A stretch of DNA of 64,000 nucleotides from Coriobacteriia bacterium (GCA_030655755.1 JAUSOQ010000028.1:124001-188000), one strand, 5' to 3'. Shown: positions 1 to 64,000, numbered from the stretch's first letter. Notes: generated from the sequence alone by a model not told the origin. Program-made: numbers and translations.

Positions 1-2
1 GG

Positions 3-638
3 GTCTCCTCGACCGGTTTGGATCGGGTGCACAACGCCGAGAACGCGATACGGCTGAATCCGTACAACGATATGTACGTCGCCGAACTCGGTGTCGCATG
101 GAAAGACCTCTTTTCCAGCAGTGCGATGACGCTGGTCCAGATGGATCCGAACGATCCGGCCTACGCACAGCAGTACGCGACCACTCAGGAGTACTTCCAA
201 AACGCCGAGGCCGCCTATCGTGATGCCATCGCGTTCACGCCGATGGAGTACGACACCTATGTGTTCCTCGCCAACCTCTACAACCAGGCGTCCTACTACA
301 TGGATGCCAAGTACGCCGACTCTGCGATCGAGGTCGGACTCCAGGGCGTGGCGGTCGAGGAGTATGGACCGGCCATCAGGCTCCAGCTGGCCATCGCCTA
401 TACCAACAACGGCATGTACGATGAGGCGATCGAGCATGCCAAGATAGGTGCCGATCTCGATCCCAACTATGCCGAGATACGCGTGGTGCTCGGTGACGCT
501 TATCGCTATGCCGGTCGCACAGAGGAAGCGGCGGAGGTGTACCGCAGCGTACTGGCGGTGCAGCCTGGCCGAACCGACGTCGCTGATTCGCTCGCGGCGC
601 TTGAAACGAGTGTTTCTGACGAGACCACGAGCGAGTAG
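3..638 (+). CDS. TPR-repeat protein, C-terminal part (5' end outside window)
   Basis: The frame is open from base 3 with no stop, so the gene starts upstream of the window; the TTG at 18 is in frame but has no ribosome binding site. The visible 211 or so residues are helical tetratricopeptide repeats, with typical pairs such as LQLAIAYTNNGMYDEAIEHA and LGDAYRYAGRTEEAAEVYR, and an acidic Ser/Thr-rich tail. TPR domains mediate protein-protein contacts. A C-terminal TPR block of this kind often follows an O-antigen ligase/Wzy-like membrane part, but that part is not visible here, so this is only a guess. The gene lies 30 bp upstream of rex on the same strand and may share its transcript. Confidence 0.8.
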   Translation, partial: VSSTGLDRVHNAENAIRLNPYNDMYVAELGVAWKDLFSSSAMTLVQMDPNDPAYAQQYATTQEYFQNAEAAYRDAIAFTPMEYDTYVFLANLYNQASYYMDAKYADSAIEVGLQGVAVEEYGPAIRLQLAIAYTNNGMYDEAIEHAKIGADLDPNYAEIRVVLGDAYRYAGRTEEAAEVYRSVLAVQPGRTDVADSLAALETSVSDETTSE

Positions 639-668
639 CATGCTTCTTGCTGAGTCGGGAGAGTGATG

Positions 669-1304
669 ATGGAACGCACACAGATACCTGAGACGACGAT
701 ACACCGGCTCCCCGTGTACCTGCGCTGCCTGCTGCAGGCGCAACAGGATCGCATGCCGGTGATCAGCTCCGTGGGGATCGCCGAGATGGCCGGCACCAAT
801 GCGGCGCAGGTGCGCAAGGACCTGTCGTATCTGGGCGAGCTTGGCACCCGCGGCATCGGTTACGACGTCGAGGCGCTGATCGAACACATCTCGAAGTCGC
901 TCGGCATCACCGGGCTCCGCCGCGTGGCGATCGTCGGGTATGGACGACTCGGTGGCGCGCTCAAGAGCTACACGGGCTTCTCTGACAGAGGTTTCGACAT
1001 CATCGCGGTGTTCGACGCCGATCCTGCGAAGATCGGGACTGACGCTGACGGCGTCATCATCCGTTCCACCGACGAGCTGGAGACGGTCCTGGCCGAGAAC
1101 CGCGTCGAGATCGTGGTGATGGCGACGCCGGCGGGTGTGACCCAGGAGCTGGCCGATCGTGTGACGGGCGCGGGCATCAAGGCGATCCTCAATCTTGCGC
1201 CGGTGCGGCTCCATGTTCCCGATGGAGTCGCGGTGCGTCAGGTCTGCATGTCCACTGACCTGCAGATCCTCTCCTTCTACCTCGCGCAGGACGGCATGAA
1301 GTGA
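669..1304 (+). CDS. rex: Redox-sensing transcriptional repressor Rex
   Basis: Rex represses genes of anaerobic respiration and fermentation and leaves DNA when the NADH/NAD+ ratio rises. This 211-residue protein has the usual family length. Residues 10-65 form the winged helix (RLPVYLRCL, then AAQVRKDLSYLGELGTRGIGY, the recognition helix and wing), followed by a Rossmann domain with the NADH motif GYGRLG at 90-95. The C-terminal helix (LQILSFYLAQ) is the domain-swapped helix of the Rex dimer. GTG 663 and ATG 666 are in frame, but GGGAG at 657-661 spaces best to ATG 669. The stop overlaps the start of the next TPR gene by 4 bp, so the two are translationally coupled. Placed at the head of the cytochrome locus, it is a natural candidate regulator. 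Confidence 0.95.
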   Translation: MERTQIPETTIHRLPVYLRCLLQAQQDRMPVISSVGIAEMAGTNAAQVRKDLSYLGELGTRGIGYDVEALIEHISKSLGITGLRRVAIVGYGRLGGALKSYTGFSDRGFDIIAVFDADPAKIGTDADGVIIRSTDELETVLAENRVEIVVMATPAGVTQELADRVTGAGIKAILNLAPVRLHVPDGVAVRQVCMSTDLQILSFYLAQDGMK

Positions 1305-1948
1305 CGGCGAACGCGGGAGATCGACTTGCCGGTCAGCGCTTCCCCCGTTGGTTTGTCTTCCTTGTCTTGATCCTGATGCTCGCCCTCGCCGGTCTCGGCG
1401 GGTATGTGGTTCGCGGTCTGATGGTCGACAAGGACGCGGTCACGCCTGACGACGCCGTCGCCGATTGGGAGCAGAAGGTGACTGAGGATCCTGACGACCT
1501 CGACAGCCATCTCTCACTCGGTTTCGCATACCAGCAGGACAAGGAGTACGACAAGGCGCTCGAGCAGTACGATCAGGTGCTGGCCAAGGAGGCCGGCAAC
1601 ACCGCAGCGCTCTACAACAAAGCGGTCATCTACATGGAGACGGGTCAGCCCAAGCTTGCCGAGGAGACCTACTGGGACGTGCTTGAAGTCGTGCCGGACC
1701 ACGTGCTGGCCGCGAAAGCGCTCGGCGAGTACTACATGAGCAAGGAACAGTACAAGTCCGCGCTCGTCGCGCTTGAGCTGGTGGTCGAGAAACGGCCGGA
1801 ATTCGCCGACCTACAGTATCTTGCCGGTGTGTGCTACGAGAAGCTTGGGCGCACAGCCGACGCGATCGAGCGCTACCGGGAGGCGCTACGCTATGCACCT
1901 GACTTCATCGACGCCCGCGACGCTCTTACCGCACTCGGCGTGCAGTGA
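1301..1948 (+). CDS. Membrane-anchored TPR protein
   Basis: A 215-residue protein with a short cytoplasmic N-terminus, one membrane segment (about residues 17-38) and an extracytoplasmic domain of about four TPR units (residues 60-215; for example LGFAYQQDKEYDKALEQYDQ and YLAGVCYEKLGRTADAIERY). The GTG start overlaps the rex stop (GTGA). It is probably an assembly or scaffold factor for exported cytochromes. It resembles the TPR gene at 3682, which is followed directly by an NHL propeller gene; here only a short NHL tail follows (1947-2006), suggesting a partner was lost. No enzymatic domain is seen. Confidence 0.85.
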   Translation: MTANAGDRLAGQRFPRWFVFLVLILMLALAGLGGYVVRGLMVDKDAVTPDDAVADWEQKVTEDPDDLDSHLSLGFAYQQDKEYDKALEQYDQVLAKEAGNTAALYNKAVIYMETGQPKLAEETYWDVLEVVPDHVLAAKALGEYYMSKEQYKSALVALELVVEKRPEFADLQYLAGVCYEKLGRTADAIERYREALRYAPDFIDARDALTALGVQ

Positions 1949-2006
1949 CCTCGTCGTCGCGGACAAGGAGAACGATCGCGTGCAGATGGTGCGTCTGCTG
2001 AACTAA
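1947..2006 (+). pseudogene. Remnant of an NHL-repeat protein (C-terminal tail)
   Basis: Immediately after the TPR stop codon, in another frame, the sequence encodes DLVVADKENDRVQMVRLLN and a stop. This is the last blade of an NHL propeller: compare VADTANDRVQIVRIP near the end of the intact NHL protein at 4419-5618. Only about 20 codons remain and there is no start or ribosome binding site. I read it as the 3' scar of an NHL gene that once followed the TPR gene, as it still does in the 3682/4419 pair. A chance match is possible because the fragment is short, but the VAD-x4-DRVQ-x-VR match is specific. Confidence 0.6.
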
Positions 2007-2023
2007 GGTTGCGGGCCCTTTTG

Positions 2024-2062
2024 GCCGACACAGCCAACAGGGACAGTGTCGGCTGTGTCGGC
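2024..2062 (+). terminator. Stem-loop after the rex-TPR unit
   Basis: A perfect 12-bp inverted repeat (GCCGACACAGCC at 2024-2035 and its complement at 2051-2062) with a 15-nt loop lies between the NHL remnant and the next promoter. No T-tract follows, so it may act as an mRNA-stabilising or Rho-dependent stop rather than a classical terminator. Confidence 0.45.
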
Positions 2063-2072
2063 TGCTTAAGTA

Positions 2073-2101
2073 TTCAACAGCTTCCGAGCGCATGCTAGAC
2101 T
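2073..2101 (+). promoter_or_regulatory. Putative promoter of the 15-heme cytochrome
   Basis: An extended -10 element (TGC then TAGACT at 2096-2101) lies 17 bp downstream of a weak -35 (TTCAAC, 2073-2078). It would give a leader of about 50 nt before the TTG start at 2162. Confidence 0.4.
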
Positions 2102-2161
2102 GCAGACTAAGTGCATCGCGTTGTCGCGCTGGCTATCGACCATGGTGTAAGGGGAGGTTCC

Positions 2162-3622
2162 TTGGGCGACCCAGACATCCTCGAGGAAGGCGTTCTCGCC
2201 TCCGAGGGGCTGGATATCGAGGGCGGCTCGTCCCGTCGTGGGAGAGCTGCTTTTGCTGCCGTTCTCGCTCTCCTCCTCCTGTTGTGCGCCATCACCACCA
2301 TCATCGAGACCTGGGTCAGCCACGGTCCCGATGAGATCAAGGTCGTGACCGAGAACATCGAGTGTCTGCAGTGTCACTCAGAACTCATCCCGTCGTTCTC
2401 CATGGCGTGGGTGCACCTGCCCTTCGCGCAGAAGGGCTGCACGACGTGCCACACGCCGCACGGCGAGAAGAAGACGACCACGGTGTTTAACAGCGCGAAG
2501 CTGACCTGGGAGCGGACGAAGACCCTCGTCGAGTGGTTGCCGCTCAAGATGATCGTCGACGCGTTCTACTCGGCGGAGGAAAAGACGGCCGAGGACGCGG
2601 GCGGCGACATCAAGAGTGTGACCGAGGAGCAGGTCAAGGGCGCTGACTCCGAGTTCACCGTCCCCAAAGAGGAGCTCTGTTGGATCTGCCACGGCGACAT
2701 GGGCCCGATGCGCGCATATGAGTACACGCACGCACCCTTCGTGGGAGGCTACTGCACCAACTGTCACAGCCCGCATGCGTCTGAGAACAAGGCGCTACTG
2801 AAGTATGCCGAGCAAGACCTGTGTATCACCTGTCACCGTATGGGTCCTGAGCTGGCCCGGGACCAGGTCCACCCGCCGGTGGAGGAGCGCCACTGCACCA
2901 ACTGCCATGATCCCCACGCGTCTCGCTACAAAGGGATCCTCGTGGACAACCAGCGAGACCTCTGCTTCAGATGCCACCCGAGCGTGGCGCCGCTGAGTCT
3001 CAAGCCCGTGCAGCACCAGCCGTTCCTCTACGATAACTGCACTGGTTGTCACGAGCCGCACGGCTCGGACTACCGGCCGCTGCTTATCAAGGATCAGCCG
3101 GACGTGTGCTACCTGTGCCACACTGATATCCAGAACGACTTCTTAAAGCCCAGCCACCATCCGGTGGACACGATCAAGCTCGACTGCGGTGACTGTCACG
3201 ACCCGCACGCCGCCGACTATCCCGGACTGCTTGCTGCCGAGGGCAACGACATGTGCTACCAGTGTCACGCGAAGCGGATACAGGTGACCTACGACGATTC
3301 CCTGCACTACGATGTACTGTGCATTCGCTGTCACACGCCCCACGGATCGGACTACTGGCCTATACTCGTGAAGGCCAATCCCGAGGTGTGTCTGCAGTGC
3401 CACGCGCCGGCGGACTACGATGAGTCCAGCGCCACGATATATCGCAACAATCACCCGGTCAGGCCCAAGTGGTATGACACCGCAGCGGGCAAGCCGCTGA
3501 CATGCACATCCACGTGCCACGACCCGCACGGAACCGACCAGAACTACATGTTGCGCAACTACAGCTGGCCCTATGACGGGCAGTGTCTGCAGTGCCACGA
3601 CCGGGTAGGCGTCGACTTCTGA
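2162..3622 (+). CDS. Membrane-anchored 15-heme c-type cytochrome (doubled-CXXCH type)
   Basis: A 486-residue protein with a cytoplasmic stretch of about 28 residues, one membrane segment (about 30-52) and a long outer domain. I count 14 CXXCH motifs plus one CX3CH (CTSTCH), so 15 hemes. Many occur as CXXC-H-xPH-G/A pairs (CTTCHTPHG, CTNCHDPHAS, CTGCHEPHG), the doubled-CXXCH family pattern with a distal His in the PH. It is probably a membrane-bound electron carrier between the quinone pool and outer cytochromes. TTG 2162 is preferred because GGGGAGG lies 5 nt before it; an in-frame GTG at 2111 lacks such a site. The last CXXCH is only a few residues from the C-terminus. Confidence 0.92.
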   Translation: MGDPDILEEGVLASEGLDIEGGSSRRGRAAFAAVLALLLLLCAITTIIETWVSHGPDEIKVVTENIECLQCHSELIPSFSMAWVHLPFAQKGCTTCHTPHGEKKTTTVFNSAKLTWERTKTLVEWLPLKMIVDAFYSAEEKTAEDAGGDIKSVTEEQVKGADSEFTVPKEELCWICHGDMGPMRAYEYTHAPFVGGYCTNCHSPHASENKALLKYAEQDLCITCHRMGPELARDQVHPPVEERHCTNCHDPHASRYKGILVDNQRDLCFRCHPSVAPLSLKPVQHQPFLYDNCTGCHEPHGSDYRPLLIKDQPDVCYLCHTDIQNDFLKPSHHPVDTIKLDCGDCHDPHAADYPGLLAAEGNDMCYQCHAKRIQVTYDDSLHYDVLCIRCHTPHGSDYWPILVKANPEVCLQCHAPADYDESSATIYRNNHPVRPKWYDTAAGKPLTCTSTCHDPHGTDQNYMLRNYSWPYDGQCLQCHDRVGVDF

Positions 3623-3681
3623 CGAGGACAGAACGTGCAGAGTCCGCGGTGTCGAAGACCTAGGAACGGAGTCGCAAGTCA

Positions 3682-4422
3682 ATGGACCAAGAAACGTCTC
3701 GTCGCAGTACCGCTGTGTCTGCCACCGACCCGTGGGTGCGCAGGCTGCTTGTGGCCGTGCTGGTCACGCTCGTGTTGGTACTGACAGCGGTCGTGTACAT
3801 GGTGTACACGGGCGTACTCACTGCTCAGGCGCCACGCACGCTTGCCGAGAAACAGACCGCTATGCTCGATCAGGCATTCAAAGCAACGCCGGACGATCCG
3901 GTCATCGTGGCGGACTACATGCGTGCGCTGATCGCCGTCGAGCGGTATGCCAATGCACGGTCCGTGCTGAAGACGTATCGGTCGGGGGAGACCGCAGCAG
4001 CAGCGGTCGTGACGGTCGAGGAGGCGCGTCTTTTGGACGCGACCGGGGACTCGGAGGAGGCGCTCAAGGTCCTGGATACGGCTGCGGATGAGGCTCGCGC
4101 TCAAAAGGAGTCCATCATCCAGGGTCAGCTCAAGAGGGGTATCACTGCACCCGTGAGTGCCCCCGTACTGGTCGATGCGCTTCTCCTCAAGGTGGAGATC
4201 CTTCAGCGGGACGAGCGGCTCGAAGAGGCCCTCTCCGCGCTTGATGAGGCGCTGGAGGAGCAGCCCACCATGGCTGACGTGTTCTCCTGGCGCGGAGACA
4301 TCAATGCGTCCCTCGGTCGCGTGGACGAGGCCAGGGCGGACTACGAGAAGGCGCTGGGCATGATCCCTGACTATCAGCCCGCACTAGACGGGCTTTCTGC
4401 CCTGGAAGGAGGGGGTTTGTGA
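3682..4422 (+). CDS. Membrane-anchored TPR protein
   Basis: A 246-residue protein with a polar N-terminus, one membrane segment (about 21-44) and an outer region of TPR-like helical pairs (VADYMRALIAVERYANARSV, then EALSALDEALEEQPTMADV and WRGDINASLGRVDEARADYE). It has the same layout as the TPR gene at 1301. The stop overlaps the start of the downstream NHL gene, so TPR and NHL proteins are probably made together and may form one assembly or sensing complex for the neighbouring cytochromes. No catalytic motif is visible. Confidence 0.85.
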   Translation: MDQETSRRSTAVSATDPWVRRLLVAVLVTLVLVLTAVVYMVYTGVLTAQAPRTLAEKQTAMLDQAFKATPDDPVIVADYMRALIAVERYANARSVLKTYRSGETAAAAVVTVEEARLLDATGDSEEALKVLDTAADEARAQKESIIQGQLKRGITAPVSAPVLVDALLLKVEILQRDERLEEALSALDEALEEQPTMADVFSWRGDINASLGRVDEARADYEKALGMIPDYQPALDGLSALEGGGL

Positions 4423-5618
4423 TGAGTAGCGCCGGGTCCCGTAGGGCCACCGGGACGAGAGCGGCCTTGATCGGCGTACTCGTGATCCTTCTTCTGCTCC
4501 TCGTTGGCCTTGGGTACTTCATTGTGAGCATCCTTGAGCCGGTGGGAAGTCCCGCGAAAAGCGAGCTGCCTGAGGGTATCGAGTGGGTTCGTTCGATCTA
4601 CGGCTATGGTCCGTCTGCGAATCAGCAGTTCATCTCTCCCGACCATACAGAGATCGGACCCGACGGGACGATCTGGGTCAGTGATACCCAGCTGAACTCC
4701 ATCTTCGGGTTCTCGCCGGATGGTTCGCTGCGTCGGCGGATCGACTTCTCGCAGTTGCTGGAGGAGGACTCGTGGACTCTTCCGAAGGGTATATCGGTCA
4801 GTCCTGACGGCGAGATCTTCGTGTGCGGTAGCAGCGCGGACCGCATATTCGTGGTCAGCGAACAGGGCGAGTTGTTGCGTTCGTGGGATGTAGCTCAGCC
4901 GCTGGACTGCAGACTCTACGGTGACCGTCTCTATGTCACGGGTCTTGAGGGGGTCTCTGTCTTTTCCACCGACGGGGAGCCGATCGGGACTTGGGGCGGA
5001 CGCGGCAAGTCCTTGGACGAGCTGGACCTGCCCCAGGGCGTCGTCGTTGGCGATGACGGCACCGTCTATGTAGCCGACACGCTGAATGCACGTGTGAAGG
5101 CGTTCGACCCACAAGGGGCCCTTATGTGGACGACGAAGGCCGGCATCACCGGCGGTATGGGAACGGACCGTTCCTCCGAGACAAGCGGCACCGGTCTTCA
5201 GTTGCCCTCCGGCATCTGTATCGATGGCAGTGGTCGTCTCGTGCTCGTGGACCCCTTTGGTTTCGATATCGTCGTGATCGATCCTGCGGACGGGACGGTC
5301 ATTGGGAGGTACGGCGAGTTCGGTTCCGGGGATGGGATGTTCGGCTACCCCACAGGGATCTCATACGATGATGCACGTGACTGGTTCGCTGTCGCCGATA
5401 CGGCGAATGACAGAGTGCAGATCGTGCGGATACCTGACAGCGGGGAGACTGGCGTCGTCTCCGCTGTGCGGCGGGCGCTTGTGGGTCCCGTGTGGATATG
5501 CGCGATACCCCTCGTGCTCCTGCTGTTAGTTGCACTCGTGGCTGCGTTTTCAAAACGCCGTCGGCCCAAAGAGCAACAGGATATAACGCACGATGCCGTC
5601 TCGTCCGGAATCGAATGA
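4419..5618 (+). CDS. NHL-repeat beta-propeller protein with two membrane anchors
   Basis: A 399-residue protein with an N-terminal membrane segment (about 16-38), a beta-propeller built of NHL repeats (about 60-345; blades such as LPQGVVVGDDGTVYVADTLN and YPTGISYDDARDWFAVADTA), a C-terminal membrane segment (about 356-378) and a basic tail. NHL propellers bind proteins or ligands; no active-site residues are known for this type. GTG 4419 and ATG 4422 are both possible starts behind AGGAGG at 4407-4412. The gene overlaps the TPR gene upstream. Its place between two cytochromes suggests an accessory role in folding, docking or holding them at the cell surface. Confidence 0.88.
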   Translation: MMSSAGSRRATGTRAALIGVLVILLLLLVGLGYFIVSILEPVGSPAKSELPEGIEWVRSIYGYGPSANQQFISPDHTEIGPDGTIWVSDTQLNSIFGFSPDGSLRRRIDFSQLLEEDSWTLPKGISVSPDGEIFVCGSSADRIFVVSEQGELLRSWDVAQPLDCRLYGDRLYVTGLEGVSVFSTDGEPIGTWGGRGKSLDELDLPQGVVVGDDGTVYVADTLNARVKAFDPQGALMWTTKAGITGGMGTDRSSETSGTGLQLPSGICIDGSGRLVLVDPFGFDIVVIDPADGTVIGRYGEFGSGDGMFGYPTGISYDDARDWFAVADTANDRVQIVRIPDSGETGVVSAVRRALVGPVWICAIPLVLLLLVALVAAFSKRRRPKEQQDITHDAVSSGIE

Positions 5619-5687
5619 ATGCAGAATGGCTGTTTTCGCTTGTTCGGCCTACAGCGGGAGTGGTAATCTGCCGATGATGGTATTAAT

Positions 5688-5774
5688 GGGTGTGAAGTGC
5701 GATTTGGATGCTTCAAAACCCACAACGAGGAGATTCCTCGCGTAGCGAGTGTCTGATTTCTTCAAGCGAGGAGG
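5688..5774 (+). promoter_or_regulatory. Structured leader of the hexaheme cytochrome
   Basis: The 168-bp gap before the cytochrome contains several inverted repeats. GGGTGTGAAG (5688-5697) can pair imperfectly with CTTCAAAACCC (5711-5721). The segment TCCTCGC at 5735-5741 can pair with CGAGGA upstream (5726-5731), with GCGAG downstream (5745-5749), or with GCGAGGA at 5766-5772, which contains the Shine-Dalgarno sequence. The three pairings exclude each other and one hides the ribosome binding site, as in a translational switch. No known riboswitch class is recognised. Confidence 0.45.
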
Positions 5775-5786
5775 TGAATTCCAACT

Positions 5787-6746
5787 ATGATGAGGATTAT
5801 CAAGAAGGGAGATTCAATGACTGCTAAGAGACTGACGATCGTACTTGCATTAGCGTGTGCGTTCACGATGATGTTCGCTGGTGTTGCACTTGGTGCGGCC
5901 GCCGATGGTGACGGCTACTCTGATCCATCCTACGGTGCCACGGCCGCGACGCCGCACATGGGCTACACCACGACAACTGTCAAGTGTGCTGTATGCCATG
6001 CGGTCCACCGTGCGCCTGTAGCGGGTCAGGTCCTGCTCCGCAGTACCGTAGCGAACGCGTGCACGTACTGCCACATCTCCGACAACGTGTCGACGGTGAA
6101 GGTCTACGGTCAAAATGAAGCCAACTACACCGGGGATTTCGACAACAACCACCAGTCCAGTGGTTCTGTGACCGCAGGCAACTCCTCGTGCGTGAGTTGC
6201 CACGCCGTTCACGGCGCGGGTTCCGTCACGACGACGCAGACCGGGTCAGGAGATGTCGCCACGAAGATCTTGAAGGCGAACATCAGTACCGCCCAGAATG
6301 TTTCGGGAGCATGGTCGTTCACGGTCGGAACCGACAAGGAGGGTGTCGTCACCGCGTTCTGCACGCAGTGCCACCCGTACTGGACCAATCAGTACGACAA
6401 GACAGCCTCGGATAGTAGCATGCACATCATGACCGCCACGACGGGTGATGGCTACAGCAGCCGCAACACGTCGGCGACCATCAACAGCAGCCTTGCCGTT
6501 GCCTGGACGCCCAGCACATACTGCCGTTCTTGCCACGATGCTGGTGGCACAGACCAGACCGGCGATGGTACCCTTAACGAAAACAACTTCCCGCACTACA
6601 CCGCTTCAGCTTCCCGATTCCTGAAGAGTGCGGCCAGCGTCGACACCAGCCTTAGCGCTATTGGTGCCGCTAACCCGTCGCAAGACGGCGCTTGCCTGAA
6701 GTGCCACCGTCAGAACAGCACGACAGGTGTTGGTCTCACGTACTAG
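5787..6746 (+). CDS. Secreted hexaheme c-type cytochrome
   Basis: A 319-residue protein, or 309 if translation starts at ATG 5817. A signal peptide is clear (MTAKRLTIVLALACAF...VALG-AA), and there is no further membrane segment, so the product is released outside the membrane. Six CXXCH motifs are present (CAVCH, CTYCH, CVSCH, CTQCH, CRSCH, CLKCH), about one heme per 50 residues, and the rest is rich in Ser, Thr, Gly and Asn. The 5787 start follows a perfect AGGAGGTGA (5769-5777) at a slightly long spacing; 5817 follows AAGGGAG at 5 nt. A strong terminator follows, so it is probably a single, highly translated gene. Roles as a soluble shuttle or a polymerising conductor are both possible. Confidence 0.92.
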   Translation: MMRIIKKGDSMTAKRLTIVLALACAFTMMFAGVALGAAADGDGYSDPSYGATAATPHMGYTTTTVKCAVCHAVHRAPVAGQVLLRSTVANACTYCHISDNVSTVKVYGQNEANYTGDFDNNHQSSGSVTAGNSSCVSCHAVHGAGSVTTTQTGSGDVATKILKANISTAQNVSGAWSFTVGTDKEGVVTAFCTQCHPYWTNQYDKTASDSSMHIMTATTGDGYSSRNTSATINSSLAVAWTPSTYCRSCHDAGGTDQTGDGTLNENNFPHYTASASRFLKSAASVDTSLSAIGAANPSQDGACLKCHRQNSTTGVGLTY

Positions 6747-6771
6747 CCTCTTCTTCGGCTAGGTTGGTTGA

Positions 6772-6805
6772 CAAGAAGGCCCCCTCCGTGGAGGGGGCCT
6801 TCTTG
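6772..6805. terminator. Strong bidirectional terminator
   Basis: A 15-bp perfect stem (CAAGAAGGCCCCCTC and its complement) closes on a 4-nt loop between two convergent cytochrome genes. Its A-rich foot reads TTCTTG on either strand, so it should stop transcription from both sides. Confidence 0.85.
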
Positions 6806-6837
6806 TTGGAGTCACCACGGTATTTGTCGGCCGGGTA

Positions 6838-7920
6838 TCAGTGACATCTGTCGCAGAAGGGGCCGTCGTGATGGCGGTGGCACGTGCTACAGGTCGCCTG
6901 TCGAGACACCGATTTGTGCGCTTCGAAGAAGTCCGGCGGGTGCGAGTGGTCGAAGTCTCCGTGGCATGCGAAGCACTCGGCCTTCACGTGGCAGTTCCAG
7001 CACATCTCCTTGCGCTGGAAGCCCGAGTCTCGCGCGTGCTCGCCATCGACGAACGCTTGGGTGTGTGGCATGCGGGTCCCGTGGCACTCGTCACAGCTCT
7101 CCTCGGAGTGGCAGCCCCCGCATGTCGGTCGAGGCAGTTCGGTCGTCGTGTAGATGCGGTCATAGATCGGTGAATCGCCCGGATCGCCCACGTGACAGGT
7201 GGAACACTCGGCAGAGGCTGTTGCACCATCGTGGCACGAAAGGCACTGCGTCATGATCGTCGAGCGCGAAGCAGTCTCACGCTCGTGGGCTACCGCCATG
7301 TGGCAGGTGTCACAGCTCAAGCCGGCCTCAAGCGGCTCAGCATGACTTACGCGAATGCCTGCGGACGTCTCAATCGAGCCCTTCAGCTGGTCTGCATGAC
7401 AGCTCATGCAGGTTTTCGATGGTACGACTGCGGATGCTGGCGCCCGGCCAGCGAGCTCGGCAGAGAGCTGTCGTAGGCGCGAGGCGGTCGCCACCGGTAT
7501 CGAAAGCACGAGCCGACCCTCATGGCACCGGATGCAGGACACGTCGCTGTGTGCGGCTGCGTTCCAGGACGCCACTGACGGGGCCATGACGTGACATGTG
7601 TTCGCACAGTAGTCGTTAGTCGAGGTCACGCCGTAGGCCGTTGCGATGGTGATCAGCGTGATTCCTGCGAAGAGTCCGATCTGTACGTTGCGCGGTAGCG
7701 CCTTTTGGGGAGCACGCGTGCGCTGTGATCTGCGTGCAGGTTCCTCGGCGGAGTCCTCATCGTTTTCAGCAGCTTGCTGCGCCGGCATCAGGAAGATGAG
7801 CACTACCAGAATGAGGATCAGCACAATCAGAGTGACAGCCGCCAACAGCAATGCTGCTGCGACGAGGTTCGAGGTCGGGTTGGCTATGATGTCGGCTATC
7901 TGGTCGAGGTAGTCTTGCAT
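6838..7920 (-). CDS. Membrane-bound 12-heme cytochrome, NapC/NirT-like N-terminus
   Basis: A 360-residue protein. Two membrane segments (about 18-44 and 79-98) are separated by a charged linker (ENDEDSAEE) and followed by an outer domain with one CX3CH (CANTCH, 105-110) and eleven CXXCH motifs, ending in CDRCH at the last residue. The first hemes resemble the NapC/NirT quinol-dehydrogenase pattern (C-x-CH-VMxPS, then a spaced His and CIRCHE). The middle has CxxCH-x4-CxxCHG-x3-PH-x2-F units also seen in the upstream gene, so the two are tandem paralogues. An in-frame extension to 8046 would overlap the upstream gene; ATG 7920, 4 bp after that gene's stop, is chosen. Probable role: electron transfer from menaquinol to outer cytochromes. 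Confidence 0.9.
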   Translation of the reverse strand: MQDYLDQIADIIANPTSNLVAAALLLAAVTLIVLILILVVLIFLMPAQQAAENDEDSAEEPARRSQRTRAPQKALPRNVQIGLFAGITLITIATAYGVTSTNDYCANTCHVMAPSVASWNAAAHSDVSCIRCHEGRLVLSIPVATASRLRQLSAELAGRAPASAVVPSKTCMSCHADQLKGSIETSAGIRVSHAEPLEAGLSCDTCHMAVAHERETASRSTIMTQCLSCHDGATASAECSTCHVGDPGDSPIYDRIYTTTELPRPTCGGCHSEESCDECHGTRMPHTQAFVDGEHARDSGFQRKEMCWNCHVKAECFACHGDFDHSHPPDFFEAHKSVSRQATCSTCHRHHDGPFCDRCH

Positions 7921-7924
7921 GACG

Positions 7925-8884
7925 TCACCGTCCCGTCTCGGGGAGGTCGTCACCGATGGTGCCGTCCGTGGAACCGGGGTGGATGTGGGCCACGTGACAC
8001 CGGTTGCAGTCCGATTCCTTGTGGCATCTGATGCACGTTGGGTCACTCGTCGTGGTCACGAGGCTTGAGTGCTTCGGCAGAAAGTCATCAGGGTGCGGCA
8101 TCGGGACGCCGTGACACGCATCGCAAAACGCGGCCCGGTCGTGGCAGGTGTCGCAGGACTCAGGTACCTCGAGTGCGGCTTGCGGATGGGTTGAGCCGAA
8201 GTCTTTAGGGTGCGGCAGTTTGATGCCGTGGCAGGAGGCGCACTTCTTGTCGTCATGACAGGCATCGCAGGTGCGCAAGTCGCCCATGCCGTGGGTCGTT
8301 TGCCACTCGGGACCGTGCGTGATCGCCCAGGAGCCGCGGGTCAGTCGCTGTGCGGTCGTCTTGCCAGCGTGGCACATGTCGCAGTTGGTGGACGCATTCT
8401 CGTCTCGGTGGCAGCCGATGCAGTCCTCCATCGCCGGCTCTAAGATCCAGCGCGTGCTCTCGCCGTGGCCGACGGCGCTGTGGCAGCTGTCGCACGAGTT
8501 CGCGGGTGCGCAAGTGGTGTGGCGGACACGCAGGCCGCTGCGTTCGGTCACGTGCTCTAACACGTCCTCATGGCATTTCAAGCACGCTGACCGAGATGTG
8601 CGTGTCGCCGGTCCGTCGAGTTCGGCCTTCACGACTGACACGGGGTACATGCCGAGCAGCTCACGTACTTTGAAGACCGGCCAGTCCCAGGAGCCTGCGG
8701 CGAGATGGCAGTCGTAGCAGTTGACGCTTGCGTGTGCTGTGTCTTTGAGTGCTTCTGCGTACGGCTTCATCGTGTGACACGAACCGCAGGCAGCAGGCAG
8801 CGACCCGACAGCGATCGTGACCACGAGTGCGAGCACGATGAGTGAGGTTACGGCGATGACCAGTCGGAGCTGCGGTTTTCTCAC
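7925..8884 (-). CDS. Membrane-bound 12-heme cytochrome, NapC/NirT-like N-terminus
   Basis: A 319-residue protein from GTG 8884: basic start, one membrane segment (about 7-28), then CGSCHTMKP at residues 33-41 and CYDCH, a NapC/NirT-like opening, and ten more CXXCH motifs (12 in total). The C-terminal half repeats the unit C-x2-CHG-x3-PHP-x2-F found in the downstream paralogue. The frame stays open to ATG 9016, but that start has no ribosome binding site and would add a 44-residue extension before the membrane segment; the start is therefore uncertain. It is co-transcribed with the 6838 gene (4-bp gap), and together they could pass electrons from menaquinol across the membrane. It is divergent from the NHL gene at 9053, with 168 bp between, where no clear promoter could be picked. 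Confidence 0.9.
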   Translation of the reverse strand: MRKPQLRLVIAVTSLIVLALVVTIAVGSLPAACGSCHTMKPYAEALKDTAHASVNCYDCHLAAGSWDWPVFKVRELLGMYPVSVVKAELDGPATRTSRSACLKCHEDVLEHVTERSGLRVRHTTCAPANSCDSCHSAVGHGESTRWILEPAMEDCIGCHRDENASTNCDMCHAGKTTAQRLTRGSWAITHGPEWQTTHGMGDLRTCDACHDDKKCASCHGIKLPHPKDFGSTHPQAALEVPESCDTCHDRAAFCDACHGVPMPHPDDFLPKHSSLVTTTSDPTCIRCHKESDCNRCHVAHIHPGSTDGTIGDDLPETGR

Positions 8885-9052
8885 GTTGGGAGCATCCGTC
8901 CAAGCTGAGCGACGCAGGTCGCGAGGAGGTTCGGCATTCAACCATACTATGATAGACGGCAAGCGGAAGAGAGGCCAGAAACGAATAGCCGACGCCCGAG
9001 TCGTTTGCGATATCATCGGGAGGTTATGTAGGGGTCTATTGAGGAGTCGGGT

Positions 9053-10036
9053 GTGTCTCTGCGTGCGAATATTTCGGCCAAGAAGATGATGGCAGTTCTC
9101 GCCCTCGTGCTGGTATGCGCACTGGTGGTGCTGCTGTGGGTGCTCTTCAAGATGTTCGGAGGTGCGGATCTCGTGGGGTTCTCGGAGGGCAGTACCGACG
9201 AGATCATGTACGTTGAGAGATTTCCGGCGTCCGAGGATCCCGCGCTCGAAAATCCCATCGGCATAGACTCCGACGGCAGGCGCCTCTATGTTGCGGAGTC
9301 AGGCGCCGGATGTATCGCCGTCTTCACGCTTGACGGTCGCCGTCTCGATGACATCGCGGTCCCGCCGGCAGAGGGCAGAAGCGACGTCTACCCGTCGGAT
9401 GTGGCAGTCATGGGGGATGGGCGCATAGCGGTCACCGACAACGCATCTGCACGCGTGCTCGTGCTGCGGACGGACAAGAAGGCGGCGCCGGTCTCGGTCA
9501 TCGGTGAGGACGGTTCGCGGGCGCCCGATCAGCCGACCGCACTCGCATACGCCAACGGCGAGCTGTTCGTGGCGGACGGTAGCTCGCATACGGTCCTGGT
9601 CTTCTCGGCAGATAGCGGCGAGTACTTGCGTGAGCTGGGGCAGGAGCTCTCGCCGCCGCTGACGTATTGCGGAGGTATGTTCCTGGCGGAGGATGGGTTG
9701 CACATCACCGATTCGAATGCCGGGCGCGTGCTCGTGCTCGATGCACGATCGGGGGAGCTCGTCCACGTCCTCCCGGAACACTACGTTCTACCAAGGGGCA
9801 TCGTGCAAGGAATCGACTCCGAGGAGTTCGTGGTCGACACGTTCGGCAAGAAGGTGGTGGCCATCACCGGGGAAGGCATCCGGCGCTTCGGAACCGATGA
9901 ATTGACAGACCCTATGGCCGAGCTTCTGAGTCCTCGCGATGCGTGTTGGATCGGTGAACATGGGCGGCTCTACGTCACGGATGCCAATGCGGGTGATGTA
10001 GTGGTCTACAACGTGCGTCTTCCAGGTGCGGAATAG
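9053..10036 (+). CDS. Membrane-anchored NHL-repeat beta-propeller protein
   Basis: A 327-residue protein with one N-terminal membrane segment (about 11-34) and a propeller of about six blades (GIDSDGRRLYVAESG, VAVMGDGRIAVTDNA, YANGELFVADGS, GGMFLAEDGLHITDSN, then GEHGRLYVTDANAGDVVVYN). Unlike the 4419 protein it has no C-terminal anchor. The GTG start has GAGGAG (9041-9046) 6 nt upstream. It sits alone between a cytochrome pair on the other strand and the giant cytochrome downstream, again linking NHL propellers to cytochromes in this locus. No catalytic residues are recognised. Confidence 0.87.
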   Translation: MSLRANISAKKMMAVLALVLVCALVVLLWVLFKMFGGADLVGFSEGSTDEIMYVERFPASEDPALENPIGIDSDGRRLYVAESGAGCIAVFTLDGRRLDDIAVPPAEGRSDVYPSDVAVMGDGRIAVTDNASARVLVLRTDKKAAPVSVIGEDGSRAPDQPTALAYANGELFVADGSSHTVLVFSADSGEYLRELGQELSPPLTYCGGMFLAEDGLHITDSNAGRVLVLDARSGELVHVLPEHYVLPRGIVQGIDSEEFVVDTFGKKVVAITGEGIRRFGTDELTDPMAELLSPRDACWIGEHGRLYVTDANAGDVVVYNVRLPGAE

Positions 10037-10057
10037 GTATCGGAGCGCGTTCCTCGG

Positions 10058-10073
10058 CAGGCCTTAAGGCCTG
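10058..10073. repeat. Perfect 16-bp palindrome
   Basis: CAGGCCTT and its exact complement form a 16-bp palindrome just after the NHL stop, flanked by a second pair of arms (CGGCAG at 10055-10060 and CTGCCG at 10082-10087). It could be an operator for the downstream cytochrome or an mRNA 3' hairpin; there is no T-tract. Confidence 0.4.
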
Positions 10074-10142
10074 GTAAGATGCTGCCGAAAATGTAAGTAT
10101 AGGTGTGGCAGGATTCACATCTGATGACGGTCGTATCGCGGT

Positions 10143-10151
10143 TGTTACACT
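10143..10151 (+). promoter_or_regulatory. Extended -10 promoter of the 19-heme cytochrome
   Basis: TGT followed by TACACT (10146-10151) is an extended -10 element. Transcription would begin near 10158, about 20 nt before the TTG at 10177, which excludes the upstream in-frame GTG at 10105 as a start. The -35 region (around GATGAC, 10123-10128) is weak. Confidence 0.4.
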
Positions 10152-10176
10152 GCGACGTGCAAGTGGAGGTATGCGC

Positions 10177-13100
10177 TTGAATCGCGTCCACAAGCACACC
10201 ATAGGCCGACAGCTCGCCCGCGTGTCTCGCGTCGGGCTTGTTGTGCTGCTTGCTGGCGTGTTGGCGTATCCCGCAACAGCTCACGCTTATACATTGCCTC
10301 ACGGGTCGTACACGACTTTGACGGCGCTCTGCAAGCTGTGTCACTCGGTGCACGACGCTGCGCCGGAAGGGAGCATACTGATGCGGAAGACGGGCAGTAC
10401 GCCCGCCCAGCTGTCGGTGTGCTACGTGTGCCATGACGGTAGCGGCGCCAGCACCAACATCAAGTCCGGGGCGACCAACTCGTTCTCGGCGGACCTGCCG
10501 AGCGGGCACTCGGTCGAGGAGACGACAACGAGTGCGGATCTTACCAACGTCTGCACGAATTGCCATGTGGTGCACTTGGACCCCGCTACTCGGGATAACC
10601 TACCGGGACTGAGTGTGAACGACACAGAGGTCGCCGGAGTTGGTAACGAGTGGTGCTTTGCATGTCATAACGACAGTAACGACTGGTATACCTCCACCAC
10701 CACGACGCCGTACCCGGACATGGCAGATCCGTCACGTGACGCGAGCGGCTATCCGGTGTACGGTACCTTCCCCGGCGCTTCGGTCTACACGAGTCCGACC
10801 GCCAACGCACATCTGGGGATTCCGGCAAGCAGCGGGGAGACTACTCGTGTCGCCGGGGACTGTCTGTACTGCCACGCGGCCCATCGTGCTCCGAATGCCT
10901 ACGATGGCCTCGTCGCTACGTTCACGCCCTCCACGGCGCTGGCCGACGATCGGGTAAACGGCACCTACGCGACATCATGTTTTGCCTGCCACGGGGGAGC
11001 GGACTCCACCGAGACGACCGCTGCAGTTGGCGCCGCTGATATCAAGCAGTTCGTGACAGCTGGGAAGGACCGGTCCGGTCATCGGATCAAGACCTCGGGT
11101 GGTGTCCTTCCCGTGGGTGCTCCGCTACCGTGTTACGACTGTCACAACCCACATGGGTCGACGCTAGGGAACACCATGCTCATCTCCGATGAGTTGGGCG
11201 GAAGCCTCGAGCCTACGACTGCGACCGGTCCAGCTGCTGCTGCAAAGGTGAGGCAGTTCTGCTTCACGTGCCATACGACTCTCGACACGGCGAAGGGCTG
11301 GGATTCAGCGGGATACTCCACGGTCGGCACCGCTACGGTGGAAGGTATTCGTCGTGATGGCGGTGTCCTCAAACTACCGGCAATGACGATGACTGGTCAC
11401 AAAGAAGCAGACGCCCAAAACTGCTACAGCTGCCACCGTTCCGACTATGGCGCCGGCGGCTACAACGTGCACAATCCGGGCAGCGGCGTGTCCCCGGGTG
11501 GTTGGGCTTGTTACAACTGTCACTCAGCATACAGCGCCATGGACAACCGGCTTGGGACCTACCTCGGCGACACGTCGAGCTTCCATCATGTGCTTGGCTC
11601 CAGCAGCTACGACGGCGATTACGCGTTTGCTGACGGTAGCTATCCGACGACTGTCAATGCCGGTGATACCGATGTCTACTGTCTGTCGTGTCATGTCGAC
11701 CACGACAAGTTCAACGCCGACAAGGGTGCGAACCTACGTGACAGCGCTACTGCGGCTAGCCCGAACGCGACCAGCACCGATTGGTCCGCATCGACCGGCG
11801 GAGTGTGTCTGGGTTGTCACTCGATCGCGCTGACCAAGGACACCACGGGACAGAGTTCGGGTGGGTCCTCGGGTACGCCGGCGATCAGTAGCTCGGCCTA
11901 TGCGCTCAGCGCGCACCAGTATTCGGTCCCATCGACCATCGGCACGTCGCCGTTCAATGCCGACTGCGCCAAGTGTCATGACGATGGTCTGGCAGCGTCT
12001 GCTCTGGGGCAGACGTCCTACTTCAACGACGAGGGCTTCAGCACCCACTGGTCTGCTGAGAACCGGATCCTTGCCGCACTCGGTGTTTCGTCGACTCCGA
12101 GCGAGGAGGATCTGTGTTTTGCATGTCATTCAGGCTCGAGCGGATACGACGGCTACAGTGTTGCGACGATGAGCGCGGAGTCAACGGCGGTATACACGCA
12201 AATCACGGCTCGCGCGTATACCCACGATGTTGACAACGCTTCCTGGAAGGGGTTGCACCGCTCCGACGAGTCGCAGGCGTACATCAGCGCCAACAAGCAC
12301 GTGGAGTGTGAGGACTGCCACAACCCGCATGCCGCCGGTGACACGAACCACTCGGTGGGGACGAACCTGATCAACCAATCAAACTCGCCGCTTGCGGGTG
12401 TGAGCGGCTGGAACTGGGCCATCGGCACGGCTTCCGAATGGACGACCACGAACGCTACATGGACCTGGTCGACCGCGGTCAGCAGCGAGTACGGTAGCTG
12501 TCTCAAGTGCCACTCCTCGAAGAACACGTCGCTCTCGAGCTGGAACAGCACATGGACCGACGTCGCGCTCGAGTTCAACACGAAGAACGACTCCTACCAT
12601 CCGGTGTTCGGAGCGCTGCCTGCAGTGGACCCGACCTCGACCACCGGTTCGAGCCAGCTTCCGAACGCCAACCGCCTGGGTGGTCAATGGACTGTCGGCC
12701 GTGGCATGACGATGTACTGTTCAGACTGTCATGGCGACAGCGTTGCTGATCCACCGGCGATGGGTCCGCATGGCTCTGCTACCGCGCATATCCTCAAGGG
12801 GCCGAACACGACATGGCCGGGGGACTACTACCTGGGCGGGACGGTGACCGGGCTGTTCTGTCTCAACTGTCACCCGAATCTCAACAGCACCACCGCCAGC
12901 AACGGGGCGCACATCAGGTCGAACCATCGCGACACGACTAATGGCCGGTGCACCTACTGCCACTTGCTCGTGCCTCATGGAGGCAAGGTGTCGCGACTCA
13001 TCGTCGACGCCGACTCCGCGTCGATGCCGGCCCGCTACAAGGGCGACAATGCGACGATCCGCTCCTTTAGGAAGGACACAGCGGACCCCGGCTACGCTGG

Positions 13101-13188
13101 CAGCGGCAAGTCCGACGGAAACACTTGGTGTTACACCGGATGCGCTGGACATGACACTTCCCAGGACTATGAAGACTGGGGAGACTAG
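10177..13188 (+). CDS. Secreted 19-heme c-type cytochrome
   Basis: A 1003-residue exported protein. TTG 10177 is chosen because GGAGG (10165-10169) lies 7 nt before it; ATG 10171 is in frame but too close. The signal peptide ends at AHA-YTLPHG (cleavage near residue 37). I count 19 CXXCH motifs, widely spaced over the protein (for example CKLCHSVH, CYDCHNPHG, CEDCHNPHA, CTYCH), and a final Cys pair (CYTGC) that does not form a heme motif. No membrane segment follows the signal, so it is secreted or surface-bound. The low heme density and Ser/Thr/Gly-rich spacers resemble large outer-surface cytochromes. The ResB gene starts 3 bp after its stop, so its maturation machinery is made from the same mRNA. 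Confidence 0.92.
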   Translation: MNRVHKHTIGRQLARVSRVGLVVLLAGVLAYPATAHAYTLPHGSYTTLTALCKLCHSVHDAAPEGSILMRKTGSTPAQLSVCYVCHDGSGASTNIKSGATNSFSADLPSGHSVEETTTSADLTNVCTNCHVVHLDPATRDNLPGLSVNDTEVAGVGNEWCFACHNDSNDWYTSTTTTPYPDMADPSRDASGYPVYGTFPGASVYTSPTANAHLGIPASSGETTRVAGDCLYCHAAHRAPNAYDGLVATFTPSTALADDRVNGTYATSCFACHGGADSTETTAAVGAADIKQFVTAGKDRSGHRIKTSGGVLPVGAPLPCYDCHNPHGSTLGNTMLISDELGGSLEPTTATGPAAAAKVRQFCFTCHTTLDTAKGWDSAGYSTVGTATVEGIRRDGGVLKLPAMTMTGHKEADAQNCYSCHRSDYGAGGYNVHNPGSGVSPGGWACYNCHSAYSAMDNRLGTYLGDTSSFHHVLGSSSYDGDYAFADGSYPTTVNAGDTDVYCLSCHVDHDKFNADKGANLRDSATAASPNATSTDWSASTGGVCLGCHSIALTKDTTGQSSGGSSGTPAISSSAYALSAHQYSVPSTIGTSPFNADCAKCHDDGLAASALGQTSYFNDEGFSTHWSAENRILAALGVSSTPSEEDLCFACHSGSSGYDGYSVATMSAESTAVYTQITARAYTHDVDNASWKGLHRSDESQAYISANKHVECEDCHNPHAAGDTNHSVGTNLINQSNSPLAGVSGWNWAIGTASEWTTTNATWTWSTAVSSEYGSCLKCHSSKNTSLSSWNSTWTDVALEFNTKNDSYHPVFGALPAVDPTSTTGSSQLPNANRLGGQWTVGRGMTMYCSDCHGDSVADPPAMGPHGSATAHILKGPNTTWPGDYYLGGTVTGLFCLNCHPNLNSTTASNGAHIRSNHRDTTNGRCTYCHLLVPHGGKVSRLIVDADSASMPARYKGDNATIRSFRKDTADPGYAGSGKSDGNTWCYTGCAGHDTSQDYEDWGD

Positions 13189-13190
13189 GG

Positions 13191-14519
13191 TTGTTCGGCC
13201 CTGTGGGCGCTGGTGATCGTACCGTGAGGTCTCGACTCTGGCGGTTCCTGCTCTCGCGCCGAACGGCTGCCTGGTCCTTGTCCTTGCTGTTGTGTCTCAC
13301 GGCGCTCGGCTATCTCGTTCCGCGCCAGGGTACTCCCCGTGCTGAACGTCTGATGGCAAGCAGCCCGGAGTCCGCTACCCTGCTGGCTCGATTGGGACTG
13401 GATGACGTGTTCGGCTCCGTCATCTTCGGTGCGGTCCTGGTACTCGTGCTGGTCTCGGCCACGGCGGCCATGATCCATCAGGCGCGCATCGTATGGCGGC
13501 GGACGTTCCGCACTGCGGTCCCCCGCTCCGAGTATGCATTCGATACGTCGTGTCCTGCCGATGGGGTGGACGCGGTGCTCCGGACTCACCACTACCTGAG
13601 AGTCGGAACGGTTGAGGGTCACCTGCGCTACCTGTGCCATCCCTGGGGTCTGTGGGGAGGACTGATTCTGCACGTCGGACTCGTGGTCGCTCTCGTGGCC
13701 GGATTTGTCGCACTCGGTACGGAACGTCGTGCCATCACCGACCTGGCCGTCGGCGAGGTGTACGAGCCGGGCATGGAGTGGGCGTACGAGGAAGGTGGCT
13801 GGCTGTCGTCACCTCTGATGCTCGATTCGCCGCTGGTAGTCGAGTCGGTCGAGCCTGTTTTCTGGCCGACCGACGAGGTCAGGCAGGTGACAAGTGTGTT
13901 GCGCTTCCTGGGTGCCTCAGCCGATGATGTCCTCACGATACAGGTGAACGCCCCGCAGCGGCATCGGGATTTGACGCTGTATCAGAGCCAGAACTTCGGC
14001 CATACGTTCCTGCTGGAGGTGGCGTACGGGGACGAGGTGATGCGGCTTCGTGCGGACATGCCGTGGCCGACGGGGCGCGCCGTACCGTCCTACCAGGACA
14101 TCACGTTCGGAGATGACCGCCTGCAACTCCGGTATTACGCAGATGTGGAGCAGGAGGGTATGGTGGGGTCGCCGACTATCGGTGCGCGCTACGCACTTGG
14201 CGAGGAGCGCTCAGATGTGGCCACACTGACGATCGGCCAATCCGTACAGGTGGGGCCACTCGATGTGACACTTGTGGACGTGCTCCGATGGACGCGCATC
14301 AGCGTTGTTCGCAACCATGGTATCGCACCGCTGTTCACGGGATTCTTTCTGATCATCTTCGGGAGCATACTTATCTACGGCGTGGTTCCTCGTGAGGTGT
14401 ATGTCATGGAACATGGCGGAGCTACCACGGTGACCTGGCGAGCGCTGCGCTTCCGTGAGAACGTCATGGGTGAGTTTGATGACTTGCTCGCCGAGTGTCA
14501 CGGACGGAGGTCCGTATGA
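13191..14519 (+). CDS. resB: ResB/Ccs1-type cytochrome c biogenesis protein
   Basis: ResB works with CcsA in System II cytochrome c maturation, delivering heme to CXXCH apoproteins outside the membrane. The 442-residue protein shows the family plan: membrane segments at about 26-45, 75-98 and 150-172, a large outer domain (about 180-385, with TLYQSQNFG typical of ResB) and a final membrane segment (about 388-406) before a cytoplasmic tail. The TTG start lies 7 nt after GGGGAG, which is within the end of the cytochrome gene. Its stop overlaps the ccsA start. Placement directly behind a 19-heme substrate fits with a dedicated heme-attachment system. Confidence 0.9.
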   Translation: MFGPVGAGDRTVRSRLWRFLLSRRTAAWSLSLLLCLTALGYLVPRQGTPRAERLMASSPESATLLARLGLDDVFGSVIFGAVLVLVLVSATAAMIHQARIVWRRTFRTAVPRSEYAFDTSCPADGVDAVLRTHHYLRVGTVEGHLRYLCHPWGLWGGLILHVGLVVALVAGFVALGTERRAITDLAVGEVYEPGMEWAYEEGGWLSSPLMLDSPLVVESVEPVFWPTDEVRQVTSVLRFLGASADDVLTIQVNAPQRHRDLTLYQSQNFGHTFLLEVAYGDEVMRLRADMPWPTGRAVPSYQDITFGDDRLQLRYYADVEQEGMVGSPTIGARYALGEERSDVATLTIGQSVQVGPLDVTLVDVLRWTRISVVRNHGIAPLFTGFFLIIFGSILIYGVVPREVYVMEHGGATTVTWRALRFRENVMGEFDDLLAECHGRRSV

Positions 14520-15346
14520 TTGACACACTGCTCATGCTCGACCCGCAGTTCCACGTGGTGGCCGTAGTGTTCTACGGCGCCGCCACGGTGTTGGCGATAG
14601 CGTGGGTGGTTGGCGGGAGGGCGAGTCTCGCGTCGTGGGCCAGGTGGTTGGTGCTTGCCGGTCTGCTGCTGCACACTTTCGGTCTCGTTGCGCGATGGAC
14701 GGCCATCGGCCATGGACCGTACGTCTCGCGATACGAGGTACTCTCGGCAAACGCGTGGGTGGCGATCGTTCTCTTTGAAACCGTCGCGTCGCGCCTGAAG
14801 GGCGCCAAGTCGCTCGCGGTGATCATCTATCCCGCAGCGCTTCTGCTCGTGGGAGTCGGCCTCTACACGGGACCCGAGGTGGAGTTGCTCCCGCCTACGT
14901 TCAGCGGCATCTGGCTGGTCCTCCACGTCACCTTCTACTTCCTTGCGTTCGGTACCGCGCTCGCTGCGGTTGGTGCGTCAGTGTTCTACCTGTTGAAGAG
15001 TCGCTCTGCAGAAGGGAGTTTTGTGCGAGTCCCCGCGCCCACGGATCTCGATGCACTCTCCTATCGTTTTGGCGGTCTGGCGTTCGCGTTCTGGGGTGTC
15101 GGAATGCTCGCCGGAGCTGTCTGGGCGTACTACGCCTGGGGTCGTTTTTGGGGTTGGGATCCTGTGGAAACCTGGTCGCTTGTGACGTGGTTGGCGTTCG
15201 GGCTCTACCTGCATCTCCGTCGGTTCTTCGGCTGGAAGAATGCGAAGGCGGCCTACCTACTCATCATTTGCTTTCTGCTGGCGGACGGCACACTGTTCTT
15301 CACTTCGCTCATCGATGGATCACTGCATGCGGTGTACTTCAAGTGA
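14516..15346 (+). CDS. ccsA: CcsA-type cytochrome c assembly protein (heme lyase)
   Basis: A 276-residue polytopic protein with about eight membrane segments and the Trp-rich WWD-type heme-handling motif (WGRFWGWDPVETWSL, about 207-221), the hallmark of the CcsA/CcmF/CcmC family. Candidate heme-ligand His residues lie in LLLHTFGL, VLHVTFYF and near the C-terminus (GSLHAVYF). It forms the System II synthase with ResB. ATG 14516 has GGAGG 6 nt before it and overlaps the resB stop by 4 bp; the stop in turn overlaps the start of the lipoprotein gene, so all are one operon. Confidence 0.92.
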   Translation: MIDTLLMLDPQFHVVAVVFYGAATVLAIAWVVGGRASLASWARWLVLAGLLLHTFGLVARWTAIGHGPYVSRYEVLSANAWVAIVLFETVASRLKGAKSLAVIIYPAALLLVGVGLYTGPEVELLPPTFSGIWLVLHVTFYFLAFGTALAAVGASVFYLLKSRSAEGSFVRVPAPTDLDALSYRFGGLAFAFWGVGMLAGAVWAYYAWGRFWGWDPVETWSLVTWLAFGLYLHLRRFFGWKNAKAAYLLIICFLLADGTLFFTSLIDGSLHAVYFK

Positions 15347-15843
15347 GACGCTTCTCCCTCATAGCGATGACCCTGCTTGTAGTGGCTATAGTCGGGCTCA
15401 GTGGATGCGCGCCGGGGTCGTCGGCGAACGAGGAGGCCGATGCGGTCAAGGCTGCCGTGCACACGTACAATGAGGCCCTCATCCGCGCCTTCACAGAGAT
15501 GGACATGAATGAGCTGAATACCACTGCTACGAAGGAGCAGGCTGAGAAGGAATACGGGTTCATGGTCGCCCTTGGCGAGAGCCGGGTGCGGATGATCGGT
15601 GTTATGCGATCGATCGAGTTCGGTGAGGCGACGTTTACCGGAGATGCAAGCGCCACTGTCACGACGACCGAGGTGTGGGACTACCGTCATGAGAGCCTCG
15701 ATACCAGCGAGACCGTGCGCGAGGAGACCGGCGTCGTCTACCGCCTGCGCTACGATTTCGTCATGCAGGACGGACGGTGGCTCGTGGACGCGGTGACCTC
15801 GCTTGATGAGGCGCCGTCAGGCGAGGAGACGAGCGCACCGTGA
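15343..15843 (+). CDS. Predicted lipoprotein of the cytochrome operon
   Basis: A 166-residue protein with a lipoprotein signal (lipobox LSGC, Cys at about residue 22) and an outer domain of about 140 residues with charged helices followed by strands (ATVTTTEVWDYRH, VVYRLRYDFVMQDGRWLVDAV). The shape suggests an NTF2-like or ARC6-IMS-like fold, but this is a guess from sequence pattern. GTG 15343 overlaps the ccsA stop by 4 bp and the stop overlaps the next gene by 4 bp. It may chaperone apocytochromes or bind a ligand next to CcsA/ResB. Confidence 0.8.
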   Translation: MRRFSLIAMTLLVVAIVGLSGCAPGSSANEEADAVKAAVHTYNEALIRAFTEMDMNELNTTATKEQAEKEYGFMVALGESRVRMIGVMRSIEFGEATFTGDASATVTTTEVWDYRHESLDTSETVREETGVVYRLRYDFVMQDGRWLVDAVTSLDEAPSGEETSAP

Positions 15844-16211
15844 CCGCGATCCTCATCATCATCAACAACTACCTGCACGACGTTGCCACTGCAGTCTTAC
15901 TCGCGAGCGCGGTGCTCCTGTGGGCGCTCGATCGCGCGGTGACGCGTGACGGCGCGTCGGACTCACTCCTCACTGCGGCCTACCCGCGCTTGGTGAAACT
16001 CGCCTGGATCTCGCTTGCGTGGATCATCATCGGCGGCATCCCGCGCACCATCTTCTTCTCGCGATATGAGTGGGACCCGGCGGTCGTCAGCGGCCTTGTG
16101 CCGGCGCTCATCATCAAGCATGTCCTGATGTTTTCCGGGGTCGCTGTGGGCGCCGTGGTCTGGCGGCGGATAGCGCGGCTGATACGCTCGGCAGAAGAGG
16201 CGGTCTCATGA
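15840..16211 (+). CDS. Small membrane protein, possible heme b or redox role
   Basis: A 123-residue protein with three predicted membrane segments (about 10-30, 50-70 and 88-108). His residues lie near two membrane ends (NYLHDVAT and IIKHVLMF), which could ligate a b-type heme, but no family was recognised. It overlaps both neighbours by 4 bp (GTG start, ATGA at the end), so it is translated with the two lipoproteins around it. Confidence 0.75.
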   Translation: MTAILIIINNYLHDVATAVLLASAVLLWALDRAVTRDGASDSLLTAAYPRLVKLAWISLAWIIIGGIPRTIFFSRYEWDPAVVSGLVPALIIKHVLMFSGVAVGAVVWRRIARLIRSAEEAVS

Positions 16212-16654
16212 GGTTTCGTCGACTGCTGCTCAGCGCTCTCGCGGCCAGCATGATCGTCGCGATCCTGCTGGTGGTGGGTTGCTCCGGCGCCCCCACTGAC
16301 ACGCACTCCGCAGTCGCTACGCTCACCGAGCTTCTTGAGCTCAGGCGCGCGGGTACTGCTGACGCTGAAGCGTACGCACCGTACTTCTCGGACTCGGCTC
16401 TTGCAACGGCAATGGCGGATTCGGTGGGTGAGGACCATGCGCCGGCGGTACCCCCGTGGGACTCGATCTACGTGTCGGCGGAGTCCACACAGGGAGCCGA
16501 TGTGGTCGTCGTGTGGCGTGCTGATGATGCGTTCCCCGGCTGGGGCACGGCGACGCTTTTCAAGATGCGTACCGAGGGCGACGGGTGGATCGTCGAGGAC
16601 GCCATCGACGCAAGCGCTGATATCCCCTCACCGCTGAAGATCGTTGACGATTAG
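16208..16654 (+). CDS. Predicted lipoprotein
   Basis: A 148-residue protein with a basic start, hydrophobic core and lipobox VVGC (Cys at about residue 23), then a Ser/Ala-rich domain (TELLELRRAGTADAEAYAPY, later WRADDAFPGWGTATLFKMRT and DGWIVEDAID). The C-terminal pattern resembles that of the lipoprotein at 15343. It is the last gene of the resB-ccsA operon; the next gene starts 113 bp later behind its own promoter. Function unknown. Confidence 0.78.
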   Translation: MRFRRLLLSALAASMIVAILLVVGCSGAPTDTHSAVATLTELLELRRAGTADAEAYAPYFSDSALATAMADSVGEDHAPAVPPWDSIYVSAESTQGADVVVVWRADDAFPGWGTATLFKMRTEGDGWIVEDAIDASADIPSPLKIVDD

Positions 16655-16705
16655 CGGAATATCATGGTGAAAACGCATTAACCACCTGTTCGGAAGGGCA
16701 GTTCG

Positions 16706-16733
16706 TTACTCCACACCCGAAAGCGTTTATACT
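16706..16733 (+). promoter_or_regulatory. Putative promoter of the Rex-like gene
   Basis: TATACT (16728-16733) with a weak -35 (TTACTC, 16706-16711) 16 bp upstream. This places the Rex-like gene on its own transcript. Confidence 0.35.
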
Positions 16734-16767
16734 GAGCCGAATATGCTACTTGGACGTGGAGGCAAGG

Positions 16768-17424
16768 ATGTCTGATAGGCGCATCGCTCCGGACGCGACG
16801 CTGTATCGGCTGTCGCTGTATCACTGCTATCTCGGAGAGCTGCTTCGCACGGGTGCGCCCGGACGCATCACATCTCGCGAGATAGCCGAGGAACTCGGCA
16901 TCAAAGAGGAGACCGTACGGCGCGACATCTCGTTCGTCGGAGACATCGGCCGTCCTGGTGCAGGCTATGAGCCCGACGTGCTGTTCCGGGAGTTCACAGT
17001 GTTTCTTGGTCTTTCTGCGGAGTATCCGATCATTAAGATCGGGAGCGCCGCGATGCTGGCGGCCCTCGAGGTCGTCTTCCCTCCGGATCATTATGGCGTC
17101 AAGCCGTTCGCCTACTATTCGGAGCTGCTCGAGGACGTTGGAAAGGTGGTCGGTGGTATCGAAGTCCATCACATCACCGAACTGCCGAAGCTGGACCCGG
17201 CCCTGGGTATCGATGTCGCGCTCGTCGCGTGTTCTCCTGCGTGGGTCCAGGTCACACTCGATCTGCTTGATCACGCTGGAGTGCGGGGTGTCCTCTTGCT
17301 CACATCTGCGGTGCGTATCAACCGGCATGAAGACATGTTCATCAGTCAGGTCCGCATGCCTTGTGACATCAAGTCGCTTGCCTGCAAGTGTCATGCACGC
17401 GTGGGGGCCGTCGGCTCTCGCTGA
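16768..17424 (+). CDS. Rex-like winged-helix regulator with degenerate NADH site and Cys cluster
   Basis: A 218-residue Rex-family protein. The winged helix is well kept (RITSREIAEELGIKEETVRR, then DISFVGDIGRPGAGY, matching RKDLSYLGELGTRGIGY of the first Rex). The position of the Rossmann GxGxxG is IGSAAM (91-96), so NADH binding is probably lost or altered. Unlike Rex, it has Cys20 and a C-terminal Cys199, Cys206 and Cys208, suggesting thiol or metal-based sensing. ATG 16768 with GGAGG at 16757-16761 is preferred over the in-frame TTG 16750. It closes the cytochrome locus that rex opens. It may sense another redox signal at overlapping DNA sites. Confidence 0.85.
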   Translation: MSDRRIAPDATLYRLSLYHCYLGELLRTGAPGRITSREIAEELGIKEETVRRDISFVGDIGRPGAGYEPDVLFREFTVFLGLSAEYPIIKIGSAAMLAALEVVFPPDHYGVKPFAYYSELLEDVGKVVGGIEVHHITELPKLDPALGIDVALVACSPAWVQVTLDLLDHAGVRGVLLLTSAVRINRHEDMFISQVRMPCDIKSLACKCHARVGAVGSR

Positions 17425-17439
17425 GTTCGGCGTGACCTG

Positions 17440-17448
17440 TGTTATACT
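17440..17448 (+). promoter_or_regulatory. Extended -10 promoter of the radical SAM-ubiE operon
   Basis: TGT followed by TATACT (17443-17448) is an extended -10 element; no clear -35 is seen. The start codon follows about 77 nt downstream, leaving a leader of about 70 nt. Confidence 0.45.
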
Positions 17449-17524
17449 CTGGCGGTTTCAGACGACCGCTTCGGCAGACCGTGATCCTCCGACGGCTGCA
17501 CTGAGTCTCAGAAGGAACACTCAC

Positions 17525-19297
17525 ATGTCAAAGGCTGATCTCGTATTGCTTCACGCCCCGAGCGTGTACGACTTTCGCGAGACCTCGATCATGTACGGTC
17601 CCGTCTCCGACCTCGTCCCCTCCAGCCCCATCTTCGAGATGTACCCGCTCGGTTTCACGACGATGGCCGAGTACATGGAGCGTCACGGGCTGACCGTACG
17701 CATCGTCAACCTCGCCGTTCTCATGCTTTCGCGTCCCAAGTTCGACGTCGAGAAGGCGATCCGGGAGATGGACCCGGCCGTTTTCGGCATCGACCTGCAC
17801 TGGGCGCCGCATGCGCATGGCTCGGTGGAGATCGCCAAGCTCTGCAAGAAGTACCATCCTACGACACCGGTCGTGTTCGGCGGTCTGACGGCGAGCTACT
17901 TCCACGAGGAACTCGTGAGCTACCCGTGGATCGACTACGTCGTCCGGGGCGACTCCACCGAGGAGCCGTTCACACGTCTCATCTACGCGCTGAAGCGTGG
18001 CGGCAGTGTCACAGACATCCCGAACGTGACGTACAAGGGTCTCGACGGTTCGGTCATTGTAAACGACATGGACTGCGTGCCCGACACGTTCGACCACGTC
18101 AAACTCGACTATTCGTTCTCCATGCGCTCGGTCATCCGCGATCGAGACATGATGAGCGCGTTGCCGTTCAAAGGCTGGCTGAGCTATCCGGTCTCGGCGT
18201 CTTTGGTCTGCCGGGGGTGCACGAAGACGTGCGCGACCTGCGGCGGTTCTGCCGTGGCGTTCCGGAACCACTTCGGCCGCAAACGAGTCGCTTTCCGCGA
18301 TCCCGAGCTACTGGTGCGCGATATCGGGCATATCGCCAGGCACATCCCCGGTCCCGTGTTCGTACTCAACGACTTCCGCCAGGCGGGGGACGACTACGTG
18401 CACGCGTTCATCAGCGGCCTGCGACGCATCGATTTCAAGAACCCCATCGGTTTCGAGTTCTTCTCGCCGCCGGAAGAGGAGTTCTACGAGTTCCTCGACG
18501 ACAACTTGAACGACTACTCCGTGGAGGTGTCCGCCGAGAGCCACGATGACGCGGTACGCAAAGCCTTCGGCAAGCCCTACACGTGGGATGTTCTGTCCGA
18601 CAGTGTGGAGGCGGCGTTCAGGCACAACTGCAAGCGCTTCGACCTGTACTTCATGACGGGCATTCCCACGCAGACCGCACAGTCGGTACGCGATACCGTC
18701 CCCGCAGTGCGCGAGCTGTACGCGCGCGTGAACGATGACAAGCGCCTACTCGCGTTCATCGGCCCCATGGCGCCCTTCCTCGATCCGGGCTCCATGGTCT
18801 TCGACGACCCCGATCGCTACGGCTATAAGTTGCGGGCGCACACGCTTGAGGAGCACCGTCAGCTGCTGTTGGAGCCGTCGTGGAAACACATCCTCAACTA
18901 CGAGCCCGACGGCATGACCCGCGATGAGATGGTGGACAGCACCTACGAGGCGGCCCTGGGCTTCAACGCGATCAAGGCCGAGGTCGGCATCGCCGACGCC
19001 AAGACGGCGCGACAGACCGAGGAGCGCATCGGTCAGGCGCGCAAGGCGATGGTGCGCATCGACGCCATCATGACGCACCCCGCCGACGAGCGGACGACGC
19101 TGCTTGCCGAGTACAAGCACGAGCTCGATCAGCTCAACGAGTCCACCGTGTGTGAGAAGACGGAACTCAACTGGCCCGCCAACGTGAACTGGCGACACTT
19201 CGTCTACAACATGGCGCTGTGGTTCCGCGTGAACTACGAGACGCTGTTTCCCGGGTCGCGGAAGATCGACCGTCGTTTCATGGAGGGCGAACAGTGA
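17525..19297 (+). CDS. B12-binding-domain radical SAM protein
   Basis: A 590-residue protein. Residues 1-200 resemble a cobalamin-binding Rossmann domain (LGFTTMAEYMERHGLTVRIV, PVVFGGLTASYFHEEL); the central domain carries the radical SAM cluster motif C232-x3-C236-x2-C239, preceded by a further Cys229. The rest is a TIM-barrel-like region and a helical tail. Such proteins often do methylations or rearrangements using SAM and cobalamin. I think it belongs to the Ta0216-type B12/SAM family, on memory of its length and motifs. ATG 17525 has AAGGA before it, and the stop overlaps the ubiE start by 4 bp, tying it to quinone methylation or a nearby step. The substrate is unknown. Confidence 0.85.
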   Translation: MSKADLVLLHAPSVYDFRETSIMYGPVSDLVPSSPIFEMYPLGFTTMAEYMERHGLTVRIVNLAVLMLSRPKFDVEKAIREMDPAVFGIDLHWAPHAHGSVEIAKLCKKYHPTTPVVFGGLTASYFHEELVSYPWIDYVVRGDSTEEPFTRLIYALKRGGSVTDIPNVTYKGLDGSVIVNDMDCVPDTFDHVKLDYSFSMRSVIRDRDMMSALPFKGWLSYPVSASLVCRGCTKTCATCGGSAVAFRNHFGRKRVAFRDPELLVRDIGHIARHIPGPVFVLNDFRQAGDDYVHAFISGLRRIDFKNPIGFEFFSPPEEEFYEFLDDNLNDYSVEVSAESHDDAVRKAFGKPYTWDVLSDSVEAAFRHNCKRFDLYFMTGIPTQTAQSVRDTVPAVRELYARVNDDKRLLAFIGPMAPFLDPGSMVFDDPDRYGYKLRAHTLEEHRQLLLEPSWKHILNYEPDGMTRDEMVDSTYEAALGFNAIKAEVGIADAKTARQTEERIGQARKAMVRIDAIMTHPADERTTLLAEYKHELDQLNESTVCEKTELNWPANVNWRHFVYNMALWFRVNYETLFPGSRKIDRRFMEGEQ

Positions 19298-20031
19298 GCG
19301 ACAACGGCAGCGTCACGCCCGAGCCCGCTCCCGGGCAGCCAACGACCGATCGCGTGAAGGGTATCTTCAGCGCGATCGCGCCGTCCTACGACCGCTTCAA
19401 CCGGTTGTCGAGTCTGGGCATTGATCGCTGGTGGCGTCGCAAGACGGTGCGGCTGGCACAGCTGCGCCCTAAGAGTCGCGTGCTCGATCTTGCAGCCGGT
19501 ACCGGTGATCTCACCATGGCGATCGCCCGGCAGGGCGAGCCGGCCTCGATCATGTCCACCGATTTCGTTCCCGAGATGCTTGAGATCGGCAGACAGAAGG
19601 CGGCACTATTCGAGGGTACAACGCGGATCGAGTTCGAGGTCGCCGACGCACAGGACCTCCCCTTCGGCGATGACGAGTTCGATGTCGTCACGATCGCCTT
19701 CGGCGTTCGCAATCTGCCCGATCGCGCCGCCAACTTCAGGGAAGTGCATCGGGTGCTTCGTTCCGGCGGGCGCTATGTGATCCTCGAGTTCAGCCGCCCC
19801 CGGCTCAAGCCGTTCCGCGCGTTGTATCATTTCTACCTCCGGACCGTCATCCCGTTTTTGGGCGGCATGCTTACCGGGGACCGTTCCGGTTTCGACTATC
19901 TTAACGAGTCGATCCTCGCGTTCCCGTCGCAGGTGACCCTTTCGGCCGAGCTGCACAAGGCCGGGTTCTCCTCGGTGGAGTGGCACGATCTGACGTTCGG
20001 TATCGTGGCGGTGCACGTCGCGGTCAAGTGA
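19294..20031 (+). CDS. ubiE: Demethylmenaquinone methyltransferase (UbiE/MenG family)
   Basis: This enzyme puts the last C-methyl group on the quinone ring using SAM. The 245-residue protein has the class I SAM motifs VLDLAAGTGDLT (motif I), then ADAQDLPFGDDEFDVV and FGVRNLPDRAANFREVHRVL, the UbiE signature, and FSRPRLKPFRALYHFYLR. GTG 19294 overlaps the radical SAM stop. Menaquinone fits with an anaerobe that uses NapC-like quinol dehydrogenases. Coupling to an uncharacterised B12 radical SAM enzyme hints at further ring modification. Confidence 0.92.
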   Translation: MSDNGSVTPEPAPGQPTTDRVKGIFSAIAPSYDRFNRLSSLGIDRWWRRKTVRLAQLRPKSRVLDLAAGTGDLTMAIARQGEPASIMSTDFVPEMLEIGRQKAALFEGTTRIEFEVADAQDLPFGDDEFDVVTIAFGVRNLPDRAANFREVHRVLRSGGRYVILEFSRPRLKPFRALYHFYLRTVIPFLGGMLTGDRSGFDYLNESILAFPSQVTLSAELHKAGFSSVEWHDLTFGIVAVHVAVK

Positions 20032-20100
20032 GCGCGGTGGAGCGCTTGTGGCCGAGCGTGTACCATTGAGTTCCGGTACCACGGCACCCCGGAGGTAGCC

Positions 20101-21450
20101 ATGCTCTTGCTCTCCCGCTACGTGCTTCCCATCTCCTCGGCGCACATCGAGGACGGCGGTGTCCTGGTGCGCGATGGCGCCATCGTCGCGGTCGGGCAGC
20201 GCGCAGAGTTGCTGGCCGCCTATCCCGACGAAGAGGTGCGCGACTACGGCCTTGCCGCTCTGATGCCCGGTTTCATCGATCTGCACACGCACTTCGAGTA
20301 CTCGGGCTTCCGCGGCGTGGTCGATGACCTCCCGTACACGCAATGGAAGTTGCAGGTACTCGCTAAAGAAGCGCTGCTCGACGAACAGGACTGGCGCGAC
20401 TCCTCCGTTCTCGGCGCCGTGGAAGCGATCCGTTCGGGCATCACGACGTTTGCCGACATCTCAGACTCCGGTGCTTCGGTGGACGCAGCAGCGCGCTCCG
20501 GTCTGCGCGGCGTGCTCTACCGCGAGATCTCGACGATGGACAAGCAGCGCGTGGCGGCCGAGATAGCCGGCGCCACAGAAGACATCGAGTCCTGGCGGGG
20601 GCGGGTCGACGGATCTCTGATCACCATCGGCATCGCGCCGCACTCCCCGTACTCCTGTCATCCGACGCTGTTCAAAACGGTCGCCGAGTACGTGGGCTCA
20701 ACGGACATGCCGGTGGCCATCCATCTGGCGGGCTCCAAAGACGAGTACGACTTCGTGAAGTACGGCAGCTCGATGCTCGGTCAGGAGTTCCGCGACCAGG
20801 CCGGTTGGGCCGAGATGCTCTGGATGCCCACCGGTGTCAGCCCCGTGCAGTACCTCTACCAGTGGGGCCTGCTCGAGGCCCCCAATGTGATCGCGGTGCA
20901 CTGTGTCCATGTCGATGACGCGGATATAGAGATACTTGCGCGCAACGACGTATCGATCGCCCACTGCCCCCGCTGCAACCTCAAGCTCGGGATGGGTATC
21001 GCGCCCCTGCACTCGTTCGTGGAGAAGGGTATCTGCGTGGGCATCGGGACGGACTCGCCGGCGTCCAACAGTACGATCGACTTCTTCGACGAGATGCGCG
21101 TCGGTCTGCTCACGCAGCGCGGCATCGGCGGCGAGACCGCGTACTATACCGGCCAGCGCTTCGTGGACATGGCGACGCTCGGCGGAGCGCAGGCGCTCAA
21201 GATCGACCACCTCGTCGGGACGCTCGAGGTAGGGAAGCGGGCTGACATCATCGCCGTCGACCTCTCTCAGAACTATCAGGTACCCACCCAAGACCCGTAC
21301 GGGGCGCTGGTGCACACCGCCAACCAGGAGGACGTGCTGATGACGATGGTGGACGGAAAGATCCTGTTCGAGGACGGCCGTTTCTTCACGCTCGATCCCG
21401 ATGAGATCATCGACGCGCTGGAACGTGTTCGCGTGAAGCTGCGCGACTGA
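20101..21450 (+). CDS. Amidohydrolase, SAH/MTA or aminofutalosine deaminase-like
   Basis: A 449-residue metal-dependent amidohydrolase of the family that deaminates S-adenosylhomocysteine, methylthioadenosine or aminodeoxyfutalosine. Metal ligands are visible: H62/H64 (DLHTH), H208 (IHLAG) and D318 (GTDSPASN); H267/H270 lie in the second-shell motif VHCVH. The Glu that normally follows the third metal His by three residues (HLxE) is Gly211 here, so activity or substrate may differ. ATG 20101 has GGAGGT 5 nt before it. Next to ubiE it could serve the futalosine route to menaquinone or recycle SAH from the methylases, but no other futalosine-pathway gene is in view. Confidence 0.82.
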   Translation: MLLLSRYVLPISSAHIEDGGVLVRDGAIVAVGQRAELLAAYPDEEVRDYGLAALMPGFIDLHTHFEYSGFRGVVDDLPYTQWKLQVLAKEALLDEQDWRDSSVLGAVEAIRSGITTFADISDSGASVDAAARSGLRGVLYREISTMDKQRVAAEIAGATEDIESWRGRVDGSLITIGIAPHSPYSCHPTLFKTVAEYVGSTDMPVAIHLAGSKDEYDFVKYGSSMLGQEFRDQAGWAEMLWMPTGVSPVQYLYQWGLLEAPNVIAVHCVHVDDADIEILARNDVSIAHCPRCNLKLGMGIAPLHSFVEKGICVGIGTDSPASNSTIDFFDEMRVGLLTQRGIGGETAYYTGQRFVDMATLGGAQALKIDHLVGTLEVGKRADIIAVDLSQNYQVPTQDPYGALVHTANQEDVLMTMVDGKILFEDGRFFTLDPDEIIDALERVRVKLRD

Positions 21451-21452
21451 GG

Positions 21453-21899
21453 ATGGGCGCCGAGTTCGAGCGAGGGACGGTCATCGCCCGAGAAGGGCGC
21501 TACGTCGAGGTCGCCATGGGTCTCTCGGCCAAGTGCGAGGGCTGCAAGCTGTGCGAGAAAGACGGCACCGGCAAGCTTATGATGCGCGATATCGTGAACT
21601 CTGTCGGCGCCGAGCCGGGTGATATCGTTGAGGTGGAGATTCCCGCAGAAGTGAAGCGTGCGGCAGCCATGGCGCTCTACGTCATCCCGGTTGCCGCGCT
21701 GCTTTTTGGATACCTGGCCGGTGATCTGCTTGGGATCGCGACAGGCTTCAACCGTGATGCTTCAGGCGCCATCGGTGCGATAGGAGCCGCGGTCGTGGCG
21801 TTTCTGGGGCTGCAGCGACGCGAGCGCGCCCTGTCCCGGAGCTACACATCGTCTCCACGGGTGCGTGCTATAATCTCGCGAGGTCCTGAGGCCGGATGA
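21453..21899 (+). CDS. RseC/SoxR-reducing family membrane protein
   Basis: A 148-residue protein: an N-terminal domain with a Cys cluster (CEGCKLC), two membrane segments (about 72-90 and 104-122) and a basic tail. This is the plan of RseC/MucC proteins, which accompany Rnf-type complexes and SoxR reduction. It follows the amidohydrolase by 2 bp. It may be an electron-transfer or assembly factor in the membrane; no Rnf gene is in the window. Confidence 0.8.
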   Translation: MGAEFERGTVIAREGRYVEVAMGLSAKCEGCKLCEKDGTGKLMMRDIVNSVGAEPGDIVEVEIPAEVKRAAAMALYVIPVAALLFGYLAGDLLGIATGFNRDASGAIGAIGAAVVAFLGLQRRERALSRSYTSSPRVRAIISRGPEAG

Positions 21900-21945
21900 A
21901 CGCGGTCCGGGCCTGTCACATCATCGATCCAGGAGGTACGAGCAC

Positions 21946-22353
21946 GTGAGCGATCAGGATTTCTTCTTCGACGAGGAAGAGGAAGCTACTCCGGCGTCGA
22001 AGAGCGTCGCACGCCCGGCTAAGAGCTCCAAACCTGCGCCGAAGGCCACTGCGGCCACGACCGCATCGCCGTCTGTTCTCGACCGGGATGTCAGCATGAC
22101 GGTTGCCGCTTTGATGGCGGTCATCGCGCTCCTCCTCGGTGTGATCATCGGACTGGTCATTCCCACGAGCGGCGTCGGCGGTACGGCATCGACACCGGCT
22201 GCCACGTCGTCCGATGCGAACGTCGCTGCTCCTCAGTTGACCGAGGACCAGCTCGGCACCGGTGAGCTTCCTGCAGGCCATCCCGATATCAGCAGCATGG
22301 GCGCGGAAAGCACCGCAACGCCTGCATCCGGGGAGACGACCCCCGCAGAGTAG
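21946..22353 (+). CDS. Hypothetical membrane protein with acidic and Pro/Ala/Thr-rich arms
   Basis: A 135-residue protein: an acidic start (SDQDFFFDEEEEA), a Lys/Pro/Ala-rich linker, one membrane segment (about 48-70) and an outer, low-complexity Thr/Ala/Glu tail. GTG 21946 follows AGGAGGT. No domain is recognised. It lies between the RseC-like gene and a TPR-like gene of the same direction and may be part of a membrane complex with them. Confidence 0.7.
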   Translation: MSDQDFFFDEEEEATPASKSVARPAKSSKPAPKATAATTASPSVLDRDVSMTVAALMAVIALLLGVIIGLVIPTSGVGGTASTPAATSSDANVAAPQLTEDQLGTGELPAGHPDISSMGAESTATPASGETTPAE

Positions 22354-22426
22354 TGCTTTCGTTCGTGCAGGTCCGTTTCGCAGGTGCGGAGCGAGCCTGT
22401 GTTCTCTCGCGATAGGAGTACTCCGC

Positions 22427-22984
22427 ATGGCGGTAGACAAGAGGCATACACCCCTGTGGGTGAAGGTGGTCATATGGGTAATCTCACTCTCGTTCGTGTT
22501 CGGCGGTGTGGTATTCGTCGGGTTCGGCGGTTCCTCTTCGCCGGACACGGGCGATACCGGGACCACTGAGAGTGACATAACCGCGCAGCACAAGCCTGCT
22601 ATCGACGCGGCGGTGGCCGCGCTCGCTGCCGATCCCGAGAATTTCGATCTTCTCGCATACGCGGGTCACAGCTACTTCGAATGGGCGGTAGCGCTCTACG
22701 AGTCAGGCCAGCAGCCTGCAGCGGTCCCGCTCTGGCTTGCGGCGGTCGGCTACTACGACAGGGCTCTGGCGATCCGGCCCGATGACGTCGTCGTTCTCGG
22801 CAACAAGGGCTTTGCGCTCGCGTATGCCAACGATCAGGGCGCCGCCGCGGCGCTTCGCGCCTTCATCGCAGCCGATGTGAACGATACGACCGGTCAGGTG
22901 GCGAACGCCACCGAGTTGCTGGCGAGTATCGAGCCGCAGCAGAGCGCTCCCGCTACGGCGAGCGTTCTGACGACCATCCCGTAG
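22427..22984 (+). CDS. Membrane-anchored TPR-like protein
   Basis: A 185-residue protein with a basic start, one membrane segment (about 11-31) and an outer helical region with TPR character (NFDLLAYAGHSYFEWAVALY, WLAAVGYYDRALAIRPDDVV, LGNKGFALAYANDQGAAAAL). ATG 22427 has AGGAG 9 nt upstream; longer in-frame versions start in the previous gene. The plan resembles the TPR proteins in the cytochrome locus. A terminator follows. Confidence 0.8.
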   Translation: MAVDKRHTPLWVKVVIWVISLSFVFGGVVFVGFGGSSSPDTGDTGTTESDITAQHKPAIDAAVAALAADPENFDLLAYAGHSYFEWAVALYESGQQPAAVPLWLAAVGYYDRALAIRPDDVVVLGNKGFALAYANDQGAAAALRAFIAADVNDTTGQVANATELLASIEPQQSAPATASVLTTIP

Positions 22985-23007
22985 CGCGTATCAACCCGCA
23001 GATCACG

Positions 23008-23040
23008 ACAGCCGGCCCCGGCGGGGTCGGCTGTTCTTCT
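23008..23040 (+). terminator. Rho-independent terminator
   Basis: A 12-bp stem (ACAGCCGGCCCC with one G-T pair in the right arm) and a 3-nt loop are followed by TCTTCTTC. It ends the plus-strand operon before the convergent STAS gene. Confidence 0.75.
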
Positions 23041-23059
23041 TCACGCGATGTATCGGCGG

Positions 23060-23413
23060 TCAAGCGGAGGCGGTGTCGGCCACCATGGTTCGCGCCTGGT
23101 CGAGGGTCTCGGCAGTGGAGAAGATCCCCGAGAGACGGGTGAGCTCGAGGATGTTGTCCACGGCCTCGTTCGTGACGAGCACGAGACGACCGCCGTGTGC
23201 GCCATACTCCTTCGACAAAGACAGCAGCAGTCCAAGGCCGGAACTGTCCAGGTAGTCCAGGAGCGAGAGGTCTACCACTGTCGAGTGCGGGGAGTGTTTC
23301 AGTATCCGGTCGATCGTCATCCGGAACGATGCGCATTCGCTGTAGTCCAGATCACCGATGAGGGCCAGCATCCAGAACTCATCGCCGGGTTCGAGTTGGA
23401 TCATGAGCGTCAT
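23060..23413 (-). CDS. STAS-domain anti-sigma factor antagonist
   Basis: A 117-residue stand-alone STAS domain. The conserved loop is LDYLDSSGLGLLLSL, with the Ser that is phosphorylated by an anti-sigma kinase in SpoIIAA/RsbV. When not phosphorylated, such proteins bind the kinase and free a sigma factor. It is a single gene on the minus strand, convergent to the TPR operon. No partner kinase or sigma factor is nearby. A second STAS gene lies at 24261 on the other side of a toxin-antitoxin pair. Confidence 0.88.
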   Translation of the reverse strand: MTLMIQLEPGDEFWMLALIGDLDYSECASFRMTIDRILKHSPHSTVVDLSLLDYLDSSGLGLLLSLSKEYGAHGGRLVLVTNEAVDNILELTRLSGIFSTAETLDQARTMVADTASA

Positions 23414-23518
23414 GGTGTCCTCTGCAATAGGTCGGTTCCGACTGCCGAGTTCCTACCCGTAGTGCGCCTTCTTCTCACGGTGTCTGTCATGTCGATGTGA
23501 GTCGACGCAACGCTACGC

Positions 23519-23547
23519 TTGCACGGTTACCGTGATAGCGATATACT
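23519..23547 (+). promoter_or_regulatory. Promoter of the higBA operon
   Basis: TTGCAC (23519-23524) and TATACT (23542-23547) are exactly 17 bp apart, a good housekeeping promoter. AAGGAGGT precedes the higB start. Confidence 0.6.
23523..23533. promoter_or_regulatory. Putative HigA operator
   Basis: The dyad ACGGT-T-ACCGT lies between the -35 and -10 boxes of the higBA promoter, where binding of the HigA helix-turn-helix would block polymerase. Confidence 0.45.
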
Positions 23548-23571
23548 TGAATCGTGACCTAAGGAGGTTTC

Positions 23572-23865
23572 ATGATCGTCTCGTTTGGTGACCGCGCGAC
23601 TGAGGATCTGTACCACAACCGGCCCACAAGCCGGGCGCGACGGTTTCCAAACGACATCGTCAACCTCGCTCTGGTCAAGCTGGACATGCTCAACGGCGCC
23701 AGCGCGGTACTCGACCTGCGGTCCCCTCCAGGCAATCGGCTGGAGGTTCTCAAGGGTGACCTGAAGGGTTTGCACTCGATTCGCGTCAACGACCAGTGGC
23801 GACTCGTCTTTCGCTGGGAGGGCAACAACGCCGACGAAGTCCGGCTGATGGACTATCACAGGTAA
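23572..23865 (+). CDS. higB: HigB-type toxin (RelE superfamily mRNA interferase)
   Basis: A 97-residue protein of the plasmid-maintenance killer/HigB group. The C-terminal signature is GLHSIRVNDQWRLVFRW, typical of HigB toxins that cut mRNA at the ribosome. Toxin-first order with the antitoxin 13 bp downstream is the normal higBA arrangement. ATG 23572 follows AAGGAGGT. Confidence 0.93.
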   Translation: MIVSFGDRATEDLYHNRPTSRARRFPNDIVNLALVKLDMLNGASAVLDLRSPPGNRLEVLKGDLKGLHSIRVNDQWRLVFRWEGNNADEVRLMDYHR

Positions 23866-23878
23866 AGGAGGTCAGGAT

Positions 23879-24166
23879 ATGATTCCTGAGAACCGCATCC
23901 CTACACATCCCGGCGTGATCCTGGGCCAGGAGTTCCTTGCCCCTCTCGGGATCTCGCAGGTTGCGTTCGCCGCACATCTCGGTGTGCCGGTGCAGCGAAT
24001 CAACGAGCTCATCCGCGGCAAGCGGGGCATCACGCCCGAGACCGCGTGGTTGCTCTCCCAGGCACTCGACACCACGCCGGAGTTCTGGATCAACCTGCAG
24101 ACGGCGTATGACCTGGCTCGGAGTCGTCCCTCCCAGTCGGTCGAGCGAATGGCCGCCGTTGGCTGA
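23879..24166 (+). CDS. higA: HigA-type antitoxin
   Basis: A 95-residue protein with the HigA opening (PTHPGVILGQEFL) and a helix-turn-helix (ISQVAFAAHLGVPVQRINEL), then ETAWLLSQALDTTPEFWINLQ. It neutralises HigB and represses the operon, probably through the dyad at 23523. It is downstream of higB with AGGAGG overlapping the toxin stop region. The pair lies between two STAS genes. Confidence 0.93.
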   Translation: MIPENRIPTHPGVILGQEFLAPLGISQVAFAAHLGVPVQRINELIRGKRGITPETAWLLSQALDTTPEFWINLQTAYDLARSRPSQSVERMAAVG

Positions 24167-24260
24167 ACGGATCGTTCGAGTGAGTCCATGCTCTGGCCGA
24201 GGAGATAGCGGCACGGTACAATCGATTCGCTGAAGACATCGTAGTGAGGCGGTACGCGGC

Positions 24261-24596
24261 ATGGAACTCGACATCAATACTGAATGCGAAGGCGGCATCT
24301 GTCGTATCGTTCTCAAAGGAGAGGTAGACGTATACACATCCCAGCAACTCAAGCAGGAGATCGTCGACGCGGTCGAGGACGGGTGCATCAATCTGTTGAT
24401 CGACCTCGAACAGGTCGGTTTTGTCGATAGTTCGGGCCTTGGAGTCCTGGTGAGCGGCCTGCGCAGGGTCAAGGAGCGTTCGGGCACGCTGCGTCTTGTC
24501 TGCACCAGGGAGAACATCCTCAAGATCTTCCGGATCACGGGACTCGACAAGGTCTTTCCGGTGTTCTCGACGACGGAAGAGGCTGCCGAGTTCTAA
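24261..24596 (+). CDS. STAS-domain anti-sigma factor antagonist
   Basis: A 111-residue STAS protein of the SpoIIAA/RsbV type, with the phosphorylation loop GFVDSSGLGVLVSGLRR (Ser at about residue 58) and the closing helix FRITGLDKVFPVFSTTEEA. A TACAAT (24217-24222) could be its -10 box. It is probably a switch in a partner-switching pathway whose kinase is elsewhere. It differs clearly from the STAS protein at 23060, so the two are not a recent duplication. Confidence 0.9.
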   Translation: MELDINTECEGGICRIVLKGEVDVYTSQQLKQEIVDAVEDGCINLLIDLEQVGFVDSSGLGVLVSGLRRVKERSGTLRLVCTRENILKIFRITGLDKVFPVFSTTEEAAEF

Positions 24597-24611
24597 GGGC
24601 CTCGGGCCTGC

Positions 24612-24640
24612 TTGCCTTGCCCGGTGCGTCCCCCTAGACT
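24612..24640 (+). promoter_or_regulatory. Putative promoter of tatAC
   Basis: TTGCCT (24612-24617) and TAGACT (24635-24640), 17 bp apart. The terminator-like hairpin at 24654 lies between it and tatA. Confidence 0.4.
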
Positions 24641-24653
24641 GTGACCCACGGTT

Positions 24654-24677
24654 CCGGGCCGGAACGGCCCGGTTTTT
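24654..24677 (+). terminator. Terminator hairpin in the tatA leader (possible attenuator)
   Basis: CCGGGCC and GGCCCGG form a 7-bp GC stem with a 5-nt loop, followed at once by five T. The tatA GTG is only 24 bp downstream, too close for a promoter in between. Either tatA is read through it from 24612 (attenuation) or it mainly ends the STAS transcript. Confidence 0.6.
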
Positions 24678-24700
24678 GTTCGCTTATGAGGAGTGGTGCG

Positions 24701-25129
24701 GTGTTCGGCATCGGCGGTACGGAGCTCGTCATCGTCGCGGTGGTGGCGCTTCTTCTCTTTGGGCCCGATAAACTGCCACAGATCGCCCGTACGGTCGGGC
24801 GTTTCATGCGCGATTTCAAGCGATATCAAGACATGATGGAGTCGACCATTCGCGCCGAGATGTACGCGTCCCAAGATGACAAGCCCGACCCGTTCAAGAA
24901 GGGCAAGGACTTCCGGGAGAAGGTACAGGCCCAGAGAGCCGAGGTGGCCTCCGGGACGGCGAAAGAGGCGTCAGAGGCGTCAGAGGCATCGGAGACGCCC
25001 GAGACTCCCGAGGAGATCGAGACTCCGGTCGAGATTCCGATTAAAGCCCCTGATGCCACTGCGGAGATGGAAGCAGAACCCGGACACGCCGAGGGAGAGG
25101 GGGAGCGCTCGACCTCCGATGAGGTCTGA
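24701..25129 (+). CDS. tatA: Twin-arginine translocase subunit TatA/TatB family
   Basis: A 142-residue protein with the TatA/B opening: short outer start, membrane segment (TELVIVAVVALLLFGPDKLP, residues 7-26, with the FGP hinge), amphipathic helix (QIARTVGRFMRDFKRYQ) and a long acidic, Pro/Glu-rich tail. It forms the pore with TatC to export folded proteins. GTG 24701 lies 7 nt after GAGGAG; the in-frame ATG 24686 is less well placed. tatC starts at the next base after its stop. Confidence 0.9.
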   Translation: MFGIGGTELVIVAVVALLLFGPDKLPQIARTVGRFMRDFKRYQDMMESTIRAEMYASQDDKPDPFKKGKDFREKVQAQRAEVASGTAKEASEASEASETPETPEEIETPVEIPIKAPDATAEMEAEPGHAEGEGERSTSDEV

Positions 25130-25900
25130 GTGCGCCGAGTGATGCCCATATCCCCCAGACGCATGCCATTCATGGGACATATCGCGGAGCTTCGCCGCAG
25201 ACTGTTCATCGTCGTGCTCGTGCTCGGCACGCTCGCGGTGGGTCTCTACTTCGTGAGCGATCAGATCTACGCTCTGCTCGTCGGACCTGCCAAGAACGTG
25301 ATCGGTACGCAAGGAAGCTTCACCTTCGACGTGCTCGAAGGCATGACCAACCGCTTCCGCTTGGCGATCTGGGCAGCAGTCGTGGTGGGCAGTCCGGTCC
25401 TCATCTATCATGCACTCTCGTTCTTCGTGCCCGCGCTCAAGCCCAAGGAGCGTCGCTGGTTTTTATGGACGTTCCTTGCGGCTGTCATGCTGTTCATCGG
25501 CGGTGTCGCTTTCTGCTACCTTCTTATCCTTGAGCCGAGCGCGCAGTGGCTTGTCGAGCAGAATGGGCAGACCTTCGAGTTGATGCTGCGTGCGTCGAGC
25601 ATGATGCAGTTCTCGATGTGGTTCATGGTCGGCTTCGGCGTGGCGTTCGAGGTCCCCATCGTCGTCTTCTACCTGGTCTACTTCGATGTCGTCCCGTACA
25701 AGCAGTTGCGGAAGAACTGGCGCACGGTGTGGGTGGTCATCATCATCGTCGCCGCCATGATCACGCCCGACTGGTCACCAGTGAGCATGGGGGCGCTCGC
25801 CGGTGCGATGATCGGTCTGTTCGAGGGCAGTATGGCCTTGGCGCGCGTGGTGCTTCGCAAGAAGATCAAGGCGCAGAAGCTCGAGCTCGAAGACGACTGA
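25130..25900 (+). CDS. tatC: Twin-arginine translocase subunit TatC
   Basis: A 256-residue, six-helix membrane protein. Signatures are FMGHIAELRRRL (N-terminal signal-binding site), SFFVPALKPKERR, GFGVAFEVPIVVFYL and AAMITPDWSPVSM. TatC recognises the twin-arginine signal. GTG 25130 directly follows the tatA stop, while ATG 25142 is also in frame. hypA begins 21 bp downstream, which suggests that the Tat operon serves an exported NiFe hydrogenase or similar enzyme. Confidence 0.95.
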   Translation: MRRVMPISPRRMPFMGHIAELRRRLFIVVLVLGTLAVGLYFVSDQIYALLVGPAKNVIGTQGSFTFDVLEGMTNRFRLAIWAAVVVGSPVLIYHALSFFVPALKPKERRWFLWTFLAAVMLFIGGVAFCYLLILEPSAQWLVEQNGQTFELMLRASSMMQFSMWFMVGFGVAFEVPIVVFYLVYFDVVPYKQLRKNWRTVWVVIIIVAAMITPDWSPVSMGALAGAMIGLFEGSMALARVVLRKKIKAQKLELEDD

Positions 25901-25921
25901 CGACGCAGGAGTGAGCGAAGC

Positions 25922-26263
25922 ATGCACGAGATGGGTATCTGCGATGGCATCCTGAAGTCCGCGACCGAGGCCGCCGAAGCCGAAGGCGCCTCCTGCATCA
26001 ACCGCATCGAAGTCACCTTTGGCGAACTCACGCAGATCGTCGAGGACGCCCTGCAGTTCGCGTTCGAGGTCCTGCGGCAAGACACCATCGCCGCCGACGC
26101 TACGCTCGGCATAACCATCCTCGAGGCCCGCTCCCGTTGCATGGACTGCTCGGCGGAGTTCAGGCACGATCGCTACGAAGTGAAGTGTCCTAAGTGCGGG
26201 AGCTACCTGTGCTCGCTGCTTCAGGGACGTGAGCTGCGCATCGAAAGCATCGACGTCGACTGA
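25922..26263 (+). CDS. hypA: Hydrogenase nickel-insertion protein HypA
   Basis: HypA binds Ni through its N-terminal Met-His and a structural Zn. The 113-residue protein starts MHEMGICDGI, has the zinc ribbon CMDC...CPKCG (about residues 74-93) and the expected length. It works with HypB, whose gene follows after 16 bp. The targets, NiFe hydrogenase subunits, are not in the window. Confidence 0.95.
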   Translation: MHEMGICDGILKSATEAAEAEGASCINRIEVTFGELTQIVEDALQFAFEVLRQDTIAADATLGITILEARSRCMDCSAEFRHDRYEVKCPKCGSYLCSLLQGRELRIESIDVD

Positions 26264-26279
26264 GCCAGAGGAGACGCGC

Positions 26280-26942
26280 GTGAAGATCGATATCTCGAAA
26301 GGCATCCTGGCACATAATGACGCGCTTGCCGAGGAGAACCGACTGCTCTTCAAGCAGTACGGCGTGTTCGTTGTGGACCTGATGGCAAGTCCGGGCGCCG
26401 GCAAGACCTCCACGATCCTGGCGACCATCGCCGCGCTGCGCGACCGTTATCGCATCGCCGTTATCGAGGGTGACATCGCTTCACGCGTGGATGCCGAGAG
26501 GATCTCAGCGCACGGCATCCCTGCGGTGCAGATCAACACCGGTGGCGCCTGCCATCTCGAGTCCGCGATGATCCGCCGCGCGGTCGAGGCGCTCGATCTC
26601 GATGAGGTGGACCTGCTCATCATCGAGAACGTCGGGAACCTCGTCTGTCCCACCGACTTCGATCTGGGTGAGCACGCCAAGGTGATGATCCTGTCGGTGC
26701 CGGAGGGCGATGACAAACCACTCAAGTACCCGGGCATATTCGCGATCTCAGAGGCGGTCATCCTCAACAAGTGCGACACGATGAGCGTGTTCGACTTCGA
26801 TCGCGATGCGTTCGATGCGGTCGTCAAAGGACTGAACCCTGCCGCGCCGATCTTCCCGATCTCCGCGACGAAGGGTGAGGGTATCGATGCGTGGACAGAA
26901 TGGCTTACGGCGCGTATCGAAGCGATGCGCTCGGCCGGGTAG
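26280..26942 (+). CDS. hypB: Hydrogenase nickel-insertion GTPase HypB
   Basis: A 220-residue SIMIBI GTPase with P-loop SPGAGKTS, the GACHLE metal-site motif, IENVGNLVCP (switch region with conserved Cys) and NKCD specificity motif. GTP hydrolysis drives Ni transfer from HypA into hydrogenase. There is no His-rich Ni-storage N-terminus. GTG 26280 follows GAGGAGA; the HD-domain gene follows after 13 bp. Confidence 0.95.
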   Translation: MKIDISKGILAHNDALAEENRLLFKQYGVFVVDLMASPGAGKTSTILATIAALRDRYRIAVIEGDIASRVDAERISAHGIPAVQINTGGACHLESAMIRRAVEALDLDEVDLLIIENVGNLVCPTDFDLGEHAKVMILSVPEGDDKPLKYPGIFAISEAVILNKCDTMSVFDFDRDAFDAVVKGLNPAAPIFPISATKGEGIDAWTEWLTARIEAMRSAG

Positions 26943-26955
26943 GAGGCGTTGTCCG

Positions 26956-27510
26956 ATGATGGACCGCATGCAGGCGCTTGTCCTTATCGAAGAGCGCATC
27001 GGCAATCGTAATCTCGTCAACCACTGCGTCGCGACAGAGATCATCATGGAGGCTCTTGCGCGCCATTTCGACCTCCCGCAAGACGATGTCGAACGCTGGG
27101 CGCTGACCGGGCTGTTGCATGACCTGGACTACGCCGAGACCGCCGAGGACTTCGAGCGGCATGGTGTGGTGACGGCAGAGTTGCTTGCCGATGAGCTCGA
27201 TGAAGAGATGCTGCACGCTATCCTTGCGCACGCGGACAAGGTCCCGCGTGAGTCGAGGATTGATATCGCGCTCTACGCTGCCGATCCGACCACCGGTTTC
27301 ATCGTGGCTGCGGCGCTCGTTCGCCCCGATAAGTCGCTTGCAGGCGTCGAACTCCGTTCGCTCAAGAAGCGGTGGAAAGAGAAGGCGTTCGCCCGTGGTG
27401 CGAACCGCGAGCAGATGGCCACGTGCGAGGGGCTCGGTATGGCCCGGGACGATTTCTTGCAGCTTGCTTTGGCTGCGATGCAGGGGCGCGCCGGCGATAT
27501 CGGTCTTTAG
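26956..27510 (+). CDS. HD-domain hydrolase
   Basis: A 184-residue protein with an HDIG-type metal site: NHCVATEIIMEALA (first His), GLLHDLDYAET (HD pair) and HAILAHADK (later His). HD proteins cleave phosphoesters, often nucleotides. The C-terminal third (RSLKKRWKEKAFARGANREQ) is typical of single-domain HDIG proteins. ATG 26956 follows AGGAGGCG. It is the last gene of the tat-hyp cluster; its substrate is unknown. Confidence 0.85.
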   Translation: MMDRMQALVLIEERIGNRNLVNHCVATEIIMEALARHFDLPQDDVERWALTGLLHDLDYAETAEDFERHGVVTAELLADELDEEMLHAILAHADKVPRESRIDIALYAADPTTGFIVAAALVRPDKSLAGVELRSLKKRWKEKAFARGANREQMATCEGLGMARDDFLQLALAAMQGRAGDIGL

Positions 27511-27585
27511 GAAGCGACACCGGCGCGACTATCGGGACACGCTTCTTAGACAGGTCCTGTATGGGTGGGGGTTGACGGCACCCTT

Positions 27586-27591
27586 TATACT
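27586..27591 (+). promoter_or_regulatory. -10 box suggesting a leaderless topA transcript
   Basis: TATACT ends 9 bp before GTG 27601, so transcription should begin at or next to the start codon. No ribosome binding site precedes the GTG. Leaderless mRNAs are frequent in Actinobacteria. Confidence 0.4.
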
Positions 27592-27600
27592 CTCTAGGCA

Positions 27601-30033
27601 GTGCCCGATTCCGACAGTCAGGACCAGTGCATGCGACTCGTCGTTTCCGAGAAGAACATAGCCGCCCGCCGCATCGCGGAGATACTCGCCGTGGGCAAGC
27701 CGAAGGCGGAGAAGGTATACACGACACCCGTCTACACGTTCCGCCGGGACGGCGAGGACTGGGTGAGCATCGGCCTCAAGGGCCACATCATGGAGGTCGA
27801 CTTCCCCGAGACCTTCGAAGATACCGAGCTTAAGAAGTGGAACCTTGGATCGCTGTCTACACTCGTGCGGGCCCCCGTACTCAAGCTCCCCAAGGAACGC
27901 GGCATCATCCAATCGCTCAAAAGCCTCGCCAAGAAGGCCGAGGAAGTCATCATCGCGACCGACTACGACCGCGAAGGTGAGCTCATCGGCTCTGACGCCC
28001 GCGACATCGTGGTCTCGGTCAATCCGGACGTCCCCGTGTTCCGCGTGCGTTTCTCGGCCATCACGAAAGGCGAGATCGAGCGCGCATTCGCCGAGCAAGA
28101 CGTCATCTCCGAGGAGCTTGCGCAGGCCGGTGAGACGCGCCAGGACATCGACCTGATATGGGGCGCTGTCGTCACTCGCTACCTGACGCTGGCCCACCAG
28201 ACCAAGACGAGACGACCCTTCGGCGATGTGCTGTCGGCGGGTCGCGTGCAGACGCCAACCCTGAAGCTCATCATCGACCGTGAGAAGGAGCGCGAGGCGT
28301 TCGATCCCGAGGACTACTGGGTGGTCAAGGGCGCTTTTGAGAAGGATGGCGATCGCATTCCGGCAAGCCACGCCACGGAGCGCTTCAAGAGTGAAGAAGC
28401 CGCGCATGCCGTCATCGCCGCTCTTGAAGGAGCGTCTGAAGGTACCGTCACGGGTGTGAAGCGCACCAAGCGTACCGTGAAGCCGCCGGTCCCGTTCAAC
28501 ACGACAAGCCTTATGGCTGCCGCGGCGTCCGAAGGGTTCGCACCCGCCAAGACGATGCGTTTGGCCGAGTCGCTGTACATGAGCGGCTATGTCTCATACC
28601 CGCGCGTCGACAACACCGTCTACCCGCCGAGCCTCGATCTTGTGGCCATCCTAAAGACCCTCGATGCGGTGCCCGCTTACCACGAGCACGTGCAGGTGAT
28701 CTTGCGCAAAGGTGCGCTGACGCCCACGCGTGGCCCGAAAGAGACGACCGACCATCCGCCGATACACCCGACAGGAGCGCTCGATCCCGAGTCGGTGGAT
28801 GCGCAGGTCTACAAGCTCTACAACCTCATCGCCCGCCGTTTCATGGCGACGCTCTCGGACGCCGCTGTCATCGAAGGGACGCGTGCGGACTTCGACGTGA
28901 CCGGTCAGCCTTTCTATGCGCGTGGAGACGTGGTCGTCAAAGCCGGCTTCCGCGCGGTCTACCACTACGGTCTTAAGAAGGACGAAGTGCTGCCCCCGCT
29001 CGCAGAGGGTGAGCGCGTCGCGTTCCTCGGCGCCGAGATGGAGGCCAAGCAGACGCAGCCGTCGGCGCGGTACTCGCAGGGCAAGCTCATCCAGGAGATG
29101 GAGAAGCTCGGCCTTGGTACCAAGGCGACACGTCACGACATCATCCAGGGTCTGTACGACCGCAGGTACGTGCATGACGACCCGATCGAGCCGACCTGCA
29201 AGGGCCGTACGGTCATCGAGGCGCTCACGACCTACGCGGACCGCATCACCTCGCCTGACATGACGAGCGAGCTCGAAGCCGAGATGGATGCTATCGCCAA
29301 TGCCCGGGCATCGCGTGAGACGGTCGTCGGCCACTCACGTGAGTTGCTGGCCGGTGTCATGGACAAGCTCGTGCCCATAGCCGAGGAGGTCGGCGAGCTT
29401 CTCAAGAGCGCGACTGACGAGGACGCGAAGGTCGGCGTGTGTCCCAAGTCGGGGCATGATCTGCTCATCAAGTTCTCACCTAAGACCCGCAGTTCCTTCG
29501 TCGGCTGTTCCGGTTACCCGGAGTGCGATGTCACCTACCCGCTGCCGAAGAACGCGAAGTATGCTGCGCTGGCCGAGTTGTGCCCGGTCTGCGGGACTCC
29601 GCAGGTCAAGGTGCTCCAGTTCAAGAAGAAGCCGCGCGTGATGTGCTTGAGTCCGATCTGTCCAACGAAGAAGGGGCCCGAGATCTTGATCAGGGCCGCC
29701 GGATGTCCTACGGGGGACGGTGGCGATCTCAGGGTCGCTTACTCGGCGGTCGGCAACCGTTACGTGCGGTGTACCAACTACGAGAACTGCAAGACGTCCT
29801 ATCCGCTGCCCCAGAGCGGTGACATCGAGACGACGGATGACACGTGCGAGTGCGGCGCACCCATCGTCATCGTGCACACCAAGAAAGGGCCGTGGCGGAT
29901 CTGCATCGACCCGGCGTGTCCCCTCAAGTCTGCCGCCACCAAGGGCGCGAAGAAGGGCAAGGGCAAGCCTGCGGCGAAAGCCGGAACGAAGAAGAAGACG
30001 AGTACGAAGCGCACGGGGGGTAAGAAAGCTTAG
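27601..30033 (+). CDS. topA: DNA topoisomerase I, archaeal type (type IA)
   Basis: An 810-residue type IA topoisomerase that relaxes negative supercoils. The TOPRIM domain opens with VVSEKNIAARRIAEIL and has DYDREGE; the catalytic Tyr is in YVSYPRVDNTVYPP (residue 333 from GTG 27601). These motifs follow euryarchaeal TopA, in which N-termini like VTEKNNAARRIADIL are typical, more than bacterial TopA. The C-terminus carries several Cys4-type zinc ribbons (CPKSG...CSGYPEC, CPVCG...CLSPIC, CTNYENC, CECGAP...CIDPAC) and a Lys-rich tail. ATG 27631 is an alternative start behind AGGA. Signs point to transfer from an archaeon. Confidence 0.88.
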   Translation: MPDSDSQDQCMRLVVSEKNIAARRIAEILAVGKPKAEKVYTTPVYTFRRDGEDWVSIGLKGHIMEVDFPETFEDTELKKWNLGSLSTLVRAPVLKLPKERGIIQSLKSLAKKAEEVIIATDYDREGELIGSDARDIVVSVNPDVPVFRVRFSAITKGEIERAFAEQDVISEELAQAGETRQDIDLIWGAVVTRYLTLAHQTKTRRPFGDVLSAGRVQTPTLKLIIDREKEREAFDPEDYWVVKGAFEKDGDRIPASHATERFKSEEAAHAVIAALEGASEGTVTGVKRTKRTVKPPVPFNTTSLMAAAASEGFAPAKTMRLAESLYMSGYVSYPRVDNTVYPPSLDLVAILKTLDAVPAYHEHVQVILRKGALTPTRGPKETTDHPPIHPTGALDPESVDAQVYKLYNLIARRFMATLSDAAVIEGTRADFDVTGQPFYARGDVVVKAGFRAVYHYGLKKDEVLPPLAEGERVAFLGAEMEAKQTQPSARYSQGKLIQEMEKLGLGTKATRHDIIQGLYDRRYVHDDPIEPTCKGRTVIEALTTYADRITSPDMTSELEAEMDAIANARASRETVVGHSRELLAGVMDKLVPIAEEVGELLKSATDEDAKVGVCPKSGHDLLIKFSPKTRSSFVGCSGYPECDVTYPLPKNAKYAALAELCPVCGTPQVKVLQFKKKPRVMCLSPICPTKKGPEILIRAAGCPTGDGGDLRVAYSAVGNRYVRCTNYENCKTSYPLPQSGDIETTDDTCECGAPIVIVHTKKGPWRICIDPACPLKSAATKGAKKGKGKPAAKAGTKKKTSTKRTGGKKA

Positions 30034-30071
30034 AGAGACCGGCGTCGCCGGTCCCGGCAAGGGAGGTCGCC

Positions 30072-30755
30072 GTGCGCATCGCGGTTCTGCAGCACTCGCT
30101 CCGTGCGGACGCAGGGGCCGACGCCGATGCGCTGGTCAGCTCTGTCACTGTCGCCATCGACCACGGCGCCGGCGTCGTGGTGCTCCCCGAGGTTCCTGCC
30201 GTGCATGGTGGTCCGCTGTTGGAGGAGTGGTGGCAGCGCGTGACCATCGCCGCTCGCGGTACGAGTGTCTTCGTTCCCCATGTCGGCCTAGACAGTGGCT
30301 CGGTGGCCTTCATCGCTGAACTCGAACCGTTGGGCCATGTCGCGGTGTTGTCGGGAGATGCCGTGGTCGATCCTGACGCCCTGCGTCAAACCCTCGTGTA
30401 CGGCGCCGATGTCGTCGTGCTTGCACCGCGCAGCGAGTCCGACCTGCAGGTCGAGGCCGTGCTCGAACTCGCGATCGACCTGAGCCTCTCGGTCGCTTCG
30501 CTCGTTCTCGTCGTCGAGCCCGATGGCGCGCAGCTCGGCCAGCCCGGTCATGGAGGCAGTGCGATCGTCTATCTGGGACAGGTCATGGCCGAGGCGTCCA
30601 CGGGAGACGATATGCTCTTCTACGACGTCGATCTCCCGCTGTCCGCCCCCGAGCCGCGCGCACCGGTGCCGCAGATCGCTCTCATCCTCGCGCAGCGTCT
30701 CGCAGTGCACCGGGGTCGCAAGCTCGATGTGTCGTATCCGGCAGATCTTTCGTAA
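30072..30755 (+). CDS. Nitrilase-fold protein, probably without activity
   Basis: A 227-residue protein resembling the carbon-nitrogen hydrolase fold: RIAVLQHSLRADAG at the start, GVVVLPEVP (place of the catalytic Glu) and YGADVVVLAPRSE (place following the catalytic Cys). No Lys or Cys is found at the expected catalytic places and the protein is shorter than normal (about 260-300). It may be a degenerate nitrilase with a binding role. GTG 30072 has GGGAGG before it; a small GC hairpin (30037-30053) separates it from topA. Confidence 0.6.
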   Translation: MRIAVLQHSLRADAGADADALVSSVTVAIDHGAGVVVLPEVPAVHGGPLLEEWWQRVTIAARGTSVFVPHVGLDSGSVAFIAELEPLGHVAVLSGDAVVDPDALRQTLVYGADVVVLAPRSESDLQVEAVLELAIDLSLSVASLVLVVEPDGAQLGQPGHGGSAIVYLGQVMAEASTGDDMLFYDVDLPLSAPEPRAPVPQIALILAQRLAVHRGRKLDVSYPADLS

Positions 30756-30870
30756 GGGTGCGCGGTCGCGCGCTCGTGGTAGAATCCGGCTGTCAGTCTG
30801 AAGGCATCCGCCGTGTCGCAGCGTGGGCTCAAAGCCCCTCGTGACGCGGCGTTGTGTGAGAGGGGACGTG

Positions 30871-31806
30871 ATGGCACTGCCGAAAGTCACCGTGGTCGGC
30901 GCCGGTCAGGTAGGGGCGACCACCGCATTTCTGATGGCGACCAAACAGCTCGCCGACGTCGTGCTCGTCGATGTGGCCGAGGGCATCCCGCAGGGGAAGG
31001 CGCTCGACATGATGCATGCGCGCTCGGTGGAGAGGTTCTCATCGACCGTGACGGGTAGCAACGACTACGCTGCGACCGCGGACTCCGATGTCGTGGTCGT
31101 GACGGCAGGGCTTCCCCGTAAGCCGGGTATGACTCGCGATGATCTGCTCGCCGCCAACGGCTCGATCGTGCGTTCCGTCATCGCGCAAGCGGCCGAGGCG
31201 TCGCCCAACGCAGTCTTCGTGTGCGTGACCAATCCCCTTGATGTGATGACCTATCTTGCATGGAAGGTCTCCGGGCTGCCCTCCCGGCGCGTGCTCGGCA
31301 TGGGCGGCGTACTCGACTCGGCACGCTTCGCCTATTTCATCGCGCTCGCCACCGGTGCTCCGATCACCGACATCGACGCGCTCGTCATAGGCGCACACGG
31401 GGACGGGATGGTCCCGGTCCCGAGCCTGTCCATGGTCGCAGGCCGACCGCTCACCGACGTGCTACCCGCGGACGAAGTGACCGAGGTCGTGCGCCGCACG
31501 GTCTACGGTGGCGCCGAGGTGGTGGCGTTCCTCAAGACGGGCAGTGCGTTTTTCGCGCCGGCGGCTTCAGTGACCTCGATGGTGGAGGCTGTCTTGCACG
31601 ATACCGGTGCGGTCCTGCCGTCGTGTGTGCTCCTTGAGGGCCAGTACGGCCTCTCCGACGTCTACCTGTCCGTACCTGCCGTTCTCGGTCGTCAGGGCGT
31701 CTCAGGCGTGCCAGAGGTAGCTCTCGGGGCCGATGACCTTGAGGCCCTGCGCGCCTCTGCGGCGGGCGTGGCCGAGAGCGTCGCCGCGCTCAGCATCGAG
31801 GCGTGA
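30871..31806 (+). CDS. mdh: Malate dehydrogenase (LDH-like)
   Basis: Interconverts malate and oxaloacetate with NAD. The 311-residue protein has GAGQVGATTA (NAD motif), AGLPRKPGMTRDDLL (Arg typical of malate binding), VTNPLDVMTY, GMGGVLDSARF and GAHGDGMVP with the catalytic His. ATG 30871 follows AGGGGAC; the longer in-frame GTG 30868 is adjacent. TAGAAT (30780-30785) may be its -10 box. The fumarase alpha gene begins 3 bp downstream, so malate and fumarate steps are co-expressed. Confidence 0.93.
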   Translation: MALPKVTVVGAGQVGATTAFLMATKQLADVVLVDVAEGIPQGKALDMMHARSVERFSSTVTGSNDYAATADSDVVVVTAGLPRKPGMTRDDLLAANGSIVRSVIAQAAEASPNAVFVCVTNPLDVMTYLAWKVSGLPSRRVLGMGGVLDSARFAYFIALATGAPITDIDALVIGAHGDGMVPVPSLSMVAGRPLTDVLPADEVTEVVRRTVYGGAEVVAFLKTGSAFFAPAASVTSMVEAVLHDTGAVLPSCVLLEGQYGLSDVYLSVPAVLGRQGVSGVPEVALGADDLEALRASAAGVAESVAALSIEA

Positions 31807-31809
31807 CGT

Positions 31810-32646
31810 ATGGCCGATGCGCGCGCCATAGCGTCTGCGGTCAGTGAGGCGATCGGCGTGGCGGCGACGTCGCTGAGACCCGACGTGCTTGCGTCCATGC
31901 GGGCGGCGGCAGAAGTCGAACCTTCGGCGCGTGGGCGCAGTGTGCTCGCGCAGCTCATCAAGAATGCGGAGATCGCCGAGACGGACCACGTCCCGCTGTG
32001 CCAGGACACCGGTACCGTCTGGGTCAGGGTGGAGATCGGCGTCGAGGAGCATCTTGGTGAGCTGCTGCAGCCCGTCATCGACGCAGCCGTACGTGAGGCG
32101 TATCGTGCGCACGCGCTGCGCATGAGTGTCGTGCGTGACGGGCTCTTCGACCGCACGAACACCGGCGACAACACGCCCGCATTCATCGAGCTGGTCACGC
32201 GTCCCGGCATCGGCGCGACCGTACATGTCATGCTCAAAGGTGGCGGCTCGGACAACAGCTCCGCGCTTACCATGCTCGACCCCTCGGCCGGTATCGAAGG
32301 CGTGAAGGAGTTCGTGCTGCGTACCGTTGTGGAAAAAGCGACCGGTGCGTGCCCGCCACTTGTGGTAGGCGTCGGGGTGGGATCGACGTTCGACAAGGTC
32401 GCCGGACTCGCCAAGAGAGCACTTCTGGTGCCGCTCGGCAGTGACAGCCCCGGTGAGACGGGAGTACTCGAGCGCGAACTGCTAGATCTCGTGAACGGTA
32501 CGGGTATCGGTCCGGCCGGACTTGGCGGACGTACGACGGCGCTTGGCGTGAAGGTGCTCACCGCACCGTGCCATATCGCTGCGCTGCCCGTCGCTGTGAA
32601 CATGGGTTGCTCGGCCGTGCGTACCGCGACCGTGGAGGTTGTCTGA
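31810..32646 (+). CDS. Class I fumarate hydratase, alpha subunit
   Basis: Part of the two-subunit, 4Fe-4S fumarase that hydrates fumarate to malate. The 278-residue subunit shows PLCQDTG (first cluster Cys), NTGDNTPAFIE, KGGGSDN, TGACPP and NMGCSAVRT (other cluster Cys). Length fits the alpha subunit. The beta subunit does not follow directly, as usual, but comes after an MFS gene (34084). Oxygen-labile fumarase fits an anaerobe. Its stop overlaps the MFS start by one base. Confidence 0.92.
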   Translation: MADARAIASAVSEAIGVAATSLRPDVLASMRAAAEVEPSARGRSVLAQLIKNAEIAETDHVPLCQDTGTVWVRVEIGVEEHLGELLQPVIDAAVREAYRAHALRMSVVRDGLFDRTNTGDNTPAFIELVTRPGIGATVHVMLKGGGSDNSSALTMLDPSAGIEGVKEFVLRTVVEKATGACPPLVVGVGVGSTFDKVAGLAKRALLVPLGSDSPGETGVLERELLDLVNGTGIGPAGLGGRTTALGVKVLTAPCHIAALPVAVNMGCSAVRTATVEVV

Positions 32647-34091
32647 TGGCCGAGAACCACGGTGTGCGACAGCCGTCTCTTGAGGTGAAGGTCCCGTACT
32701 CGGCCGTGCTCTCCAACAAGCGCTTTCGCAGGTTGTGGCTCAGCCAGTTCATCAGTGGTACCGGCGACTGGCTTGTCATCGGTCTGCTCATCCCGCTCGT
32801 GACCACGCTCTCCGGCGGCTCGGCGTTCGCCGTCGCGGGCATCATGATCGCGAAGATCGTTCCCTCGCTCTTCCTGAGCTCGTTTGTAGGTGTTTTCGTC
32901 GATCACTTCGATCGGCGCAAGCTCATGATCGCCTGCGACGTTACCCGGTCTGTGCTTGCGCTCGGGTTGCTGTTCACCAACAACCTCATGCTGATCTACC
33001 TGATCGTGCTGGTCATGGAGATCGCATCGCTCTTCTTCACCCCGGCAAAGAACGCGCTTATCCCGCAGTTGGTGAGTGACGAGGAGATCACGATCGCCAA
33101 CAGTCTCAGCTATACGACACAGCAGGCGAGCATGCTTATCGGCCTCACGATGTCAGGTGTGATCCTCGCCGGCTTCGAGGCGATCGTACGCTGGGTGCTC
33201 GCTAGCGGGTTCCCGTTCGTTGGTTACTTTGTCGGCCCGCTTGCTCCCGCGCTTCTCGGTCCGCGTGCCGGTGTGTCGCTCGACACGCTCACGTTCCTCG
33301 TCTCGGCGGCGCTGATCCTGTCGATCAAGGTGAAGGCGCGTCCCTCCGAGAGCGGCAAGTTCGACCTGTCGCTGATCGGTAAGGATGCCATCGAGTCATT
33401 CCGCTTCCTCGGCGCTCATAAGGAGCTTCGTGGGCTGCTCGTGACGATCGGGACCGCTATCTTAGGTGGCGGCGCCGTCATCACCGTAGGTCTGGTGTAC
33501 GTGCAGCAGAACCTCTCGGGCGGCGTGCCGTTCCTCGATAAGGTCAAGGTGCTCGAGAAGCTCATCGCCGCGCCACAGACGTTCATGCTCGTGTTCATCG
33601 CGTTGGGCATGGTTCTCGGCGCGCTTCTGGTCCCGCGTCTGGCGACGCATCTTCCCCTGCAGGCGCTCTTCCTCGGCGGCGTCGTGGTCTTCGGTGGCGG
33701 CATGTTCATCTTCTCGCTCAGCACGGCGTACTGGACCGCAGCGGTCTTCGCGGTCGTGGCCGGCATCTCGATCGCGGCGCTGACGGTATCGGGCAACACC
33801 TATGTGGTGCGTACGGTGGAAGACGGCATCCGCGGAAGGGTGTTCACGGCGATGGAGTCGGTCATCCGCGTCTCGTTGCTGCTCTCGATGATCGTCATCG
33901 CTCCTGTCGGCGACCTGACCGCAAAGGCCATACTCTGGTTCGTTCAGCGAGAGGGTCTCCCGCTCGACCAGGTGTGGCTCTCGGGTCCCCGGCTGACGCT
34001 GCTGTTGGCGTCGCTGCTTGTCATGGCTGCGGCCGTGTATGCCTACAGAACGCTCAACTGGCGCGGAGCCGAGGAGGACGCCGGTGACTGA
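32646..34091 (+). CDS. MFS transporter between fumarase subunits
   Basis: A 481-residue, about 12-helix transporter of the MFS_3/enterobactin-exporter-like group: RRLWLSQFISGTGDWLVIG at the start, FVDHFDRRKLMIACDVTRS in the loop between helices 2 and 3, FFTPAKNALIPQLVSDEE, and GNTYVVRTVEDGIRGRVFTA in the second half. The substrate is unknown. It is translationally coupled to both fumarase genes (1-bp and 8-bp overlaps), so it could export or import a C4-dicarboxylate or simply be inserted without breaking the operon. Confidence 0.88.
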   Translation: MAENHGVRQPSLEVKVPYSAVLSNKRFRRLWLSQFISGTGDWLVIGLLIPLVTTLSGGSAFAVAGIMIAKIVPSLFLSSFVGVFVDHFDRRKLMIACDVTRSVLALGLLFTNNLMLIYLIVLVMEIASLFFTPAKNALIPQLVSDEEITIANSLSYTTQQASMLIGLTMSGVILAGFEAIVRWVLASGFPFVGYFVGPLAPALLGPRAGVSLDTLTFLVSAALILSIKVKARPSESGKFDLSLIGKDAIESFRFLGAHKELRGLLVTIGTAILGGGAVITVGLVYVQQNLSGGVPFLDKVKVLEKLIAAPQTFMLVFIALGMVLGALLVPRLATHLPLQALFLGGVVVFGGGMFIFSLSTAYWTAAVFAVVAGISIAALTVSGNTYVVRTVEDGIRGRVFTAMESVIRVSLLLSMIVIAPVGDLTAKAILWFVQREGLPLDQVWLSGPRLTLLLASLLVMAAAVYAYRTLNWRGAEEDAGD

Positions 34092-34650
34092 TCTTGTCCG
34101 AATCACGCTACCTGCCGGCGTTGAAGCGTTCTCCGGTCTTGTGGCCGGCGATGAGGTCCTGCTCTCGGGCCCCGTCTACACCGCACGTGACGCGACGCAC
34201 GCTCGCATCTCCGAGGAGCTCGAGCGCTCCGGCGAGCTGCCGTTCGGCCTCAAAGGTAAGGTGCTCTTCTACGCCGGACCGACGCCTGCTGCCGCGGGTC
34301 GTCCCGTCGGCTCTGTCGGACCGACGACGGCGAAGCGCATGGACGCCTTCACGCCCGCGCTTCTGGAGGCGGGTATCGTCGCCACCATCGGGAAGGGTGC
34401 GCGCTCAGCCGGGGTCCGTGACGCGTGCGTGCGGACCGGCGCCGTGTATCTTGCGGCTGTCGGCGGATCGGCGGCGCTGCTCGCGACCCACGTCCGCTCC
34501 GTAGAGCCGGTCGCGTGGGATGACCTCGGCACGGAAGCGCTCGTGCGTATGGAGCTGGACGACTTCCCGGTGTTCGTCGCTATCGACGCCTCAGGCGCCG
34601 ATCTTTACGCGACGGCGCCTGCAATGTGGCGCCGCACGGAAGGGGAGTGA
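34084..34650 (+). CDS. Class I fumarate hydratase, beta subunit
   Basis: A 188-residue beta subunit. Signatures are VLLSGPVYTARDATHARI, YAGPTPAAAGRPVGSVGPTT, KRMDAFTPALLEAG and IGKGARS, forming the part of the active site that closes over fumarate. The GTG start lies 6 nt after GAGGAGGA and overlaps the MFS gene by 8 bp. It would assemble with the alpha subunit encoded at 31810. Confidence 0.92.
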   Translation: MTDLVRITLPAGVEAFSGLVAGDEVLLSGPVYTARDATHARISEELERSGELPFGLKGKVLFYAGPTPAAAGRPVGSVGPTTAKRMDAFTPALLEAGIVATIGKGARSAGVRDACVRTGAVYLAAVGGSAALLATHVRSVEPVAWDDLGTEALVRMELDDFPVFVAIDASGADLYATAPAMWRRTEGE

Positions 34651-34655
34651 GCCTC

Positions 34656-35288
34656 ATGTGCGGTCTCTTCATCTCGTTCGAGGGGGGCGAAGGTTCGGGC
34701 AAGTCGAGTCAGATACGTCGACTCGCCCAACACCTTGAAAGACTGGGTCTGCGGGTGGTGGTCGCGCGCGAACCGGGCGGAACGCCTGCAGGCGACAAGA
34801 TCCGCGACATCCTGCTCGACCCGGTGTACGTCGGTCTCGACCCGTTGGCCGAGCTCTTCTTATACGAGGCGAGTCGCGCGCATCACGTGAGTGCGGTCAT
34901 CAGGCCGGCGCTCGATGCCGGCATGGTGGTGCTGACCGATCGTTTCGCCGACTCGTCCTACGCGTACCAGGGATACGGACGCGGGCTGGATCTTGAGATG
35001 GTGCGTGCGATGAACGCCGCGGCCACAGGTGGCTTGATGCCGGATCTCACGTTCTTCCTCGATGTCGATCCTGCCGAAGGCGTTGCTGCGGCGACACCGC
35101 AAGGTGCTGACCGCCTCGAACTCGAGCAGCTCGACTTCCATGAGCGTGTCCGCCTCGGTTTCAGCGAACTTGCAGCGAGCGAGCCGAACCGCGTGAAGCT
35201 CGTGGTGCGCGATACGCCGGACGCCGTCGCAGCCGCGATATGGGCGCACGTCGAGGCCCTGCTGCGCGAGCGCAGCATGCTACGATAG
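34656..35288 (+). CDS. tmk: Thymidylate kinase
   Basis: Phosphorylates dTMP to dTDP. The 210-residue protein has the P-loop FEGGEGSGKSSQ, AREPGGTPAGDKIR (DRX/substrate region), DRFADSSYAYQGYGR and the lid area ATPQGADRLE. ATG 34656 follows AGGGGAG. tmk-holB-PSP1 order is common in Gram-positive genomes. The 7-bp gap to holB suggests one operon with the fumarase genes. Confidence 0.95.
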   Translation: MCGLFISFEGGEGSGKSSQIRRLAQHLERLGLRVVVAREPGGTPAGDKIRDILLDPVYVGLDPLAELFLYEASRAHHVSAVIRPALDAGMVVLTDRFADSSYAYQGYGRGLDLEMVRAMNAAATGGLMPDLTFFLDVDPAEGVAAATPQGADRLELEQLDFHERVRLGFSELAASEPNRVKLVVRDTPDAVAAAIWAHVEALLRERSMLR

Positions 35289-35295
35289 CGTCCTC

Positions 35296-36426
35296 ATGGA
35301 ACGCAACTGTGTCTGGGACGACCTGCTCGCGCAGAAGCGGGTCGCTGACTTCCTCAAGCATGCCGCGACCACCGGTACGGTGGCGCACGCCTATCTGTTC
35401 GTCGGACCTACCGGCGCCGGCAAGAAGACGGCAGCCCGGGCACTTGCCTGTTCGCTGTTCTGTGACGACGGCGGCTGTGGCGTGTGTTCCATCTGCCATC
35501 GGATACGCAACGGGAAACATCCTGACGTGCATGTCTTTCGACCTGCCGGCGCCGCGACCTACATGGTCGAGCAGGTGCGGGAAGTCATCCACGACGTACA
35601 CCTCAAACCGGTCCAGGCGTCGCACAAGGTCTACATCTTCGAAGAGGCGGACCGCTTCAATGCCGGGTCCGCGAACGCGTTTCTTAAGACGCTTGAAGAG
35701 CCCCCTGACGATGTCATCATCGTGCTGCTGACGCGTAGCTTCGACGCGGTCATCCCGACGATAGCCTCGCGCTGCCAGATCGTGCGCTTTCGTCCCGTTC
35801 CCGAGTCGATGGCGATCGGCGTTCTCATCGAACGCAGCGGGGCGACGCAGGACGAAGCACGGATCGCGCTGGCCGCCTCCGATGGCGTCATCTCGCGTGC
35901 GTTGGATTTCCTTGAGTCTCCAGTGCGGCGAAAGACCCGTGATGCGACAGTCGAGTTGCTCAAGAGGCTTCCGCTCATGGATGGTCACGACGTGCTGCTC
36001 GGAGCCAGAACCGTCCTGTCCGAAGCCAAGGCGCCGGTGGAGATGCTCAAGGCCGCGCAGGCTGAGGAGTTGGCCGAACGCAAGGAGCTGTTCGGTAAGG
36101 GCATATCCACCAAACCGATCGAGGACCGGCACAAGCGCGAATTGACGGCGCGCGAACGCGAGGGCGTCACTGAAGTGCTCAGTGTCGCCGAGAGCTGGCT
36201 TCGGGATTGCTTGGTGATGTCTGGATGCGCGCCCGAGTTAGTGGCGAACGCCGATGATGCCGATGCGATCGAGGAAGTCGCCGCGATCATCACGCCCCGG
36301 GCGGCCGTGAGCGCGGTTGAGGCGGTTGCTCGCGCCCGGCGCCGTATCTCGTATAATGTGAGCCCGCAGCTGGCCGTCGAGGCCATGCTGTTCGACATAC
36401 AGGAGGTCTTGCGATGCCCACGATAG
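35296..36426 (+). CDS. holB: DNA polymerase III delta' subunit
   Basis: A 376-residue clamp-loader subunit. The AAA+ core has VGPTGAGKKT (Walker A), a zinc module (CDDGGCGVCSIC), IFEEADRFNAGSANAFLKTLEEPP and SRCQIVRFRP (SRC motif). It loads the sliding clamp with delta and tau. The C-terminus overlaps the PSP1 gene by 13 bp. Confidence 0.93.
   Translation: MERNCVWDDLLAQKRVADFLKHAATTGTVAHAYLFVGPTGAGKKTAARALACSLFCDDGGCGVCSICHRIRNGKHPDVHVFRPAGAATYMVEQVREVIHDVHLKPVQASHKVYIFEEADRFNAGSANAFLKTLEEPPDDVIIVLLTRSFDAVIPTIASRCQIVRFRPVPESMAIGVLIERSGATQDEARIALAASDGVISRALDFLESPVRRKTRDATVELLKRLPLMDGHDVLLGARTVLSEAKAPVEMLKAAQAEELAERKELFGKGISTKPIEDRHKRELTAREREGVTEVLSVAESWLRDCLVMSGCAPELVANADDADAIEEVAAIITPRAAVSAVEAVARARRRISYNVSPQLAVEAMLFDIQEVLRCPR
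36352..36357 (+). promoter_or_regulatory. Perfect -10 hexamer inside holB
   Basis: TATAAT lies 56 bp before the PSP1 start in an otherwise GC-rich coding region. No good -35 is seen. It may be an internal promoter for the PSP1 gene and the tRNA. Confidence 0.3.
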
Positions 36427-37610
36427 TGGGAGTCAAGCTGCCCTATGCGGGCAAGGTACTCTACTTCGACCCGGCCGGTACGTCCGTGGCCGAGGGCGAT
36501 CACGTCATCGTCAGCACGGAGCGCGGCCAAGAGTTCGGCGAAGTCGTCATGGGCCCACGTGAGGTGGACGCGGATGCTGTTCCCGGAGAACTGAAGCCGG
36601 TGCTGCGCATCGCGGATGATGATGATATCGCCAAGATGGACGGCTTCGCGGCGCGTCTGCGCGAGGAGATGGACGTCTTCAGGCGTCTTGTCACCAAGCA
36701 CAAACTCGACATGAAGCCGATCGGCGTGGAGCACTTGTTCGACGACTCGAAGGTCGTTTTCTACTTCGTGGCCGAGGAACGTGTGGACTTCCGTGAACTC
36801 GTTCGCGAACTCGCGTCCGAGTTCCACGCTCGTATCGACATGCGCCAGATCGGCGTGCGTGACGAGGCCCGAATGGTGGGCGGTCTCGGACACTGTGGCG
36901 AGCAGCTGTGTTGTGCGCGCTTCGGCAGTGAGTTCCAACCGGTCTCGATCCGGATGGCAAAAGAGCAGGATTTGCCACTGAACCCGTTGAAAATCAGTGG
37001 CTTGTGTGGCAGACTCATGTGCTGTCTGCGCTACGAGTACGAGGCGTACAAAGACTATAAGCAACGTGCGCCGAAGTGCGGGACACTTGTGGAAACGCCG
37101 ACGGGTGAGGGCAAGGTCGTGTCCCTGAACACTCCGAAGGAGACCGTCACGGTCCGTCTTCCCGATGGCGAGCGGATCACGGTTCCCCTTGATGGTCTTG
37201 ACTGTAGCGCGGGCAGGGGTTGTCCCTGTAAGTTGAAAGTAGAGGTCATCGAGGAACCGGAACCGATGCTCCCTGAGCCGGTGATGCTCAGCAGACCTTC
37301 ATCCGCAGAACCGAAGACCGAGGTCGCCGAGACGGGCGAGAGCCGGAGTCGTCGCTCGCGCAGGTCGCGCAAGCGTAAGCTTGCAGGTGAGGGTGGCGCG
37401 CAGCCACAGGCGCAGCAGGCCGAGAAGCCAGCTAAGAAGCAGCAAGGGCAGCCGCAACAAAGACAGCAGCCAAAGCAGAAGTCCTCACAGGGCGGTGCTG
37501 AGACCGGAGCGAAGCCGGCAGGTGAGGGAGCGTCCTCGTCTTCAAGGCGACGTCGCAGGCGTCGGCCATCAAGTGGGGGGCAGGGAACGGCGGCCGATAA
37601 GGCCGAGTAG
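36414..37610 (+). CDS. PSP1-domain protein (RicT/YaaT family)
   Basis: A 398-residue protein. The PSP1 core (residues 1-270) has the Cys motifs GHCGEQLCCARF and SGLCGRLMCCLRYE, and a third Cys group (CSAGRGCPCK). In Bacillus the relative RicT forms an Fe-S-containing Y-complex that steers mRNA processing by RNase Y. The last 100 or so residues are low-complexity Arg/Lys/Gln/Ser-rich, an RNA-binding-like tail that is longer than usual. ATG 36414 overlaps holB. Confidence 0.9.
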   Translation: MPTIVGVKLPYAGKVLYFDPAGTSVAEGDHVIVSTERGQEFGEVVMGPREVDADAVPGELKPVLRIADDDDIAKMDGFAARLREEMDVFRRLVTKHKLDMKPIGVEHLFDDSKVVFYFVAEERVDFRELVRELASEFHARIDMRQIGVRDEARMVGGLGHCGEQLCCARFGSEFQPVSIRMAKEQDLPLNPLKISGLCGRLMCCLRYEYEAYKDYKQRAPKCGTLVETPTGEGKVVSLNTPKETVTVRLPDGERITVPLDGLDCSAGRGCPCKLKVEVIEEPEPMLPEPVMLSRPSSAEPKTEVAETGESRSRRSRRSRKRKLAGEGGAQPQAQQAEKPAKKQQGQPQQRQQPKQKSSQGGAETGAKPAGEGASSSSRRRRRRRPSSGGQGTAADKAE

Positions 37611-37611
37611 T

Positions 37612-37687
37612 GCCGACGTAGCTCAGCTGGTAGAGCAGCGCACTCGTAATGCGCAGGTCAGCGGTTCGAATCCGCTCGTCGGCTCCA
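37612..37687 (+). tRNA. tRNA-Thr (anticodon CGT)
   Basis: A 76-nt cloverleaf: acceptor GCCGACG/CGTCGGC, D-arm GCTC...GAGC, anticodon arm GCGCA-CTCGTAA-TGCGC with CGT, T-arm AGCGG-TTCGAAT-CCGCT, discriminator T and encoded CCA. It lies 1 bp after the PSP1 stop. The integrase remnant and AbiE genes just downstream mark its 3' end as a likely integration site. Confidence 0.95.
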
Positions 37688-37772
37688 TATACTCTGACCT
37701 GCGGGAACACACCGTCCCCGTGGGTCTTTTTCTTGCCCTTCCAGGGTGCGGAATCGTGCAAATGCAGGTACA

Positions 37773-37898
37773 TGTGCAGGTATTAGAGCGCACGAGCTGC
37801 CTTTCTGGCTGCCCAAGGGCGTCCATTGCCTCTCGTTTGCGGGCGTCGAACGCGTGGGCGTATGTCTTGAGCAGTACGTCGGGGGAGTGTCCCGACAT
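37773..37898 (-). pseudogene. Remnant of a tyrosine recombinase (integrase C-terminus)
   Basis: The minus strand encodes MSGHSPDVLLKTYAHAFDAR and on to KREAMDALGQPE, the last helices of a phage-type integrase, with the GHS box and the Tyr nucleophile (TYAH). Everything upstream of this piece is missing: it is cut off 10 bp before the inverted repeat of the AbiE operon. The frame then runs on towards the tRNA. An integrase facing a tRNA 3' end is the standard layout at an integration site, so this is the scar of an integrated element. Confidence 0.65.
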
Positions 37899-37908
37899 GG
37901 CCGCGATA

Positions 37909-37958
37909 TGTGATAAATATGTCGGACAATGTTCACAAAGTCCGACATATCTATCACA
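37909..37958. promoter_or_regulatory. Long inverted repeat, probable AbiEi operator
   Basis: Two 18-bp arms (TGTGATAAATATGTCGGA at 37909-37926 and its complement at 37941-37958, 17 of 18 matching) are separated by 14 bp just before the AbiEi start. AbiEi proteins are known to bind inverted repeats ahead of their own operon. The AT-rich arms probably also hold the promoter. Confidence 0.6.
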
Positions 37959-37966
37959 ATGGACGC

Positions 37967-38584
37967 ATGAAGCGACTCCCCTCAGAGAATGCGATCCGCC
38001 ACGCCGCCGAGGTGTTCAAGCGAAGCGGCGGAACCCTGCGCACGCGTGAAGCCGCAGAGGGCGGCGTCCACTACTCGACGCTTTATGGCATGCGGGACGC
38101 GGGTCTGCTCGAACAACTCTCAAGGGGTGTGTATCGGCTCGCCGAGCTCCCGGGGCCGAGCAAGTACGATGTCGTGACCGTCGCTGCCCGGGTCCCCGGT
38201 GCGGTTCTGTGTCTGGTCAGTGCGCTGGACTTCCACGAGATCGGTACCCAGATACCCTCGGCCGTGAACATCGCGATCGGACCCAAAGACAGGCGTCCGC
38301 AATTCGACTACCCGCCCGTTCGAGTGCACCGCATGTCAGGCCGAGCGCTCACCTTGGGGGTCGAGGAGCATTCGGTGGATGGGACCGCCGTGAGGGTGTT
38401 CGGCGTCGCGAAGACGGTCGCTGATTGCTTCAAGTTCAGGAACAAGATCGGCCTCGATGTCGCGCTCGAGGCGCTCAGGGAGGTCGTGCGGAGTCGAAAA
38501 GCGACGCCCGCGCAGATCATGGAGTTCGCCGAGGTCGACCGCGTGTCCAAGATCGTGCGCCCATACCTAGAGGCCATGCAGTGA
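37967..38584 (+). CDS. abiEi: AbiEi-type antitoxin/transcriptional regulator
   Basis: A 205-residue protein. The N-terminus is a winged helix (GGTLRTREAAEGGVHYSTLY, then MRDAGLLEQLSRGVYRLAEL), followed by the AbiEi C-terminal domain (VPGAVLCLVSALDFHEIGTQ, RVFGVAKTVADCFKFRNKIG). It counteracts AbiEii and represses the operon. ATG 37967 is 9 bp after the inverted repeat and no ribosome binding site is seen, so the mRNA may have a very short leader. The stop overlaps the abiEii start by 4 bp. Confidence 0.88.
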   Translation: MKRLPSENAIRHAAEVFKRSGGTLRTREAAEGGVHYSTLYGMRDAGLLEQLSRGVYRLAELPGPSKYDVVTVAARVPGAVLCLVSALDFHEIGTQIPSAVNIAIGPKDRRPQFDYPPVRVHRMSGRALTLGVEEHSVDGTAVRVFGVAKTVADCFKFRNKIGLDVALEALREVVRSRKATPAQIMEFAEVDRVSKIVRPYLEAMQ

Positions 38585-39492
38585 GCCGACGGGAGATCAC
38601 GAACATGCCGGCATCTGTGCATGCGCGACTCCTGAATCGAGCAAAAGAGCAAGGCGAGTCCTTCGACCAGGTGCTCCAGTACTACGCCATCGAGCGGTTC
38701 CTCTATCGACTTTCACTGACCGAGTGGGGAGAGCGGTTCGTGGTGAAGGGCGCCACGATGCTGAGGGCGTGGGGCACACCGCTGGGGCGTCCTACCAGAG
38801 ACATCGACTTTCTCGGCGCGGTAGACAACTCGACTATTGCTGTAGAGCGCGTCGTCGGAGACTGTCTCGCCGTGGAGTATCCCGAAGATGGTCTCGTGTT
38901 CGACAGCGAGATTGAGACATCTGAGATCAACGTCGCGGATAGGTATCCCGGTGTGCGCGCTGTGGTGAGAGGACACCTCGACGGAGGTCGCTTCAAGCTC
39001 CAACTCGACGTAGGGATAGACGACGCGGTCGCCCCTGACCCGGAGTGGGTCGACTACCCGACCCTCCTGGATTTTGAAGCACCAAGGATTCTCGTTTACC
39101 AGCCCACGACTGCTATAGCCGAGAAGTTCGAGACGATGGTGAGTAAAGGTTTCACGAACAGTCGGATGAGGGATTTCTACGACATATGGCTCCTATCGAC
39201 GGTGCATACGTATTATGGGGCGGAGCTTGCAGCAGCACTCAGAGCGACGTTTGCGCATCGTGGCACGTTGTTGCCGATCAGCGGGCCTTCGGCGCTTACC
39301 GCCACCTTCTATGGGAATCCGGGAGTGCAGGCAATGTGGAGAGCGTTCCTGTCCGGCGGAAGGATCGACGCGCCGACTGACCTCTCTGTGGTGTGTGAAG
39401 CCATCAGGGTCTTCATCATGCCTCCTGCTGCTGCCGTTGCTGCCGGTGAGGACTTCTTGCTGACATGGGAACCATCCACGGGTTGGTCATAA
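38581..39492 (+). CDS. abiEii: AbiEii-type nucleotidyltransferase toxin
   Basis: A 303-residue nucleotidyltransferase of the AbiEii/MenT family. It shows FVVKGATMLRAWG followed by TRDIDFLG, the GS-like and DxD metal motifs, and a later conserved Lys region (PTTAIAEKFETMVSKG...RMRDFYDIW). AbiEii toxins stop growth and give abortive phage resistance. GTG 38581 overlaps abiEi; ATG 38605 is an alternative. Lower-GC patches and location beside tRNA-Thr suggest transfer. Confidence 0.9.
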   Translation: MSRREITNMPASVHARLLNRAKEQGESFDQVLQYYAIERFLYRLSLTEWGERFVVKGATMLRAWGTPLGRPTRDIDFLGAVDNSTIAVERVVGDCLAVEYPEDGLVFDSEIETSEINVADRYPGVRAVVRGHLDGGRFKLQLDVGIDDAVAPDPEWVDYPTLLDFEAPRILVYQPTTAIAEKFETMVSKGFTNSRMRDFYDIWLLSTVHTYYGAELAAALRATFAHRGTLLPISGPSALTATFYGNPGVQAMWRAFLSGGRIDAPTDLSVVCEAIRVFIMPPAAAVAAGEDFLLTWEPSTGWS

Positions 39493-39547
39493 TGAGACGC
39501 CGAGACGAAGGTGTGCCCATGTATGAGAGCACGGACGTGAGCGCGCG

Positions 39548-40012
39548 GTGAAGATATCGGTCATCGCCGTCGGACGGCTCAAGGAGCGGTACTGGCGAGA
39601 GGCGGCTGACGAGTACATCAAACGCCTGCGCCCGCACGCGACTCTCGAGGTGATCGAGGTGCCAGATCGCGACGTGACGCGGGACGAAGTGCGTGCGGTA
39701 GCCGAAGAGGGCGCCGACGTCTTGCGTGCGATCCCCGACGGTGCGCACGTCATCGCGCTCGACATCGGCGGCATACAGCGCTCTTCGACCGACATCGCCG
39801 ATCGGCTCGGAGCGCTCGGGCTCGAGGGACGAAGCGCGGTCGCCTTCGTCGTGGGCGGTGCGGCGGGTCTGTCATCTGAGGTTATCGCGCGTGCGGACGA
39901 GCGACTCTCTTTGGGCCGGATCACACTCCCGCACCAACTCGCACGGGTGGTGCTGCTCGAGCAGCTCTATCGTGCGTTCAAGATCATGCACAACGAGCCG
40001 TACCACCGGTGA
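39548..40012 (+). CDS. rlmH: 23S rRNA pseudouridine-1915 methyltransferase
   Basis: RlmH methylates N3 of pseudouridine 1915 using SAM. The 154-residue protein has the SPOUT knot: ALDIGGIQRSSTDIADRL, FVVGGAAGLSSEV, LSLGRITLPHQLARVVLLEQ and the end YRAFKIMHNEPYHR. GTG start. Length and motifs fit the family exactly. Confidence 0.96.
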   Translation: MKISVIAVGRLKERYWREAADEYIKRLRPHATLEVIEVPDRDVTRDEVRAVAEEGADVLRAIPDGAHVIALDIGGIQRSSTDIADRLGALGLEGRSAVAFVVGGAAGLSSEVIARADERLSLGRITLPHQLARVVLLEQLYRAFKIMHNEPYHR

Positions 40013-40016
40013 TCGC

Positions 40017-40445
40017 ATGGGTCCCTATGTCCACTTCCGTCTGACGTTCGATTGGGCCCGCGAGGCGGGGTTCTCGGCCGAGGACGCGGAGCGCATCGCC
40101 CGCGCTGACGCGCTGGTCGACACCGAGTTTCCCGCCCGGCGCTCTCTTTCGGCGCTCAGTCGGCACTTCGCCCCGACCGCATGGTTGTGGGGCCTCGCAT
40201 ACTACCGCCGTGCCGCTCGCGACTGCGATCTTCAGGCGCTCGGGCGGTCTTTGCACTGTCTCCAGGATGTGTACGCACATGGGTGGCTCGGCCTGGCGCA
40301 CGTGCGCTTCGATCTGGGGATCGCACGCGATCCCGATGATTGGGAGCGCGCGCCCGAGTGGGAGCGCAGACTCATCGAGCGTATCTCACGTCGGGTGTTG
40401 ACGTCATACCTACGTCACTGCACTGGTGATTCGCGGTCCCGGTAG
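40017..40445 (+). CDS. Hypothetical protein with His/Asp metal-like motif
   Basis: A 142-residue protein starting 4 bp after rlmH. The most telling stretch is RSLHCLQDVYAHGWLGLAH, a His-x4-Asp-x2-x-His pattern as in zinc phospholipase C/P1-nuclease-like helical proteins, preceded by FPARRSLSALSRHFAP. This similarity is weak and the family is not certain. No signal peptide is seen. It is probably co-transcribed with rlmH. Confidence 0.7.
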   Translation: MGPYVHFRLTFDWAREAGFSAEDAERIARADALVDTEFPARRSLSALSRHFAPTAWLWGLAYYRRAARDCDLQALGRSLHCLQDVYAHGWLGLAHVRFDLGIARDPDDWERAPEWERRLIERISRRVLTSYLRHCTGDSRSR

Positions 40446-40531
40446 TGGGTGGAAGCGTCGTTGCCGCTCTCGCCCATGCGGGGTATCCTTGTTGCCCATA
40501 TCCACCCTATGCCTGCGAGGAGTCACCGCCC

Positions 40532-42244
40532 GTGAGAGAGGTCATCGAGTCGCTCGTGTCCGAGGCACTGCGTTCCGCTGTCCAGGGCGGACGCATCACG
40601 CTTACCGAGCTGCCCGAACCCGCAGTCGAACGGCCGCGCGATCCCTCCCATGGTGACTGGGCCACGAGCGTCGCCCTGCGCACCGCGAAGGCGGCGGGTA
40701 TGAACCCACGCGAACTCGCTCAGGTGCTTGCCGACGAGATGGCCGACCACCCTGATATCGACGCTGTCGAGATCGCGGGTCCCGGATTCATCAATCTCCG
40801 TGTATCCGCACACGCACTGCAACGTGTCCTGCGAGAGGTGCGCGCCGAGGGGACCGGTTACGGTCGCCTCGATCTTGGCAAAGGCCGGCGTGTGCAGGTG
40901 GAGTTCGTCTCGGCGAATCCCGTTGGACCCATGCATGTAGGACACGGCCGGTGGGCCGCGCTCGGCGACAGCATGGCACGAGTGCTGGAGCATGCGGGCT
41001 ATAGCGTGGAGCGCGAGTTCTACGTCAACGACGCGGGTGTGCAGATGGACACCTTCGCCAAGTCGGTCGCCGCACGCTATCTCGAACTCTGCGGGCGCGA
41101 GATAGAGTTCGGCGAGGACTGGTATCGCGGAGCCTACATCACCGAGATCGCGCGCGAGATCTTTGAGGCTGAAGGAGCGAGCTGGGCCGACGCCGACCCC
41201 GCAAAGCGCGAGTCTCACTTCAAAGAGACGGCGTACGTGCAGGTGCTCGAGCACCTCAAGCACGTATTGCATGGGATGGGCGTGGACTTCGATGTCTGGT
41301 TCTCCGAGCGGACCTTGCATGCGCCATCCGCCGACGGTGGGCCCAGCGAGGTCGAGCAGGCCATCGAGTCACTGCGCGCTGCCGGTCACATCTACGAGTT
41401 GGACGATGCGACCTGGTTCGCATCGATACCGTTCGGTGATGACAAGGACCGCGTGCTGAAGAAGGCGGATGGCAGCTACACGTACTTCGCCGCCGATATC
41501 GCCTACCACAAAGACAAGTTCGACCGTGGTTTCGACCGCGTCATCGACATCTGGGGCGCCGACCATCACGGCTACGTGAAGCGTATGGAGGCTGCGGTGG
41601 CGGCGCTCGGTCATCCGGGCCAGCTCGATGTCGTCATCGGCCAGCTCGTGAACCTGTTCCGCGACGGCGAGGTCGTGCGCATGTCCAAGCGCACCGGCGA
41701 GATGGTGACCTTCGAAGACCTGCTCGACGAAGTCGGCCCGGATGCTGCGCGCTACTTCTTCCTGCGCCGCTCCACCGACCAGCCGCTCGACTTCGACATC
41801 GGACTCGCCAAGCAACGTAGCAACGAGAACCCGGTCTTCTACGTGCAGTACGCCCATGCGCGCATCTGCTCGATCCTGCGCAAAGCGGCTGGCGCAGACA
41901 CGAGTGATGACAGCGTGGACATCTCTGCAACCGTCGCCGAGCTTGTCTCCGAAGACGCGCCGCTTAAGCTGCTCGCGGGCGATGCGGAACTCTCTCTCAT
42001 GCGCAAGCTCGCCGAGTTCCCCGAGGTCGTTGAGGTAGCCGCGCTGCAGCTCACCCCTTCCAAGCTCACGCGCTATGCCGAGGAACTCGCTGCGGCGTTC
42101 CATCAGTTCTACACGCTGTGCAAAGTCGTCGATCCCGAAGAGCCTGAACTCACCGCGGCGCGTCTGTACGCTGTCGATGCGACGCGCATCGCGCTGGCCG
42201 ACGTTCTGGTCCTCGTAGGGGTGAGCGCACCCGAGCGCATGTAG
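40532..42244 (+). CDS. argS: Arginyl-tRNA synthetase
   Basis: Charges tRNA-Arg. The 570-residue protein has the HIGH-type motif SANPVGPMHVGHGR (HVGH at 135-138), the KMSKS-type motif RMSKRTGEMV (from residue 383) and the Add1 N-terminal domain plus helical anticodon-binding C-terminus (YAEELAAAFHQFYTLCKV). GTG 40532 is 9 nt after GAGGAG; an in-frame start at 40445 would give an unusual extension. It opens the actinobacterial argS-lysA-hom block. Confidence 0.95.
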   Translation: MREVIESLVSEALRSAVQGGRITLTELPEPAVERPRDPSHGDWATSVALRTAKAAGMNPRELAQVLADEMADHPDIDAVEIAGPGFINLRVSAHALQRVLREVRAEGTGYGRLDLGKGRRVQVEFVSANPVGPMHVGHGRWAALGDSMARVLEHAGYSVEREFYVNDAGVQMDTFAKSVAARYLELCGREIEFGEDWYRGAYITEIAREIFEAEGASWADADPAKRESHFKETAYVQVLEHLKHVLHGMGVDFDVWFSERTLHAPSADGGPSEVEQAIESLRAAGHIYELDDATWFASIPFGDDKDRVLKKADGSYTYFAADIAYHKDKFDRGFDRVIDIWGADHHGYVKRMEAAVAALGHPGQLDVVIGQLVNLFRDGEVVRMSKRTGEMVTFEDLLDEVGPDAARYFFLRRSTDQPLDFDIGLAKQRSNENPVFYVQYAHARICSILRKAAGADTSDDSVDISATVAELVSEDAPLKLLAGDAELSLMRKLAEFPEVVEVAALQLTPSKLTRYAEELAAAFHQFYTLCKVVDPEEPELTAARLYAVDATRIALADVLVLVGVSAPERM

Positions 42245-42255
42245 ATGATGACTAC

Positions 42256-42283
42256 TTGTGAACTCTAAGAGTTAGCATATACT
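42256..42283 (+). promoter_or_regulatory. Promoter of lysA
   Basis: TTGTGA (42256-42261) and TATACT (42278-42283), 16 bp apart, 42 bp before the lysA start. Confidence 0.45.
42261..42273. promoter_or_regulatory. Operator-like dyad in the lysA promoter
   Basis: AACTCT-A-AGAGTT is a perfect 13-bp dyad filling the spacer between the -35 and -10 boxes. The flanks extend the symmetry in part. Binding of a repressor here would block lysA. Confidence 0.4.
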
Positions 42284-42324
42284 AAGCCTACCATACTGCG
42301 ACCACGAGATACGGGGAGGTACCC

Positions 42325-43689
42325 ATGGCCGGCAGACCCTCTGCACCGCGACCACCCGTGACGCCTGATCTCAAGACGGCCGCCGACCTTATGCCGGTGC
42401 TGCCCATGACCGCCGAGGTCAAGGACGGACGCCTCTGGATCGGTGGCGTGGACATGGTCGAGCTCGCACATGAGGCGGGTACGGCGCTCTACGTCATGGA
42501 TGAGGCGACGATCCGCCATCAGCTTCAGGAGTACGTGCGCTGGACGACCTACCACTGGCGCGACGTCGACGTCGTCTTCGCGGGCAAGGCGTTCATGTCG
42601 CTCGCGATGTGCAGGATCGTGGCCGAGGAAGGCTGCTGCCTGGACGTCTCCAGTGGCGGAGAGCTTGCGTTCGCACGGCGTGCGGGTGTCCCGATGGAGC
42701 GGATCTACGTTCACGGCAACAACAAGACGCCGCTCGAGCTGACCGAGTGCCTCGACGCCGGTGTCGGGCGGATCGTGGTCGACAGCTTCGAGGAGATGGA
42801 TCGCCTCTCGGCGCTCGCTGCCGAGCGGAGCGTCACGCAGAAAGTGTTAATCCGCGTCACCCCCGGGGTCGAGGCCGATACGCACGACTTCATCATGACC
42901 GGCGCCGAGGACAGTAAGTTCGGCTTCGGGCGTAACCAGGGCCTCGCGATGCAGGCGGTCGAGCGCGCGATCGCGCTACCCGGCATCGACTTCGACGGGT
43001 TGCACATGCATATCGGGAGCCAGATCTTCGCGCTGCGCAGCTTCGCCAAAGCGATCGAGGTCATCGTGGAGTTCATCGCTGAGATCAAGGAGCGCACGGG
43101 TGTCGAGGTACACATGTTGGACACGGGTGGCGGTCTCGGCATCGCCTATGGTCTGCCTGATGAGCCCTCCACGATCAAAGATTACGGGAAGGTCGTCGTC
43201 GACGGTATCAAGGAGGAGTGCGTCAAGCACGGCCTCACGGTGCCGGCGATGGCGGTAGAGCCGGGTCGCAGCATCGTCGCCAATGCAGGTGTGACGCTTT
43301 ACACCGTGGGCTCGATCAAGGAGATCCCGGGTATCCGCACCTACGTCGCTGTCGACGGGGGCATGAGCGACAACATACGGACGTCGCTGTATGACGCACA
43401 CTACGAGGCGCTCATCGCCAACAAGGCGGACCAGCCCCGGGAGATGGTCAGGACGGTCGCCGGCAAGCACTGCGAGAGCGGCGACATCGTCGTCAACGAC
43501 GCCCCACTGCAGCGCGTGGACGTCGGTGACGTGCTGTGTGTATGCGCGACAGGCGCCTACTGCCAGTCGATGAGCAGCAACTACAACAAGCAGGTACGCC
43601 CCGGCGTCGTCTTCGTGCGAGATGGGGAGTGGCGGTTCGTCGTTCGTCGCGAGACCTACGAGGACCTGCTACACAACGAGGTGGGGTAG
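42325..43689 (+). CDS. lysA: Diaminopimelate decarboxylase
   Basis: Makes L-lysine from meso-diaminopimelate with PLP. The 454-residue protein has the PLP Lys88 (FAGKAFMS), HMHIGSQI, DTGGGLGIAY, VEPGRSIVANAG, and the CESGDIVV and GAYCQSMSSNYN active-site segments. ATG 42325 follows GGGGAGGT. The RelE-type toxin gene converges on it 3 bp downstream. Confidence 0.96.
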   Translation: MAGRPSAPRPPVTPDLKTAADLMPVLPMTAEVKDGRLWIGGVDMVELAHEAGTALYVMDEATIRHQLQEYVRWTTYHWRDVDVVFAGKAFMSLAMCRIVAEEGCCLDVSSGGELAFARRAGVPMERIYVHGNNKTPLELTECLDAGVGRIVVDSFEEMDRLSALAAERSVTQKVLIRVTPGVEADTHDFIMTGAEDSKFGFGRNQGLAMQAVERAIALPGIDFDGLHMHIGSQIFALRSFAKAIEVIVEFIAEIKERTGVEVHMLDTGGGLGIAYGLPDEPSTIKDYGKVVVDGIKEECVKHGLTVPAMAVEPGRSIVANAGVTLYTVGSIKEIPGIRTYVAVDGGMSDNIRTSLYDAHYEALIANKADQPREMVRTVAGKHCESGDIVVNDAPLQRVDVGDVLCVCATGAYCQSMSSNYNKQVRPGVVFVRDGEWRFVVRRETYEDLLHNEVG

Positions 43690-43692
43690 CGC

Positions 43693-43959
43693 TCACAACC
43701 CTCGATACACATCCCGTCGATGACCCAGCCTGATGACGAGGATGACGAGGCGGTCATCTTCGATCGCGTAGACGACGCGGTACGCTCCCACACGGACGCG
43801 CCAGAGCTCATCGGGCGAGGCGAGACGCTTCGCGGTCACAGGTCGAGGGTCGTGGCACAGTGCGTCGATCGCCGGCGTCAGTCGGCGTTTGACGGCGGGG
43901 TCAAGCCGGGTGAATGCCCGGTATGCCGATGGTTTGAACTCTACGTGCCACTCACTCAT
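43693..43959 (-). CDS. RelE/ParE-family toxin
   Basis: An 88-residue toxin with the RelE pattern: EFKPSAYRAFTRLDPAVKRR, then RLASPDELWRVRVGAYRVVYAI and VIRLGHRRDVYRGL. It is probably a ribosome-dependent mRNA cutter. It follows its antitoxin by 6 bp. The pair sits in the junction between lysA and hom, which are adjacent in most Actinobacteria. Confidence 0.92.
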   Translation of the reverse strand: MSEWHVEFKPSAYRAFTRLDPAVKRRLTPAIDALCHDPRPVTAKRLASPDELWRVRVGAYRVVYAIEDDRLVILVIRLGHRRDVYRGL

Positions 43960-43965
43960 GGCGCG

Positions 43966-44229
43966 TCAGAGTCCGAACTCACGCTTGATGTCGCCCCAGG
44001 CGACGTTGTCCTCGTGCGCCTCGAGCAGCGCTTCATGGGCTTCGCCGATGTCTATGTCGTCCTCGTATCTCTCGATGAGCGCATCGAGTAAGCGAAGCTC
44101 ATCGATGGAGATGACCGCAGCCACGTCATCGTCGTGCCGGGTGATCACCGTGCGTTCTCGCGTGTACGCCGCCCTGTTGATGACCTCAGCAAGATCCTTG
44201 CGTGCATCTGCGACACTCATGCGTGCCAT
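43966..44229 (-). CDS. Phd/YefM-family antitoxin
   Basis: An 87-residue antitoxin. MARMSVADARKDLAEVINRA is the DNA-binding Phd/YefM start, followed by ERTVITRHDDDVAAVISIDE and an acidic, helical C-terminus that wraps the toxin. ATG 44229 has a strong AGGAGGT before it; the longer open frame to 44502 is antisense to hom. It also represses the operon. Confidence 0.9.
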   Translation of the reverse strand: MARMSVADARKDLAEVINRAAYTRERTVITRHDDDVAAVISIDELRLLDALIERYEDDIDIGEAHEALLEAHEDNVAWGDIKREFGL

Positions 44230-44241
44230 GACGATACCTCC

Positions 44242-44256
44242 TGTACAAGATGTACA
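44242..44256. promoter_or_regulatory. Antitoxin operator candidate
   Basis: Two copies of the palindrome TGTACA, 3 bp apart, cover the start of transcription between the -10 box and the ribosome binding site of the toxin-antitoxin operon. Confidence 0.5.
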
Positions 44257-44257
44257 A

Positions 44258-44286
44258 AATCTAGCATGCTGCGTTGCATATGACAA
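44258..44286 (-). promoter_or_regulatory. Promoter of the phd-relE type operon
   Basis: Read on the minus strand, TTGTCA (44281-44286) and TAGATT (44258-44263) are 17 bp apart, a good match to a housekeeping promoter. Confidence 0.55.
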
Positions 44287-44383
44287 GGAGAGATGCAGGG
44301 GAACGGCTGGTGTAATGAAGCCATCTGTGCTCGTCTCGGCTACAATAGCGTCTCGTAGTGGCACCTCTTGTGGAGGATGCATC

Positions 44384-45673
44384 ATGCGCACAGTCAACGT
44401 AGGTCTTATCGGTCTTGGCACCGTCGGTTCCGGCGTCGCGGAGATATTCGCGCGCCATGCAGGCGACTTCCGTCGTCGTGCGGGTGTCGACATCACGATC
44501 ACGCGCTTCGCAGATCGCGACGGCGCGCGCGCGGCTGCTCTTCAGATTCCCGCCGACCGCTTCACGACTGACGCTGCCGACATCATCAATGACCCGGAGA
44601 TCGACATCATCATCGAGCTCATCGGCGGGACCGGCGTGGCGCGGGATGTCGTGCTGGACGCGTTGCGCGCGGGCAAGAGTGTCGTCACCGCGAACAAGGC
44701 TCTGATGGCCAGTCACGGCCAGGAGGTCATGGAGACCGCCGAGGAGCACGGTGTCGACATCATGTTCGAGGCTAGCGTGGGCGGTGGTATCCCGATCATC
44801 GGTCCACTCAAGCACTCGCTCGTGAGTAACGAGATCCAGAGCGTCCTCGGCATCGTGAACGGTACGACCAACTACATGCTCACCCGCATGGCGGAGGACG
44901 GTCTGGACTACGACACCGCGTTGGCCGAGGCACAAGCGAAGGGTTTTGCCGAGGCGGACCCTACCGCGGACGTCGACGGTCTGGATGCGGCCGCGAAGAT
45001 CGCTATTCTGGCATCGATCGCTTTCAACTCGCGTGTCGTCTTCGGCCAGGTACCTGTTGAGGGCATCCGCAGTATCACGCCCGAGGACATCGCTTACGCG
45101 GAAGAGATGGGCTACGCGATCAAGCTCGTTGCCATCGCCCGCCGTGTGAACGGAAGCATTGACGTGCGCGTACATCCCACGATGATCCGTGCCGATCACC
45201 CGCTTGCGAAGGTGAACGGCGTCTACAACGCCATCTATGTCATCGGCGATTCGGTCGGCGAGACGATGTTCTTCGGCGAGGGAGCCGGCTCGCTCCCTGC
45301 CGCCTCGGCGGTCGTCGGCGACATCATCGAGGTCGCGCGCCATATCGGCAGCGGTTGCCTCGGTCTGGTGGGCTGCACCTGCAATGAGAAGCTTGCCGTT
45401 CGCGACATGGGCGAGCTCACCACCGAGTACTACGTCCGACTGCTCGTCGAAGATGAACCTGGCGTGCTCGCGCGCGTCGCCGGCATCTTCGGCGACAACG
45501 GCGTTTCCTTAGGCTCGGTGATACAGAAGCGTACCGATGAGTCGGGTGCCGCCGAGATCGTGTGGGTCACGCACCGTGCAGCTGAGCGCGATGTCCAGGC
45601 TGCTCTCGCGAGCATCCGTGCGCTCGACGCGGTGCAGACGGTCGGTTCGGTCATTCGAGTCGAGGACCTGTAG
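44384..45673 (+). CDS. hom: Homoserine dehydrogenase
   Basis: Reduces aspartate semialdehyde to homoserine. The 429-residue protein has the NAD(P) motif GLIGLGTVGSGV, TANKALM, FEASVGGGIPII, GIVNGTTNYML and AEADPTADVDGLDAA, plus a C-terminal ACT domain (YYVRLLVEDEPGVLARVAGI) for threonine feedback. ATG 44384 follows TGGAGGA; a TACAAT at 44341-44346 may be the -10 box. thrB follows by 4 bp; thrC, usually between them, is absent. Confidence 0.96.
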   Translation: MRTVNVGLIGLGTVGSGVAEIFARHAGDFRRRAGVDITITRFADRDGARAAALQIPADRFTTDAADIINDPEIDIIIELIGGTGVARDVVLDALRAGKSVVTANKALMASHGQEVMETAEEHGVDIMFEASVGGGIPIIGPLKHSLVSNEIQSVLGIVNGTTNYMLTRMAEDGLDYDTALAEAQAKGFAEADPTADVDGLDAAAKIAILASIAFNSRVVFGQVPVEGIRSITPEDIAYAEEMGYAIKLVAIARRVNGSIDVRVHPTMIRADHPLAKVNGVYNAIYVIGDSVGETMFFGEGAGSLPAASAVVGDIIEVARHIGSGCLGLVGCTCNEKLAVRDMGELTTEYYVRLLVEDEPGVLARVAGIFGDNGVSLGSVIQKRTDESGAAEIVWVTHRAAERDVQAALASIRALDAVQTVGSVIRVEDL

Positions 45674-45677
45674 CACG

Positions 45678-46595
45678 ATGGTGCGAACCGTCAGTGTCCC
45701 TGCCACTTCCGCCAATCTCGGACCGGGTTACGACTCGTTCGGAGTCGCCCTCACCCTGCGCAACGAGTTCACTGCCGGACTCTGTGATGCCTGGTCGGTG
45801 ACGGTTGAGGGCGAGGGCGCCGGCGTGTTGCCTGTCAACGTCGACAACCAGGTCGTCCGGGCAATGGCGAGAGTCTTCGCCGAGACCGGTCAGCCCGATC
45901 TGGCTGCAAGGGTGGTCTGTCGCAACGCGATCCCAGTCGGTCGCGGACTCGGTTCGTCCTCGGCGGCGATCGTCGGGGGTCTTGTGCTGGCCGATGCCCT
46001 GGTAAGCGGGGGGCTCGGTCAGGAACGTCTCTTCGAACTCGCCGTGGAACTGGAGGGCCACCCCGACAACGTCGCGGCGGCGCTCTTCGGCGGAATGACC
46101 GTATGTTGGGTGACTTCCGAGGGGCCGCATGCATTGCGAGTGGAGCCGTTCGCGGGACTTGCAGCGGTGGTCTCGGTCAGTGATTCTAAGTTCCCGACCT
46201 TGGCTGCACGTGCGGTGTTGCCGGATATGGTCCCGCACGCCGATGCGGCGTTCAACGTGAGTCGCGCGGCATTGCTCGTCACAGGGATTGCCGCCGGTGA
46301 CGCGACTCTACTGCGGGAAGGGCTTGCCGATCGCATACATGAGCAGTACCGTGCAGCGGTCGTGCCCGATCTCGAGGTCGTGAAGCGCGCGTTGCTCGAT
46401 GCCGGCGCCGACGGCGCGGCGCTTTCGGGCGCGGGTCCCAGCATCATCGGACTCGTGATGGCCGAGAACGCTGACGAGGCGCTAGGGCGCGCACGCGATA
46501 TCGTGCTGCGAGCGCATGCGTTGTTGGAGTCCGTCAAAGGACGTTCTCAGGTGCGCGTCCTAGGCATCGATCGCGATGGAGCCCTGCTCCTGTGA
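45678..46595 (+). CDS. thrB: Homoserine kinase
   Basis: Phosphorylates homoserine. The 305-residue GHMP kinase has SVPATSANLGPGYDSFG, PVGRGLGSSSAAIVGGL (ATP loop), EGHPDNVAAALFGG and ALSGAGPSIIGLV. ATG 45678 follows the hom stop by 4 bp. Threonine synthase must lie elsewhere. Confidence 0.95.
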   Translation: MVRTVSVPATSANLGPGYDSFGVALTLRNEFTAGLCDAWSVTVEGEGAGVLPVNVDNQVVRAMARVFAETGQPDLAARVVCRNAIPVGRGLGSSSAAIVGGLVLADALVSGGLGQERLFELAVELEGHPDNVAAALFGGMTVCWVTSEGPHALRVEPFAGLAAVVSVSDSKFPTLAARAVLPDMVPHADAAFNVSRAALLVTGIAAGDATLLREGLADRIHEQYRAAVVPDLEVVKRALLDAGADGAALSGAGPSIIGLVMAENADEALGRARDIVLRAHALLESVKGRSQVRVLGIDRDGALLL

Positions 46596-46605
46596 AGGCT
46601 GGCGT

Positions 46606-47994
46606 ATGGGCGGAGTGACGGGATTCTCGCGCGGTTCGACCCGTGATGTAGTCTCCGCCATCTGCGCTGCCCTTGCGGTGCCCACCCTGGCGCTTGCGCC
46701 TTCAGTAGGAGAGCGCGGTTGGGTCATGCTCGTCATCGCCTCGATCCTGGTCGCGGCTGCAGTGTTCATGGCATCCTGCGGATACACCTACGGTATGGCC
46801 GCGCTCTTCGCTACTACAGCACTCAAGAACGCTACCGTTCCTCTCGGCGATATCCGCGTGGACGCGTTCATCTCCATTCTGGTAGGCGTCCTCCTTGCGG
46901 GGCTGTTAGAAGTCGTGAAGCGGAGGCGGTTTCGGATTCCCAGGCTCTCTGTGCTTGAATGGGCGCTTCTCGGCCCGTTCGCGGCTGGTGTATGGTCGCT
47001 AGCTGCTTCCCTCGACCGGGCCACGACCCTCATGTGTCTGCTAAGGCTGCTGGTCTTGTGGGTGGCGGCGATAGCAGCGTCCCGGGCTCTGGTAGACGAA
47101 GCGGCGCGCAGGACCGCGCTGGTGGCGTTTATTGGAGCGGGTACCGTACTTGCCACTTTCGCCATCGTCCAGTGGTCGCTCCCTGACCTCGGGATCGGCG
47201 TTATACACATCCAAGCCAGTGCGCTACCCGGCATGATGCTCATCAGGCCGGCGGGGTTCTATCTCGATCCGAACTTCCTTGCGGCCCATCTCGCGCTCAC
47301 GTCCCTGGGTGCGCTTGCGCTCGCCGGTGTCGGCGGACGTGCACGGTGGTGGTTCGTTCCGGCGGCAGTGATGCTTGAGGGTGTAGTGCTCACGTTCTCA
47401 CGCTCGGCATGGGTGGCGCTGACACTCGGACTCGTCATACTGTTCGTAGTCGGTTCAAGACGGTCACGATTGCCTTTGATCGGCACCCTGGTCGTCGTGA
47501 TCATGGTCGCTGGAGCGCTCAACGGACCCGAGCTGCTGCTCAGCAGGGTCACATCGATGCTGTTGTTTGATGACGGGTCGTCGACCGCCACCCGGCTGTT
47601 CATGGCAGGATCGACAGTGGAGATGACATTCGACAGGCCGGTGTTCGGTACGGGACTCGGAGCGTACGCCGAAGCCTATCCTGAGTACCGTAAGCCGGGG
47701 GCGTTGCTCCGCGTGACGCATCCACACCAGGTCCCACTCGCGTTGATCGCCGAGACGGGCATCGCCGGCCTCGTTGCTCAGATCGCGCTGTTCACCGTTC
47801 TTCTCAGTGTCGTTCTCCGCAGATATCGCGCCGGTTTTACGGCGGTAGACGTGGCGGTGGTTACCGGGTTTGCGACACTGTTGGTCGGCAGCATGCTGCA
47901 GTACTTTCTGTACTTCAAACCGGCGTGGCTTTTGTGCGGACTGCTCGCAGCGGGCATGGAACGACCGACCGTGAAGCTACAGCGCGCCGAGTAG
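46606..47994 (+). CDS. O-antigen ligase/polymerase family membrane protein
   Basis: A 462-residue protein with about 11 membrane segments. The Wzy_C/RfaL signature is RPAGFYLDPNFLAAHLAL, FSRSAWVAL and FGTGLGAYAEAYPEYR with HPHQVPLALIAETG in the large outer loop. Such proteins polymerise or attach glycans at the cell surface. It begins 10 bp after thrB, without a good ribosome binding site, and interrupts the usual thrB-rho order. No glycosyltransferases are next to it. Confidence 0.88.
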   Translation: MGGVTGFSRGSTRDVVSAICAALAVPTLALAPSVGERGWVMLVIASILVAAAVFMASCGYTYGMAALFATTALKNATVPLGDIRVDAFISILVGVLLAGLLEVVKRRRFRIPRLSVLEWALLGPFAAGVWSLAASLDRATTLMCLLRLLVLWVAAIAASRALVDEAARRTALVAFIGAGTVLATFAIVQWSLPDLGIGVIHIQASALPGMMLIRPAGFYLDPNFLAAHLALTSLGALALAGVGGRARWWFVPAAVMLEGVVLTFSRSAWVALTLGLVILFVVGSRRSRLPLIGTLVVVIMVAGALNGPELLLSRVTSMLLFDDGSSTATRLFMAGSTVEMTFDRPVFGTGLGAYAEAYPEYRKPGALLRVTHPHQVPLALIAETGIAGLVAQIALFTVLLSVVLRRYRAGFTAVDVAVVTGFATLLVGSMLQYFLYFKPAWLLCGLLAAGMERPTVKLQRAE

Positions 47995-48100
47995 CGGTCT
48001 CCGTCGGGAGACTTGACTGGTTTCGCGCCTTCGGGGAAGAATGAAGTATCCCTTTTAGCGCCGCAGGGCATCGCATGCCGATACATCCTTCCAGGAGCAG

Positions 48101-48928
48101 TTGTTGAACGACAACAGACCCATCATCATCGCGCACATCTCAGACCTGCACTGCGGGTCTCAGTACCACATCCCGAGTCTGGCGACGCGCGTCGCCGACG
48201 AGATCAACGAGCTCAAACCAGATGCGCTCATCGTGACCGGTGACCTGACGGACATGGGATTTCGGCAGGAGTTCGAGGTGGCGCGCAGACTCATCTCGCG
48301 CATGAACGTCGATCGGGTGATGGTGCTACCGGGTAACCATGACGCGCGGAACGTCGGTGACATGCATTTCGAGGAGCTCTTCGGATCCCGGTCGACCGAG
48401 CTCGCGTTCGAGGGCGTGCGGGTGCTCGGCCTTGACTCATCGGAGCCGGATCTCGACAACGGCCGGATCGGTCGCGAACGCTATCGGTGGATCGAGGAGC
48501 GCTTCAGCGATCCGGACGAGTTCAAGATGGTCGCATTGCACCACCATTTGATCCCGGTGCCGGGAACCGGCCGCGAACGCAACATCGTCTACGACGCCGG
48601 TGACGTACTGCGCGTCCTGGCGAACAGCGGGTGCGATCTGGTGCTGTGCGGCCACAAGCACGTCCCCAACGTCTGGCGTCTCGAATCCATCGTTATCGTG
48701 AATGCGGGCACGGCTTGTTCCTACCGGTTGCGTGGCAAGACGAGGGCAAGTTACAACATCATCGAACTCCATCCCGATCGGGTGAAGATCGTGCTCAAGC
48801 ACCCGTTCGACAAGCCGGAGACCGTGGCGGACTTCCGCCGCACGATCAAGCGGGAGTGCGCCTGGCGACCTGATGCCGAGCTTCGCGAAGAGGAGAACCC
48901 GGACACGTCCGGAGTGTGGACTTCGTGA
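48101..48928 (+). CDS. Calcineurin-like metallophosphoesterase (CpdA-like)
   Basis: A 275-residue phosphodiesterase with all metal motifs: ISDLHCGS (DxH), VTGDLTD (GDxxD), LPGNHDAR, ALHHHLIP and CGHKHVPN. This is the class III cyclic-nucleotide phosphodiesterase layout. TTG start (48101 or 48104) behind AGGAG; TTGACT (48013-48018) may be a -35. The stop overlaps the cyclic 2,3-diphosphoglycerate synthetase start by 4 bp, so its true substrate may be the cyclic or open diphosphoglycerate made by the next two genes. That link is inference. Confidence 0.85.
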   Translation: MLNDNRPIIIAHISDLHCGSQYHIPSLATRVADEINELKPDALIVTGDLTDMGFRQEFEVARRLISRMNVDRVMVLPGNHDARNVGDMHFEELFGSRSTELAFEGVRVLGLDSSEPDLDNGRIGRERYRWIEERFSDPDEFKMVALHHHLIPVPGTGRERNIVYDAGDVLRVLANSGCDLVLCGHKHVPNVWRLESIVIVNAGTACSYRLRGKTRASYNIIELHPDRVKIVLKHPFDKPETVADFRRTIKRECAWRPDAELREEENPDTSGVWTS

Positions 48929-50271
48929 TACGGGCAGTCGCCCTCATCGATGGTGAACACTATCCGCCGGTCGTGCGTTTCGCGCTCGATGCGCTTGCCG
49001 CTGAATACGAGGTCGTTGCCGCTGCATTCATGGGTGGTACCGAGAAGATCGACCTTGCTGCGGGCGCGGCGGTCTACGGTGTGCCGGTCCTCTTCGCTGA
49101 GTCGGCAGAGGAGGCACTTCGCGATGCCATCGAGACATACGGGCCCGATCTGGTGGTCGATCTCTCTGACGAACCGGTACTCAGCGCTGCCGATCGTTTT
49201 CGTCTTGCCGGCATCGCGCTCGGCCATGGCGTTGCCTACCGTGGCGCTGACTTCCGCTTCGATCCTCCGTCATCCCCGGTGGTGACCCGCACACCCGCGC
49301 TTGGCGTTATCGGCACCGGCAAGCGCGTCGGCAAGACCGCTGTTTCGGCCTACATAGCCCGACGTCTGAAAGCCGCCGGCCGTGACATCGTGGTGCTTGC
49401 GATGGGTCGTGGAGGTCCGGCGGAGCCCGAACTCATTCGTGGGGATGAGGTGGCGTTGACCACGGAGGACCTACTCATGCTCGCCGCCCAGGGCAAACAC
49501 GCGTCATCGGACAACTATGAGGACGCCGTGATGAGCAGGGTGACGACGGTCGGCTGTCGTCGATGCGGTGGCGGCATGGCTGGCGGAACGTTCTTCAGCA
49601 ATGTGCCTGAAGGCGCGCTTCTCGTTGACTCTCTCGGCAAAGAGTTACTCGTGCTCGAAGGGTCGGGCGCCGCCATCCCGCCGGTCGCCTCCGATGCCGA
49701 CATCCTTGTCGTAGGTGCGGGACAAGGCGTTTCCTATGTTCGCGACTACTTCGGTCCCTATCGTTTGAAGCGTGCTGACGGCGTCATCATCGCCAACGCG
49801 GAGGAGCCGGTCGCCTCGGCCAGTGATGTCGCCAAGATCGTGGCTGCCATCCGTGCGCAGCGCGAGGACGTACCGATCGCGGTCACGACGTTTCGGCCGA
49901 AGCCGATCGAGGATGTGAGCGGCAAACGCATGTTCTTCGCGACGACCGCACCACAAGGAGTCCTGCCCATACTCGTTAAACATCTCGAGTCGGAGTACGG
50001 TTGCATCGTCATCGGCTCGAGTCCGAACCTCTCCGATCGTGCGTCTCTGCGCGTCGACATGGCCGCTTGCAGCGGCTTGTACGACCTGATGCTCACCGAG
50101 CTGAAGGCTGCCGCGATAGATGTCGTCGCAGTCGCAGGCGTCGAGTTCGGGGTGCCCACGGTCCTTTGCGACAACGTGCCTGTCTCCATAGGTGCGACCC
50201 ACATCGATGAGGTGATCGACCACGCGGTCGAAGTCGCGCTTGAGCGAGCGCAGGCCAGGAGGGGATCATGA
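48925..50271 (+). CDS. Cyclic 2,3-diphosphoglycerate synthetase
   Basis: This enzyme closes 2,3-diphosphoglycerate into the cyclic diphosphate with ATP, known from thermophilic methanogens. The 448-residue protein has the family start ALIDGEHYPPVV, the P-loop GTGKRVGKT (130-138), VLAMGRGGPAEPE, the VGCRRCGGG Cys region, GQGVSYVRDYFGPYRLKRAD and TFRPKPIEDVSGKR. GTG 48925 gives 4-bp overlap with the upstream stop; GTG 48916 is in frame but too near to GGAG. It overlaps the 2-phosphoglycerate kinase gene, which makes its substrate. I recognise the family from memory of its motifs. Confidence 0.82.
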   Translation: MIRAVALIDGEHYPPVVRFALDALAAEYEVVAAAFMGGTEKIDLAAGAAVYGVPVLFAESAEEALRDAIETYGPDLVVDLSDEPVLSAADRFRLAGIALGHGVAYRGADFRFDPPSSPVVTRTPALGVIGTGKRVGKTAVSAYIARRLKAAGRDIVVLAMGRGGPAEPELIRGDEVALTTEDLLMLAAQGKHASSDNYEDAVMSRVTTVGCRRCGGGMAGGTFFSNVPEGALLVDSLGKELLVLEGSGAAIPPVASDADILVVGAGQGVSYVRDYFGPYRLKRADGVIIANAEEPVASASDVAKIVAAIRAQREDVPIAVTTFRPKPIEDVSGKRMFFATTAPQGVLPILVKHLESEYGCIVIGSSPNLSDRASLRVDMAACSGLYDLMLTELKAAAIDVVAVAGVEFGVPTVLCDNVPVSIGATHIDEVIDHAVEVALERAQARRGS

Positions 50272-51218
50272 TGCCCGGTAGCGAGCCGATACTCATCAAA
50301 GACCAACGTCATGGGCTTCCGTATTCAAAGGGCCTGATGGCACAGGCGTTCTCGGCCACAGGTCTGTCGCCCGCCCGCTCGTACCTCGCTGCTCAGCGCG
50401 TGCAGGACGAGATGCGCGCCGAGGGGCTGCGCGAGATCACGCTTGAGGAACTGCACCGCCGAGTGATGAGCGTCCTCACCGAGCAGGCGGGCGAAGAATA
50501 TGCGCGCAGATTCGAGAAGCTGCAGGAGATCGGCAGGCTCGACAGAGCGTTCGTGGTGCTGGTCGGCGGGACGACCGGCGTGGGCAAGTCCACCATCGCC
50601 ACCGAGATCGCGCACCGGTTGGGCATAACCCGGATCGTCTCGACGGATTCCATCCGTGAGGTGATGCGTGGTATCTTTACAAAGGATCTCATGCCCGCGA
50701 TCTATGAAAGCTCGTTCAACGCGTGGCGCGGACTCCGGGTCCCGGTACCCCATGGCGCGAACCCTGTCATCGTTGGATTCCGCGAGCAGACCGCTGTCGT
50801 CGCCACGGGCATCAAGTCGCTGATCAAGCGCGCTTCGGTCGAGGGCGTCAGTATGGTGATCGAGGGCGTGCACCTCGTACCGGGTTACATCGACCCTTCC
50901 CAGTTCAAGAATGCATCTGTGGTGCAGTTGCTCATCGGCGTGGAGGACGAGGAAGCGCACCGGAGCCACTTCTACATCAGGGAGGTCCAGACGGACGGCA
51001 TGCGTCCGTTCGAGAAGTATCGTGCGAACTTCGGCAACATCCGGCTCCTCGGCCGATATATCGAGGACCTGGCCGCCGAGCACGACATACCGATCGTCTA
51101 TAGCCGCCAACTGGACCGTACGGTGGCCGAAGTGCTGGAACTGGTCGTCAACACGGTCATACGCAAAGAAGAGGAGTCGGCGGACAGCCGAACTCAGCCC
51201 GCAGAAGGGGGAGAGTAA
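50268..51218 (+). CDS. 2-phosphoglycerate kinase
   Basis: Phosphorylates 2-phosphoglycerate to 2,3-diphosphoglycerate. The 316-residue protein has an ATP-cone-like N-terminus (LIKDQRHGLPYSKGLMAQAF, about residues 6-28, and on) and a kinase core with VGGTTGVGKST (Walker A, K107), STDSIREVMR and VIEGVHLVPGY (Walker B). This two-part plan is that of methanogen 2PGK. ATG 50268 overlaps the synthetase stop. With it the window holds both steps from a glycolytic intermediate to cyclic 2,3-diphosphoglycerate. Confidence 0.85.
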   Translation: MMPGSEPILIKDQRHGLPYSKGLMAQAFSATGLSPARSYLAAQRVQDEMRAEGLREITLEELHRRVMSVLTEQAGEEYARRFEKLQEIGRLDRAFVVLVGGTTGVGKSTIATEIAHRLGITRIVSTDSIREVMRGIFTKDLMPAIYESSFNAWRGLRVPVPHGANPVIVGFREQTAVVATGIKSLIKRASVEGVSMVIEGVHLVPGYIDPSQFKNASVVQLLIGVEDEEAHRSHFYIREVQTDGMRPFEKYRANFGNIRLLGRYIEDLAAEHDIPIVYSRQLDRTVAEVLELVVNTVIRKEEESADSRTQPAEGGE

Positions 51219-51222
51219 ACGT

Positions 51223-51885
51223 ATGAAGTTCTTCCTGGATACGGCGAACATCGCCCAGATAGAGGAAGCCGCGTCGTGGGGCGTGCTCGCCGGCGTGACC
51301 ACGAATCCGACCCTCTACGCACGTGAGGGCGGGAAGCTCGCTGATTTCCACGCGCACATCCAACGCATCTGCGCGATCGTCGATGGGCCCGTCTCGGCGG
51401 AGACCGTCGGACTCACTCGCGATGAGATCGTGCGCGAGGGCGTGGAACTCGCTGCGCTCGCCCCCAACGTCGTGGTCAAGGTGCCGGTGATGGTCGAAGG
51501 CCTCGCCGCGACCCGCGCTCTGTTCGAGAAGGGCATCGACGTCAACATGACGCTGTGCTTCACGGTTCCGCAGGCGCTCATGTCCGCACGTGCCGGGGCA
51601 CGCTACGTGAGCCCCTTCATCGGTCGCTTCGACGACATCTCCGAAGACGGCCTCGAGCACCTCGGCAACATGATCATTGCGCTGAACAACTACGACTTCG
51701 GTCATCCGGTCGAGGTCATCGCGGCATCCATCCGTCACAACCAGCATGTCGTGGCCGCATCGCTGATGGGCGCCGACATCGCGACCGTCCCGTTCAACGT
51801 ATTAGAGAAGCTCGTCACGCATCCGCTCACCGACCGGGGACTCGAATCGTTCCTGGCCGACTGGGAGAAAGTGAAGAACTCATGA
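51223..51885 (+). CDS. Transaldolase/fructose-6-phosphate aldolase family protein
   Basis: A 220-residue small transaldolase: MKFFLDTANIAQIEEAASWG, GVTTNPTL, VVVKVPVMVEGL (Schiff-base Lys region), NMTLCFTVPQALMSARAGAR and SPFIGRFDD. It transfers a dihydroxyacetone unit between sugar phosphates. It starts 4 bp after the 2-phosphoglycerate kinase stop and overlaps rho by 4 bp. With rpiB (58284) it would cover non-oxidative pentose reactions. Confidence 0.93.
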   Translation: MKFFLDTANIAQIEEAASWGVLAGVTTNPTLYAREGGKLADFHAHIQRICAIVDGPVSAETVGLTRDEIVREGVELAALAPNVVVKVPVMVEGLAATRALFEKGIDVNMTLCFTVPQALMSARAGARYVSPFIGRFDDISEDGLEHLGNMIIALNNYDFGHPVEVIAASIRHNQHVVAASLMGADIATVPFNVLEKLVTHPLTDRGLESFLADWEKVKNS

Positions 51886-53210
51886 GTTCACGTCCACGCA
51901 AGAGAGGTCGCCGCGGCAGTGGCCAGCCGGAACAACAAGGACCGTTGGTCAACCGTGCCGAGCTGGAGCAGAAGACCGTGGCCGAGCTCCGGCAGATGGC
52001 GACCGAGCTTGAGCTCGACGTCAAGGCGCTCAAGAAGAAGGACGAGATCGTCTCGGCGGTCTATGACTCGAAGGTGAAGGCCGAGGGATTCATCGGGGTG
52101 CTCGGCATCCTCGACGTCCTGCCCGAAGGGTACGGCTTCATCCGCACGAGCGGCTATCTGCCGGGCGACACCGACGTCTACTGTTCGATGTCGCAGGTGC
52201 GTCGCTTCGAGCTTCGTCGCGGTGACATGATCAAAGGTCAGGTGCGTCCGCCCAAGGACAGCGAGAAGTACCCGGCCCTGCTCAAGGTGATCACCGTCAA
52301 CGGGCAGGAGCCCGAGGAGAGTAAGAAGCGCAAGAACTTCCGCGATCTCACGCCGGTCTATCCGGATGACAAGTTCACATTGGAGCGCGAGAATCCGCAG
52401 GCGCTCACATCGCGCATCGTCGACCTCGTCGCGCCGATCGGTAAAGGGCAGCGCGGTCTGATCGTCTCGCCACCGAAGGCCGGTAAGACGACGATCCTCA
52501 AAGACGTCGCGGCATCCATCGCCGAGAACAACCCCGAAGTCTACCTCATGTGCCTGCTCGTCGATGAGCGGCCCGAGGAAGTCACCGACATGGAGCGCTC
52601 GATCAAGGGCGAGGTCGTGTCCTCCACCTTCGACATGCCCTCCGAGAACCACATCGCGGTGTCCGAACTTTTGATGGAGCGCGCGAAGCGTCTTGTCGAA
52701 GCCGGCTACGACGTCGTCATCCTGCTCGACTCGATCACCCGCCTCGCCCGTGCGTACAACCTGGCGACACCGGCGTCGGGTCGTATCCTCTCCGGTGGTG
52801 TCGACTCCACAGCGCTCTACCCGCCGAAGAAGTTCTTCGGCGCCGCGCGCAATATCGAGGACGGCGGTTCGCTCACGATCCTCGCGACGGCGCTCGTCGA
52901 CACGGGCTCCAAGATGGACGAGGTCATCTTCGAGGAGTTCAAAGGCACGGGCAACATGGAACTGCGTTTGGATCGCAAGCTTGCCGACCGGCGGATATTC
53001 CCCGCGATCGACGTCATCGCTTCCGGCACGCGTAAAGAGGAGCTTTTACTCGATCCGGTCGAGGCGCCGTTCATATGGAAGCTCCGTCGCGTGCTGCACT
53101 CGCTGGATTCAGGTCCGGCCATCGAGCTGCTGCTCGACAAGCTTCGCCAGACGAAGAGCAACCGCGAGTTCCTTGCGGCTATCTCCAAGACGAAGACGAA
53201 CGGATACTAG
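51882..53210 (+). CDS. rho: Transcription termination factor Rho
   Basis: A 442-residue hexameric RNA helicase. The N-terminus is a short basic arm ([12 protein letters not shown]), then a Rho-N region and the RNA-binding cold-shock domain ([20 protein letters not shown]), the P-loop SPPKAGKTT (from 196), [29 protein letters not shown] and [17 protein letters not shown]. It lacks the long Arg-rich insert of many actinobacterial Rho proteins. Its stop is followed by a short direct repeat and the rpmE promoter. Confidence 0.97.
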
Positions 53211-53225
53211 GGCCCGGGCAGGGAT

Positions 53226-53249
53226 GCTTCCAGGAGGAGCTTCCAGGAG
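53226..53249 (+). repeat. Short direct repeat after rho
   Basis: GCTTCCAGGAG occurs twice, 13 bp apart (53226 and 53239). Its meaning is unclear; it may be a small duplication. Confidence 0.35.
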
Positions 53250-53261
53250 CGCGATTCCTCA

Positions 53262-53290
53262 TTGCTGGCGTCCTGACCCCGTGCTATCAT
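53262..53290 (+). promoter_or_regulatory. Promoter of rpmE
   Basis: TTGCTG (53262-53267) and TATCAT (53285-53290) are 17 bp apart, 59 bp before the start codon. Confidence 0.5.
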
Positions 53291-53349
53291 CGCAGGGCTG
53301 TCCTGGCGCCTGGTTGGAAACCAGGTGCTTTCGCGGAGGTGAACCGGAA

Positions 53350-53766
53350 GTGAAGAAGGGTATACACCCTGACTATGTAGAGAGCACGGTTACTTGTTCG
53401 TGCGGTTCTACGTTCAAGACGAGGGCTACCGTACCAGAGCTCCACATAGAGCTCTGTTCGCAATGCCACCCGTTCTACACGGGCAAGCAGAAGTTCGTCG
53501 ACACCGGTGGTCGGGTCCAGCGCTTCTCCGACAAGTTCGGTAGCGCTGCGTCCTCGGCGATCGAGAAGGAGACGGCCGAACGCCAGGCGCGTCAGAAGGT
53601 GCACGAGGAAGCCATGCAGGCCGCCCGTGAGGCCAAGGCCTCCAAGGATGCCCAGCGTGCTAGCCGTGCCGCCAAGCATGAGGTCGCCGTGGCCGTCGAG
53701 AGTGGCGACGCCACTGCCGACGTGACCGAGGTCGCCGAAGCTCCGATGGAGGAGCAGGCGGAGTAA
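53350..53766 (+). CDS. rpmE: Ribosomal protein bL31 with a C-terminal extension
   Basis: Residues 1-70 are a standard zinc-type bL31: [20 protein letters not shown], then [20 protein letters not shown] and [14 protein letters not shown], with the Zn Cys residues CSC and CSQC. The protein is 138 residues, about twice the usual length; the last 65 residues are Ala/Glu/Lys-rich, first helical and then acidic. GTG 53350 follows GGAGGTGA. The extension may be a flexible arm on the ribosome. Confidence 0.93.
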
Positions 53767-53793
53767 CCGCCGGTCGTCTGCGCTGCTATGATG

Positions 53794-53826
53794 GGGAGGC
53801 GGAAAGACTCGCCTCCCTTTCGTCTT
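53794..53826 (+). terminator. Terminator after rpmE
   Basis: GGGAGGCG and CGCCTCCC form an 8-bp stem with an 8-nt loop, followed by TTTCGTCTT. Confidence 0.55.
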
Positions 53827-53849
53827 GAAGAGTCCTGGAGAATCCCGCA

Positions 53850-54533
53850 ATGGATGTACGGCTGCTCTACCATACCCCGGAACCCGAGCGTGCCGTCGCG
53901 GCCGCTGCGAGGCTCTGCTATGCGCCGGTCGGGGCTGCGGAACTTCTCGACACCATGTCCGACGACGCGGTCCGGCGCGTACTCAAGACGGTTCTCACGT
54001 CCGGTCATCTCTCCACGCTGGAGCATGCGAGCTACACCTTCGCTATCGACGGCGTGAGCCGTGCGCTCACACACCAGCTCGTGCGGCATCGCCTTGCGAG
54101 CTACAACCAGCAATCGCAGCGCTACGTCACGTATGCCGATGAGCCGGATTTCATCGTTCCGCCTTCGGTGCAAGCAGATCCCGCCGTCCGGGAGACTTTT
54201 GACGCGGCCACAGCTGCGGTGTTCGAGGCGTACCGGAGTCTGCTCGACGCGGGTATTCCTGCCGAGGACGCACGTTACCTGTTGCCGAACGCCATGGAGA
54301 CGAAGATCGTCGTGACCATGAACATCCGCGAGCTGCTGCACTTCTTCGAACTGCGCTGTTGCAAGCGTGCCCAGTGGGAGATCCGCGAACTCGCGTTGCG
54401 CATGCTGGAGCTTGCTGAGGCCACGGCGCCCTACATCTTCTTAGACGCGGGGGCTACGTGCCGCCGGGGGGCATGCCTTGAGGGTAAGATGACTTGCGGG
54501 GATCCCTACCCGAAAGCTCCAAAGCGTGACTAA
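53850..54533 (+). CDS. thyX: Flavin-dependent thymidylate synthase
   Basis: Makes dTMP with FAD and methylene-tetrahydrofolate. The 227-residue protein has the ThyX motif RHRLASYNQQSQRY (from R79), HLSTLEHASYTF and NIRELLHFFELRCCKRAQWE. ThyX is typical in anaerobes and Actinobacteria. It ends with a Cys-rich tail (CRRGACLEGKMTCG), which is unusual and could bind metal. glyA and tmk in this window are its metabolic partners. Confidence 0.95.
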   Translation: MDVRLLYHTPEPERAVAAAARLCYAPVGAAELLDTMSDDAVRRVLKTVLTSGHLSTLEHASYTFAIDGVSRALTHQLVRHRLASYNQQSQRYVTYADEPDFIVPPSVQADPAVRETFDAATAAVFEAYRSLLDAGIPAEDARYLLPNAMETKIVVTMNIRELLHFFELRCCKRAQWEIRELALRMLELAEATAPYIFLDAGATCRRGACLEGKMTCGDPYPKAPKRD

Positions 54534-54584
54534 GCCCGCCATTCTACGACTCCCTACCGCTTCTCGGCCGATGACGGAGGAATC

Positions 54585-55556
54585 ATGCCTGTAAGACACA
54601 CGCATATCGGTGGCCAGGCCGTTCTTGAAGGCATCATGATGCGTGGCAAGCTCAACTGGGCGGTCGCCGTTCGCGAGCCCGGCGGCTCCATCTACACCGA
54701 ACAGCATGATCTCGTCAGCCACAGCCAGAAGCATTACTGGCTCAAGTGGCCGATCATCCGTGGCATGTGGGGTTTTTACGAGACGATGGTGCTCGCCATA
54801 AAGGCATTCGGCATCTCGGCGGAACACGCTGGAGAGACCGAGGAGGAGAAGCTCTCCCAGGGCGAGATCACGCTTACGATGGTGCTTGGCCTTGGCCTTG
54901 CCATCGGCCTGTTCATCGTGTTGCCCGCTGTCGTCACCAACCTGGTGATCGGGAGCTCTGTCGACAAGCCGTTTCTGTGGAACATCGTTGACGGTGTCTT
55001 TCGCCTCGTGGCGTTCTTCACCTATATCTGGGCGGTGAGCCGTCTTAAAGATATTCGCCGGGTCTTCGCCTATCACGGCGCCGAACACAAGACCATCCAC
55101 GCATACGAGGCGGGACTCCCGCTTGAAACGGAGACCATCCAGAAGTTCGGTACGCTCCACGTGCGCTGTGGGACGTCGTTCCTTCTCATGGTCATGGTGA
55201 TCGCCATCCTCGTGTTCTCGCTCGTTCCGGGCAAGGCGATCATTGCGGCCTGGGGAGTGAGTGCGAAGGCCTGGGTGTTGCTCTTCAACATCGGTGTGCG
55301 TATCGTTCTGCTCCCACTCATCGCCGGTATCGCATATGAGATCTCGGTCAAGTGGGCCGGCAACAACCCCGACAGCCCTCTCGTGAAGGTGCTGCTGTGG
55401 CCGGGTCTGCAGCTGCAGCGCATGACGACAGCTCCGCCGGATGACAGTATGGTCGAGGTCGCGGTTGCGGCGATGCGGCTGGTCATCGAGCGTGAGGAAG
55501 CCGACGCCGGGAACATCTCAGAACTTACTGTGGAGCCCATCCCGACCATCGACTAG
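54585..55556 (+). CDS. DUF1385 membrane protein
   Basis: A 323-residue protein of the DUF1385 family, which is regularly found between rpmE and prfA in Gram-positive bacteria. The start GGQAVLEGIMMRG is the family signature, followed by about five membrane segments, FAYHGAEHKTIHAYE (His-rich conserved motif), RCGTSFLLMV and YEISVKWAGNN. Function is unknown; the AEHK motif suggests metal binding. Confidence 0.93.
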   Translation: MPVRHTHIGGQAVLEGIMMRGKLNWAVAVREPGGSIYTEQHDLVSHSQKHYWLKWPIIRGMWGFYETMVLAIKAFGISAEHAGETEEEKLSQGEITLTMVLGLGLAIGLFIVLPAVVTNLVIGSSVDKPFLWNIVDGVFRLVAFFTYIWAVSRLKDIRRVFAYHGAEHKTIHAYEAGLPLETETIQKFGTLHVRCGTSFLLMVMVIAILVFSLVPGKAIIAAWGVSAKAWVLLFNIGVRIVLLPLIAGIAYEISVKWAGNNPDSPLVKVLLWPGLQLQRMTTAPPDDSMVEVAVAAMRLVIEREEADAGNISELTVEPIPTID

Positions 55557-55619
55557 CCGATCCCTGACCGTCTTACCACGTGCTACGCTGTCACTGCATC
55601 CGAACGGACATCGAGGACC

Positions 55620-56684
55620 ATGCGAGACAGACTTCAAGCCATACTCTCGGCAAACGAAGAGCTCACCGCCAAGCTCTCCGACCCCGCCGTCCTTAGCGAT
55701 CAAAAGGAGTACGCGCGTCTCGGTAAGGAGCACTCCGGGCAGGCGCAGCTCGTTGCGAAGATCCGCGAATACCTCGCGGTGCTCGATGGCATCGCCGAAG
55801 CCGAGGAGATGCTGCACGCCGAGAAGGACTCGGACATGCGCGATATGGTCAAAGAGGAGCTTGTCGAACTCGAGGGTCGCGTCTCCGGACTCGAGGATGA
55901 GCTCAAGGTCATGATGTTGCCCGCAGATCCCAACGACGGGAAGAACGTCGTCGTGGAGATCCGTGCGGGTGCTGGCGGTGACGAGGCCGGTTTGTTCGCT
56001 GGCGACCTGTATCGCATGTACATGCGATACGCGGAGCAGCAGCGCTGGAAGGTCGAGGAGATCGACGCCAGTGACAACGAGGTCGGCGGGTTCAAGGAAG
56101 TCTCCTTCATGATCAAGGGCAAGGGCGTCTACTCGAAGATGAAGTTCGAATCGGGTGTCCACCGTGTCCAGCGTGTGCCGAGCACAGAGTCCGGTGGCCG
56201 TATACACACATCCACCGCCACGGTCGCTGTGATGCCGGAAGCCGAGGACATCGAGATCGCGATCAGCCAGAGCGATCTGCGCATCGATGTCTACCGTTCA
56301 AGTGGCCCGGGCGGGCAGTCGGTCAACACGACCGACTCGGCGGTGCGCATCACACACCTGCCTACCGGTCTGGTCGTGCAGTCGCAGAACCAGAAGTCGC
56401 AACTACAGAACCGCGAGGCTGCAATGCGCGTCCTGCGCGCGCGCCTCTACGAGGCCGAACTCCAGCGTCAGCAAGCCGAGCTCGGAGCGACGCGGCGCAG
56501 TCAGATAGGCTCGGGGGACCGGTCCGAGAAGATACGCACCTACAACTTCCCGCAGGATCGGGTCACCGACCATCGCATCGGGCTCACCATCCACAATCTG
56601 CCGGCGGTGCTGATGGGCGAGATCGACGAACTCATCGAGAGTCTGGTGGCGGCAGACCGCGCCGAGCGGTTGGCGGCGGTCTAG
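55620..56684 (+). CDS. prfA: Peptide chain release factor 1
   Basis: Reads UAA and UAG. The 354-residue protein has the GGQ motif ([21 protein letters not shown] at 231-233), the PxT-containing segment [14 protein letters not shown] and the usual helical N-terminus. prmC, which methylates the GGQ glutamine, begins at the next base after the stop. Confidence 0.97.
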
Positions 56685-57563
56685 ATGGCCGCCGAGCGCG
56701 TCTGGAGTTGTAAGGACGCGCTGGACTGGACCGTCACGTATCTTAAGCGTAGTGGCGACGAGACACCGCGTCGCTCTGCCGAGTGGCTCCTCTCGGCGGC
56801 CACCGGTCTGTCCAGGATCGAGCTGTACGCCTTCCATGATCGCCCGCTCTCGCCCGAGGAGAGGACCCGCTACCGCGAACTCATCGAGCGACGCGCCCAA
56901 GGGATGCCGCTACAGTATGTGAGCGGCGAGATGCCCTTCCGTCATCTGGTCATCAAGGTGACCCCGGGGGTGTTCATCCCCCGTCCGGAGACCGAGGTCT
57001 TAGTCGACGCAGCCCTGGCGCGCATGCCCACCTCGCCGCTCATCATCGATCTCTGCACCGGTTCGGGCTGTGTCGCTGTGTCGATCGCGCATGAACGGCC
57101 TGATGCGACGGTACACGCGACGGATGTCAGCGAGGCGGCGGTTGAGGCCGCTCGTCGGAACGCGCTGTACGCTGAGGTGCCGGAGAGGGTACAAGTAGTG
57201 CATGGAGACCTTTTCTCGCCGCTTTCGACCGGCCTACGGGGTCGCGTCGACGTCATCGTTTCGAATCCGCCGTACATCCCCAGTGCGGATCTCCAAGACC
57301 TGCCGACCGAGGTGCTTGGCTTCGAGCCGCATCTTGCTTTGGATGGAGGTCCCGACGGTCTGGATGTGGCGCGCAGGATATGGACTCAGGCATGCGCGTG
57401 GCTCAAGCCCGGCGGTGTCCTTCTTATGGAGCTGGACTCCGGACGTGTGCAGATGGCTGCCGATGAGCTCGGCGATGAGTATACGGGTGTAGAGGTCCTC
57501 AAGGACCTGACAGGCAAGGACCGGGTTGTCGTTGCAAGGAAAGTGGAGGCGATGGAGCCATGA
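56685..57563 (+). CDS. prmC: Release factor glutamine methyltransferase
   Basis: Methylates the Gln of the GGQ motif. The 292-residue protein has IPRPETEVLV, the SAM motif IDLCTGSGCVAVSIA and the catalytic NPPY (194-197) in VSNPPYIPSADL. Its stop overlaps the ywlC-like gene by 4 bp. Confidence 0.96.
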   Translation: MAAERVWSCKDALDWTVTYLKRSGDETPRRSAEWLLSAATGLSRIELYAFHDRPLSPEERTRYRELIERRAQGMPLQYVSGEMPFRHLVIKVTPGVFIPRPETEVLVDAALARMPTSPLIIDLCTGSGCVAVSIAHERPDATVHATDVSEAAVEAARRNALYAEVPERVQVVHGDLFSPLSTGLRGRVDVIVSNPPYIPSADLQDLPTEVLGFEPHLALDGGPDGLDVARRIWTQACAWLKPGGVLLMELDSGRVQMAADELGDEYTGVEVLKDLTGKDRVVVARKVEAMEP

Positions 57564-58204
57564 GTAAGGTGATTCACATCGATCCGGAAAACCCCTCGGC
57601 GGAAGCGGTGAATCTCGCTGCGACGGTGCTGCGTGACGGTGGCATCGTGGTCTTCCCGACGGAGACCGTGTACGGGATCGGCGCTTCCGCTACGTCGTGT
57701 TTCGGGCCTCAAGAGATCATCGACATCAAGATGCGTCCCAAGAACAAACCGTTACCGTGGCTTGTCGAGAACGAGAATGCTCTCGAAACCTATGGCATCG
57801 ACGTGCCCGAATATGCTCACAGGCTCGCTCACGAGTTCTGGCCCGGCCCGCTCACGATCGTCGTGAAAGCCGCCGGGGTCGTCGCCCCTGAATTCACCGA
57901 CGATCGTGGTACGGTCGCGCTACGTTGCCCTGACCACGAACTCGTCCAAGAGCTCATCCGCGCCTCCGGCAACGCCATCATCACGACTTCGGCGAACACG
58001 TCCGGCAAGCCTCCTGCCGGTGCGTTCACCGAGCTCGAGGAACGCATCATCGCCTCGGCGGACCTCACCCTGGACGGCGGTGAGACGTTGCACAAGACGG
58101 CGTCGACCGTTGTAGACTGCACCGGAGCCGAGCCGGTGGTTACGCGTGAAGGCGCCCTGCCTGGCGCGCGTGTCTTAGAAGTCGCTCACACACTCGCGAA
58201 CTAG
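57560..58204 (+). CDS. Threonylcarbamoyl-AMP synthase (TsaC/Sua5/YwlC)
   Basis: Makes threonylcarbamoyl-AMP for the t6A base of tRNAs. The 214-residue YrdC-domain protein has [59 protein letters not shown] and [11 protein letters not shown]. It lacks the extra Sua5 domain. Position after prmC is the conserved order. Confidence 0.95.
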
Positions 58205-58225
58205 ACTTGCGATACTGGTACAATC

Positions 58226-58262
58226 CACGGAAGGCGGCCCGCATGCAGGGGCGCCTTCCGTG
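58226..58262 (+). promoter_or_regulatory. Stem-loop in the rpiB leader
   Basis: An 11-bp stem (CACGGAAGGCG and complement) with a 15-nt loop lies between a -10-like TACAAT (58219-58224) and the rpiB ribosome binding site. No T-tract follows, so it may be a leader structure instead of a terminator. Confidence 0.4.
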
Positions 58263-58283
58263 CCGTCTCGATGGAGGGGTTCC

Positions 58284-58730
58284 ATGCGCATCGCTCTCGG
58301 CAGTGACCACGCTGGCTTTCCCCTCAAGGAGCACGTTCGAGCGTACCTGGTCGGTCTGGGTCACGACGTGACCGATGTCGGGACCTACAGCGAAGAATCG
58401 TGCGACTACCCGGACTTCGGCGCAGCCGTGGGCGTGCTCGTTGCCTCAGGCGAAGCCGACAAGGGCGTGGTCGTGTGCGGCTCCGGCCTCGGCATCTCGA
58501 TCGCGGCCAACAAGGTGCGCGGCGTGCGTGCCGTGCCGGTGATGGACGCCGAGATGGCCGAGATGGCCCGGCGCCACAACGACGCCAACGTCGTGTCCCT
58601 TGCCGGTCGCTACGTGGGGACTGCGCGCGCTGAGTCGATCCTCGATGCGTTCCTCACGACGGAGTTCGAGGGTGGCAGGCACCAGCGTCGCGTCGACAAG
58701 ATAACCGCGCTCGAGGACGGGCGTCAGTAG
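58284..58730 (+). CDS. rpiB: Ribose-5-phosphate isomerase B
   Basis: Interconverts ribose- and ribulose-5-phosphate. The 148-residue protein has [52 protein letters not shown] (Cys active-site region) and [19 protein letters not shown] 58284 follows GGAGGGG. glyA starts 35 bp downstream. Confidence 0.95.
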
Positions 58731-58765
58731 GATACCGGTACCGTAAGAGAGAGGGACGAGAGAGC

Positions 58766-60010
58766 ATGGCACTCCGCTACATCTCCCAGACCGACCCCGA
58801 AGTGGCGGCGGCTATCGATGCCGAGTTGGATCGTCAGCGAAACACGATCGAGCTGATCGCTTCGGAGAACTTCGTGTCGATGTCGGTGCTTGAAGCTGCC
58901 GGCACCGTGCTCACCAACAAGTACGCCGAGGGTCTCCCAGGCAAGCGCTACTACGGAGGCTGCGAGAGAGTCGACGTCGTCGAAAACCTCGCGTGTGAGC
59001 GCGCCAAGAAGTTGTTTGGCGCCGAGCATGCTAACGTGCAGTCGCATGCGGGTGTGCCTGCGAATCTCGCCGTTTACTACACGTTCATGAACCCGGGGGA
59101 CACATTCCTCGGCATGAACCTGGCCATGGGCGGCCACCTCACGCATGGTTCCCCTGTGAACTTCTCGGGCAAGTGGTTCAACGTCGTACCATACGGCCTC
59201 GATGCTGATGAACGCATCGACTACGACGAGGTCGAGCGTCTCGCCAAAGAGCACAAGCCGAAGATGATCCTGGCGGGCGCGAGTGCGTATCCGCGGATAA
59301 TCGATTTCAAGCGCTTCTCGGCTATCGCCAAGGAGGTCGGCGCCATTCTCATGGTGGATATGGCACACATCGCCGGTCTTGTCGCGACCGGCGCACACCC
59401 CTCTCCCGTGCCCTGGGCCGACGTCGTGACCTCCACGTCGCACAAGACGCTGCGCGGTCCGCGTTCCGGTTTCATCCTGTGTAAGGAGGAGCACGCCAAG
59501 GCGATCGACAAGGCGGTCTTCCCGGGTCTGCAGGGCGGTCCGCTGGAGCACATCATCGCTGCGAAGGCGGTCGCCTTCGGTGAGGCCATGAAGCCGGAGT
59601 TCAAGACCTACATCGACCAGGTGGTCGTCAATGCCCGCGTGATGGGTGAGGCGATGGTCAAGGCCGGCCTGCGACTCGTTTCAGGCGGTACGGACAACCA
59701 TCTCATGCTTGTCGACCTGCGTTCTGCCGCGATCACCGGTAAAGACGCTGAGAAGCTGGTCGAAGAGGTCGGCTTCACGGTCAACAAGAACGCGATCCCG
59801 AACGATCCGGAGTGCCCGTTCGTTACGAGCGGCATCCGCGTCGGTTCGGCCGCCATGACCACGCGCGGTTTCAACGAGGAGGAGGCCTACACAGTCGGGC
59901 GCCTCATCGCCGAGACGATCTTCGGTCGCGATGATGCGACAAGACTTAAGAAGATCAGCGCCGAAGTCAGGGCGCTCATCGACGCGCACCCGCTCTATCC
60001 TGAGCTCTAG
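58766..60010 (+). CDS. glyA: Serine hydroxymethyltransferase
   Basis: Makes glycine and methylene-tetrahydrofolate from serine with PLP. The 414-residue protein has [57 protein letters not shown] and [14 protein letters not shown] (PLP Lys227). The usual PLP-phosphate loop QPHSGSQAN reads QSHAGVPAN here, an unusual change. Methylene-folate feeds ThyX, and rpiB-glyA-upp form a nucleotide-supply group. Confidence 0.95.
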
Positions 60011-60025
60011 GTCGAGGAGGGGCAC

Positions 60026-60673
60026 ATGACTGCAGAGACCGCTTGGGACAACGTCGTCGTCATCGACCATCCACTCGTGCAGCACAAGCTATCGATCCTG
60101 CGGGATATCAAGACGGGCGCTAAGGAGTTCCGCGAGCTGGTGAAGGAGCTTGCGATGCTCATGGCGTATGAGGCCACACGAAACTTCCAGCTCACCGACA
60201 CCGTCGTGCAGACGCCCGTCATGGAAACGACCACGAAGATACTCGCCGGCAAGAAGGTCGCGGTCATCCCGATCCTGCGCGCCGGTCTCGGCATGGTGGA
60301 TGGCATCCTCGAACTCATCCCGGCGGCGAAGGTCGGGCACGTGGGTCTCTACCGCGATCCGGAGACGCTGCGCCCGGTCGAGTATTACTGCAAGCTCCCT
60401 GAAGACATCGGTGAGCGCGACGTTCTCATCGTCGATCCTATGCTGGCTACCGGAGGGTCCGCTTGTGCCGCAGTCCAGTTCCTGCGCGAGCGCGGCGCCA
60501 AGGAGATCAACCTGCTCGTGCTCATCGCCGCGCCGGAGGGCATCGAAGAGGTGCGCTCGTGCTGTGACGATGTGAACATCTACACGTGCTCTATCGACAG
60601 TCATCTCAACGACCATGGCTACATCGTGCCCGGTCTCGGCGATGCCGGCGACCGCCTGTTCGGCACCAAGTAG
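60026..60673 (+). CDS. upp: Uracil phosphoribosyltransferase
   Basis: Salvages uracil to UMP using PRPP. The 215-residue protein has [28 protein letters not shown], the PRPP loop [11 protein letters not shown] and [17 protein letters not shown], the uracil-binding end. ATG 60026 follows GAGGAGGGG. Confidence 0.97.
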
Positions 60674-60695
60674 TCCGCTCCGGAAGGGGAGTGCG

Positions 60696-61148
60696 ATGCC
60701 TCGCCCGTCCTGGGATGAGTACTTCATGGCCATAGCCGAGCAGGTCTCGGGCCGGTCCACCTGTCTGCGCCGTCATACCGGCGCCGTGCTCGTCAAAGAC
60801 AAGCGCATTCTCGCCACCGGCTACAACGGCGTGCCCGTTGGATTGGCGCACTGTGACGAGATCGGGTGCTTGCGCGAGCAGCGAGGTATCGCCTCGGGCT
60901 CACACCATGAGCTCTGCCGGGGCATACACGCCGAGCAGAACGCCGTCATCCAGGCAGCCAAGCATGGGATCGCCATCGAGGGCGCGAGTGTCTACTGTAC
61001 GCATCAGCCATGCGTGCTGTGCGCGAAGATACTGCTGAATGCGGGCATCGTCGATATCGCCTACCGAGATCCGTATCCCGACCCACTCTCGGAGGAGTTG
61101 CTGGCCGAGGCGGGCATCGTGCCGCGCAGACTTGCGGAGGAGCCGTAG
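60696..61148 (+). CDS. dCMP deaminase (ComEB family)
   Basis: Zinc enzyme that converts dCMP to dUMP for thymidylate synthesis. The 150-residue protein has [17 protein letters not shown], an inserted zinc-like CDEIGCLRE and HHELC region, [11 protein letters not shown] (catalytic His-Glu) and [11 protein letters not shown] (zinc Cys). Its stop overlaps the transferase start by one base. Confidence 0.94.
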
Positions 61149-62224
61149 TGGGGGCGATGCAGCACTTCATCGTCATCGGTGCGGCGCTCGCCGCTACCTG
61201 GCTATGCACCCCGCTCGTGCGGTTTGCAGGAGCACGCTGGGGGATCGTGGCTCATTCTGGTGGCAGGCACGTGCATAAGGGCTCGGTGCCCTGCATCGGC
61301 GGGGTAGCTATGTTCGTGGGCTTTCTGACGGCGGTGCTGACGCGCTACCTTGGCGAGCATCTCTTCGGTTGGGCGCCTGTGCTGAGCCGATCGGGACAGA
61401 GGTTTTTAGGGGTGTTGGCTGGTATCACGCTCGTGTTCCTTGTCGGTGTCATCGACGACATCATCGACATCAGGCCCGGTCAGAAGCTTGCAGGTCAGAT
61501 CGCAGCCGCTGGTATCGTCGTGTTCTCGGGCGCGAGTATCGACTTCGTGGGTAATCCCTTTGGCGGAGGACTCATCTTGCTCGGCCTGCTTTCCGTGCCC
61601 GTCACTCTTTTCTGGATCGTCGGTTTTGCAAACGTGATCAATCTGATAGACGGCCTCGATGGTCTTGCCGCCGGTGTGACCGCCATCGCTGCGGTGAGTC
61701 TGCTCATCTTGGCCGAGCAGAGCGGCCAACCCGTTGCAGCCGTTGTCGCGGCTGCGCTGTTGGGAGCGTGTCTTGGTTTCCTGCGCTTCAACTTCCACCC
61801 GGCATCGATCTTCATGGGCGACTCAGGTGCGTTGTTCCTTGGTTTCACGCTCGCTGTCATCTCGTTGCTCGGTGTCATGAAATCGGTTGCGGCTATCACG
61901 CTCGCCGTTCCGTTGCTCATCATCGGCGTTCCGGTCTTCGACACGTTCTCGGCGATCGTGCGTCGCCGTCGCCATGGTCGTCCCATCCAAGAGGCCGACA
62001 AGGGCCATATCCATCACCGGTTGCTTGGTCGCGGCTTTGATCAGCGTCAGACAGTGCTTATCATCTATGTGTGGTCGATCGCACTTGCCGTGGGTGGCTA
62101 CGCCATGCGGTGGGCGCCCCCGTGGCTGCGTCTTGTGACCTTTGCCGTGCTCGCTATCCTCTCCGCGTTCATGGCCTACTGGCTGGGTCTTTTCGAAGCC
62201 GCACACCACGATGGTGAGGATTAG
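61148..62224 (+). CDS. WecA/MraY-type undecaprenyl-phosphate sugar-1-phosphate transferase
   Basis: Puts a GlcNAc-1-P (or similar) unit on undecaprenyl phosphate to start a cell-surface glycan. The 358-residue, about 10-helix protein has GGVAMFVGF, VGVIDDIIDIRPGQKLAGQI (DD motif), NVINLIDGLDGLAAGV, FNFHPASIFMGDSGALFLGF and ADKGHIHHRLL (HIHH, typical of WecA/TagO rather than MraY). GTG 61148 follows GGAGGAG; ATG 61157 is an alternative. In Actinobacteria the wecA/rfe gene lies at this place. Confidence 0.92.
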   Translation: MGAMQHFIVIGAALAATWLCTPLVRFAGARWGIVAHSGGRHVHKGSVPCIGGVAMFVGFLTAVLTRYLGEHLFGWAPVLSRSGQRFLGVLAGITLVFLVGVIDDIIDIRPGQKLAGQIAAAGIVVFSGASIDFVGNPFGGGLILLGLLSVPVTLFWIVGFANVINLIDGLDGLAAGVTAIAAVSLLILAEQSGQPVAAVVAAALLGACLGFLRFNFHPASIFMGDSGALFLGFTLAVISLLGVMKSVAAITLAVPLLIIGVPVFDTFSAIVRRRRHGRPIQEADKGHIHHRLLGRGFDQRQTVLIIYVWSIALAVGGYAMRWAPPWLRLVTFAVLAILSAFMAYWLGLFEAAHHDGED

Positions 62225-62270
62225 GCTGGTTGCGTCAATGGCCGTCGACATCGCGGCCCTAGCGTCGCGC

Positions 62271-62307
62271 GGGCCGGTCTCTCCATGTGGGGCCGGCTCT
62301 TTGTCTC
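62271..62307 (+). terminator. Probable terminator after the transferase gene
   Basis: GGGCCGG and CCGGCTC form a 7-bp stem (one G-T pair) with a 15-nt loop, followed by TTTGTCTC. The rest of the 192-bp gap up to murA shows no recognised feature. Confidence 0.4.
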
Positions 62308-62416
62308 ACATGCAGGTATCTTACGTTCTGGCCACACCGGGCCTGTTCGATTGTCGCCCTGCCTTGCGTGGTCTACCCTTTGGTAGCGAGTCGTTCAGAA
62401 TCCTAGGTGGAGTCCT

Positions 62417-63688
62417 ATGAAGCATGCACCCCTCATATCGATCGCAGGTGGCCGTCCATTGACGGGTGCTGTCCGCGTGGAAGGTGCGAAGAACTCGGCA
62501 TTGAAGCTGATGGCTGCTGCGCTTCTCGCGCCGGGGGTCTCACGCGTCACCAACGTCCCGGACATCGCAGACGTAGCGGTCATGGCGCAGGTCGTCGAGG
62601 GTCTGGGCGCACGTGTCGAACACCGGGACCATGAGGTGTTGGTGGATGCGACCGACATCACTTCGTACGAGACCCCCTATGATCTCGTTGCGCAGATGCG
62701 CGCATCCGTCGTCGTGCTGGGTCCCCTCGTGGCGCGGCTTGGCCACGCGCGTGTCGCGATGCCGGGCGGCTGCAATATCGGCTCGCGCAAGATCGACATG
62801 CACATCCGTGGTCTTGAGGAACTGGGAGTGAAGATCTCGCTTGGCCACGGCTTCATACTGGCCGAGGCGCCCGATGGCCTGCGTGGCGCGCACGTGATCC
62901 TCGATTTCCCGAGCGTGGGTGCCACAGAGAACCTGCTCATGGCGGCGGTTCTTGCGAACGGTACGACCATCATCGAGAACGCCGCGCGTGAGCCCGAGAT
63001 CGGCGACCTCGTGGATTTCCTTGTGGGAATGGGAGCCGATATCGCGGGTCACGGTTCGTCGACGCTTGTGGTCACAGGTGTAAGCAGTCTGCATCCCGTG
63101 GAGCATCGGACTGTGGGTGACCGCATCGAAGCGGGGACTTTCCTGGTCGCTGGAGCGCTTGGAGGCGGTCCCGTCACCGTGACGGGATTCAACCCCGCGC
63201 ACATGGAGATGGTGCTCGCCAAGCTCGCCAAGGCTGGTTGTGAACTTGAGATCGGTTCGGACAGCGTGACCATCACCCGGGATGGTCCCATCAGATCGGT
63301 CGATGTCGCCACGCTCCCATATCCGGGCTTTCCCACCGACATGCAGGCTCAATTCACCGTGTTGATGGCACTCGCCGAGGGGAGTTGTGTCGTCACGGAG
63401 AACGTGTTCGAGAACCGCTTCATGTTCGCCGACGAGCTCCGCCGAATGGGTGCGGACATCACGATCGATGGACATCGGGCGTTGGTCCAAGGTGTCAGGC
63501 AACTCTCTGCCGCTCCGGTGCGTTGTCCTGACCTGCGAGGCGGGGCAGCGTTGGTGTTGGCCGGGTTGGTCGCGGACGGCACAACACTCGTTGAGGACGT
63601 CTATCACATCATGCGGGGGTATGAGCGCTTCGTAGAGAAGCTGGCGTCGATCGGAGCGGACGTATACTCGGAAGACGACGCTTGCTGA
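62417..63688 (+). CDS. murA: UDP-N-acetylglucosamine 1-carboxyvinyltransferase
   Basis: First committed step of peptidoglycan synthesis. The 423-residue protein has [17 protein letters not shown] (K25, N26), the catalytic Cys119 in [35 protein letters not shown] and FPTDMQAQ. The Cys means it should be sensitive to fosfomycin in principle. fabZ follows by 37 bp. Confidence 0.96.
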
Positions 63689-63725
63689 CAGGGCGACACG
63701 TCTCCTTCGCGAGAAAGGGAACCCC

Positions 63726-64000
63726 ATGATGGATAGGGCCGCCATAGAGCGGATCATTCCGCACCGTTCGCCATTCCTCCTCGTTGACCGGGCAGAGGAT
63801 GTCACTCCCGGCCTGGGTGCGACGGGCTATCTCGACGTAGCCGAGGACATGTTCTGGGTGCCCGGTCACTTTCCTGAGTACCCGGTCATGCCCGGCGTGC
63901 TGATCGTTGAAGCCCTCGCGCAGGTCGGGGCGATCGCGTTACTCTCGCTCGAGGAGAACAAGGGGAAGATCGCTCTCTTTGCTGGCATTGACAAGGTCAG
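63726..64000 (+). CDS. fabZ: 3-hydroxyacyl-ACP dehydratase FabZ (3' end outside window)
   Basis: The first 91 codons are visible: [15 protein letters not shown] and the active-site helix [20 protein letters not shown] with the catalytic His and Glu. It dehydrates 3-hydroxyacyl-ACP in fatty acid synthesis. ATG 63726 and ATG 63729 are both possible. In many genomes murA and fabZ are close. Confidence 0.93.

Follow-up and report, generated by a model that had tools for sequence, protein, structure and literature searches.

A conserved actinobacterial gene cluster for predicted cyclic 2,3-diphosphoglycerate synthesis, with a metallophosphoesterase as candidate hydrolase

In this analysis we describe a gene cluster in the window, by which we mean the whole stretch of 64,000 nucleotides analysed, from a Coriobacteriia bacterium. 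Three overlapping plus-strand open reading frames, reported in an earlier note at 48101-51218, were found at these coordinates. They encode a metallophosphoesterase (MPE), a predicted synthetase of cyclic 2,3-diphosphoglycerate (cDPG), here called cDPGS, and a predicted 2-phosphoglycerate kinase (2PGK). The locus has the following features.

46576-47994: gene for an O-antigen-ligase-like (Wzy_C) membrane protein, between thrB and the MPE gene
48013..48042, plus strand: promoter-like site TTGACT-18-AAGAAT from a consensus scan, in the 106-base gap 5' of the MPE gene
48101..48928, plus strand: MPE, calcineurin-like metallophosphoesterase, 275 aa, TTG start with GGAG upstream; candidate cDPG (or 2,3-DPG) hydrolase
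48539..48580, plus strand: MPE motif HHHLIPVPGTGRER, residues 147-160, a metal-ligand His block followed by an Arg/Glu signature
48925..50271, plus strand: cDPGS from its likelier start (open reading frame first stated as 48916-50271), E 1.6e-123 to 8ORK
49312..49338, plus strand: cDPGS P-loop GTGKRVGKT, holding a Lys-Arg pair and Lys-Thr
50268..51218, plus strand: 2PGK, 2-phosphoglycerate kinase, 316 aa, matched by the NCBIfam 2PGK models
50343..50513, plus strand: residues 26-82 of 2PGK, an N-terminal region that is ATP-cone-like (PF03477 at E 3e-4, slightly under the gathering score)
50565..50594, plus strand: 2PGK Walker A motif GGTTGVGKST, most residues invariant in 33 homologues
51223..51885, plus strand: fsa/talC, fructose-6-phosphate aldolase/transaldolase-like (TIGR00875, 252 bits against a cut-off of 246)
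51882..53210, plus strand: rho, its start overlapping the fsa stop (ATGA), within the open reading frame 51555-53210
53793..53818, plus strand: terminator-like hairpin with a 10-pair stem, 3' of rpmE

The second GTG of the cDPGS reading frame, at 48925, gives a 4-base overlap (GTGA) with the MPE stop. Because this is the usual overlap and -4 junctions are likewise found in many relatives, we consider 48925 a likelier start than 48916. A gap of 4 bases separates 2PGK from fsa/talC, the fourth gene of the conserved cluster, which follows 2PGK in almost every Anaerosomatales locus and at several loci elsewhere. The earlier note had placed the genes between thrB and rho. Neither of these is a direct neighbour, as a membrane protein gene follows thrB and fsa/talC precedes rho. 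A homologue of the membrane protein gene occupies the same place in some, but not all, relatives. The promoter-like site has 9 of 12 consensus matches, which is not above chance, and the hairpin after rpmE is a possible end of the transcription unit. No RNA element was found near the operon, with no Rfam match between 43000 and 55000. Further upstream, a minus-strand open reading frame (43966-44502) adjoins the homoserine dehydrogenase gene, and by eye its C-terminal part resembles a Phd/YefM-type antitoxin.

The cDPGS has a full-length match to the solved enzyme of Methanothermus fervidus (8ORK/8ORU). Its residues 6-444 align with residues 6-455 of 8ORK at 46% identity, over the N-terminal dimer domain and the P-loop domain. 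The residues that bind 2,3-diphosphoglycerate (2,3-DPG), Mg and ADP were named in the M. fervidus structure paper (PMC10690619). All 11 placeable ligand residues are identical in the window protein: E45, K145 and R146, which contact 2,3-DPG, T150 and D208, which bind Mg, and K46, K149, E305, T353, E404 and K406, which complete the set of residues binding 2,3-DPG, Mg and nucleotide. The paper's P335 was not placeable, position 335 being Phe in both proteins by the numbering used. In the P-loop, the Lys-Arg pair corresponds to K145/R146 of M. fervidus, and Lys-Thr binds nucleotide and Mg. The ligand residues are invariant or nearly so in 54 members of the family. A second cDPGS structure, PDB 9SXB, is 43% identical to the window protein and has the same catalytic residues except for E305, which is replaced by D; it lies on a long separate branch of the cDPGS tree.

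For the kinase, the best-matching subfamily is 2PGK, with E 2e-93 (313.6 bits) for PRK12337 and E 1.6e-89 (300.3 bits) for PRK04220, against 163 bits for PRK12338 and 84 bits (E 1e-23) for the mevalonate-3-P 5-kinase model. Both scores lie below the curated cut-offs of 603 bits for PRK12337, which models a longer protein, and 343 bits for PRK04220, and we therefore call the protein a divergent bacterial 2PGK homologue and not a certified equivalog. With the M. fervidus homologue it has 36% identity and 30 of the 35 family-invariant residues in common. The AlphaFold (AF2) model has a pLDDT of 87, and a fold search with it returned generic P-loop kinases only. The ATP-cone-like region might be a regulatory domain that senses ATP or dATP.

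The earlier note had staked its reading on family membership of these two proteins. Both match their families with the catalytic residues kept, and both enzymes of the archaeal route from 2-phosphoglycerate (2-PG) via 2,3-DPG to cDPG are present with intact active-site residues, as in M. fervidus and other Methanobacteria. From these sequences, the operon very probably directs cDPG synthesis. The arrangement differs from the archaeal system: in this anaerobic actinobacterial host the genes of the two predicted enzymes overlap with that of the MPE in a single operon, whereas homologues of the operon genes are scattered in M. fervidus. Automatic database annotation of bacterial cDPGS probably exists. 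If so, the homology is old news, but the module and the hydrolase proposal are not.

The MPE matches the Pfam family Metallophos (PF00149, E 5e-20) and has the metal-binding motifs DxH, GD, GNHD, H and GHxH, at D15, H17, D48, N79-H80, H147/148, H185 and H187. Across 34 operon-linked MPEs 54 residues are invariant, including the metal ligands and a GTGRER motif. The segment of residues 147-160 (HHHLxxxPGTGRER) is invariant in these proteins except at positions 151-153, and, judging from the alignment, the Arg/Glu signature that follows the His block is diagnostic of the subfamily. The AF2 model of the MPE (pLDDT 84) has Rv0805 and GpdQ as nearest solved folds, with TM-scores of 0.65-0.72 by query length. 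A calcineurin fold and a two-metal site are thus shared with the class III cyclic-nucleotide phosphodiesterases and glycerophosphodiesterases (CpdA, Rv0805, GpdQ), but the label CpdA-like given to the protein earlier goes too far. It scores 39.6 bits against a CpdA equivalog cut-off of 225, and carries both GTGRER and a GHKHVPxxW block that are missing from GpdQ. An identity with CpdA is ruled out by the cut-off and the motif. Calcineurin-fold enzymes cleave phosphodiesters and, in families like LpxH and ApaH, phosphoanhydrides, so that an opening of the cDPG anhydride by the MPE is chemically plausible. We consider it likely that the MPE acts on cDPG or 2,3-DPG, and give cDPG itself as substrate slightly better than even chances.

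The investigation of the taxonomic distribution shows that the cluster is not a peculiarity of one genome. In the Anaerosomatales (Coriobacteriia), cDPGS is found in 57 of 61 genomes from many families of the order, and almost all loci read retain the gene order MPE-cDPGS-2PGK-fsa, commonly with -4 overlaps. Overlapping genes in the same order are found in Anaerosomatales, Aquicultor and Gaiellales. None of the three genes was found in the sampled Coriobacteriia genomes outside Anaerosomatales. Among 296 sampled Actinomycetota genomes, cDPGS is present in 163, the MPE in 162 and 2PGK in 163, with all three in 156, so that their co-distribution is nearly complete; one extra cDPGS match, at E 6e-4, was discarded from this count. 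Both cDPGS and the MPE occur in 159 of these genomes, cDPGS only in 4, the MPE only in 3 and neither in 130. As genomes of one phylum are not independent, Fisher p-values for such tables overstate the evidence and only rank the association. The MPE gene immediately precedes cDPGS, on the same strand, in 118 of the 129 genomes with both places among the matches listed, and a chance adjacency is not credible given this number. There are exceptions: one family (f30) has MPE and cDPGS side by side but 2PGK at another place, and in another (f20) it is the MPE that is separate. The coupling with a phosphoesterase, one of the suggestions of the earlier note, is therefore stronger than claimed.

The same note described the genes as inserted into a housekeeping block, which we do not find to be the case: the arrangement is ancestral to Anaerosomatales and is found across Actinomycetota. 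From this distribution and the kept gene order we conclude that the cassette is old and mainly vertically inherited in Actinomycetota. In the cDPGS tree, the backbone of which is unresolved, the window sequence belongs to an Anaerosomatales clade of 15 rows with an SH-aLRT of 100, separate from that of the methanogens, and a recent transfer from methanogens is not supported. A 2023 structural paper restricts both cDPG and the synthetase to hyperthermophilic methanogens (PMC10690619). The framing of this pathway as one of thermophilic methanogens is too narrow for the genes, which are phylum-wide in Actinomycetota, with cDPGS in more than half of the sampled genomes (163/296), including mesophilic lineages.

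Orthologues of the MPE are also found in archaea. An MPE with the TGRER motif, unlinked to cDPGS and at 38-52% identity, is present in most of the archaeal genomes that have both cDPGS and 2PGK, and the motif is conserved in nearly all archaeal orthologues. In 152 Methanobacteriota genomes, the MPE and cDPGS are both present in 112, both absent in 15, with cDPGS only in 15 and the MPE only in 10. The association is looser than in Actinomycetota. The 15 genomes without either gene may represent one loss, since most carry neighbouring labels, and some genomes without cDPGS and MPE keep 2PGK. One genome, which we take as M. fervidus, encodes a cDPGS identical to the crystallised one, and it holds two TGRER MPE paralogues (L152:2163-2906 and L153:1853-2674). 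One of these lies beside a NAC-alpha-like gene, an arrangement also seen in several Methanobacteriaceae loci. At L149:1480-3039, the M. fervidus 2PGK gene adjoins a different, smaller metallophosphoesterase of 212 aa, YfcE-like by eye. In a Methanolliviera MAG (L154:741-3158) the MPE orthologue lies, by eye, between two genes for PstS-like phosphate-binding proteins; this points to phosphate, as a single case.

Taken together, we consider it somewhat probable, on the evidence of the genes and their distribution, that the cluster encodes a make-and-break cDPG cycle which stores phosphate, energy and carbon, and in which the MPE is the candidate hydrolase. By family and residues, 2PGK would phosphorylate 2-PG to 2,3-DPG. 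The cDPGS, with its intact catalytic residues, would then spend another ATP on joining the 2- and 3-phosphates in a cyclic phosphoanhydride. The MPE, a two-metal calcineurin fold with the family-specific Arg/Glu motif beside its metal ligands, would re-open the ring to 2,3-DPG, as its linkage, co-distribution and fold suggest, and perhaps remove a further phosphate, so returning phosphate and carbon to gluconeogenesis. The cDPG pool would most likely be a turnover reserve that branches off at 2-PG, and ATP might control it by way of the ATP-cone-like region of 2PGK. For the reserve role taken by itself we see the chances as evenly balanced.

We know of no gene that has been assigned to cDPG hydrolase activity. 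A cDPG hydrolase activity which is membrane-bound and inhibited by K+ and Pi has been described in Methanothermobacter (review PMC1224877). In M. thermautotrophicus (Van Alebeek 1994; Sastry 1992, cited in PMC1224877) it carries out the same step as proposed for the MPE, but the MPE has no obvious membrane segment and looks soluble, which counts against the assignment. So does the imperfect association in methanogens, with 15 cDPGS-only and 10 MPE-only genomes. A bolder proposal would be that archaea and bacteria alike use the TGRER MPE as their cDPG hydrolase, the one for which a gene is missing, and that cDPG is a widespread phosphagen, compatible with mesophilic growth, in roughly half of the sampled Actinomycetota. 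The cycle would then be ancient and shared, and cDPG no mere extremolyte of methanogens; we put this whole proposal forward tentatively, at a little less than even chances. In the open-access papers searched we found neither a measurement of cDPG in a bacterium nor a bacterial cDPG pathway. If cDPG is made in Actinomycetota, a solute seen as "exotic" and archaeal would turn out to be a common metabolite of bacteria, with a testable role in the storage of phosphate and energy, and there would be a candidate gene for a hydrolase that, since the early 1990s, has been known by its activity only. This energy-rich phosphate compound may be an overlooked store of this kind in bacteria.

Another possibility is that cDPG is a thermoprotectant or compatible solute, a role proposed in hyperthermophilic methanogens, with the MPE trimming the pool on cooling. 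In methanogens the cDPG level does follow growth temperature (PMC10690619), and some Anaerosomatales are thermophilic, one cultured member growing optimally at 47-60 C (PMC9686372). However, the order in which nearly all genomes carry the genes also includes Anaerosoma tenue with an optimum of 30 C (PMC9686372), and cDPGS is found in MAGs with isolate names pointing to palsa and lake (L066, L075) and in Methanobrevibacter genomes, while M. smithii accumulates cDPG (PMC1224877). We regard this explanation of the cluster as improbable, and thermoprotection is unlikely to be the general role of cDPG. The presence of the genes in mesophilic lineages is our reason to prefer a reserve to a heat protectant.

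Slightly less probable still is that cDPG acts as a regulatory signal, made by cDPGS and broken down by the MPE as its dedicated phosphodiesterase. The tight linkage of making and breaking enzymes would suit such a role, as would a fold close to class III cyclic-nucleotide phosphodiesterases, but the cluster holds no candidate receptor or effector, its neighbours being fsa and rho, and archaeal cDPG reaches tens to hundreds of mM where measured (PMC10690619), which is atypical for a messenger. We give a similarly small chance to the chemistry being kept on another substrate, so that the product would be another cyclic pyrophosphate. We found no assayed bacterial member of the family, and Bipolaricaulota genomes and one Bacillota MAG have a cDPGS homologue with neither 2PGK nor a TGRER MPE, in a different cluster with ABC transporter genes and a permuted cofactor-independent phosphoglycerate mutase (iPGM); the cDPGS family is therefore not functionally uniform. 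Against another substrate in the window, the residues that contact the substrate do not vary, and in Actinomycetota 2PGK is co-inherited.

Finally, 2PGK, which by family assignment makes 2,3-BPG, might supply this cofactor to a cofactor-dependent phosphoglycerate mutase (dPGM) and the cluster control its level, but we reject this as highly improbable because the window's genome has iPGM and no dPGM, as likewise reported for Anaerosomatales isolates (PMC9686372): iPGM is present in 5 of 5 genomes examined, and the dPGM model TIGR01258 has no match in the window's genome and only a sub-threshold match in 1 of the 5. The reserve cycle is the reading that we retain for the actinobacterial cluster.

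The other cDPGS cluster, in Bipolaricaulota, a Thorarchaeota and a Bacillota MAG, combines the cDPGS homologue with a PhnS2/U2/T2-type ABC importer (L082:2165-8890, L077:233-6007, L109:5968-12815, L102:945-6238). In L077, L082 and L109 it also contains a protein of about 530 aa that resembles a circularly permuted iPGM, with profile positions of about 211-504 first and 1-131 after. This cluster is possibly a scavenging module that runs cDPGS in reverse.
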